From contig RDOA01000040.1 in assembly GCA_011364925.1 (NCBI GenBank), positions 1-34,773 of the forward strand: DNA of 34,773 nucleotides. Direction: 5' to 3'. Every line of letters begins with the position of its first letter. Position 1 is the stretch's first letter. Source of the stretch: Promethearchaeota archaeon. GTDB lineage: Archaea; Asgardarchaeota; Lokiarchaeia; Sigyniarchaeales; SOKP01. The notes under the pieces are model-generated. The model worked only from the letters and a program-made list of their open reading frames with translations, made no database searches and had not been told where the DNA came from. The position numbers and the translations under genes are program-made. Below, one piece after another: positions 1 through 34,773 of this stretch.

Positions 1-461
1 TCTATTTTATCTTCGTCAATGTGCTCTGGTAAATTAAAGCATCTATAGTATTTTGATGAACGATATTCGCGTCGAATCAATTGACCTTCCTTTTCTTCTT
101 TCTTTTCTTCTTTGCTCTCTCCTTTGATCTCTAGGACGCCATTTTGTATAGTCAGTTCAATATCTCCTTTATTTATTCCAGGTAGTTCTGCTGTGATGTT
201 AAAAGTCTTATCTGTTTCGTGAATATTTGCTAAAGGCGTTCTGAACCGTGGTTCATTGTCTCTAAGGATTAGATTAAGCGGTCGACGATTTCTGCGTCCA
301 AAAGGCCACCAAACATCATCTAGCATGTCATCAAAAAACCGATCCATTTCTTGGAATAAAGAAAACGGACTATCGCGTCGAACTACTATTTCTCTAGCGT
401 CTTTTTTGTCACCATTGGCCATTTCTTTTTTGCTAACTTCTATTTTCTCTTTTTCCGACAT
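1..461 (-). CDS. hsp20: Small heat-shock protein (Hsp20 / alpha-crystallin family), partial at window edge
   Basis: ATP-independent holdase chaperone that binds unfolding proteins in the cytoplasm. Reading the minus strand from the ATG at 461 gives MSEKEKIEVSKKEMANGDKK, then a charged/aromatic N-terminal arm containing SPFSLFQEMDRFFDDML. The alpha-crystallin domain starts near residue 75: TPLANIHETDKTFNITAELP, GINKGDIELTIQNGVLEIKG, then a Lys/Glu-rich stretch and LIRREYRSSKYYRCFNLPEH. These are the standard Hsp20 strand signatures (AELPG, LEIKG, FNLPE). About 153 codons are visible and the C-terminal end, where the IXI tail would be, lies beyond base 1. The start is supported by a good ribosome binding site, GGAGGT, eight bases upstream. 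The identity is clear; only the C-terminus is missing. Confidence 0.9.
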   Translation of the reverse strand, partial: MSEKEKIEVSKKEMANGDKKDAREIVVRRDSPFSLFQEMDRFFDDMLDDVWWPFGRRNRRPLNLILRDNEPRFRTPLANIHETDKTFNITAELPGINKGDIELTIQNGVLEIKGESKEEKKEEKEGQLIRREYRSSKYYRCFNLPEHIDEDKI

Positions 462-540
462 AGTTTAATACCTCCATTTTTTGTTAATTGGTTGATGTCA
501 ACTCCAGATTGACAATCCTATGTTACAATAAATGCCAAGA

Positions 541-556
541 ATATTTAAATGTTTCG
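541..556 (-). promoter_or_regulatory. Probable BRE/TATA promoter of the hsp20 gene
   Basis: Read on the minus strand this is CGAAACATTTAAATAT, a BRE-like purine stretch followed by a TATA-like box, about 85 bases before the hsp20 start. It would give a 5' leader of about 60 bases that contains the GGAGGT ribosome binding site. A short inverted repeat, GTTGA-TG-TCAAC, lies in that leader at 491-502. Promoter assignment is by pattern only. Confidence 0.4.
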
Positions 557-657
557 ATCACCTAAATTCCATCATAATATGACCTAAAGGTTTCAAGTCC
601 CATTTTAAAAATTTTCTACAAGTAATAAATAATTAAAAAAAGCAAGAAAAAGTGCAA

Positions 658-1233
658 TTATTTCAAAGTTTTGCGCATCAATAGGAAATGTTCATCCTCA
701 TTTACAACCACAAAACCTTCAGATTCGAACAAGGATGATGGACCATGGTAGCTGTGAGCATCTGATAATTCCGTTTGTTTTCTTGGATACGCTTCAATCC
801 AATTAAAGCCCTGTTCTTTTAAAATTTTCATGGCATGTTTTAATAGTTCGCGAGCAATGCCCTTTTTTCTATAAGCAGGAGCAATTAAAAAACACACTAC
901 TGACGCGACTTTTCCTTCAAGACTAGTTTCAGGTTTACTATCAATAGGCGTTTTTTTATAATGTTCCTTTGAATTGATATTACACCATCCTACAGGTTCA
1001 TTATCTGTAAAAGCAAGAAATCCTGTCATTTTTTTATCTTTAATTAACTGGATTGTAGCGTTTCGATTTTGTTCACTTGTGGTTTCCCTCCATTGTTCCA
1101 TCGACCCGGGAAAATGGTAAAAATGACAGTAACATCCAGACCAATCGGGATTATCCGAAAATGCAATGTTATCAAAAAAATGTAGAAAATCGTCGAGTAA
1201 GTCGGGGGTTAAGGCTTTGATTACTAGTTCCAA
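658..1233 (-). CDS. GNAT-family N-acetyltransferase
   Basis: Predicted acetyl-CoA-dependent N-acyltransferase of 191 residues; the substrate cannot be told from sequence. The acetyl-CoA loop is visible in VCFLIAPAYRKKGIARELL, where RKKGIA matches the R/Q-x-x-G-x-A/G motif A of GNAT enzymes, followed by an amphipathic helix and the motif B region ending FESEGFVVVNEDEHFLLMRK. The N-terminal part carries an unusual WSGCYCHFYHFPG segment rich in Cys and His, which I recall from other stand-alone GNAT proteins. The start codon is TTG, supported by an AAGGGG ribosome binding site on the minus strand about nine bases upstream. It is divergent from the dehydrogenase gene at 1394, so the intergenic region probably holds two promoters. 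Confidence 0.8.
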   Translation of the reverse strand: MELVIKALTPDLLDDFLHFFDNIAFSDNPDWSGCYCHFYHFPGSMEQWRETTSEQNRNATIQLIKDKKMTGFLAFTDNEPVGWCNINSKEHYKKTPIDSKPETSLEGKVASVVCFLIAPAYRKKGIARELLKHAMKILKEQGFNWIEAYPRKQTELSDAHSYHGPSSLFESEGFVVVNEDEHFLLMRKTLK

Positions 1234-1393
1234 TTTTTTTTCTACCCCTTGATTGTTATTCTAAATTTGAGCATGATTACTAAAAAATCTATTCTTTTTT
1301 ATAATCTTATATAAGGATTTATAATATCATATATTAACAAATATAGATTTAGTTTAGATAAGGAAATTTTTAAAAATATACTCAACAGTCAGT

Positions 1394-2458
1394 ATGAAGA
1401 AAGTAATAGCAATCACAAGGGGCGATGGTTGTGGTCCCGAAGTTGTTAATGAAGCTATCAAAATACTTCAGATCGTTTCAGATTTCACGGATTTTGATTT
1501 TGAATTGGTAGAGGCACCTGCCGGGGGGGAAGTTTGGAAAAAATATGGGACCAACTTACCTGAAAAATCGTTTGAAATCATTAAAAGTTCAAATGCTTTG
1601 TTATTTGGAGCTTTAGGATTACCTGATTTACCTCCTGGCACCGCAGAGAGCGCAATATTGAAAATACGGCAAGGATTAGATTTGTACGTAAATTTAAGAC
1701 CCGTGAAGCTATACAATGCGCTTCGCGAGCGGTGTCCATTAAAGGACGAATTTATTGGTGAGGGAATAGACCTTACAATTGTGCGGGAAAATACTGAAGG
1801 ACTATATAAGAACATAGGTAGCTTAGAGGAGGACAAAGCAGAAAACATCATGCTTTACACCAGAGAAGGGTGTGAACGAATAATAAAGTACGCGTTTGAA
1901 TATGCTAAAAGAAACGGTCACAGCAAAGTTACTTCCGTTGATAAAGCAAATATCTTGAAACCGAGTCAACTGTGGAGAAAAATATTCCACGACATAAGCA
2001 AAGATTATTCCAATATTACCACAGAAGATATTTATATTGATGCGTTTTGTCAGTGGCTTATTCGGGCACCTTACAAATTTCAAACAGTAGTAACAGGTAA
2101 TATGTTCGGGGATATAATTAGCGACGAGGCTGCATATTTAATTGGGAGTTTAGGTATGGCTCCAAGTGGTAATATTCATCCTGGAAGGGTTTCAATGTAC
2201 GAACCGATTCATGGTTCTGCACCAGATATTGCTGGTAAGGGAATTGCAAACCCTGTCGGGACAATTCTAAGCGTAAAATTAATGATGGAGGAATCGTTTA
2301 ACTCAAGAGAAATAGGAAACGAAATCGATAAGGCTGTTGAAGACGCGCTGCAAGATGGGAGAACTAAGGATATAAAGAGTAGAGAATTAAAAACGCTTTC
2401 TACTATAGAAATGGGCGATTTAATCGCGAATAAATTAAAAGGTAGGTTAAAAGCTTGA
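1394..2458 (+). CDS. Isopropylmalate/isocitrate dehydrogenase family protein (NAD-dependent beta-decarboxylating dehydrogenase)
   Basis: Oxidative decarboxylation of a 2-hydroxy acid such as 3-isopropylmalate (leucine synthesis). At 354 residues it has the family's normal length. Visible signatures: N-terminal GDGCGPEV (usually GDGIGPE); substrate-binding Arg in LKIRQGLDLYVNLRP (about R92 and R102) and RENTEGLY (R131, catalytic Tyr138); catalytic Lys in SVDKANILK (K184); metal-binding Asp in NMFGDIISDEAA (D240, D244); and the coenzyme loop HGSAPDIAGKGIANPVGTI. Asp278 in that loop is the residue that favours NAD over NADP, and AESAILKIR resembles the LeuB rather than the Icd substrate helix. 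Tartrate/malate or homoisocitrate dehydrogenase are alternatives because no other leucine gene is nearby. The family is certain, the exact substrate is not. Confidence 0.85.
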   Translation: MKKVIAITRGDGCGPEVVNEAIKILQIVSDFTDFDFELVEAPAGGEVWKKYGTNLPEKSFEIIKSSNALLFGALGLPDLPPGTAESAILKIRQGLDLYVNLRPVKLYNALRERCPLKDEFIGEGIDLTIVRENTEGLYKNIGSLEEDKAENIMLYTREGCERIIKYAFEYAKRNGHSKVTSVDKANILKPSQLWRKIFHDISKDYSNITTEDIYIDAFCQWLIRAPYKFQTVVTGNMFGDIISDEAAYLIGSLGMAPSGNIHPGRVSMYEPIHGSAPDIAGKGIANPVGTILSVKLMMEESFNSREIGNEIDKAVEDALQDGRTKDIKSRELKTLSTIEMGDLIANKLKGRLKA

Positions 2459-2464
2459 AAATAG

Positions 2465-4027
2465 CTATTTTAGTTTTCGAGTATTCACAATAAGATCTAG
2501 CATAAGAATTAGATGGTCATAGATCTTTTCTCTATAATCGGGACCAATTTTGAGAAATAGAACGGATACAACTTTTTCTTCTAAATCCTTATCGATTATA
2601 AATTCTTCCATTAATTGGGCGTAATATTTATCGTCAGTAACTCTCAACCCTATAAGAACTGCTCTTTTTTTTCTTAACTTCCTAATAATATTCATAAGCG
2701 TTTCTTTCCACTTGGGATCAATGTGTTCTTTTCCACGAGCATCGAAAATAATAAAAACTCCGTCAGAATTAGAGAGGTTAAAATCCTCGTACGTAAAACT
2801 ACTTAATATCAATCCATTCTTGTAGGGATATAATTGTTCATTAAAATCATCTTTAAGTTTTGAGAACTCACCTAATTTATCAATATCTATAATTGTCTGG
2901 AATCCAGGATTCCAATTCAAATTCTCAGTTATGAATGTTAACTCTAATATTACAAGCTCCTTCAAAGTTGAAAGTATGGATTCTGTTAACCTTTCTTGGA
3001 TCAAATCTTTTTCTTTTTCCTTACTTTTAATTATGTAATGATAAGCAATTAATTCAAAAGCTTCTTGAACATTACTTCCTGTGAGTGCACTCGTCTCTAT
3101 ATAGGAGATTTCAGATTCGGACAATGATTTAGCCAAAGCTTTTCCCTCTTCCGAAGTTACTACTCTTTTATCAGTTAAATCATCTTTATTCCCAACAAGA
3201 ACGATTGGAATGTCCTTTTCATCGATAAGCTCATTGAGTTCCTTGTACCATTCTTTTACTTTCTTAAACGAATCTCTGTTAGTAATATCAAACACAATAA
3301 AAGCAGCTTCCGCACCGTTGTAATAAATGCGTCGAAACCGTTTAAAGTATTGCTGAGCTCCAATATCCCAAAGTTGGAGTAAAAGCTCATTACCTTGAAA
3401 GTCAAAATTATGGGCAAAGATGTTTAAACCGATAGTTGCTCGATAATCCTGAGAAAATTTCCGTTCTACAAATTGACGGATGAGAGAAGTTTTTCCTACT
3501 TCGTGATTTCCTACTATTACAAATTTAAATGAATAACTTTGGCACTCATCGGTTTCAGATTTGCATATTGATTCTTTTAATTTAGCGTGCCTTTCTTTTT
3601 CATATTCAAAATCAGGAATTTCTAACTGGAGAACATCTCCCTCTCTTGAATTAAGTATCTGAGCGGATTTCTCTGCTAAAAAGTAGGTATAAGGTGCTAC
3701 TTTTTCTACCGAAGCCATACTATTAAAAATAATACTTAAAATTCGTTCTTCGTCAATAGTGATAAAAAGTAAACGATGCTCGTCCGTATCAAACGATGCG
3801 GTTCCAAACTTCTTGAAACTAAACTCATTTCTTATCCTTTCTAAAACGGGGTTAATTAAAGTTGTTAATACCGAGACAATTTCTAAGTTGCTTTCGGTAT
3901 CTTTCCTTTTTTCTCCAGCAATTACTAAACCTTCATGATCTGATACAATAATTGCCTCGACTTCCGAAAATCTATCTAAAAAATTGTTTAGAATCTCTTT
4001 AAATAATTGTTGTCTGTTTACTAACAC
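2465..4027 (-). CDS. Roadblock-small GTPase fusion protein (paralogue A), divergent G3 motif
   Basis: 520 residues in three parts. Residues about 5-125 look like a Roadblock/LC7 (MglB-like) domain: VEAIIVSDHEGLVIAGEKR, then SVLTTLINPVLERI and FGTASFDT. Residues about 166-335 are a Ras-like GTPase: P-loop GNHEVGKTS (173-181), switch I Thr198 in YRATIG, G3 WDIGAQQ (220-226), G4 NKDD (280-283), G5 ETSALTG. The remainder (about 345-520) is an unnamed domain shared with the next gene and contains GVFIIFDARGKEHIDPKWKE. The Gly of the G3 DxxG motif is Ala224 here. The start is GTG at 4027, chosen because it aligns residue for residue with the paralogue's ATG; an AAGGT ribosome binding site precedes it. 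Roadblock domains usually bind or regulate GTPases, so an intramolecular regulator is plausible (inference). Confidence 0.85.
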   Translation of the reverse strand: MLVNRQQLFKEILNNFLDRFSEVEAIIVSDHEGLVIAGEKRKDTESNLEIVSVLTTLINPVLERIRNEFSFKKFGTASFDTDEHRLLFITIDEERILSIIFNSMASVEKVAPYTYFLAEKSAQILNSREGDVLQLEIPDFEYEKERHAKLKESICKSETDECQSYSFKFVIVGNHEVGKTSLIRQFVERKFSQDYRATIGLNIFAHNFDFQGNELLLQLWDIGAQQYFKRFRRIYYNGAEAAFIVFDITNRDSFKKVKEWYKELNELIDEKDIPIVLVGNKDDLTDKRVVTSEEGKALAKSLSESEISYIETSALTGSNVQEAFELIAYHYIIKSKEKEKDLIQERLTESILSTLKELVILELTFITENLNWNPGFQTIIDIDKLGEFSKLKDDFNEQLYPYKNGLILSSFTYEDFNLSNSDGVFIIFDARGKEHIDPKWKETLMNIIRKLRKKRAVLIGLRVTDDKYYAQLMEEFIIDKDLEEKVVSVLFLKIGPDYREKIYDHLILMLDLIVNTRKLK

Positions 4028-4144
4028 CGGAATATACCTTCTTGCTGGTTTTTGATCGAGAAGAAATTGTTCCTACCATAAATATAATATAACTTACTTT
4101 TAAAAGTAGTTATTTAAAAACATTAGATTTTAGAGCTATTTTTA

Positions 4145-5719
4145 CTAATTATTTATCGAATTGAGTATAGTACTAAACATAACTTCAAGTTCATCATAGA
4201 TTTCCAAACGATACTCTAGTCCTATCTTAAAAAACAAAAGAGACACTACTTTTTTTTCCAAATATTCGTTAACATTAAATTCTTCCAATATATCTGACCA
4301 ATCGAGCTCTTCAGAAACTCTAATGCCTATTAGAATAAGTTTGTTCTCTTTTAATTCTTGTATAATATTAATTACCACTTCTTTCCATTTTGGATCTATG
4401 TGGTTTTTGTTTCTTGCATCAAAGATAATAAATACACCATCAGAATCTGCAACTTCTATATTGTCAAAAAGAAGATTCTTTATAAGTAATCCGTTAGAGT
4501 ATTTGTACAGTCTTTTTTCTTTATCGTCTAAGATTTTGTCGCACTCACACATATTATTTACTTCATTTAAGATTTGTAACCCTGGACTCCAAAAAGGGTT
4601 TTCCGTAATAAAAGTGATCTCTAACTTCTTAGTCTTATTCAAAATCGAATTCAGCTGATTCATAAGATTTTTTCTTAACTTTTTTTCTTCTCTTTCGTTG
4701 CTTAGCATTATGTAGTGATATGCTATAAGGCTAAACGCGTCTTCCACATTTTCACCCGTTAAAGCACTCGTCTCTATATATGAAAAATCGTTAGTAGCAT
4801 TTTGTTGAGAAAATTCATCTACTAACATTATTCCTTCTTTGTATTGGATTGTTCTGGAATCTGATAAATCTATTTTATTTCCTACTATGACTATAGGAAT
4901 ATTATTTTTCCCAATATGTTCCTTGAGTTCATTATACCACTTTTTTATATTCGAAAAAGAGTTCCTTTCACCCACATCAAAAACTATGAAAGCTGCTTGT
5001 GCTCCAATATAGTAAGTCTTTCGAAATCGTTTAAAATATTCTTGACCTCCCAAATCCCACAATAAAAAGTTCACCTCGTTTCCGTAGAAATCCATTGTAT
5101 GTGAGAGTACATTTAATCCAAGAGTAGAACGATAGTCAAGAGAAAATTTATTATCGACAAATCTTCTAACTATAGATGTCTTCCCTACGGCTTTATCTCC
5201 AACAATTATAAATTTGAATTTATAACTTCCTCCAGAATTTAAACGCATTTGATAAATTTGATCTTTCAATCGACCAGTTTCGCTCGTATCATCAATTTCA
5301 GTTCCAAAAATAGGTATATCAACTTGAATAATATCTTCTTCGCCAGCATTCATAATTTGAGCTGTCTTTTCGGCGAGAAAGTAAACATATGGGCTAATTT
5401 TATCTATAGAAGCTAAAGTATTTAACACAACGCTAAGAGTTGTATCATCGTCGATAGAAATAAAGAGTATTCGATTTTCCTCTGTGTCGAAACTCGCAGA
5501 TCCAAATTTTTTAAAAGCAAATTCCTCCTGAATTCTCTCGAGTACAGGATTTATTAGAGTGGTCAACACTGACACCAACTCCATATCAACGCTCGCTCTT
5601 TTTTGCCCACCAATGATAAAACCTTCACGATCAGAAGCAATAAGTGCATCTACATCGTCGTATTTCAGTAAGAATTTAGTAAATAGCTCATTGAAATACT
5701 GCTTTTTAATTAATGACAT
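4145..5719 (-). CDS. Roadblock-small GTPase fusion protein (paralogue B)
   Basis: 524 residues, same three-part layout as the gene at 2465-4027 and clearly a tandem duplicate. The Roadblock/LC7-like part covers residues about 5-125 (VDALIASDREGFIIGGQKR, FGSASFDTEENRILFISID). The Ras-like GTPase has P-loop GDKAVGKTS (174-182), Thr199 in switch I (YRSTLG), a fully canonical G3 WDLGGQE (221-227), G4 NKID (281-284) and G5 ETSALTG (316-322). The C-terminal domain (about 350-524) contains ITFITENPFWSPG and GVFIIFDARNKNHIDPKWKE. No lipidation cysteine or membrane segment is visible, so it is probably cytosolic or recruited through partners. The 117-base gap to the downstream paralogue could hold a separate promoter. 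Likely role: signalling switch with a built-in Roadblock; the partner is unknown. Confidence 0.87.
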   Translation of the reverse strand: MSLIKKQYFNELFTKFLLKYDDVDALIASDREGFIIGGQKRASVDMELVSVLTTLINPVLERIQEEFAFKKFGSASFDTEENRILFISIDDDTTLSVVLNTLASIDKISPYVYFLAEKTAQIMNAGEEDIIQVDIPIFGTEIDDTSETGRLKDQIYQMRLNSGGSYKFKFIIVGDKAVGKTSIVRRFVDNKFSLDYRSTLGLNVLSHTMDFYGNEVNFLLWDLGGQEYFKRFRKTYYIGAQAAFIVFDVGERNSFSNIKKWYNELKEHIGKNNIPIVIVGNKIDLSDSRTIQYKEGIMLVDEFSQQNATNDFSYIETSALTGENVEDAFSLIAYHYIMLSNEREEKKLRKNLMNQLNSILNKTKKLEITFITENPFWSPGLQILNEVNNMCECDKILDDKEKRLYKYSNGLLIKNLLFDNIEVADSDGVFIIFDARNKNHIDPKWKEVVINIIQELKENKLILIGIRVSEELDWSDILEEFNVNEYLEKKVVSLLFFKIGLEYRLEIYDELEVMFSTILNSINN

Positions 5720-5789
5720 AATGGATTATGGAATAATACGATTATAATAGGATGTATTATTAAAAACAACATAGACTTAAAAGTGATAA

Positions 5790-5800
5790 TTTTATAATTT
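5790..5800 (+). promoter_or_regulatory. TATA-like box of the RING/TPR gene
   Basis: TTTTATAATTT centred about 28 bases before the ATG at 5823. This spacing places transcription start at or next to the start codon, and no ribosome binding site is visible, so the mRNA is probably leaderless. The divergent GTPase gene starts 103 bases away on the other strand, so the region is likely bidirectional. Pattern-based call only. Confidence 0.4.
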
Positions 5801-5822
5801 ATTAAATAGTTTACTGATTGAT

Positions 5823-6398
5823 ATGGCTACATGTATTATTTGTCATTTGGGCATCATAGAAGGGTTAGATTCTTCCCAAGATTGCCCTAACGGCCATTTC
5901 GCCCATATTGATTGTTTAAAGGAATGGCTAGTTCATTCTTTAAACTGTCCTCTTTGCAGAGAGCCGTATCCTAAAGAAGTTATTGGCCAATTTAAAGAAT
6001 ATATTGACCTAAAAGAAAACCTAAAACAAATTACTAATGATAAACAAAAAAAACAAGAAGAAGTTAAAAAAATGGAGAGAATTTCTTCAAAAATCTCTTT
6101 TTTAAAATTTGTTGAGTCAATAGAAATTTTAATTAATGAAAAGGAATTTGATTATGCTCTATCACGGTTAGATTTACATAATGACAGTGATATTCCGATC
6201 GAAATACAACAAGATATTCTTTTTTTAATGGGTAAGATAAATTACTTGAGAGGACGTTATGACTTAGCTATTAATCAGCTATTTAAACTAGTAAAAGAAA
6301 ATTACTATTATCCTGAAGGGTTTCTTTACCTTGGAAAGGCATACGAGGCATTAGGTTTAGAAGATAAAGCACAATGGGCGTATGAAAGAGTTAAATAA
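5823..6398 (+). CDS. RING-H2 zinc-finger protein with TPR repeats (candidate E3 ubiquitin-ligase-like)
   Basis: 191 residues. The N-terminus is a complete RING-H2 pattern: C4-x2-C7-x13-C21-x3-H25-x2-H28-x2-C31-x10-C42-x2-C45, including the CPLC type end with the hydrophobic residues expected around it (DCLKEWL). RING-H2 domains bind two zinc ions in a cross-brace and in eukaryotes recruit E2 ubiquitin-conjugating enzymes. Residues about 60-90 are a charged predicted coiled coil. Residues about 105-190 form TPR-like helical pairs (FLMGKINYLRGRYDLAINQL, FLYLGKAYEALGLEDKAQWA). No ubiquitin, E1, E2 or deubiquitinase gene is in this window. The ThiD-ThiN gene begins 25 bases downstream, so the two may be co-transcribed, although a functional link is not evident. 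The zinc-finger call is strong; the E3 role is inference. Confidence 0.85.
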   Translation: MATCIICHLGIIEGLDSSQDCPNGHFAHIDCLKEWLVHSLNCPLCREPYPKEVIGQFKEYIDLKENLKQITNDKQKKQEEVKKMERISSKISFLKFVESIEILINEKEFDYALSRLDLHNDSDIPIEIQQDILFLMGKINYLRGRYDLAINQLFKLVKENYYYPEGFLYLGKAYEALGLEDKAQWAYERVK

Positions 6399-6423
6399 GT
6401 CTCTACTTTACTAATATTGTATT

Positions 6424-7824
6424 ATGAAACCTTTTTGTTTGACGATTGCGGGCTCTGATCCTACTTCTGGAGCAGGAATTCAAGCGGATATTAGAACTTT
6501 TGACCAAATCGGAGTTCACCCTTTTTCTGCGATTACAGCAATTACCTATCAAACAGCTACCAATTTCCAAGGGTACAAATCTCTTTCGGATGAATTAGGT
6601 AAACAACTTGACATCATTTTGGACGTTTATCCTGTTCAATATGTAAAAGTGGGAATGATACCAGATGCGAAATCTATCGATATTATTAAAAATGTAATTG
6701 TACATCATAAGTTGACCGTTGTTCTAGATCCAGTTTCTGTTTCTAGTGTTGGTGAAAGGCTTTCGAGCGAAGGTCTTGAATTAGAAATTGAAAGAGAACT
6801 GTTTCCCTTAGCAACAGTTCTGACTCCTAATTTACAGGAAGCTAGTTATTACGCGAATAGAGAGCTTGCTAATAAAACATTAGACGATTTAGAATTTCTT
6901 AAAGATACAGCAAAAAGAATAGTTAAAAAAATGTATAGAGATCAGAAGGTTTCTGAAGTCCAGAAAGCAGTCATCATGAAAAGTTTAGGTATCGATAATA
7001 AAATCGTATTTGACCTGGCTTGCGTGAGTCAATTAATTAATGGTGAAGAAGAGTATATATTTAAAATTTTTAAAAAACCTAAACAAATAATCCACGGAAA
7101 TATTCATGGAACGGGATGCGTATTCTCGTCAGCAATTGCAGCCTATCTTTCATTAGAAAATTCTTTATTTGAATCATTAGAGAAAGCAGAGATGTTTTTT
7201 AACGAACGATTTTCTAACTTTATAGAATTGCCTAATGAAGGAAAGATATTAGATATGACACTTGATAAAGAAAAGGTTAATGTAATTAATCAAATCAAAG
7301 AGATTTACAACTTTATATCAAATAATCGTAACTTTAGCAAATTAGTACCCGAAGTGAGAATGAACATTTCAGGAGCGCTTCCTAACGCCGCTTCCAAAGA
7401 ACAAGTAGCTGGAATTGAAGGGAGAGTTACCGTAGTTGGAGGTTATCCTAAAGCTTCAGGAGAAATAAAATTTGGAGTCTCTGATCATACAGCAAGATTA
7501 ATTCTTGAAGCAAAAAAGTTTGATAAATCCGTCAATTTTGTAGTGAACCTTAAATATAAATTTGAATGGATAAAAAAGATACAAGAGAAAACAGATTTAA
7601 TCCTTCAAGAGATTGACAGAGAACTTCAACCAAAGGAAATAATGTCGACCGAAGAATCCACTATGCAGTGGCTAATAAAGAAGAGCATTAAAAAAATTGG
7701 GAGAATTGCAGACATAATATGGGATAAAGGCTCGATCGGCAAGGAACCTATGTTAAGACTTTTTGGGGAAAACTCTAAAGAGGTCATATATAAATTGGAT
7801 AAAATTATCCAAGTTATCGAATAA
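6424..7824 (+). CDS. thiDN: ThiD-ThiN fusion: hydroxymethylpyrimidine (phosphate) kinase / thiamine-phosphate synthase
   Basis: 466-residue bifunctional thiamine enzyme. The N-terminal ThiD part (about 1-260) phosphorylates HMP and HMP-P: FCLTIAGSDPTSGAGIQADI is the substrate-binding start, and GNIHGTGCVFSSAIAAYLS carries the anion-hole GTGC with the catalytic Cys. The C-terminal ThiN part (about 285-466) is the archaeal type that joins HMP-PP to the thiazole phosphate in place of ThiE; it shows VPEVRMNISGALPNAAS, GRVTVVGGYPKASGEIKFG and FDKSVNFVVNLKY. This architecture is typical of archaea. Compared with plain ThiD there is extra sequence before the GTGC loop, around KMYRDQKVSEVQKAVIMKSL. 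It acts downstream of ThiC, encoded 1.5 kb away on the other strand. Confidence 0.93.
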   Translation: MKPFCLTIAGSDPTSGAGIQADIRTFDQIGVHPFSAITAITYQTATNFQGYKSLSDELGKQLDIILDVYPVQYVKVGMIPDAKSIDIIKNVIVHHKLTVVLDPVSVSSVGERLSSEGLELEIERELFPLATVLTPNLQEASYYANRELANKTLDDLEFLKDTAKRIVKKMYRDQKVSEVQKAVIMKSLGIDNKIVFDLACVSQLINGEEEYIFKIFKKPKQIIHGNIHGTGCVFSSAIAAYLSLENSLFESLEKAEMFFNERFSNFIELPNEGKILDMTLDKEKVNVINQIKEIYNFISNNRNFSKLVPEVRMNISGALPNAASKEQVAGIEGRVTVVGGYPKASGEIKFGVSDHTARLILEAKKFDKSVNFVVNLKYKFEWIKKIQEKTDLILQEIDRELQPKEIMSTEESTMQWLIKKSIKKIGRIADIIWDKGSIGKEPMLRLFGENSKEVIYKLDKIIQVIE

Positions 7825-8073
7825 GTCTAATATTTAACAGTTAACTCTTTTTACATAGGATTTTTTAGAAATCAACCCAAATAGATGGTGGAGCTTGAAT
7901 ACTTAATATAAAAGAATTAGAAAATCAAATATCTAATTTGTAGGATTTGAGTATTTTTTTTAATCAACATCGTTTAGAAATCTGTAAGAATGAGACATAC
8001 TCCGATTTTAAAGTAAGTGTACAACTTTTCGAACTGGGTGTACGAAAAATAGGTTTAAAGAAAAGAAAAAAAA

Positions 8074-8083
8074 TAGTTATTTA
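8074..8083 (+). promoter_or_regulatory. TATA-like box of the Kelch protein gene
   Basis: AGTTATTTAA lies about 29 bases before the ATG at 8108, with purine-rich sequence in front of it that could serve as BRE. No ribosome binding site precedes the ATG, so a leaderless transcript is likely. The same AAATAGTTA-like sequence recurs in front of several genes in the window. The rest of the 283-base gap (7825-8107) shows no gene. Confidence 0.4.
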
Positions 8084-8107
8084 ACGATTTTTTGATGGTA
8101 TACAAAA

Positions 8108-9289
8108 ATGAAACAAAAAAGAAATATCAGGCAGAATAATAAAATATATTATAGTTTATTTGCAGGCATTATACTTTTCCTTTTAACAATATTGTTACCC
8201 GTGTCCAGAGCTGACACAGCAGGACTTCCAACTCGTGGTAATCCTGGTATGGTTTATGATAGTGAATCAGATAAAATAGTTATTTTTGGAGGTTGGAACA
8301 ACACAGATACACCTTATTCAAGTACTTGGGTTTTTGATTATAATTCGGATACCTACGTCAAAAGAGCACCTTCCCCTACACCTCGTAGAAGAGCAGAACC
8401 AGGAATTACTTACGACTTACTAAGAGATATGATAATTCTCTTTGGTGGCAGAGAAAATTTCACCGATACAGGGGATCTTGGGGATTCCTGGATTTATGAT
8501 TATAATTCGGATACATGGACGCGACTTTTTCCAGTTAGTTCCCCTTCAGCCAGGAGAGCCATGAGTATGGCATACGATTCGGAGAGCGATAGGATAGTTC
8601 TTTTCGGAGGGCAGAGCGGTGTTTCCGTGGAAGTGTACTACAATGAGACTTGGGTGGGCAATCCAGGGAGCAATACATGGCAAAAAATGAGTCCTGTATT
8701 AGCCCCCCCAGCTCGAATGAACCATGGTATGGCTTATGACAGTGAAAGCGATCGAATGATCCTTTTTGGAGGATATAGCGGTTCCATTTTCTTCAATGAT
8801 ACATGGGCATACGATTATAACACTAATACTTGGGAGGAGCTCACAAATCCTACTCACCCTTCACCTCGGGGCGCTCACACTATTTCCTACGATAGCGAAT
8901 CAGATAGAATTGTCCTTTTTGGAGGTTCAAGATTGAGTGTAACACTTGATGATACTTGGTTATATGATTATAATACAAATATTTGGGAACAACAAAATCC
9001 ATCTGTAAGTCCATCAGCAAGGAGTCGTCATGGAGCTGCGTATGACTCAGAATCAGATCGATGTATTATCTATGGTGGAACTACAGGAGGCTTCAATAGT
9101 GCTGTTCATATCACAGATGGAAAGACATGGGCATACAATACAAATACGGATACATGGACAGAAGTAGATTTACCACCACCACCACCTCCTACTTTTCCAG
9201 GATATAGTATAGTGTTATTAGTTGCTTCTCTATCTATAATAGTAATTATTCTTAGTAAAAAAATAAAGAAAACTGCGAAGTCAGAATGA
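8108..9289 (+). CDS. Secreted, C-terminally anchored Kelch-repeat beta-propeller protein
   Basis: 393 residues. A signal peptide is visible (basic start, hydrophobic stretch LFAGIILFLLTILLPV, cleavage probably after VSRADT). Residues about 45-350 contain about six Kelch-type blades of roughly 50 residues, each with the pattern YDSESDRIVLFGG ... DTWxYDYNTNTW ... P.SPSAR; the GG doublet and the spaced Tyr/Trp are the Kelch signature. A Pro-rich linker (PPPPPPTFPGY) is followed by a hydrophobic helix (SIVLLVASLSIIVIIL) and a basic tail (SKKIKKTAK). This tripartite end resembles archaeal surface-protein sorting signals processed by archaeosortases, but could be a simple membrane anchor. Likely role: extracellular protein or glycan contact. 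The gene converges on thiC. Confidence 0.85.
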   Translation: MKQKRNIRQNNKIYYSLFAGIILFLLTILLPVSRADTAGLPTRGNPGMVYDSESDKIVIFGGWNNTDTPYSSTWVFDYNSDTYVKRAPSPTPRRRAEPGITYDLLRDMIILFGGRENFTDTGDLGDSWIYDYNSDTWTRLFPVSSPSARRAMSMAYDSESDRIVLFGGQSGVSVEVYYNETWVGNPGSNTWQKMSPVLAPPARMNHGMAYDSESDRMILFGGYSGSIFFNDTWAYDYNTNTWEELTNPTHPSPRGAHTISYDSESDRIVLFGGSRLSVTLDDTWLYDYNTNIWEQQNPSVSPSARSRHGAAYDSESDRCIIYGGTTGGFNSAVHITDGKTWAYNTNTDTWTEVDLPPPPPPTFPGYSIVLLVASLSIIVIILSKKIKKTAKSE

Positions 9290-9327
9290 TGATTACTCAT
9301 CAATCTACCTTCATCCTAAAATAATAC

Positions 9328-9336
9328 TTTTTTTTT
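9328..9336 (+). terminator. Poly-T terminator of the Kelch protein gene
   Basis: Run of nine T residues 39 bases past the stop codon, in the gap between two convergent genes. Archaeal RNA polymerase terminates at such U-runs without a required hairpin. No matching T-run on the other strand was seen here for thiC. Confidence 0.5.
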
Positions 9337-9351
9337 AGTTCTTTGTTAATA

Positions 9352-10665
9352 TTAAACTATTTTTTTTGAAGCAGTTTTGTTTAAGGCATCTTTTAAGATT
9401 TTAATAGCGCAGAATTCCCCACACATGCTACACACATCATCATCCGCTATTCCATTACGATAATGAATCTCTCGTGATAAATCTGGATCAATTGAGTGTT
9501 TTACCATTCCTTCCCAATCGAGATTTTTTCGAGCTATATCCATTTTATAATCCCACTCTGATGCCTTTTTACCATATTTAGCGATATTTACCGCGTGGGC
9601 AGCAATTCTTGAAGCAATTACGCCTTTTTTTACTTCGTCCTTATTAGGTAATGCTAAATGTTCAGAAGGAGTGACGTAACAAAGGTAATCTGCACCAGCT
9701 AATCCTGCCATCACGCCCCCAATTGCGCTTACAATGTGATCGTATCCAGGAGCGATATCTGTAACTAAAGGTCCTAGAACATAAAAAGGAGCATGATCGC
9801 ATAATGATTTCATAATTTCTATGTTTCTTTCAATCTCATGGGCAGGGATGTGTCCTGGACCTTCAACCATTACCTGCACATTTTGCGCCCACGCTCGTTT
9901 TACTAATTTAGATATTTCTATAAGTTCTTGAATCTGTGCGTAATCTGTGGAATCAAAAATTGCTCCAGGCCTCATTCCATCGCCTAGAGACAGTGTAAAA
10001 TCGTATTGTTTAGCTAAGTCTAATAAATAATCGTAATTACGATTAAATGGATTTTCAAGATTGTTTTCGAGAATCCAAGCAGCTAAAAATGTCCCACCGC
10101 GTGAAACAACCCCCATTGTTCTTGGATGGTCTTTTAAGTAATTAACAAGATCTTTAGTTACCCCTACATGAATAGTAAAAAAGTCAACACCTTCTTTAGC
10201 TTGCTGTTCCACAACATTAAAAAGATCGTCTTCGTCAAAGTTAATAATTGCTCCTTTTTTTTCCAGAGATCTTAATGCAGATTGATAGATTGGCACCGTT
10301 CCTATAGGAACATTTATCTCATCTAAGATTTTTTTACGAATGTTATTGACATCTTCCTCGGTTACTCCCGTGCTTAAATCCATGACGGTATCTGCTCCAA
10401 ATTTTACTGCTATCTTTGCTTTTTCTAGTTCTTCCTCAATATTGCAGACCCGTTTACTAGAACCGATATTAGCGTTGATTTTTACTAATAACCCTTCCCC
10501 TATACCGATTGGAACGGTATCCCGCTGATTAGATTTTGGTATGATAATGCGTCCGTTAGCAACACCTTTGCGTACAAACTCAATATCAACTTGCTCTTTT
10601 TGAGCAACGGTTTCCATCTCTCTAGTTGTTTTTCCATCTCTCGCGGTTTTAATAAGTGTGGACAA
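9352..10665 (-). CDS. thiC: Phosphomethylpyrimidine synthase ThiC (radical SAM)
   Basis: Converts aminoimidazole ribotide to HMP-phosphate with S-adenosylmethionine and a [4Fe-4S] cluster. At 437 residues it has the length of the short archaeal/bacterial ThiC. The C-terminal cluster motif C412-x2-C415-x4-C420 (CSMCGEFC) is intact, and NGRIIIPKSNQ, GVVSRGGTFLAAWIL, LGDGMRPG and EGPGHIPAHEIE are classic ThiC signatures. The start is TTG at 10665, chosen over the later ATG (residue 17) because the preceding LIKTARDGKTTREMETVAQK matches the usual ThiC N-terminus; an AAGG precedes it. I looked for a TPP riboswitch in the 190-base upstream region and saw no CUGAGA or equivalent conserved blocks, so regulation must be by other means. 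Confidence 0.96.
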   Translation of the reverse strand: MSTLIKTARDGKTTREMETVAQKEQVDIEFVRKGVANGRIIIPKSNQRDTVPIGIGEGLLVKINANIGSSKRVCNIEEELEKAKIAVKFGADTVMDLSTGVTEEDVNNIRKKILDEINVPIGTVPIYQSALRSLEKKGAIINFDEDDLFNVVEQQAKEGVDFFTIHVGVTKDLVNYLKDHPRTMGVVSRGGTFLAAWILENNLENPFNRNYDYLLDLAKQYDFTLSLGDGMRPGAIFDSTDYAQIQELIEISKLVKRAWAQNVQVMVEGPGHIPAHEIERNIEIMKSLCDHAPFYVLGPLVTDIAPGYDHIVSAIGGVMAGLAGADYLCYVTPSEHLALPNKDEVKKGVIASRIAAHAVNIAKYGKKASEWDYKMDIARKNLDWEGMVKHSIDPDLSREIHYRNGIADDDVCSMCGEFCAIKILKDALNKTASKKIV

Positions 10666-10856
10666 ATCGATTAGCCTTTACTAATTAGTTTAGTATTAAT
10701 GTATCGTAAAGTAATAGTATTCTATATAAAGTAATAAAATTAGCATTAAATTCTTTCGCTTAATAAACGATAAAACAATTCGTGAAGAACTTATCAAACT
10801 CTACATTTATTACAAATTAAAAATTTCAACAATCAAAAATATAATGGGGATACTTT

Positions 10857-11753
10857 ATGGTCAGTAAACAGATGAAATATGTAATTAAAGGATTATGGTA
10901 CAGCAGAAGTCTCGAAATAAAAAAACGGGTAGAGGAACATCGGAAAGGTTTGGAAGCGATGACAGTAGGAGTTAACCTTCCTGACGATGTAGAGTCTGAA
11001 CACGTTGATATAGACGGTTTATCGGGCAAAATATTTGTTACTCCTCATTCGAGAGATGACCGGATTATTTTATTTTTACATGGTGGCGCCTACATCGCGG
11101 GATCAGTTGAAACGTCAAAATATCATTCAGTACTAATCGCTCGTCTTTCTAAAGCCCAACTACTTAATATAAATTATAGACTTGCGCCTGAACATCCCTT
11201 TCCCGCAGCTTTAGATGATGCAGTGAAAGCCTATAACTGGCTCATTGAAGAAAAGAAGTTCAGTCCTAAGAATATTGTAATTGTTGGAGTTTCAGCGGGT
11301 GGAGGATTAGCTATTGCTACCCTTTTAAAGTTAAAAGAATTAAAACTTGAATTACCTTTAGCCGCTGTATGCATCTCGCCTTGGACAGATTTAACTTTTA
11401 CAGGTGCAACTTATAATGAAAGAGCTAAGATCGATCCTTTTACATCTCCCGATAATTTAGATTTTTCTGCGAGGCTTTATGCTGGAGAAAGTGATCCCAG
11501 TAACCCTTATATTTCTCCTATTTATGGGGATCTTAAAGGTTTACCACCTCTATTTGTCATAGCGGGCACAGCTGAAATCCTATATGATGATTCGAATCGT
11601 TTAGCGGAACAGGCTAGAGTCGCAGGGGTTGAAGTGACACTAGACATATGGGAGGATATGATTCACGCTTTTCCCGTATTTGCAAGCGTTGCACCCGAGA
11701 GTAAAAGTGCTATAGAAAAAATAGGTAATTTCATTACTAATTCATTTGAGTAA
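10857..11753 (+). CDS. Alpha/beta hydrolase, hormone-sensitive-lipase (HSL) family esterase
   Basis: 298-residue predicted carboxylesterase for short acyl esters or small lactones. It shows the oxyanion-hole HGG (75-77, FLHGGAYIAGS), the HSL-family YRLAPEHPFPAALDD (107-121), the nucleophile Ser146 in GVSAGG, and His270 in DMIHAFP. The acid is expected in AEILYDD (about 239-245), where many HSL esterases have DPL; Glu240 or one of the following Asp residues would serve, as in epsilon-lactone-hydrolase-like members. No signal peptide, so cytoplasmic. A GGGGAT ribosome binding site about seven bases before the ATG supports the start. It converges on the small gene at 11804. The substrate is unknown. 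Confidence 0.88.
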   Translation: MVSKQMKYVIKGLWYSRSLEIKKRVEEHRKGLEAMTVGVNLPDDVESEHVDIDGLSGKIFVTPHSRDDRIILFLHGGAYIAGSVETSKYHSVLIARLSKAQLLNINYRLAPEHPFPAALDDAVKAYNWLIEEKKFSPKNIVIVGVSAGGGLAIATLLKLKELKLELPLAAVCISPWTDLTFTGATYNERAKIDPFTSPDNLDFSARLYAGESDPSNPYISPIYGDLKGLPPLFVIAGTAEILYDDSNRLAEQARVAGVEVTLDIWEDMIHAFPVFASVAPESKSAIEKIGNFITNSFE

Positions 11754-11755
11754 AT

Positions 11756-11793
11756 AAAAAAAAAGTGAATTTTAAAGTTCATTATTTAAAATT
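11756..11793 (-). terminator. Hairpin plus T-run terminator for the small gene at 11804-12142
   Basis: On the minus strand a perfect 9-base inverted repeat (AATTTTAAA at 11768-11776 with TTTAAAATT at 11785-11793, 8-base loop) is followed by a run of nine T residues (11764-11756). It sits directly downstream of the minus-strand gene ending at 11804 and just after the stop of the convergent esterase gene. Confidence 0.5.
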
Positions 11794-11803
11794 GCACTAA
11801 AGT

Positions 11804-12142
11804 TTAAACATCTGGAGCAGTCATTCCAATAAGCTTATATGCTTCAGCTAAATCTAAAGTCACTTCAACCTTAAACTTAAAGCCTTCAACCTCTCTTGCT
11901 ATAAACAAACTTTGCGCTGTAGCCGCAGCTAAAGCTTCTTTTTCTTTCCCTTTGCCTATCTGGCCGATACCTACAACCATGATGTTTCCATCCTCCGCTG
12001 ATAACACAAGAATACAAAGTGTCTTATCGACTGTAGGATCTGGAGGATTGTCTTTTAACCATTCGATATACATTTTTCCCGCTTTAGCAGCTTGTTCTGG
12101 AGGGAAATAATTGCGAGTAAAAAGTAAAGTAATATCAACCAC
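11804..12142 (-). CDS. Small uncharacterised protein, copy 1 of a local three-member family
   Basis: 112 residues, no family recognised. The order of predicted elements is strand (DITLLFTRNYF), helix (PEQAAKAGKMYIEWLK), strand (KTLCILVLSAE), strand (NIMVVGIGQIG), helix (KEALAAATAQSLFIAREVEG), strand (FKFKVEVTLDL), which fits a ferredoxin-like alpha/beta sandwich of the dimeric-barrel type (inference). Related copies lie at 12257-12577 and 13810-14139 on the same strand, sharing the Y-F/P-P start region, the KAGK-Y helix and a C-terminal APD/APE. The start is GTG at 12142: an in-frame TAA lies four codons upstream and no other start codon intervenes. There is no separate ribosome binding site, so the transcript may be leaderless. 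Confidence 0.75.
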   Translation of the reverse strand: MVDITLLFTRNYFPPEQAAKAGKMYIEWLKDNPPDPTVDKTLCILVLSAEDGNIMVVGIGQIGKGKEKEALAAATAQSLFIAREVEGFKFKVEVTLDLAEAYKLIGMTAPDV

Positions 12143-12256
12143 CTCTTTTGATTATAATAAGATTTATTATTAGAATTTAGGTGAGAAATCATTGAACTTA
12201 AAATTATTTAAGGTTTTACATTTAAGTAAGAAAAAAAAGATTAATTTTTTAAATTA

Positions 12257-12577
12257 TTATTCCGGCGCTTCTATTCCCGCTATAGCAAGCGCTTCGTCAA
12301 AAGTTGACCAAACTCTTATAGTATATTCATATCCTTCAATACTAATGTATTCATATAAGAAACTAGACCAATATGTTAAAGCTTTTTCTAATTGTCCTTC
12401 CTTTACATCATAAATTGCCATTACGACAATTCCATTTTCATTTGTAGTAACTGGAGCACAGAGTTGGACAGCCAAATCCTCTCTTTCGGGGTATTTATCT
12501 CTTGTTTTTACCCAAATTTTGACAACTTCTAACTGTTGATGACTTGGGTATTGCATTTTAGTAATAATATAGGGCAT
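12257..12577 (-). CDS. Small uncharacterised protein, copy 2 of the local family
   Basis: 106 residues, no named family recognised. It aligns along its length with the copies at 11804 and 13810: YIITKMQYPSHQQLEVVKIW replaces ITLLFTRNYFPPEQAAKAGK, and it ends IAGIEAPE where the others end IGMTAPDV and VGLSAPDV. This is the most divergent copy; the KAGKxY part of the first helix is lost and the D-rich loop differs (REDLAVQLCAPVTTNENG). The same strand-helix-strand-strand-helix-strand order can be drawn. The ATG start fits the paralogue alignment. Downstream T-rich sequence on the minus strand (12243-12230) may terminate it. Function unknown; a ligand-binding or dimer-forming role is only a guess. 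Confidence 0.72.
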   Translation of the reverse strand: MPYIITKMQYPSHQQLEVVKIWVKTRDKYPEREDLAVQLCAPVTTNENGIVVMAIYDVKEGQLEKALTYWSSFLYEYISIEGYEYTIRVWSTFDEALAIAGIEAPE

Positions 12578-12674
12578 AATTTCTCGACCTTTCTATTTAG
12601 ATTTCGGTGCAAATCATGACTAGATGGCGAGATATATAAATCTTTACATTATTGTCGGAAAATTGAATGTATTA

Positions 12675-13142
12675 CTAATAACCAATTTTCAACTGCTTTA
12701 AAAGCTCAATTAATGATTCAGTTAAAGTGTAATCTTTTATTTGGGCATAGGGCACGAATTTAGCATCTAACGCGTCTGAGTTTGGAACTGGTTCTTGATT
12801 TTTATCACCTTCTACTTGTTCTACGAAGTAATTAATCAAAACATAATGATATTCAACCTTGCCCTCGTTATCATACATAATTTTATTTATTATTCCTGCA
12901 AGTTTTGATACTTTTACGATAAAACCTGTTTCTTCGTAAGCTTCTCTTTCAGCAGCGTCTTCAACTCTCTCACCGAGATCCAGATGCCCCCCCGGGATTG
13001 CCCAATACCCCGCATCTGGATCGAACTTTCTTTTTACTAACAATAGAGTATTATTTCGTGTTAACATTACGCCCACTCCAACCAAGGGAACAATGGGGTA
13101 TTGTCTTAAATCAAAGGGTTTTAAATCTTTTTTATTAACCAT
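12675..13142 (-). CDS. Nudix hydrolase
   Basis: 155-residue pyrophosphohydrolase acting on a nucleoside diphosphate linked to another group; the substrate is unknown. The Nudix box is complete: G52-x5-E58-x7-R66-E67-x2-E70-E71-x-G73 (GGHLDLGERV ... REAYEETG), and the preceding VKRKFDPDAGYWAIPGGHLD is typical of the ADP-ribose/NTP pyrophosphatase-like small Nudix proteins. I chose the ATG at 13142 (MVNKKDLK); an in-frame TTG at 13151 would add three residues. It is divergent from the phosphatase at 13230, sharing an 87-base promoter region. Confidence 0.9.
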   Translation of the reverse strand: MVNKKDLKPFDLRQYPIVPLVGVGVMLTRNNTLLLVKRKFDPDAGYWAIPGGHLDLGERVEDAAEREAYEETGFIVKVSKLAGIINKIMYDNEGKVEYHYVLINYFVEQVEGDKNQEPVPNSDALDAKFVPYAQIKDYTLTESLIELLKQLKIGY

Positions 13143-13189
13143 TTTCAACAAGTTTTACATGTTATTAATTATAAATACATTTGAAAGAT

Positions 13190-13197
13190 TATAAAGA
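13190..13197 (+). promoter_or_regulatory. TATA-like box of the phosphatase gene
   Basis: TTATAAAG about 33-40 bases before the ATG at 13230, in the short region shared with the divergent Nudix gene. The spacing suggests a very short leader; no clear ribosome binding site is seen. Confidence 0.35.
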
Positions 13198-13229
13198 TAC
13201 AAGTAAGATCAAAAACAAGTATTATCACA

Positions 13230-13721
13230 ATGGTAAGACCGTCCTATTGGCCGATTGGTGGAATGCCTTATAAATCTGAACCGTTCACTTGGATAGTCAA
13301 AGGAAAAATGGCGGCAAGTTGGTGGCCAGATCGACCAGTATTAGAGATATATAAATCCCAAGGAATTACAACAATAATTAATTGCTCTGAATTTGACAAT
13401 CGGAAGGACATTCAAGGATCGTTTCAATATTATCATTTTAGCGTACCTGATTATGGTTTACCAACAGAACAGCAAATAGACAACTTTCTAAAGATATGCG
13501 ATGAGCTCGGTGTAAAGGGCGAACCATTTGTTGTCCATTGCGTTGCAGGGTGTGGGAGAACTGGACAATTCATTGTAGCGTGGGGTGCAAAGAATGGTTA
13601 TATAACTAAAGATATGGATCCTATAAAATGGATTCGAAAGTTTAGACCATGTAGTCTTGAAACAAAGGAACAGATGGATTTTGCTCGTAAAATGGCAAAA
13701 AAATACCAAAATTTTCGATAA
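13230..13721 (+). CDS. Dual-specificity / protein-tyrosine-phosphatase-like protein
   Basis: 163 residues. The Cys-based phosphatase signature HCxxGxxR-T is present as HCVAGCGRTG (nucleophile Cys104, Arg110), and VPDYGLPT supplies the general acid Asp74 on the expected loop 30 residues earlier. The fold is that of small archaeal/eukaryotic dual-specificity phosphatases, which remove phosphate from Tyr, Ser/Thr, or non-protein phosphoesters such as phosphoinositides or 5'-RNA ends. The N-terminus (WPIGGMPYKSEPFTWIVKGK) has the placement-and-loop pattern of this group. A decayed tail of a second copy lies at 14276-14310. Activity is likely, the substrate is unknown. Confidence 0.88.
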   Translation: MVRPSYWPIGGMPYKSEPFTWIVKGKMAASWWPDRPVLEIYKSQGITTIINCSEFDNRKDIQGSFQYYHFSVPDYGLPTEQQIDNFLKICDELGVKGEPFVVHCVAGCGRTGQFIVAWGAKNGYITKDMDPIKWIRKFRPCSLETKEQMDFARKMAKKYQNFR

Positions 13722-13748
13722 TGTAAAGTTATCATCAAAATTATGTTA

Positions 13749-13770
13749 TTATTTTCATACTTGAAAATAA
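13749..13770. terminator. Inverted repeat between convergent genes
   Basis: Perfect 8-base inverted repeat, TTATTTTC with GAAAATAA, separated by six bases, in the gap between the convergent phosphatase (ends 13721) and copy 3 of the small family (ends 13810). A run of T on the minus strand lies just before the repeat as read from that gene. A role in termination is plausible but the order of stem and T-run is not the classic one. Confidence 0.3.
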
Positions 13771-13809
13771 AAAAAAGTTTGATTTAGAGCTAATATAACG
13801 AAAACTTAT

Positions 13810-14139
13810 CTAAACATCTGGAGCCGAGAGCCCTACAAGCGGCATTGCTTCAGGTAAGTCATAATATATATCCATTGACATTTTAATATCCTCGACACCT
13901 TCAGCTAGGACAAGCAATCTCTTCGATGTGAGATCCATAGCCTCTTTGACTTTTCCCTCCTTAACAGAAGATATTGCGATTGCGTGCAATCCTTCTTTTT
14001 CTAATTTAACACCGGATAATAATATAGGTTTACTCACTGATCGATCTGCTGGGAATTTCTTCATAGCTTCAAGATAGGCTTTACCAGCTTTCTCTGCCTG
14101 TGAAGCGGGATACCAAGTTTGAGTTATAATTAATACCAT
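13810..14139 (-). CDS. Small uncharacterised protein, copy 3 of the local family
   Basis: 109 residues, closest to copy 1 (11804). Shared parts are ITQTWYPASQAEKAGKAYLE in the first strand and helix, a K-P-x-L-L-S strand, GLHAIAISSVKEGKVKEAMD in the middle, and the end PLVGLSAPDV. The start was set at the internal ATG at 14139 (MVLIITQTWYP) rather than the upstream ATG at 14208, because all three copies then start at the same point and the extra 23 residues look like translated leader; a GGAAG ribosome binding site lies before it. Family function unknown. Confidence 0.75.
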   Translation of the reverse strand: MVLIITQTWYPASQAEKAGKAYLEAMKKFPADRSVSKPILLSGVKLEKEGLHAIAISSVKEGKVKEAMDLTSKRLLVLAEGVEDIKMSMDIYYDLPEAMPLVGLSAPDV

Positions 14140-14275
14140 ATAATTCACTTCCTTTTTAATTATATATAATACCTTGAAAGGGATTCTGGTTTCTAAAATT
14201 AGAAACACGATAAATAGAAAGCACTTTAATTTAAATTTTTACATTTTTATCAATTTGCTAAATAAGGTGAAAATT

Positions 14276-14310
14276 GCTAAAAAATATCAAAAATTCCGAT
14301 AATGTAAAGT
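14276..14310 (+). pseudogene. Remnant of the 3' end of a second phosphatase gene
   Basis: These 35 bases match the end of the phosphatase gene and the bases after its stop (13695-13729) at 31 of 35 positions, including an identical 14-base run across the stop codon. Translated in that frame it reads AKKYQKFR-stop against AKKYQNFR-stop; three of the four differences are third-position silent changes. Nothing upstream in the gap can be read as the rest of the gene. The remainder of the 14140-14406 gap shows only AT-rich promoter-like sequence. Confidence 0.6.
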
Positions 14311-14406
14311 ATTTATTGTATTATTTTTATTAGGTTAGTAAGTTTACCTAGAATACTTAAGATTAGAAGAATATAAACTAAGAAAATACAGTCGTTCAGA
14401 GCGCAT

Positions 14407-15561
14407 ATGAATAAATCTGATTATATTTATATGATTTTAGACAATGTGTTAGTCTATAACATTAATCTTCCTCCGGAATATCAAGGTGAGGGATTACACG
14501 AGCACCTTAATAAGTTTGATGAAGATAACGTAAAAATTGTTGCTGGTTTTAACAAGAATTTCTTGGAACATTTTTTAGCAGTAACTAAGGGTAAACTTCA
14601 AAAAGAAGTTAGCGATCTTTTAAAAAAGATGGAAAAGATTTCCTATATGGTCGGACCCCTTGGAAATTTGAGTTATTTAGGGAGCGATCAAGTAGAATAC
14701 ATCTTAACTAAAATAGATTCTTTTAAATTAAATGAAATTAGCGAAGAAAAAATAGGTCATATTGCTGATGAGCAGCTAAGAGAACAATTTGGAGGAACTG
14801 GAGGTTATGGCACTTCTGAAGCGTTGGAAAACCAATTAGCCAGTGCGGCGTTTTATTTAATGAACATGGGCTATTCTCAAGAAGAAATTCAAGAAAAATT
14901 TAACGAAGTGAGGGAGGATCCTACGAAATTAGAAGCGTTATTCACACTCCAACAGAGGGAAATATATAATCTACCATCAGAAATACAACCTTCTCCTCCA
15001 TCAGCTTCAGAGCGTCCACAGGAAACTTCAATAGAACAAAGTCAAGATTTGAACGAGTCAATTGCTCAACATATTAAGGATATTCATCAAGACATCACTG
15101 AAGAAAGAGCCCAAAAAGTTAATCTGATACTCGATGAAATAAAAGACTATGTAAGAGACGAGTTATCAGAGCTTCAAGAAAAAGTATTCAGACAAATGCA
15201 TCCTGATAGATTAAGCCGCGCTTTGAAAATGCTTAAAACTACGAAAAGAAAGTCAAAAAGGATGGAGTTATATATAGAATGGTTTTCCGATAGCCTACTC
15301 CTCTCAAAAATTGAGTTGAAAGTTGAGCATTGGCAGGTTTCATCGTCAGCTGATCATTCTAGCGCCGGAGTATATACCGCAGGAATAGACTTTTCGAGAT
15401 ATGATAATATTATCAAAGACTTCACAGACGCTAAACTAGCTAAAGTTGTTAACATTTGTAGACGCATATTACAAAATCCTACAAAAAGAGCGATTCAAAA
15501 ATTAGGACAAGATTTGATTTCAGAAACCGGTTTCGATGAGCATCTCTATTTTACAGATTAA
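14407..15561 (+). CDS. Uncharacterised protein with possible UBA-like segment
   Basis: 384 residues, no family recognised. Residues 1-120 look like an alpha/beta domain (DYIYMILDNVLVYNINLPPE, VAGFNKNFLEHFLAVTKG). Residues about 138-185 form three short helices around LMNMGYSQEEIQEKF; the MGY turn after a leucine-rich helix is what UBA-type ubiquitin-binding domains show, but one motif is weak evidence. A Pro/Ser/Gln linker (about 188-215) follows. The C-terminal half is helical (IHQDITEERAQKVNLILDEI, VFRQMHPDRLSRALKMLKTT), ending in FDEHLYFTD. No signal peptide or membrane segment, so cytoplasmic. A TATA-like AGAATATAAAC about 32 bases before the ATG suggests a short or absent leader. It may belong with the window's RING protein, but this is speculative. 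Confidence 0.75.
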   Translation: MNKSDYIYMILDNVLVYNINLPPEYQGEGLHEHLNKFDEDNVKIVAGFNKNFLEHFLAVTKGKLQKEVSDLLKKMEKISYMVGPLGNLSYLGSDQVEYILTKIDSFKLNEISEEKIGHIADEQLREQFGGTGGYGTSEALENQLASAAFYLMNMGYSQEEIQEKFNEVREDPTKLEALFTLQQREIYNLPSEIQPSPPSASERPQETSIEQSQDLNESIAQHIKDIHQDITEERAQKVNLILDEIKDYVRDELSELQEKVFRQMHPDRLSRALKMLKTTKRKSKRMELYIEWFSDSLLLSKIELKVEHWQVSSSADHSSAGVYTAGIDFSRYDNIIKDFTDAKLAKVVNICRRILQNPTKRAIQKLGQDLISETGFDEHLYFTD

Positions 15562-15669
15562 CTCGAATTATTATCTCGGGTTGTTTTTCCTATTCTGCTA
15601 TAATATTTATATACTTTATATGTATTATCTTTAATAGTACTTCGATGACGTTAAGGAGAAAATTATAGA

Positions 15670-15864
15670 ATGCTATTATCTAAAGAATCCAAGCGTGCAC
15701 TACTTTTTTTTATTATAGTGTTATTAAAATTTGGAACTTTAGCTTTATTTATCGTTTTAATAAATATCCCTATTCCTATAGAACTATTGCTGTTCGCAGG
15801 TGTATCTTATATAGTTACAGCTGTTCTATTGGTGATTTATGTGTTCTTCCCTGAAAGAAAATAA
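15670..15864 (+). CDS. Small two-helix membrane protein
   Basis: 64 residues. Two hydrophobic segments, ALLFFIIVLLKFGTLALFIV (about 10-29) and IELLLFAGVSYIVTAVLLVI (about 37-56), separated by a short Pro-containing turn (NIPIPI), with positive charges at both ends (KESKR, PERK). This predicts a hairpin with both termini inside. An AAGGAG ribosome binding site 11 bases before the ATG supports it as a real gene. It lies alone between an unrelated plus-strand gene and the end of the amidohydrolase gene. No family is recognised. Confidence 0.6.
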   Translation: MLLSKESKRALLFFIIVLLKFGTLALFIVLINIPIPIELLLFAGVSYIVTAVLLVIYVFFPERK

Positions 15865-15988
15865 GTTTCTTCAATAGACGAGACCATTGAAAAAACTAAA
15901 AATCAATGTATGATACTTCCCGCGAGGGATATGTAAATAATTAAGTAAAAATTTTAATTCCAAAGGAAAGATTTGTTTAGTTTTAACT

Positions 15989-17536
15989 TTACATTTTGTA
16001 AACAGTTTTACCCCTAATTATTGTTTCTTTTACTCTTATATCTTTTATCTCATCTTTTGAAATCTTTAGGGGATTTCTATCTAAAATTGTAAAATCCGCT
16101 AGTTTTCCTATTTCTATACTTCCTTTAATATCTTCTTCAAAAGCAGCATAAGCGCCATTAATAGTGTATGTTTTTAACGCTTCTTCGATAGAGATTGATT
16201 CTTCCGGAATAAAACCTTCCCGATTTACCATTGCATGAAGGCCCAATATTGGATTTGGATCTTCAACTGGACCGTCTGAACCAGACGCTATTACTATACC
16301 AGCATCAATAAGCGATTTAAATGGATATGTAATTTTACATCTTTCTTTTCCCAATCTTTTTTCTAACCAATCGTATTCGGATAGGATAAATGCAGGTTGG
16401 CAGGAAGTAATTAATCCTAGTTTTTTAATATCTCTTATTACATCTGGAGTAAGCATGGAAGCGTGTTCTATTCTATGCCTATGATTATGTTTTGGATGCT
16501 CATCTAATAATTTCTTGTAAAGATCAACCAATAATCTATTTGCTTTATCTCCAATGGCGTGAATAGCGATTTGTAAACCTATATTATGTGCTTCCTTCAT
16601 TCGCTCGTAGAGAACATCTTCTTCAATTACACAATAACCCGAAATATCAGGTTGACTCGTAAAAGGTTTGAACATGAACGCAGTATAAGCTCCGAACGAT
16701 CCATCCAACCATGCCTTTATGCATCCTACTTTAAATTTACTAAATCTATCTCCTTCATCTAACGGTGGTTTTTTGATTTTTAAAATTTTTTTAGGATTAG
16801 CTGAGAAGTAAATTCCATAATAGTTTTGTAGAACATTCTCTTGAATTAATTTTAAAATGGGTAAGGATATTCCCCCTAAATTGTCTACCCCTCCTTTCCT
16901 ATCAAGTTCTAGAACGCCATGAATCGATGTGATCCCTTTTTCAGCTAAACTAAGGAAGAATTTATTAGCGTTCTCTTTGATAGTTTTAGCATCTGGAAGT
17001 TTTAATACACTGAGGATTAAACTAGTGGCATTCTCAGTTAATACACCAGTAATTTCACCCCTATCGTTCTTCCTTATCTCTCCTCCTACTGGAGGTATAG
17101 TCTCTTCATTTATATTTAACAATTCTAATAGGTTGCTATTTGCAATGCCAATATGGATGTCATGTCGAAAAATAAAAACCGGTTTATCTGGACACGCTTT
17201 GTCTAAGTCCCATCTAGTTGGAATCACTGGATGTTCTAGCTTTTCTTCATCTAAGTCAAAAGCAATAATTAATTCCCCAGGTTCCTTTAATTGGGATTCT
17301 TTCTTTAATAATTCTTGTATTTCCTCTAAACTTCTTACATTTTTTAGACTTGGAAAGAGTGTTAGGAATATAGAACCGATAGCGTGAATATGACAATCGA
17401 TAAATCCTGGAAGTAGTGTTGTTCCATTTAAATTGATAAATTCACAATCTTCACCCATTTTTCCTTTAACTTCATTTAATGATCCTACAGAAACAATTTT
17501 ATCTCCAAGAATTCCTACAGCTTCTGCAATAGGCAT
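15989..17536 (-). CDS. YtcJ/AepA-like metal-dependent amidohydrolase (amidohydrolase 3 family)
   Basis: 515 residues from the first ATG. The metal-binding HxH is in LPGFIDCHIHAIGS (His49, His51); later HAIGDKANR, HRIEHASMLTPD and SGSDGPVEDPNPILGLHAMV supply the further His and Asp ligands of this TIM-barrel family. The C-terminal IGKLADFTILDRNPL is the usual return to the small beta-sandwich domain. Members hydrolyse amide bonds of varied, mostly unknown small molecules. The reading frame continues upstream of the ATG for at least 16 codons that match the expected N-terminus (KVFFGGPIITINEN), but no ATG, GTG or TTG occurs before an in-frame TGA; a possible ATT start is at 17584. So the true start is uncertain. 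No signal peptide, cytoplasmic. Confidence 0.9.
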   Translation of the reverse strand: MPIAEAVGILGDKIVSVGSLNEVKGKMGEDCEFINLNGTTLLPGFIDCHIHAIGSIFLTLFPSLKNVRSLEEIQELLKKESQLKEPGELIIAFDLDEEKLEHPVIPTRWDLDKACPDKPVFIFRHDIHIGIANSNLLELLNINEETIPPVGGEIRKNDRGEITGVLTENATSLILSVLKLPDAKTIKENANKFFLSLAEKGITSIHGVLELDRKGGVDNLGGISLPILKLIQENVLQNYYGIYFSANPKKILKIKKPPLDEGDRFSKFKVGCIKAWLDGSFGAYTAFMFKPFTSQPDISGYCVIEEDVLYERMKEAHNIGLQIAIHAIGDKANRLLVDLYKKLLDEHPKHNHRHRIEHASMLTPDVIRDIKKLGLITSCQPAFILSEYDWLEKRLGKERCKITYPFKSLIDAGIVIASGSDGPVEDPNPILGLHAMVNREGFIPEESISIEEALKTYTINGAYAAFEEDIKGSIEIGKLADFTILDRNPLKISKDEIKDIRVKETIIRGKTVYKM

Positions 17537-17773
17537 ATTCTCATTGATGGTTATTATCGGTCCGCCAAAAAAGACTTTATTAATCGCACTTGTCGTAGTA
17601 GTTCACCTTTAATGAAAATTATGCTACTTATTATAAATTGTTTTAGAGAATTAAATATTAATTCTTCTCTCTGCTACATGTTTATAAGAAAAGTTTTTAA
17701 AATCTAGAATAATTCTAGTGGATTAATTGGTTAAAAGTAAATTGACTGAGCTAAATAGATAGGCGAATAGAAT

Positions 17774-20131
17774 ATGGTAAAGAAATCTGATTTGAAGAAA
17801 CTAAATTCCATCATGCAAGAAGGGAATGAGTATAAAAATTTAAAAGAATACAATAAGGCTGTTGAAAAGTATTTAGAAGCTTTAACCTTTGTAGAAGAAA
17901 AGGTAAATGATCCAAATGAACGGGAAGAGGAAACAACTAATATTAAATCACAGATAGATCAAATATATTCAGTTAATATTATTGATATAATCGAAACAGC
18001 GAAGGATTTTGTTGATAGAGAAGATTTCAAATCCGCTTACAACACATACGATGAAGCGGTAAGAATTGCAGATAAAATCGTTGATAAAGAAATGAGAGAT
18101 TACGAAGCAAAAGAGATTAATTACCTGATTAACAAGACTAAGATTGATGAATCTCTTATTCAAGGATTAGCAGCTAAAGAGAAAAAGCAACTTGATAAAG
18201 CAATCAGTATGCTTAGAGACACATTAAATGCTGCAAAAGAATTTTACATGGAAGATCTAGAGCCTGAAACAATTAAAAAAATTGAAAATGCTATTAATGA
18301 AACATATTCGTTAAAGGTAGATATTCTAATTGACAAAGCTAACAATTTAAAAGAGAGCAAGAATCTTGATAGCGCGCTTGAGACTTATGCTGAAGCTCTA
18401 AAATTAGTAGACAATTATTTTGAATCTGAATTAAAAAAAAAAGACAAAAATAATTTAGAAAATCTCGCAAATCAAATCTTAACAGAGAGAATTAAAACTT
18501 CTATGGATGAGGGTCAGAAATTTTACAGAGAAGACCAATTCAATGAAGCTGTAAAACAATTTGAACAAGCTATGCAAATTTCTAAAAAATTGTATGACGG
18601 TGATTTAAAGAAATCAGAGATCAAAAAAGTAAATTCCGTTGCGTCTGAAGTGTTAAATCCAATCTATTTAGAAAAGCTTAATCCTATTTTGACTAAAGGA
18701 AAGGAATTAATAGTAAAAGAAAATTATGAGGATAATGTAAACACGGTAAATGAAGCACTTACTCTATTTGAAAAATCTCTTGAAATTTCGAATTTTATGG
18801 CGGATTCTTTGGAAAAAACTGAAAAAGTAAGTGAAATCACTAATTTAATAGAAAACACTTGTAAAACTCGTATTAAATATATTAAAGAAAAATCAATTCA
18901 AAAAATTGGACAAGGCGATTACGAACGTGCAGTTAATGATTTATACGCTGCAATCAGCGTTGCTAAAAGAATGCCAATAGCAGAAGAAGATAACGAAGAT
19001 TTAGAAGACTTAAAAAACACTGTGAACAAAGTATACCTCGCTCAGATTGAAGAAGTAGTTCAGAATGGTACTAATAAATTAAGTGATAAAGAATACGACG
19101 AAGCTATAAAAGTCTTTAATAGAGCATTGGAAATGACTAATAAAATGTATCTGACTTCTGAAATGGAAGAAGAAATAAATAGAATAAAAGGATTAGTGTA
19201 TCAAGCTGAATTAAAAGATTTAGTTGATCGAGGTGAGATGAATGAAGAGTTGCAGAAATATGAAAAGGAACTAGAAAAACTCAACAAAAAAATGGAGTAT
19301 GCAAAAACCATAGGTGATGCCACCCGAAGATTCCAAGAGATGGAGCAAATTAAAAAGTCAATTGATGAAGTCTTTCATTCAAAAATCAAGTTGTTAGTCG
19401 AACAAGGCGTGCAACTGGCAAATAATAGGAAGTTTGATGATTCTTTCAAAAATTTTGAAGCTGCTATTACAATTAACGAATCAATAGAGAGCCCCGAATA
19501 TAAAAACCGTATTGCCATTAAATACGAATATAAAATGAAATTAATTGAGAAAGCTCAATTAGAAATTGAAGACCAAAAGTATGACACAGCTATCGATGAT
19601 TGTAATAAAGCACTTGAATTGGATAGCACATTCTTAGATGCATATTTTTATATTGGGGTAATACATCACAAGAAGCATGATTATGAGACCGCTATTAATT
19701 ATTTTAAAAAATCCATTGATCTTAATCCAAAATTCGCTAAATCATGGAATCATATGGGACTTAGTTACGAAAAATTAGATCAGTATGATGTGGCAATAAA
19801 TTCCTACAAAAAAGCGGGGGAATTTGAACCATATTACGCTTTAGCGCACTATAACTTAGCAAACGCTTATAAGCACGAAAACCAATTCGACAATGCAATC
19901 AAATCATACAAAAAAGCAACTGAAATAGATCCTGATTATGCAGAAGCTTTTCTTTTTATGGGTGCAACATATTTTGATAAAAATGAGTATTATCCAGCAA
20001 TCGAACTTTTCGAAAGAGCTATCGAATTACAACCAGTATTAGGGAAAGATTTAGACAATCTGCTAACAAGTTTTAAGACAAATGTGAAAAATATAGCTGA
20101 AACGCTCTCAAAAAAGTTTCTTGATAAATAA
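17774..20131 (+). CDS. Large TPR-repeat protein
   Basis: 785 residues, almost wholly helical. The first 560 or so residues are about nine long repeats of roughly 70 residues, each with a TPR-like pair (for example EGQKFYREDQFNEAVKQFEQ) plus an extra helix with the pattern DGDLKKSEIKKVNS. A charged coiled-coil stretch around residues 485-520 (ELQKYEKELEKLNKKMEYAK) interrupts them. Residues about 595-765 are about five canonical 34-residue TPRs (AYFYIGVIHHKKHDYETAIN, AHYNLANAYKHENQFDNAIK, AFLFMGATYFDKNEYYPAIE). No signal peptide or membrane segment, so it is a cytoplasmic scaffold binding other proteins. The next gene, an Arf-like GTPase, is convergent. Partners cannot be told from sequence. 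Confidence 0.9.
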   Translation: MVKKSDLKKLNSIMQEGNEYKNLKEYNKAVEKYLEALTFVEEKVNDPNEREEETTNIKSQIDQIYSVNIIDIIETAKDFVDREDFKSAYNTYDEAVRIADKIVDKEMRDYEAKEINYLINKTKIDESLIQGLAAKEKKQLDKAISMLRDTLNAAKEFYMEDLEPETIKKIENAINETYSLKVDILIDKANNLKESKNLDSALETYAEALKLVDNYFESELKKKDKNNLENLANQILTERIKTSMDEGQKFYREDQFNEAVKQFEQAMQISKKLYDGDLKKSEIKKVNSVASEVLNPIYLEKLNPILTKGKELIVKENYEDNVNTVNEALTLFEKSLEISNFMADSLEKTEKVSEITNLIENTCKTRIKYIKEKSIQKIGQGDYERAVNDLYAAISVAKRMPIAEEDNEDLEDLKNTVNKVYLAQIEEVVQNGTNKLSDKEYDEAIKVFNRALEMTNKMYLTSEMEEEINRIKGLVYQAELKDLVDRGEMNEELQKYEKELEKLNKKMEYAKTIGDATRRFQEMEQIKKSIDEVFHSKIKLLVEQGVQLANNRKFDDSFKNFEAAITINESIESPEYKNRIAIKYEYKMKLIEKAQLEIEDQKYDTAIDDCNKALELDSTFLDAYFYIGVIHHKKHDYETAINYFKKSIDLNPKFAKSWNHMGLSYEKLDQYDVAINSYKKAGEFEPYYALAHYNLANAYKHENQFDNAIKSYKKATEIDPDYAEAFLFMGATYFDKNEYYPAIELFERAIELQPVLGKDLDNLLTSFKTNVKNIAETLSKKFLDK

Positions 20132-20233
20132 TCTCGGATTTAAAATTAAATAGTAAAAAATAACATTGCTCCTTAGAAGGTTTTAATAGAAAAAGTATAA
20201 AGAAAAATAAGAAAATAGAGAAGTTATATCTAA

Positions 20234-21130
20234 TTATAGTAGATTACTTGCGTATTGACCTACTAAATATTCAATTTTTGATGAGTCGTATTCTGCCTTC
20301 TCAATTTCTGGACACATATGTTCGAGATGATGAAGCAACTCACTCAAACCGTCTTCTGCTTCTTGGATGTTACCTGAATCAGAATCACTCAAAACAATTG
20401 AGCCCATTAAATTCTTAGATCGTTTGAATATTATTAGATGCCCACCCATTTTAAGTTGATTTAAGTCAGTATTGAAGGATTCCCTTATAAAGCTATTAAT
20501 CGCTGCAAATAACCCTCCCTGGAGGATATCTTGGTTGCTAGACGATGTTAACGGAATACCACCCTGATCAAATACCGTGATTGCTTTAGGACTAATCCTC
20601 TTTTTCAGATGTTTACCGGTCAATTTGTAATATATTTTCATAAACGCTTTTACAATACCGAATCCTGTTCTGCATGAAATTGGGATAATTTCAAAAGATG
20701 GTAATTTTTTCAAGTCTAACGCATCAATTATCTCCCCTATTGAGGCAACGGGTTGAAGATCATATTTATTTGCTAAAACAATCAATGGTTTTTTCTTAAA
20801 TACAGCTGCCAATCTCCACAATTCATCTTTAGCTTCTGAAAATCTTTCTCTCGCATAAGCATCAATCATAAATATAACACACTCTGCTTCGGATGCTTCT
20901 CCTAGCCAAAGTTCACGAAAATCAGATTGCCCGCCCATGTCCATAATATTAATTCTAATACCTTGAACCTCCATAGTATTTAATTCTTTTCCCATTGTTG
21001 GAGGGTGCTCAATAAATGTCCCACTTTGTAGGAACGAGACCATAGTTGTTTTACCAGCAGAATCTAGTCCACATATAACAACTTTCTTTTCTTTGGTAAA
21101 AACCCTTTTAATAATATCTTTCAGTGTCAT
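20234..21130 (-). CDS. Arf/Sar-like small GTPase with C-terminal longin/Roadblock-like domain
   Basis: 298 residues. Residues about 14-172 are an Arf-family GTPase: P-loop GLDSAGKT (21-28), switch I Thr45 in PPTMG, G3 DMGGQ (64-68, the Arf-type xGGQ), G4 NKYD (121-124) and SCRTGFG as G5. There is no N-terminal glycine for myristoylation and only a short amphipathic N-terminal helix (TLKDIIKRVFTKEKK), so any membrane recruitment would be through that helix or partners. Residues about 183-298 (AITVFDQGGIPLTS, LQGGLFAAINSFIRESF, HLIIFKRSKNLMGSIVLSD) have the strand-strand-helix-strand order and D-x-x-G-x-P-L start of longin/Roadblock-type domains. Likely role: membrane- or complex-associated switch. 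The C-terminal assignment is by pattern. Confidence 0.85.
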   Translation of the reverse strand: MTLKDIIKRVFTKEKKVVICGLDSAGKTTMVSFLQSGTFIEHPPTMGKELNTMEVQGIRINIMDMGGQSDFRELWLGEASEAECVIFMIDAYARERFSEAKDELWRLAAVFKKKPLIVLANKYDLQPVASIGEIIDALDLKKLPSFEIIPISCRTGFGIVKAFMKIYYKLTGKHLKKRISPKAITVFDQGGIPLTSSSNQDILQGGLFAAINSFIRESFNTDLNQLKMGGHLIIFKRSKNLMGSIVLSDSDSGNIQEAEDGLSELLHHLEHMCPEIEKAEYDSSKIEYLVGQYASNLL

Positions 21131-21209
21131 ATTACCTCAAATCCTGTACTAGATTTTATATAAAATTATAGTAAAAGTATTGAGTTTTAAATAGTTATTT
21201 TTTTATCAA

Positions 21210-21222
21210 AATGTGACACATT
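21210..21222. promoter_or_regulatory. Palindrome upstream of the Arf-like GTPase gene
   Basis: AATGTG-A-CACATT, a perfect 6-base inverted repeat around one base, 80 bases before the GTPase start and just upstream of a TATA-like TATTTAAAAC at about 21186-21195 (minus strand). The position suits an activator site. A shorter related sequence, ATGTCACAT, lies at 23284-23292 upstream of the gene ending at 22658. No regulator is identified. Confidence 0.3.
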
Positions 21223-21338
21223 GAAACATACTTAATTATTTTTGCACACAAATATGGAATTGCCTAGGAAAAATTAACTTGATTTAAAAAGTGCATTCTT
21301 GAGAAATTTAAAAAAATAAGAAAAAAAAGATTCAAAAT

Positions 21339-21995
21339 TTATTCCTTCATAACCAATTTAGTTATCCAAGTGTTCATAATTTTTTCTTCCTTTTTGGAAT
21401 CTGGCCAAATATAGCGTTCATAAAAACCTTTAGTACCTGCAAATAGAGTTACCATTGCCACAGTTCTAAAGCTTATAAAAATTATCGGCGTAGTTGGTCC
21501 TATAGTTTGACCTAACCCCCATATGAGGAAAAATAGGCCCATTCCTACAGCTAATCCGTTGTGTCTTCTTTTACCATCTCTAATAAGTATGTATGCTGAA
21601 CCATAACTAACAATCATAGCATATAATATAAATGGCATAGAAGAATTAACGAGTGCTCTTCCAAAAATAATATAAAAAGAGATAATAATCGGCAAGGTGT
21701 ATAGTTTGTTTAATTTTTTAAGGAAAAACATAAACTCTAATTGAATTATGAATAAAATATTTCCAATCAGAATTCCGATAGTAATATAACCAAACAAAAC
21801 TCCATCTAAGTTTAAATCACTAACATATGTTATTATGTCAACTATTGAGCGGAGTAGTACAGCTGCTATATATGCTGATATAGCAATTAATATTCGATTT
21901 TTGTTCTCCTTCCAATCCCTTAGAGTATTGCGCATCGACAGTATTCCTAATATGAAGTAAACGGATTCAATAACTAAATATGTCCATTCAACCAT
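21339..21995 (-). CDS. Polytopic membrane protein (about seven helices), last gene of a coupled cassette
   Basis: 218 residues; no family recognised. Hydrophobic segments lie at about 4-22, 33-55, 66-90, 98-112, 118-136, 147-165 and 170-185, with a positively charged C-terminal tail (FYERYIWPDSKKEEKIMNTW). Seven helices would place the N-terminus outside and the tail in the cytoplasm. The ATG is the first base after the stop of the upstream membrane-protein gene, so translation is almost certainly coupled. Size and topology match its upstream neighbour; whether they are paralogues needs an alignment. There are no obvious transporter or enzyme motifs. Confidence 0.8.
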   Translation of the reverse strand: MVEWTYLVIESVYFILGILSMRNTLRDWKENKNRILIAISAYIAAVLLRSIVDIITYVSDLNLDGVLFGYITIGILIGNILFIIQLEFMFFLKKLNKLYTLPIIISFYIIFGRALVNSSMPFILYAMIVSYGSAYILIRDGKRRHNGLAVGMGLFFLIWGLGQTIGPTTPIIFISFRTVAMVTLFAGTKGFYERYIWPDSKKEEKIMNTWITKLVMKE

Positions 21996-22658
21996 TTATT
22001 TCCCACCCTCCTTAAATACTCTAAAATATCCAAGAGAAAAGACTAAGATGAACGCACTATAAACTAGTATTGAAATTTGAGTAACCCAATGATTAAGGGT
22101 AGCATCTCCAAAATCAATAGCTATAGTCACAAAAGCTATTGTAAAAAAGATTGCTAAACCAAGAGCCCCATTGTCTTTTACTCGAATCCCTGTAACATAT
22201 AAAAAAATAACACCAGCTAAACCTGTAATAATAATATACATTTCAAGCCAAGCATCATAGCCTGTCAAAAAGAAAAAAACGATCATCCCTCCATAAAAGA
22301 ATAAAGCTGAATATTGTAAAGATTCCCATCGATACGCAAAGAAAATCATTGTTAAACCAAAGGTAACCATGGTTCCAATTAAAAAACCGTAAATATTAAA
22401 ATTGGTTATTCCACTACCGAACCACTCGTCCAATAGAGTCAATCCTGGCATATATTCTAATATTAATTCTATTATCCCAAGAACAGAAAAACTAAAAAAA
22501 ACTCCAAAGATTAACACTCTAATTGGATTGTATTTTCCTGTGGCTTTCTTTTGTTTTAGTAGCTTTCTCCCTAAAATAAAAGTAGCAAATGGAATTAGGA
22601 GGCCATCCAAAAAAAGCCCGAGTTGCGTTATGATATAATCAATTTGTGTGATATCCAT
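21996..22658 (-). CDS. Polytopic membrane protein (about seven helices), middle gene of the cassette
   Basis: 220 residues; no family recognised. Hydrophobic segments occur at about 13-31, 46-66, 87-107, 112-130, 135-155, 163-183 and 192-212, with basic loops (GRKLLKQKKATGKYNPIR) on one side. Its start overlaps the stop of the upstream gene by one base (TAATG at 22660-22656) and its stop abuts the start of the next gene, so the three genes form one translation-coupled unit. The two membrane proteins probably form a complex, with the 164-residue soluble protein as cytoplasmic partner (inference). Confidence 0.8.
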   Translation of the reverse strand: MDITQIDYIITQLGLFLDGLLIPFATFILGRKLLKQKKATGKYNPIRVLIFGVFFSFSVLGIIELILEYMPGLTLLDEWFGSGITNFNIYGFLIGTMVTFGLTMIFFAYRWESLQYSALFFYGGMIVFFFLTGYDAWLEMYIIITGLAGVIFLYVTGIRVKDNGALGLAIFFTIAFVTIAIDFGDATLNHWVTQISILVYSAFILVFSLGYFRVFKEGGK

Positions 22659-23152
22659 TAAAAGAAACTCCCCTTTAAATCTGGTTTTTGTTTTAAAACT
22701 TCTGCTTTAATTTCTTTGAAAATTCTTGAAAAATCAATCAGTAGATCCTTGATGTATATATCTTCTTCATTATTAATTCCCTCATATATAGCTTTATGAT
22801 ATTCCGTAAGAATATCTTCTTTTAGCATTCCATTTTCATCTAACTTGTCGACTAAAGCTTTTAAAACCGGCTTGTATACTTCAACTTTCTCCCGTTTATG
22901 TAGTAGAACTGAGAATGAAAATAGATCATCTCTAGAAGCTAACTGGTGAACTTTAAAGACATAAGATAGAACTTGGTATTTCTTATAGCGATCCTCGTAA
23001 AAATCTCCGACTTTAGCTCCTACAGGAAAACATGAGTTAAGGATGCCTTCCTCGTCTCCAATGCCACTCACCGAAGGAAATGAGCTTAAAATTTCCGGAT
23101 TACTCCCTACAAAACCACCAAGTTTTGCAAGAATTGCGTAATCGCTCGCCAT
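22658..23152 (-). CDS. Soluble longin/DENN-like protein, first gene of the cassette
   Basis: 164 residues, no signal peptide. The pattern PEILSSFPSVSG ... SCFPVGAKVGDF ... YQVLSYVFKVHQL ... DDLFSFSVLLHKRE ... VYKPVLKALVDKLDENG resembles the strand order and FPxG/SFSVLL signatures of longin-fold domains at the N-terminus of DENN-type and Nprl2/folliculin-type proteins; this is my reading, not a database hit. The C-terminal third is helical (IYIKDLLIDFSRIFKEIKAE). It starts a three-gene coupled unit with two polytopic membrane proteins. In eukaryotes such domains act on small GTPases at membranes; the Arf-like GTPase gene lies directly beyond the cassette. Function here is unproven. Confidence 0.78.
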   Translation of the reverse strand: MASDYAILAKLGGFVGSNPEILSSFPSVSGIGDEEGILNSCFPVGAKVGDFYEDRYKKYQVLSYVFKVHQLASRDDLFSFSVLLHKREKVEVYKPVLKALVDKLDENGMLKEDILTEYHKAIYEGINNEEDIYIKDLLIDFSRIFKEIKAEVLKQKPDLKGSFF

Positions 23153-23408
23153 TTTTCAATAACCTACTTTTTGATTCTCAAACTAGTTAAAATTGATGAA
23201 TTCCAACTAATTTGTATTAGACAGAACATGTAAGTTTTAACTTAAAAATCAAACAATTTTTTGTGTATTTTGTGATGATGAATGTCACATAATTTTTTAT
23301 AAAAACCAAATTTTTGTGTTAAAATCTTAAAGATTTACGATTCTTTAAAAATTCTTCACAAATTGAACAATTTACGAATCCTAAATGAAAGAAACTTCAA
23401 ATTATAGT

Positions 23409-24674
23409 CTAGAAACTCATTGCTTTTAGGAATTTTGGCCATAAAGTCATTTTTGAGATTACGGGTATGGCTGCAAAAAGTTGTTCGCCTACCCATCTAT
23501 CGTAGTCAGTATTGTGTGTTGATAAATCTTGGTTAATGTGTGCCTCGTAAATGTATTGTCGCACGGTCTTATTTGTATTTAAAAGATTAGTATACGCATT
23601 CCACAATGTCTTGCTTGAAGCACTCTCATTATAGAAAAGGTATTCACAGGCATTACCATTTCTAAAATAAGTAAACAAAACTCGGGCAACCTCGTCATCA
23701 TATTTCTTTAACTCAGTCTTTGTAAAATTAGAATTGCCTTCAAGTAGAGAATTCAGCAAGGTTGCAGCAATATGAGCACTCGCTAATCCACACAAGATGC
23801 CTTCATAAAAGAACGCAGTAACTAATCCGGCTGCTTCTCCTAGTACGATAACTCGATCTTTTGAAAAGGAGCTAATTGGGTGCTTCGAAATTCCTCCAGA
23901 AACACATGGTAAATTTTCATCCCATTTTATTCCTTTCATAAATGGTTGAATTTTTTGATAGTTTTTGAGAATTCTTATTAGCTTTTCCCTAAGTTCTGGG
24001 GGACTTTCTCGATTCCCTAAGTAACCCGTTGCAATTCTTCCTTTTCCAACATTAAAGAAAAAAGGTCCGTTCTGGCTTATATTGTGATTTAAATGAAACA
24101 TATATTGGAAACTAAAATTTTCATTTAGGATAGATTCATCTGCATAAATATTAGTATAAATTCCCATATAAGATTCGGGAGTTTCAAAACCAAGGGATTT
24201 TTGTAAAGGGAAACCTCGAGAACCTGTGGCTAAAACCAAAAGTTTAGTAGTAAACGATTCCCCTTTATTATTAACAACTTCAATATAATCTGTATGACGG
24301 ACGATTTTTGTAATATTTTCGTTAAATCTGGTTATTCCTCCTTGGTCTTTGAACTTATCGATGAGTTTTTGGAGTAAAATTTCTGTATGCGATATTTTAC
24401 CTAATGGCGCTCCAAATTCTTTAGAGCTTAATAAGCCGTTATATTTTTCACTTTTGTAATTTAGTTGAATAAATGGTCGTGGAAATATCGTATCATCGTT
24501 CCAAAAAACATCATCTACAAATGGTTTATTATGCTCAGCAAATATGTTAGTTCTAACTGGAATTTCTCGATCGTAGTCTTGAGCTTCTATGAGAAGCGTT
24601 TTTGCGTATTTTGAAGTTTTGTAGGCGAAAGATGTACCAGAAATGCCCGCGCCAATAACAATAAAATCATACAT
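23409..24674 (-). CDS. FAD-dependent oxidoreductase, geranylgeranyl reductase / FixC-like family
   Basis: 421 residues. The N-terminal Rossmann motif DFIVIGAGISGTSFAYKTSK (GxGxxG at about 8-13) binds the ADP part of FAD, ending with the acidic residue in LLIEAQ. LVLATGSRG is the second FAD contact, and DRVIVLGEAAGLVTAFFYEGILCGLASA is the typical family motif near the isoalloxazine, with GEAAG in place of GDAAG. Family members in archaea saturate the geranylgeranyl chains of membrane lipids; others handle quinones or small aromatics. The C-terminal domain (about 300-421) shows no cluster-binding cysteines. Lipid reductase is the leading guess, not proven. The 256-base gap before the next upstream gene holds no visible gene. 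Confidence 0.85.
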   Translation of the reverse strand: MYDFIVIGAGISGTSFAYKTSKYAKTLLIEAQDYDREIPVRTNIFAEHNKPFVDDVFWNDDTIFPRPFIQLNYKSEKYNGLLSSKEFGAPLGKISHTEILLQKLIDKFKDQGGITRFNENITKIVRHTDYIEVVNNKGESFTTKLLVLATGSRGFPLQKSLGFETPESYMGIYTNIYADESILNENFSFQYMFHLNHNISQNGPFFFNVGKGRIATGYLGNRESPPELREKLIRILKNYQKIQPFMKGIKWDENLPCVSGGISKHPISSFSKDRVIVLGEAAGLVTAFFYEGILCGLASAHIAATLLNSLLEGNSNFTKTELKKYDDEVARVLFTYFRNGNACEYLFYNESASSKTLWNAYTNLLNTNKTVRQYIYEAHINQDLSTHNTDYDRWVGEQLFAAIPVISKMTLWPKFLKAMSF

Positions 24675-24739
24675 AAAGTCCCAAAATCTTTAACCATAAA
24701 AAAATGTTATTTTATCTTTCCGATTCTTAGATGTTTGCT

Positions 24740-25492
24740 TTAAATTATGTTTTGGATTACTCTTGTAATCTTTGCTAAATTAACTTCAGCCATACCTAAG
24801 GGGACAGAAGAACCGAATAACACTACAATTAGTAATGGATCCAATTTCCACGGAATATTTATGATTCTGGAAAATACTTTCTCGTCATTTTCTAAACTGT
24901 AGAAAGTTAAGGCGTATTCGTTGGCTACAATATGTCTAATTTCTAACTCTTTTAAAGAAGACAAAAGGATTTCGTATGGTAATGATGAGAAAATTACCTT
25001 TCCGTTGATTGAAAACAATGCGGCCCCTAAAATCTCGTTTTCAAAAACGAGTTTGTTAAAGAGATCAATAATCTTTTTGTACAACGGTTGACTTGACTCT
25101 AATTCCTCTTCCCCTGTAATGATTGATTCAATCTTTGCGTCAAATTCTGGGTTTTCGATAATTTGATATGGCTCAACTTCATTATTTGCGAGAAATTCTT
25201 TAAATTCACGAACGATGCTGATTAACCTAGATTCTATAAACAACAAGCTTGCGCTCGAATCAGCTAAGATCGCGAATATAAAATCCCCCTCTACTTTGAA
25301 GGCAAACCTAAAACCACCCATTTCGAGAATTTCTGGGGTTTCTTTCGATATAACACTTTCAGAAAATGAAAAAATCGCGGAAAAGAAAGGCGTAATTAAA
25401 TTTGGTTCAATATTTTCAAAATCACTTGTGATATTTCTACTGTATAAACAAGCTCCCGCTTTATTTAGAATAAAAAGTGAGTGAATTTTCAT
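24740..25492 (-). CDS. Two-domain longin plus Roadblock-like protein
   Basis: 250 residues, no signal peptide. The N-terminal half opens with KIHSLFILNKAGACLYSRNI, the hallmark start of longin-type domains (strand, D/N-x-x-G turn, strand), followed by FAFKVEGDFIFAILADSSAS and a long helix (about 1-115). The second half (about 135-250) repeats the logic with ILGAALFSINGKVIFSSLPY and LIVVLFGSSVPLGMAEVNLA, as in Roadblock/LC7 proteins. Such domains pair with each other and with small GTPases; two GTPase genes of different types lie within 4 kb and 20 kb. There is no ribosome binding site, and a TATA-like TTTTTATAGC about 30 bases upstream suggests a leaderless transcript. The domain call is by pattern and moderately sure. 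Confidence 0.78.
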   Translation of the reverse strand: MKIHSLFILNKAGACLYSRNITSDFENIEPNLITPFFSAIFSFSESVISKETPEILEMGGFRFAFKVEGDFIFAILADSSASLLFIESRLISIVREFKEFLANNEVEPYQIIENPEFDAKIESIITGEEELESSQPLYKKIIDLFNKLVFENEILGAALFSINGKVIFSSLPYEILLSSLKELEIRHIVANEYALTFYSLENDEKVFSRIINIPWKLDPLLIVVLFGSSVPLGMAEVNLAKITRVIQNII

Positions 25493-25647
25493 ATTGAACT
25501 ACACAGAATTATAGCTATAAAAACAATAAAAGAATTTACTCTTTTAAGTATTGTTAAAAGATTTATATTGACTTTCTAAGGCTATTTCGTCAAATTAGAG
25601 TGTACTTTTCTCTCATGCAGTTGATTTAATTTTTTATAATCATGACC

Positions 25648-25656
25648 TTTAAATAC
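25648..25656 (+). promoter_or_regulatory. TATA-like box of the thioredoxin operon
   Basis: TTTAAATAC would place transcription start near 25680. The palindrome at 25684-25704 lies immediately downstream of that point. A second AT-rich box, TTTTTATAAT at 25631-25640, is an alternative. Confidence 0.35.
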
Positions 25657-25683
25657 AAAGAGAAATGTTCTTAATTAAGAATT

Positions 25684-25704
25684 GAGATTGTGATTCACAA
25701 CCTC
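25684..25704. promoter_or_regulatory. Strong palindrome (operator candidate) before the thioredoxin operon
   Basis: Core TTGTGA-T-TCACAA (25688-25700) is a perfect inverted repeat; with one mismatch per arm it extends to GAG on the left (25684-25686) and CTC on the right (25702-25704), so nine of ten arm positions pair. It lies 33 bases before the ATG, overlapping the predicted transcription start, a position typical of repressor operators. The winged-helix protein encoded as second gene of the operon is an obvious candidate binder. Confidence 0.5.
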
Positions 25705-25736
25705 ACATTTTAATTACTTAGAAAAATGAAAGAAAA

Positions 25737-26144
25737 ATGAGTGAAAACGATTTGGATAAGATTCGGCAAAAGAAAGCCGAAATGTTGTTAAAAGCACAGT
25801 CTATGCCAACTGAAATAGTCAAAATTCATTCGGCGGAAGAATTTAACCAACTGAAAGCAGATTTTCCAGATAAGATTTTAATAATCGATTTCTGGGCAGT
25901 ATGGTGCTCACCGTGCATGATGTTTGCTCCAGTGTTCGAAAAGATTCAAAAAGAGAATTCTCAAGATTTTATCTTTGTTAAGGTAAATGTTGACGAAGTA
26001 GGTGCTATTGCTCAACAATACAGGATTACAGGAATTCCTACTACATTGTTCATTAAGAACGATAAAGTCATTCATAAAATTGTAGGCGCGGTAAACGAAG
26101 ATCACATGAAGAGAGTCTTAGAGAAACTAAAATCTTTTGCGTAA
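25737..26144 (+). CDS. Thioredoxin
   Basis: 135 residues: a charged 30-residue N-terminal extension (NDLDKIRQKKAEMLLKAQ) and a thioredoxin domain. The active site is WCSPC (Cys57, Cys60) in DFWAVWCSPCMMFAPVFEKI; the cis-proline is in GIPTT (Pro101); the end KIVGAVNEDHMKRVLEKL is the usual last helix. It reduces protein disulfides in the cytoplasm. Ser replaces the Gly of the common CGPC, which may shift redox potential. The start ATG at 25737 overlaps a tiny upstream frame (ATG at 25726, four codons then TGA). A winged-helix gene follows 45 bases later, probably in one operon. Confidence 0.92.
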   Translation: MSENDLDKIRQKKAEMLLKAQSMPTEIVKIHSAEEFNQLKADFPDKILIIDFWAVWCSPCMMFAPVFEKIQKENSQDFIFVKVNVDEVGAIAQQYRITGIPTTLFIKNDKVIHKIVGAVNEDHMKRVLEKLKSFA

Positions 26145-26189
26145 TACAATTTTTATTTTTAATTTTTAAAATTTTTTTGGTGTAAATTA

Positions 26190-26621
26190 ATGGAGAGTAT
26201 CTCAAAACAGTTAAAAGAAATGGTAGATGAAAAACAAATTTTCAGTTGTTCAAAACTTTTTAAATGTATTATAGGACTGAATGATTTAGAGTCGAATGTC
26301 TTTTCGTATATATTAAAACACGACGATGCAACAACCATGAACCTAACTGAAGAATTTAATAAAGATCGAAGCTCGATTCAAAGAGCTCTGATAAGGCTTA
26401 CTGATGAACTTGACGTTGTTCAGAAGCGTTCAGTATCGTTAAAAGAATATTTAGGCGAAGAAGAAACTAGTAAGCGAGGATATCTATATGTATACAAAGC
26501 AAAAGATCTAGATTTGATTAAAGAGCAATTAAGAGAATTACTCAATAGATGGTATGAATCGATGTCAGGATATATTGATAATCTAGATAGTATTTTTGAT
26601 TGTATTGTAGAGCAAAATTAA
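26190..26621 (+). CDS. Winged-helix transcriptional regulator (TrmB-like)
   Basis: 143 residues. A winged-helix DNA-binding domain covers about 25-100: LNDLESNVFSYILKHDDATT, then the recognition helix region NKDRSSIQRALIRLTDELDV and a wing (KRGYLYVYKAK). The C-terminal helix (LREIIE-like LREL LNRWYESMSGYIDNLDSI) would mediate dimerisation. The pattern matches TrmB/MarR-type archaeal regulators that act without a large sensor domain. It has Cys19 and Cys25 near the N-terminus (FSCSKLFKCIIG), which could make it a thiol-redox sensor, fitting its place behind thioredoxin; this is inference. Confidence 0.78.
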   Translation: MESISKQLKEMVDEKQIFSCSKLFKCIIGLNDLESNVFSYILKHDDATTMNLTEEFNKDRSSIQRALIRLTDELDVVQKRSVSLKEYLGEEETSKRGYLYVYKAKDLDLIKEQLRELLNRWYESMSGYIDNLDSIFDCIVEQN

Positions 26622-26626
26622 CTTTA

Positions 26627-27481
26627 CTATTTCAACAGTTTCTTAATTTCCTTTTGCATCTCGTTCCATAATGCTATTCGTTTAATAATAGGTTTTCCTT
26701 CTATAATTAAGCCTCTAGAAATGCCGTATTTCTGAATAATTTCTCGATTATCTGTTTTAATGGCTTTAAACTGAAGATTTGGATTTTCCTCTATATTTTT
26801 GTTTAGATCATCAATCATAAGTTTTGACCATGGGCATTGTGAATTATAAAAAGCGACTAGACAATTATCCCTTTCATTTTGAAGATTTTCGTATTGTGGA
26901 TATATGAGTTTAGGGGGATTCTCGGCACCCAAATCCAAATGAAGAAGAACCCGACTTCCGTCTCTTTCAATCTCTTTTAATCCAAACTTCTTAAAAAATT
27001 CAAAAGGCATATAGTTTATTGAGGTTCCGCACCATTTATCTCCTTCATATGCGATAGTGCTTACTCCTCCAATATCTTTTGCTCTAGTGATAAGGTATTC
27101 AATTAGAGCCTTTCCAACACCCTTACCCCAGAAAGGAGGTAAAATCCATATACAATTAATGAATAATGAGTTTTCCCCCTTAATTGGCTCAATTGCGCAT
27201 TCTATGGGAACACATTCTAATAAACCCATAGGTACTTGCCCATTTACGGCCAAGTCAGAATGAAGCATTTTCCCCGCCCATTTATAATGAATTTCTTCGT
27301 TTTTCGGTTCTTCTAGCGCGACGAATATTTCAAGCCCGATTTCCATCATTTTCTTAATCCAAACAAGGCGATCACTCATTCCTTTTTGCATTTCAGCTAT
27401 TGATTCTTTCCCTACGCTTGGATCAAGGCAGATTGTGGGAATAAAATCTAATTCTGCTTTTGATATCTTCTTTACAATCAT
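26627..27481 (-). CDS. GNAT acetyltransferase with C-terminal thioredoxin-fold (YoaP-like) domain
   Basis: 284 residues. Residues about 1-185 are a GNAT domain: INCIWILPPFWGKGVGKALI contains the acetyl-CoA loop WGKGVG (118-123), preceded by the expected strand. Residues about 200-284 have a thioredoxin-like order, strand (NCLVAFYNSQCPWSK), helix, strand (LQFKAIKTDN) and a C-terminal helix, with the single-thiol motif CPWS (Cys216, Ser219) at the active-site position. This architecture resembles YoaP-type acetyltransferases. The conserved Cys may hold or sense the substrate. It converges with the winged-helix gene, six bases away. The substrate is unknown. Confidence 0.82.
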   Translation of the reverse strand: MIVKKISKAELDFIPTICLDPSVGKESIAEMQKGMSDRLVWIKKMMEIGLEIFVALEEPKNEEIHYKWAGKMLHSDLAVNGQVPMGLLECVPIECAIEPIKGENSLFINCIWILPPFWGKGVGKALIEYLITRAKDIGGVSTIAYEGDKWCGTSINYMPFEFFKKFGLKEIERDGSRVLLHLDLGAENPPKLIYPQYENLQNERDNCLVAFYNSQCPWSKLMIDDLNKNIEENPNLQFKAIKTDNREIIQKYGISRGLIIEGKPIIKRIALWNEMQKEIKKLLK

Positions 27482-27522
27482 AATTTCTTAAATTCTAAAT
27501 ATAGAAAGGCCAATTCTTTTAA

Positions 27523-27864
27523 TTACATCCAACATGCGGTTTTTGGAATTTGCACTAAAAGATCCACAAGATCATCGTATTCAATACATTGAATTCTAGA
27601 ATCAACTGTATTTGGACCAATCCCTCTCGCTAAAAGGTCAGGTACTAATGCAAATATTGATACAGGGAAAGTTAATAATTTTTCAACTAAACTTGGAATG
27701 ACGCCATTTTGTGATGTTCCTATTACTCCGTCGTGTAGAAACACAATTGCGATTCGAACCTCGTTTTTAATTTGCTCACTTACGATATTGACTAAATTTT
27801 CTAAATTGGTTTGCTTTCTTGTGCTGAAACCATATAAATATACAATATCTTTCTCAATTTTCAA
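27523..27864 (-). CDS. dsrH: DsrH/TusB-like sulfur-relay protein
   Basis: 113 residues, last gene of a DsrEFH/TusDCB-type operon. Family marks: a DsrE-fold start (IVYLYGFST), the middle strand IAIVFLHDGVIGTS, FALVPDLLARGI, and the C-terminal YDDLVDLLVQIPKTACW that ends in Trp as TusB/DsrH do. In sulfur-oxidising and tRNA-thiolating systems the three proteins form a hexamer that passes persulfide sulfur to DsrC/TusE. The start is TTG at 27864 with a GAGTGA ribosome binding site. The usual early DsrH cysteine is not seen; Cys93 and Cys111 are present. Confidence 0.8.
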   Translation of the reverse strand: MKIEKDIVYLYGFSTRKQTNLENLVNIVSEQIKNEVRIAIVFLHDGVIGTSQNGVIPSLVEKLLTFPVSIFALVPDLLARGIGPNTVDSRIQCIEYDDLVDLLVQIPKTACWM

Positions 27865-27882
27865 TTAAATCACTCTTATAAA

Positions 27883-28251
27883 TTAGTATCTATATGTTAA
27901 ATCGGCGTTGAGAATAAAATTAGAGATTTCCTGAATATTAGCTACTTTTACATTGTCAAATTCTACTAAATCTGTCTCTTTTATACCAGCAATTTTTAAA
28001 GCTGAATCTAAAACATATACTTCGATATCCGAAAGTTCCATTAATTTATAGATATTTGAAGGTATCTCAATATTAACCTTTTCTGGGTTAAAGTACTTTG
28101 ATAAAAAGAAAACAGAGTCGCTCATAAAAACGATTTTACACTCGTCCAAATCACCTACAGCTGTTATTCCTGAACCCATACGAATTGTTTCGATCGCTGA
28201 GTTTTTACCAATGGGAGAATCTTCGCATATAATTACTACAGATTTAACCAT
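27883..28251 (-). CDS. dsrF: DsrF/TusC-like sulfur-relay protein
   Basis: 122 residues, middle gene of the operon. DsrE-like fold: VKSVVIICEDSPIGKNSAIE, then DECKIVFMSDSVFFLSKYF, LMELSDIEVYVLDSALKIAG and a C-terminal helix. In TusBCD/DsrEFH this subunit is structural. The start is placed at the internal ATG at 28251, not the upstream ATG at 28278 that would overlap dsrE, because GGGAGGGTGA, an excellent ribosome binding site, lies eight bases before it and includes the dsrE stop codon, giving translational coupling. Confidence 0.85.
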   Translation of the reverse strand: MVKSVVIICEDSPIGKNSAIETIRMGSGITAVGDLDECKIVFMSDSVFFLSKYFNPEKVNIEIPSNIYKLMELSDIEVYVLDSALKIAGIKETDLVEFDNVKVANIQEISNFILNADLTYRY

Positions 28252-28255
28252 ATTA

Positions 28256-28624
28256 TCACCCTCCCGGACCAAAAACAATTACTCGATCTGATTCTGCAAT
28301 CCACTCAGATAATCCTCCTAAACCTACTTGGCAGGCATTCTGAATCAATTCCTCAGCTTTTAATCCTGTAAAGTTCATCCAAGTGCTACACGCAGATAAA
28401 TACATATTATTCTCGTTAACAAATTGTTCTAATCGTTTAGGTAAATTTCTCATTGAATCGCTAATGTTAATATCTCGTCTTGCGCTATACACACCACTAC
28501 CGTAAAAGAAAATGCCTAATATTTTATGGCCATTTTTGAGGATTGCTTGTCCCAAGTTGAGCATAGTATCCAATGCTTCAAACTTATAAGGCTCTGCGCA
28601 TACGACAAAGGTAAATATAACCAT
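28256..28624 (-). CDS. dsrE: DsrE/TusD-like sulfur-relay protein, sulfur-carrying subunit
   Basis: 122 residues, first gene of the dsrE-dsrF-dsrH set. It keeps the DsrE fold start FTFVVCAEPYKFEALDTML, the strand ILGIFFYGSGVY, and Cys79 in YLSACSTWMNFTG at the position of the persulfide-carrying DsrE Cys78. The order E-F-H is the same as in bacterial dsr and tus clusters. No DsrC/TusE or TusA partner gene lies in the window. Role: cytoplasmic sulfur transfer, to tRNA (2-thiouridine) or to a sulfur-oxidising or reducing system; the sequence alone cannot decide between these. Confidence 0.88.
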   Translation of the reverse strand: MVIFTFVVCAEPYKFEALDTMLNLGQAILKNGHKILGIFFYGSGVYSARRDINISDSMRNLPKRLEQFVNENNMYLSACSTWMNFTGLKAEELIQNACQVGLGGLSEWIAESDRVIVFGPGG

Positions 28625-28983
28625 ATTAACAAAATAAATTCTCTACAATAAATAGTTACTGATAATATTTTCTTCAAAAAATGAAAAAAAGATTTTTAAG
28701 TACTCTTACTATAATAATAAGAAAATAAGCAATTCAGTTCGGAAAATCCTAGTTTTTACTAATATCTATTAACTAATCATTAAAAAATCATTTTTTATTA
28801 ATAAATCTTAAAAATTATTAGAAAATATCTTATTTAAATTCTACTTTTTTTCTTAATATTAGATAAACCTAAAATTTATATCTTTATACTATTTTTGATT
28901 ACACGATAAACTTAATTTATAATACCATTTACGGTGAATAAACAATCTTTAATCAATTTTCACTTGTTGATATTTCTATCCCT
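28625..28983. other. 359-base divergent intergenic region, no gene
   Basis: Lies between dsrE (minus) and the FTR1 gene (plus). Very AT-rich with several TATA-like runs on both strands (for example AATTTATAATA at 28914-28924, about 65 bases before the FTR1 start). A near-palindrome TTAGAT-AA-ACCTAA at 28859-28872 resembles DtxR-type boxes and may be the iron-responsive site for the FTR1 gene. No open frame of coding character or RNA gene was seen. Confidence 0.5.
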
Positions 28984-29823
28984 TTGTTTTTATCATTAAG
29001 AGAAGGATTAGAAGCTGTGTTAATCCTTGTAATCATTTTATTATATTTGAGAAAAACTAACCAAAGAAAGTATTACAAGTATGTATACTTAGGAGTTATT
29101 CTGGCAGTAATTCTTAGTGTTGCTTCTGCGACAGTATTTTCAATAGCATTTGGTGGATTTACCGGTGTAATTGAAGAGATCTTTGAAGGAGTGACATTTA
29201 TCATCTCGGGCATCTTCATTCTAACATTAATTTTTTGGGTTAGTAAGGAAGGTCCAAAAATGAGAGAAACTCTGGAAGAAAAGGTGGAAGATTCAATTAA
29301 AACTCAAAAAGTATTTTCGCTTACTATCATGACCTTCATTATTATATTTAGAGAAGGAATAGAATTAGTCCTTTTAACGACTGGTGCCACTTCGATAAGT
29401 TCCTTAAATCAATTTAGTGTTATATTAGGCAGTACTCTTGGATTAGCGATCTCAATTGTTATTGGACTCTTAATATTCTATGGGATAAGATCTATAAACT
29501 TAAGATCCTTCTTCAAAATAACAAATGTTATGCTTATATTATTCGCCGCCGGGTTAATCACTTACGGTGTTCACGCTTTTATTGAAGCTGGAATAATGAA
29601 TCCTATCATTGAAGAAGTATGGAATCTTAAAAACATTTTACCTGAAAGCTTTCCAGATGGAAATCCCGCAACTCCTGTTTTCTTAGAAATTATCGGAGCG
29701 TTACTAAAAGCTCTCTTCGGATATAATGCTAACCCTGCTTTATTAGAAGTAATAATTTATCCAGCACTGTTATTCTTTATCGGCCTGATATCAGTGTTAA
29801 TATGGAAAAGGAATGATCACTAA
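28984..29823 (+). CDS. FTR1-family high-affinity iron permease
   Basis: 279 residues, about seven membrane helices. Both iron-binding REGxE motifs of the family are present: REGLE at 6-10 in the first helix and REGIE at 123-127 in the fourth, plus the acidic stretch GVIEEIFEG (61-69). It imports ferric/ferrous iron across the cell membrane, in bacteria with partner oxidase or EfeO/B proteins; none of these are in the window. The only in-frame start codon after an upstream TAA is the TTG at 28984, which leaves just five residues before REGLE; this is short but fits the family, whose first helix starts near the N-terminus. No ribosome binding site is seen. Confidence 0.9.
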   Translation: MFLSLREGLEAVLILVIILLYLRKTNQRKYYKYVYLGVILAVILSVASATVFSIAFGGFTGVIEEIFEGVTFIISGIFILTLIFWVSKEGPKMRETLEEKVEDSIKTQKVFSLTIMTFIIIFREGIELVLLTTGATSISSLNQFSVILGSTLGLAISIVIGLLIFYGIRSINLRSFFKITNVMLILFAAGLITYGVHAFIEAGIMNPIIEEVWNLKNILPESFPDGNPATPVFLEIIGALLKALFGYNANPALLEVIIYPALLFFIGLISVLIWKRNDH

Positions 29824-29827
29824 ATTC

Positions 29828-29847
29828 TTTCTTTTTTTTATTTTTTT
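29828..29847 (+). terminator. T-rich terminator of the FTR1 gene
   Basis: Two long T-runs (eight and seven T residues, at 29832-29839 and 29841-29847) begin within ten bases of the FTR1 stop codon. This is the usual archaeal termination signal, in the gap before a convergent gene. Confidence 0.5.
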
Positions 29848-29867
29848 AAGGGATAGAATAATTTAAT

Positions 29868-30125
29868 TCATACAATTATTTCAAAAACGCTTACACGTTT
29901 ATCGCCTAAATCTTTTGATTTCTTAACGAATTTCTTCTCCTGCAATTTCTTTAATGCGTAAGCAATCGTCCGCTTTGGAAGAAGTGTTTTTTCAATAATT
30001 TCTTGTTGCATCAATGGTCCTCTTTGTTTCAACAAGTATAAAATAAATTTACTTGAGGGTGATAAAGAAAATAAATCTAGCTTTTGTTCATAACCCGTAA
30101 TGGAGTATTTATCTTCAACAATCAT
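29868..30125 (-). CDS. Small winged-helix transcriptional regulator (MarR-like)
   Basis: 85 residues. A winged-helix fold is visible: SLSPSSKFILYLLKQRGPLM, then the helix-turn-helix QQEIIEKTLLPKRTIAYALK and a wing strand (KKFVKKSKDLGDKRVSVFEI). The Lys/Arg-rich wing and the KRTIAYALKKL recognition helix fit single-domain archaeal MarR-type regulators. I chose the ATG at 30125 over the ATG at 30137 because GGGTGGT lies about five bases before it. It has no effector domain, so it probably responds to oligomeric state, a small ligand or partner. Two palindromes upstream (30268-30292 and 30372-30388) are candidate autoregulatory operators. Confidence 0.82.
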   Translation of the reverse strand: MIVEDKYSITGYEQKLDLFSLSPSSKFILYLLKQRGPLMQQEIIEKTLLPKRTIAYALKKLQEKKFVKKSKDLGDKRVSVFEIIV

Positions 30126-30267
30126 GTAACCACCCATATTAAAATTATTTATATGTTAATGTTTTTGTTCAATTTATAATAAAATTTATGTATATTTAAG
30201 ATTATCCCGAATGGATTAAAAGGATTTTCAAATTATGGCAATGTTTCAAATAGGTACAATTTTGAAA

Positions 30268-30292
30268 AAAAAGTTTAAAATTTAAACTTTTT
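30268..30292. promoter_or_regulatory. 12-base-arm palindrome upstream of the winged-helix gene
   Basis: Perfect inverted repeat, left arm AAAAAGTTTAAA and right arm TTTAAACTTTTT around one central A. It lies about 145 bases before the regulator start at 30125 and could be an operator or, because it ends in T, a transcript hairpin. AT composition makes such repeats more likely by chance, but 12 perfect pairs is notable. Confidence 0.4.
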
Positions 30293-30371
30293 CTAATTAT
30301 TAATTTACGATTTAATCAGAGGACGATAAATTTGAGTTATCATTTATTTCTGAAATAAGATATTCAAGAAT

Positions 30372-30388
30372 TGTGCAATAGTTGCACA
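30372..30388. promoter_or_regulatory. TGTGCAA-N3-TTGCACA palindrome (operator candidate)
   Basis: Perfect 7-base inverted repeat around TAG, with more G and C than its surroundings, next to a TATA-like ATATATTTATAAGG. This is the kind of site bound by dimeric winged-helix regulators. Whether it controls the 29868-30125 gene or an unseen transcript is open. Confidence 0.45.
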
Positions 30389-30618
30389 TATATTTATAAG
30401 GCTTTATGTAAATATTTTTTATTAACTGAAGAAGAAGTTGATTTAAACTAGCTTTGGACTTCACCCTAGCATTTTATTTAAATTGGTCTAATTTATTGGG
30501 ATATTTTTATTTGAATCTCTTTCTTCTTCTCTTCTTTTTACAAAATCGTAAATTCTAGAATTTCTAAAAACAGTTTAGATTTAATTTAAAAGGTTAAGGA
30601 ACTAAAAAAATCGTTAAG

Positions 30619-31998
30619 TTATTTATAGAATTCGCACTCATTTAGAAGTTGAGAAATATCCATTACTTTTATTGGAGAATTATCTTCATTGGCTACTTGG
30701 AATAGGTTATTTTTACAAAAGACACACGAACTTACTAAGACTTCAGCATTTGTTTCTAAAGCTTCTTTCAATCTATCTTCACGTATTATTACCATACACG
30801 TTCGAGTTTCAGCGATCCTATCTCTTCCAATTTCTCCCGCGACATCTCCATATAAAGCTTTCACTCCTCCACCTGCACCACAACACCAAGACATATCTCT
30901 ATTATGTTTCATTTCAAACAATTTAACTCCTTCAATCATGTTGATTAGCTCTCTTGGTTCTTCGTAAACACCACAATACCTACCTAAATGGCACGGATCA
31001 TGATAAGTAATTAAGAGCGGATCATCTTTAGTTCGTTTGGGATATCTGATCTTTAAATTCTTCTCTTTTACAGTTTTTAGGACATATTGCGTTAGATGAT
31101 AAAGGTCAAATCCAAGTTTCCCACCCGCAAACTTAGTATATTCTAAAGTGAAAGTTGAAAAACAGCCTGAACACGAGAAGACTACTTCAGATACGCCACT
31201 TTCTCGAATCATCTTATAATTCTGTTTAACAAGGTCCATGGCTTCATCTTCTAATCCCGTACGAAATAATACTGAACCGCAGCACCTTTCCTCTGGGAAA
31301 AGAACAAATTCAATCCCTAATTTTCCTAAGACATCGCTCGTTGCGTTAACCAGTTCTTTATTTCTGTAAGAGGACGTACATCCAATAAAGTAACCGACTT
31401 TGTGGGGTTTTGGTTTTCTTGCTTCTAAATCTCCAGCAGCTATTGCTTCATCAATCGCTGCAAGCTCTTTTTTTGCACGTTCGTAAGCTTCTTTGCCATA
31501 TTCGTTTTCCTCACACCAATTAAACCTATCAACATGTTGTTCCATGTAAGGATTATTATTACAGAGTATTGAATCTCTTAGAATCGACAATTTTTCGGGC
31601 ATAGCGCCTTTTTTAACAACCGCTTTACGGAGATTTTGAAAAACTTCAAGCGTATTAATCCCAACTGGACAAACTACTTTACAATTACCACAAAGCATAC
31701 ATCGATATATGGAAGGTATTATCTCTTCTTTATCAAATTTGATATCTTTGCGATCTAAAGCTTTTATTATCCTATTCCGGCCACCAGCATAATCAGTCTC
31801 GCACCATGAAGTATTATATACTTTACAGACATGACGACAGTAACCGCAGTGAGTACACCGTTCATAATCGAATTTTTCTTCTTTTTCTTTAGTTTTCGGT
31901 TCAATTAAATTCTCTCTAGAAGGAGAAATTAAACCAGCAACGGGTGGACCTGAAGTGATAACATCACGAATGTCCTTTTTTTCTTTACCTTCACTCAT
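30619..31998 (-). CDS. Iron-sulfur CCG-domain subunit (GlcF/LutA/HdrD-like)
   Basis: 459 residues. Two [4Fe-4S] ferredoxin motifs: C48-x2-C51-x2-C54-x3-C58 (CTHCGYCRHVC) and C100-x2-C103-x2-C106-x3-C110 (CMLCGNCKVVC). Two CCG domains follow: GCTSSYRNKELVNATS ... FPEERCCGS, and HDPCHLGRYCGVYEEPRE ... MSWCCGAGGGVK, with SSCVFCKNNLF near the end. CCG domains bind non-cubane or additional clusters in heterodisulfide reductase HdrB/HdrD and in glycolate/lactate oxidase GlcF/LutA. Its neighbour is an FAD-linked oxidase, so it probably accepts electrons from that flavin. Third gene of a three-gene redox operon; 117 bases separate it from the flavoprotein gene. Confidence 0.92.
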   Translation of the reverse strand: MSEGKEKKDIRDVITSGPPVAGLISPSRENLIEPKTKEKEEKFDYERCTHCGYCRHVCKVYNTSWCETDYAGGRNRIIKALDRKDIKFDKEEIIPSIYRCMLCGNCKVVCPVGINTLEVFQNLRKAVVKKGAMPEKLSILRDSILCNNNPYMEQHVDRFNWCEENEYGKEAYERAKKELAAIDEAIAAGDLEARKPKPHKVGYFIGCTSSYRNKELVNATSDVLGKLGIEFVLFPEERCCGSVLFRTGLEDEAMDLVKQNYKMIRESGVSEVVFSCSGCFSTFTLEYTKFAGGKLGFDLYHLTQYVLKTVKEKNLKIRYPKRTKDDPLLITYHDPCHLGRYCGVYEEPRELINMIEGVKLFEMKHNRDMSWCCGAGGGVKALYGDVAGEIGRDRIAETRTCMVIIREDRLKEALETNAEVLVSSCVFCKNNLFQVANEDNSPIKVMDISQLLNECEFYK

Positions 31999-32115
31999 TA
32001 TTTTAGCCTATATTTCTTTTATTATTTCCCACTTGAATATGTGGTCTTATTTAATTAATTTTAATTGTTATATTTTATTTGAGCTATACTTCTTTTACTT
32101 TTATCGCTACTATCT

Positions 32116-33636
32116 CTATTTAAATCTTAAATTAAATATTTTGTAAAGGAATTTTGCTAGTGTAAATAGTAGCGAAATTCTCCAATACTTCATTCTAGCC
32201 TTAACAATACGATAGGAATTTAACAAATCTTTTGGATCCAATTTATTTTTCAGTTCTTTCCTTTGATTTACAAATTCACTTCGATATTTTAATAAATAAA
32301 AGGTATTAACGATTCCTATAGTATATAAGCTATCTCCTTGTTTAAATGTCTGTTTTGATAAATCGTGTAGAAACGCTTTAACTGTAAAAAATTCTGCTGT
32401 TCTAGCAATATCAGACAATCCAAATACCTTTACTCTGCTCCATCCTTGCTGTCCTGAAATTGTATATGTAGCAATAGGAAACTTATACTTACTGCTTCTT
32501 CTTAGATAATACTCATAAAACAACAATAATCGATCGTTAGAAATCCAATACTCTTGGAAAATTAGATTGCGACTCGTTCTACCGATAGCTACTTCAGCAT
32601 CACTAATATCACGCCATTTTTCTTTTAGATATGATCTATCTACACTAACACCGTTTAAATTTGATGCTAATCTTTCGGCTTCTGAAACGCTTCGAGAAGC
32701 ATTATCAGGATTATCGTAATAAACTGCCCATACTAACCAATCTTGTTCAGGAAAATTAACATGAGAGTATTTCTCGAACGAGCGTTCTGATATTGAGAGG
32801 AAAAATGGTTTATTTGGAACTTCTCTCATTAATGCTTTGTAATAATTAATTGCTTTTTCAAGAGAGGAAAATCCATATCCTACGATCTCTAAAGAAGTCT
32901 GTAAACTAGTAAGAGAAAGCTCTACTTCAGAGATAACGCCGTATATACCATAAGTTCCAGCGATATCTTCAAGGGAAATTTCTCCTTTCGAATCCTTCGT
33001 AATATTCTCGATTTTACCGTCAGGTCGAACCAAAATTAGAGATAGTATGGAATCGATCATTGTACCATATTTTGGTACACCAATCCCTGCCTTTCCGGGC
33101 GTTGCTATAAAACCACCTACACAAGATGTTTTGAAACTAGTTGGGTACGCTTTTGGAGCAAGTCCGTAGTCAGAAAGTCTCTCAATTAGGTTTAGCCAAG
33201 AAATTCCAGCTCCTACTCTGACAGTCATTCTTTCGGGATCTATATTTATAATCTTATTTATTCTTCGCATATCAATAATAACTCCGCCTTTAGATGGAGT
33301 TGCTGAGGAAAAACAAGAAGTACCTGCAGCTCTGATTGTCATGGGGAACGATAATTCCCAGCATTTCTTCATTAAAAGTGATAAACTCTCCGTATCAGCA
33401 GGTCGTACAATGATACTAGCGAGATAATTTTTTTTAAATTTATAATGATAGGAGGGCAACGAGGTAAGATCAGCAGAAGCTGACTCCAATTCATATTTAT
33501 TGGTACTTACATGGTAAGGGGAAATAAATTCTTTAATAGCTTCAGCAAAATTTTTCTTACTTACCTTTCTTTTTACCTCTTTAGAGGCTAAATTTAAATT
33601 TTCATTTCTAATTTCTTTGTCGATTGTCTCATTCAT
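32116..33636 (-). CDS. FAD-linked oxidase / 2-hydroxyacid dehydrogenase (GlcD-like)
   Basis: 506 residues. The FAD-binding type-4 (PCMH) domain covers about 70-260: SIIVRPADTESLSLLMKKCW, MTIRAAGTSCFSSATPSKGG, IINIDPERMTVRVGAGISWL and GGFIATPGKAGIGVPKYGTM. These match glycolate/D-lactate dehydrogenase GlcD and alkyldihydroxyacetonephosphate-synthase-like proteins. The usual Gly-rich FAD loop is GTSCFSSATP here. The start was placed at ATG 33636 because the frame's earlier ATG at 33801 lies inside the upstream membrane-protein gene and an AAGTGAT ribosome binding site precedes 33636. With the Fe-S subunit downstream and the membrane protein upstream, it likely oxidises a 2-hydroxy acid and feeds electrons to the membrane. 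The substrate is unknown. Confidence 0.9.
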   Translation of the reverse strand: MNETIDKEIRNENLNLASKEVKRKVSKKNFAEAIKEFISPYHVSTNKYELESASADLTSLPSYHYKFKKNYLASIIVRPADTESLSLLMKKCWELSFPMTIRAAGTSCFSSATPSKGGVIIDMRRINKIINIDPERMTVRVGAGISWLNLIERLSDYGLAPKAYPTSFKTSCVGGFIATPGKAGIGVPKYGTMIDSILSLILVRPDGKIENITKDSKGEISLEDIAGTYGIYGVISEVELSLTSLQTSLEIVGYGFSSLEKAINYYKALMREVPNKPFFLSISERSFEKYSHVNFPEQDWLVWAVYYDNPDNASRSVSEAERLASNLNGVSVDRSYLKEKWRDISDAEVAIGRTSRNLIFQEYWISNDRLLLFYEYYLRRSSKYKFPIATYTISGQQGWSRVKVFGLSDIARTAEFFTVKAFLHDLSKQTFKQGDSLYTIGIVNTFYLLKYRSEFVNQRKELKNKLDPKDLLNSYRIVKARMKYWRISLLFTLAKFLYKIFNLRFK

Positions 33637-33644
33637 GTTTAAAA

Positions 33645-34628
33645 TCACTTTTTTACAATTATTCCTAAAGCCCTTAGTATCTCCCATAATATCGGTACTC
33701 CTATCACGGATATCCCTAGAAATACTAAAAGTATTACTTCTACTACTCCTATTGTTATGGGAACTAATAGAATCCCTAAGAAGAAAGCTGCCCACCAACA
33801 AACCAGAGTGATATACCCTGTAAGTTTTGCATATTTTCTTTCGGCAGCTATTCCAAATAACATACTGAAAAGGCCAGTCAATAATCCTACAGCACCAAGT
33901 ATTATATGACTGATGTGTACTCCGACTGGTTCAAAGGTAAACCATTGGCTCGGATCGAGATTTAGAGCTATCAAAGATATAACATTTGTTAGGGTTAGGA
34001 TCCACGCACCTCCGCTGAGGTATCCATGGATTTTCACGAATTTATTTTCGTTTATTAATACTAATATAGTTCCAAGTGTTAGCAATATTAGAGCAATTCC
34101 CCCAAATATCGTTCCGAAATGATCAAATAATTGGAATCCGGGTCCAGGTGGAGTCGCACCCCCTACACTAAAAGCAATTTTTACGTAATCGAAATCAGGG
34201 GGTCCAGCCGCAGAATTGTCCCCTGCTAATATAAAAAGATAGTAAAAACCTTTCGCATCAGGGATCGTAATATTAAAGGTGACAATCATCACATTTGGAT
34301 TTGGGTCTTTATCTTCTCCAGATTGATCCAATATTTTATTTGTCGTAGGGAGTATGTTTAATTGACCGTTTTGCATTATACTTGTAATTTCATTTGGAGC
34401 CTGAACAAATAAATCGGTACCAGTTGCAGTCACGTTAAACACAATTACATCAGAAGCATTTACAGAATTCATCAAGTCTATATCAGCTGAAATAGAGTAA
34501 CCTCCCGGAACAGTATGGCAAGTTTCATGGGGTGTTTCATAACTTGGATACGCATTTCCAGATAGGATCAGTACCAAAGCTGGTAAGGTTATAACTACGA
34601 TAAACAGTACTATAATCTTCTTTTTCAT
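33645..34628 (-). CDS. Secreted-domain plus cytochrome b561-like membrane protein
   Basis: 327 residues, first gene of the redox operon; the flavoprotein start follows eight bases after its stop. A signal peptide or first helix (KKKIIVLFIVVITLPALVLI) is followed by an extracytoplasmic strand-rich domain (about 28-155, with GYSISADIDL and VMIVTFNITI). It starts with PHETCHTVPGG, which looks like a heme-c site (CxxCH) whose first Cys is His34, leaving Cys37-His38. Five or six helices follow (about 170-325) with His170, His201 (KIHGYLSGG), His238 and His241 (GVHISHIILGA), placed as heme-b ligands in cytochrome b561-type proteins. Likely role: electron transfer between the flavin/Fe-S subunits and the membrane. 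The heme assignment is inference. Confidence 0.75.
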   Translation of the reverse strand: MKKKIIVLFIVVITLPALVLILSGNAYPSYETPHETCHTVPGGYSISADIDLMNSVNASDVIVFNVTATGTDLFVQAPNEITSIMQNGQLNILPTTNKILDQSGEDKDPNPNVMIVTFNITIPDAKGFYYLFILAGDNSAAGPPDFDYVKIAFSVGGATPPGPGFQLFDHFGTIFGGIALILLTLGTILVLINENKFVKIHGYLSGGAWILTLTNVISLIALNLDPSQWFTFEPVGVHISHIILGAVGLLTGLFSMLFGIAAERKYAKLTGYITLVCWWAAFFLGILLVPITIGVVEVILLVFLGISVIGVPILWEILRALGIIVKK

Positions 34629-34773
34629 TGTTCTTACATCTAATTGTTATAATCTTAATTGGTGTTGATATACAAATAAAACTTTTATTTAGAAATTATA
34701 AGTGGATTATAAAGTTAGATGCGAAAATTGCATCCTTTTACATATTAATCGATTGCTGACAACAATTAAGTTT

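Follow-up and report, generated by a model that had tools for sequence, protein, structure and literature searches.

Lokiarchaea carry dozens of small GTPases, and to our knowledge almost nothing is known of their inputs or targets. The 34,773-nucleotide Promethearchaeota contig analysed here (RDOA01000040.1, hereafter the window) holds three overlapping or abutting genes, A, B and C, with an Arf-family GTPase gene behind them, which raises the question of whether the four form one unit and, if so, what two membrane proteins would do for a GTPase.

All four genes, and every feature of the module given below, lie on the minus strand. Gene A (22658–23152) encodes a soluble protein of 164 aa from a family without a name, gene B (21996–22658) a 220-aa seven-helix membrane protein, and gene C (21339–21995) a 218-aa seven-helix membrane protein paralogous to B. 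Reading the sequence directly, we found the A/B overlap and the B/C abutment exactly where the initial annotation, made from the letters alone, had placed them: at the TAATG junction (22656–22660) the stop codon of A and the start codon of B have one base in common (translational coupling), and at the TAA-ATG junction (21993–21998) the stop codon of B (21998–21996) adjoins the start codon of C (21995–21993). The purine-rich, ribosome-binding-like sites of B (GGGGAG, 22668–22673) and C (AAGGAGGG, 22006–22013), likewise read directly, lie within the 3′ ends of A and B, respectively. The same annotation was also right that B and C are polytopic proteins of nearly equal length with seven helices each, as hydropathy confirmed, and that an Arf-like GTPase (Pfam Arf, 6e-33, above cut-off) follows on the same strand; its gene (20234–21130, 298 aa) is the next on that strand, 208 bp past C. 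Elsewhere in the window, three small, mutually similar minus-strand genes (11804–12142, 12257–12577 and 13810–14208; 26–33 % protein identity) form a local paralogous set.

To place this layout in a wider context, we searched profiles of A, B and C over 228 genomes of the Asgard phylum, all of them draft assemblies in which several loci end at contig edges. A single-sequence search found B in 24 of 77 near relatives, and the B profile recovered 30 loci in 26 genomes, all in the window's order barring one marginal match in another family; a pattern scan of named genomes matched only two records, both 'Candidatus Lokiarchaeota archaeon'. B was accompanied by A and C in 28 of the 30 loci, wherever the contig was long enough, and A, B, C and Arf co-occurred in 24 of the 79 genomes of the order. 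The exceptions come from a single genus, of which two genomes (G159 and G160) each carry a solo B relative. The gene of this B-like seven-transmembrane (7TM) protein lies behind genes for a B12-binding corrinoid protein and a URO-D-type methyltransferase, without A or Arf (L058:5533-8143, L059:3255-5847), and the protein might sense or carry a methylated compound.

Gene order was kept in other Asgard genomes, a check that the initial annotation had proposed for its three-gene set. Across 22 readable copies of the module, the A–B and B–C junctions ranged from −29 to +63 bp and were mostly −8 to +9 bp; the B–C gap was −29 to +3 bp, and the A–B gap was −4 to +9 bp in 19 copies and 21–63 bp in three. 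Because nearly all of these copies have comparably tight junctions, the compact A-B-C layout is more than chance. The order was A-B-C-Arf in 16 of the 22 copies and Arf-A-B-C in five, with an Arf–A gap of 11–46 bp, and the Arf gene was divergent in the remaining one. In the window's genus the C–Arf gap is 180–280 bp, so that Arf may have its own promoter there.

Within that genus the whole region is syntenic, including FAD, LONGIN250, TRX, TrmB and TPR genes, and the surroundings of the module vary between genera. LONGIN250 (24740–25492, minus strand), 250 aa long and weakly matched to sybindin/longin, is found upstream of the module in all genus copies whose contig extends that far, and the gene between the two in the window (23409–24674) encodes a geranylgeranyl-reductase-like flavoprotein. 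The module also occurs in tandem (L047) and as second copies (L038/L050), and in some loci a stand-alone relative of the Arf C-terminal domain follows C (L042, L048). Furthermore, the site between the FAD and TPR genes preserves traces of loss: in G010 (L173) what remains is 17 N-terminal aa of A and 71 C-terminal aa of Arf, in G014 (L172) the Arf C-terminal domain alone remains, and in G038 (L068) A is fused to the Arf C-terminal domain. These remnants indicate that A, B, C and the G domain were removed together, by apparent single deletions. We dismissed the G038 fusion as 'Rosetta stone' evidence, since the deletions at the same site in G010 and G014 make it most simply a deletion product. 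That the A, B, C and Arf genes form a unit is well supported, and its absence from most genomes of the order points to an accessory function.

The GTPase consists of an N-terminal amphipathic helix, a GTP-binding (G) domain (20600–21130) with the motifs GLDSAGKTT, PTMGKE, DMGGQ, NKYDL and SCRTG, and a C-terminal extra domain (20234–20599) that is roadblock/longin-like by sub-threshold profile matches. Its Pfam Arf match (about 5e-33 to 6e-33) was the best of its genome, in which 53 GTPase matches were found at 1e-10. The Arf motifs GxxxxGKT, PTxG, DxGGQ and NKxD are found in the window protein and conserved in A4, and its best PDB matches were 8oun, 8oum and 8oul, labelled GTP-binding protein or Arf GTPase. 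The hydrophobic moment of the N-terminal helix was about 0.65–0.69, which fits expectation, since Arfs enter the membrane when GTP-bound. Residue 2, which as Gly2 is the lipid attachment site of eukaryotic Arfs, is Thr in the window protein and Gly in most relatives. The C-terminal domain gave sub-threshold matches only, repeatedly to LAMTOR3, LAMTOR5 and the Fuz/MON1 and Intu/CCZ1 longins, and its stand-alone relatives matched Robl_LC7 and Fuz_longin_1 at 1e-4 to 5e-3. Apart from the module, the window encodes two tandem minus-strand paralogues of about 520 aa (2465–4027 and 4145–5719), 50 % identical and each with an Arf/Rag-like GTP-binding domain.

We then placed the module Arfs in a tree with 26 other Asgard GTPases and 12 of a parallel system described below, and they formed one clade (100/98). 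The Arf C-terminal domain occurred in 30 of the 79 genomes of the order, namely all 24 module carriers and six others; five of these six lacked a G domain, and the sixth (G062) holds an Arf–A pair at a contig end. No intact Arf with this C-terminal domain was seen without A in the 79 genomes. Since the Arf moves with the set, forms one clade and is lost with the set, its membership of the A-B-C unit is strongly supported.

Both B and C show seven hydrophobic segments, in single sequences and in family-averaged hydropathy, and an AlphaFold2 model of B from six sequences has seven long helices (pLDDT 68.5, pTM 0.64); the modelling input comprised the window proteins and proteins of two related loci, which limits model quality. 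Given that hhalign E-values between membrane proteins can be inflated, 7TM pairs were compared against reversed and locally shuffled decoys. The B–C match (2.4e-9) beat both kinds of decoy; by this profile comparison, the two proteins are paralogous. Positive charge is concentrated on the odd loops, which carry 11–19 lysines and arginines in all five 7TM profiles against 1–3 on the even loops; this distribution places the N-terminus outside and the C-terminus inside in each of them, B and C included.

Conservation follows the same polarity. The cytosolic half is the more conserved in B (p = 8e-12), C (3e-8) and the T5 family of distant 7TM proteins introduced below (2e-11), a half-versus-half signal that may come partly from polar loop residues outscoring interchangeable hydrophobic ones; the comparison of inner with outer loops only, which alone is free of this effect, again found the inner side more conserved (B 1e-9, C 1e-6, T5 8e-14). 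The most strongly conserved sites fall in the inner loops and tail, among them K32, N44, R47, R159 and K161–N163 in B and W28, K143–G147 and W210 in C. The cytosolic motifs of B are K-x-TGK-x-N..R and RVKDNGALGLAIF, and the cytosolic tail of C is conserved as ..KI..TWISKLV. In one family, C is extended at its C-terminus by a further domain, which bears the zinc-finger-like Cys/His motifs CPVC/CPIC and C-E-H (L055:8491-9468, L057:7385-8350, L052:1779-2855).

The initial annotation could name no family for the two membrane proteins, and our searches against Pfam, NCBIfam and PDB profiles likewise matched neither B nor C to a transporter or enzyme family. We dismissed a Ycf9/PsbZ match of C and Mim2 or TgpA_N matches of members, which were weak and inconsistent between members. 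Against the GPCR families in Pfam and the PDB profiles there was no match either. Seven helices in an N-out/C-in arrangement, a GPCR-type feature, are present in both proteins, and in a Foldseek search of the medium-confidence B model against the PDB the top 50 matches were all GPCRs, none of them significant: the best, ADGRL3, reached E 0.12 (prob 1.00, TM 0.55, rmsd 6.0), and nothing was found at E ≤ 0.001. Two reservations make this result a lead only: the PDB is crowded with GPCRs, and the B model is of medium confidence.

Protein A proved harder to assign. Its family has the conserved motifs RDDL, SNPE and IYEGIN and a C-terminal KGSF, is present in 44 of the 228 genomes of the phylum by profile search, and extends beyond the class through homology to the A8 family (hhalign A1–A8, 99.4 %, 3.5e-21). 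Searches of Pfam, PDB profiles and NCBIfam gave no credible match. The longin/DENN-like pattern that the initial annotation had read into this protein was not borne out: a uDENN profile search of 21 genomes recovered no A locus, Pfam on 23 and 20 A-family members gave a single uDENN match (E 0.2), and hhalign against Asgard longin profiles stayed below 2 %. An AlphaFold2 model from two sequences (pLDDT 45.8) was too poor for its fold search to be informative. A Proteasom_PSMB match, weak and inconsistent between members, was also dismissed. Where a roadblock/longin-like domain can be assigned in the unit, it may tentatively be located in the C-terminal part of the GTPase.

A second arrangement of related parts exists outside the class. 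In 14 of 17 loci of families f19 and f24, the gene for an A homologue is followed by one for an Arf made of a G domain alone and then by a single 7TM gene (270–326 aa); the other three loci lack an Arf. These Arfs form a separate clade (97/97), which also takes in three Arfs not labelled beforehand, two of which adjoin a 7TM gene of the same type. The narrow A5 7TM profile gave no significant hhalign match to B or C. The wider T5 7TM family matched C over its full length (9e-9, with decoys no better than 3e-4). C and T6, a C-like 7TM family found in families f25 and f10, matched at 2.8e-12, which beat the decoys of this comparison, one T6 decoy reaching 6e-7. In six of six loci (L060–L064, L075) T6 is preceded by a soluble gene of 126–145 aa, whose product is roadblock-like by eye and has no Pfam match.

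T5-like 7TM proteins are distant relatives of 240–280 aa found phylum-wide (59 loci, L096–L154; for example L107:2996-4182, L102:2322-4394, L108:3224-5188). Among 49 of their genes, 12 had a same-strand roadblock/longin gene immediately before them, whereas the corresponding figures were 4 of 409 for the remaining genes of those loci and 0 of 108 for genes of control loci (Fisher 8e-10); the other 37 of the 49 had no gene of the GTPase machinery directly upstream. Some have a Ras- or Arf-like GTPase gene in the vicinity (L101, L111, L115). T5 7TM genes sometimes come two in tandem, and a 7TM gene behind a roadblock/longin gene is possibly a general Asgard theme beyond the A-B-C-Arf module.

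Taking gene order, topology and conservation as its basis, we consider it probable that the four genes encode one membrane switch, in which the B/C 7TM pair senses or anchors and, with the help of A, controls the Arf-type GTPase. In such a switch, B and C, with their N-termini outside and their C-termini in the cytosol, would form a dimer, probably a heterodimer, that would sense something outside or within the membrane or mark a membrane site. A and the Arf C-terminal domain would dock on a cytosolic surface made up of the conserved inner loops of both proteins and the tail of C, and the complex, via A and/or directly, would set the GDP- or GTP-bound state of the G domain. We infer that the parts form a physical complex with control running from receptor to GTPase, a scheme that presupposes a signal and effectors. 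The initial annotation had gone as far as suggesting a membrane receptor for a small GTPase; the tie between set and Arf stands, as the Arf moves with the set, falls in one clade and is co-lost, and the receptor role is consistent with the N-out/C-in topology and the conserved cytosolic face. A stronger version, in which the B/C dimer is a GPCR-like 7TM receptor of archaea that senses a ligand, is itself the driver of nucleotide exchange on Arf and is possibly homologous to GPCRs, seems unlikely to us.

Other explanations of the same set were weighed against a switch. The four genes could be neighbours through inherited gene order alone, with no joint function, as the synteny of the whole region in the window's genus might suggest; the unit nevertheless stays together after rearrangement to Arf-A-B-C, is kept in unrelated surroundings in other genera and families, occurs in tandem and is lost as one block, and an independent A-Arf-7TM set exists in other classes. 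The rearranged, relocated, tandem and block-lost copies largely refute inherited synteny, which we reject as the whole explanation and regard as highly improbable. A functional link leaves room for a different task: B and C may be a permease or channel for small molecules, with the Arf controlling its activity or its delivery to the membrane. Orphan polytopic proteins invite such a reading, as do the solo B relative beside the methyltransferase–corrinoid pair and a sub-threshold match of T5 to the NCBIfam 'MAB_1171c family putative transporter' (E 0.0015–0.012, score 15–18 against a cut-off of 100). Neither B nor C has a Pfam or PDB transporter match, however, and residue conservation peaks in the cytosolic loops and tail instead of in the membrane core. 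With an outer face that varies and a partner on the inside that stays constant, a receptor or anchor is the better fit, and we hold transport to be distinctly unlikely.

Closer to the switch is the idea that B and C act as membrane anchors or as receptors for cargo in Arf-driven membrane shaping, such as vesicles or protrusions, recruiting Arf and A without sensing a signal. The module's bona fide Arf, whose N-terminal helix is amphipathic, would suit this role, as would the conserved cytosolic face of B and C; in haloarchaea, ArvA with ArvB and ArvC drives extracellular vesicles (PMC10927574), and Asgard ArfRs are on membranes when GTP-bound (PMC12554972). The ArvB and ArvC families (DUF2073 and DUF2072) are nonetheless absent from the module, and the unit contains no coat-like or curvature protein. 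The variable outer side suits ligand sensing and cargo equally. We regard anchoring without sensing as rather unlikely.

Several known systems resemble this switch in part. In the actinobacterial conservons (cvnABCD; 'actinobacterial G protein systems'), an operon combines a membrane sensor, small roadblock-type regulators and a small GTPase: CvnA is histidine-kinase-like, CvnB an MglB-type roadblock protein, CvnC a domain of unknown function and CvnD a Ras-like GTPase (PMC13343842). Conservons occur in recurrent copies, and a likeness to G protein-coupled regulation has been proposed for them (PMC13343842; Komatsu et al. 2006 cited there). The module likewise joins membrane proteins, a small soluble protein and a small GTPase in one recurrent operon, but its membrane part is a 7TM pair with no kinase domain in B or C, its GTPase is of the Arf family with its own roadblock/longin-like domain, and A matches no named family. 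The archaeal vesiculating operon ArvABC encodes an Arf-like GTPase with an amphipathic N-terminal helix, a likeness to the module, and two small partners (PMC10927574). ArvB (DUF2073) and ArvC (a DUF2072 zinc ribbon) belong to families other than A, B and C, none of which matched these Pfam entries; no 7TM pair is described there, and the GTPase domain layout differs. The window Arf is of the kind known as Asgard ArfR GTPases (Vargova et al. 2025, cited in PMC12554972), including the roadblock/longin-type fusion; fusions of this sort, with roadblock or longin domains, have been described for Asgard GTPases (PMC10933270). The same paper reports that, as a rule, the GTPase genes of MK-D1 do not share operons with roadblock/longin regulators.

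A possible likeness to eukaryotic GPCR systems comes from the Foldseek search of B, whose top 50 matches are all GPCRs, none of them significant (E 0.1 or worse). The module differs from these systems in that B and C have no sequence match to any GPCR family, very short loops and two paralogous 7TM proteins, and in that it has no G-beta/gamma and no G-alpha helical insert. The general logic of a membrane sensor with a small GTPase has analogues among these comparisons, although conservons, GPCR systems and ArvABC each fail at least one tested defining feature when set against the module. Searches of the open-licence literature turned up no Asgard 7TM–GTPase system; a description outside it is possible.

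Among the small GTPases of Lokiarchaea, the module is a conserved exception, in that it identifies both membrane proteins and a soluble partner for a bona fide Arf GTPase. The pairing of a 7TM sensor with a GTPase is best known from eukaryotic receptors and G proteins, and G-alpha is thought to descend from the Arf GTPase family. If B and C do control the Arf as a membrane switch, the coupling of 7TM proteins to an Arf-type GTPase would predate eukaryotes or would have arisen in parallel in their archaeal relatives. Should the GPCR-like reading hold, the module would be a prokaryotic receptor–G protein system belonging to the archaea most closely related to eukaryotes.
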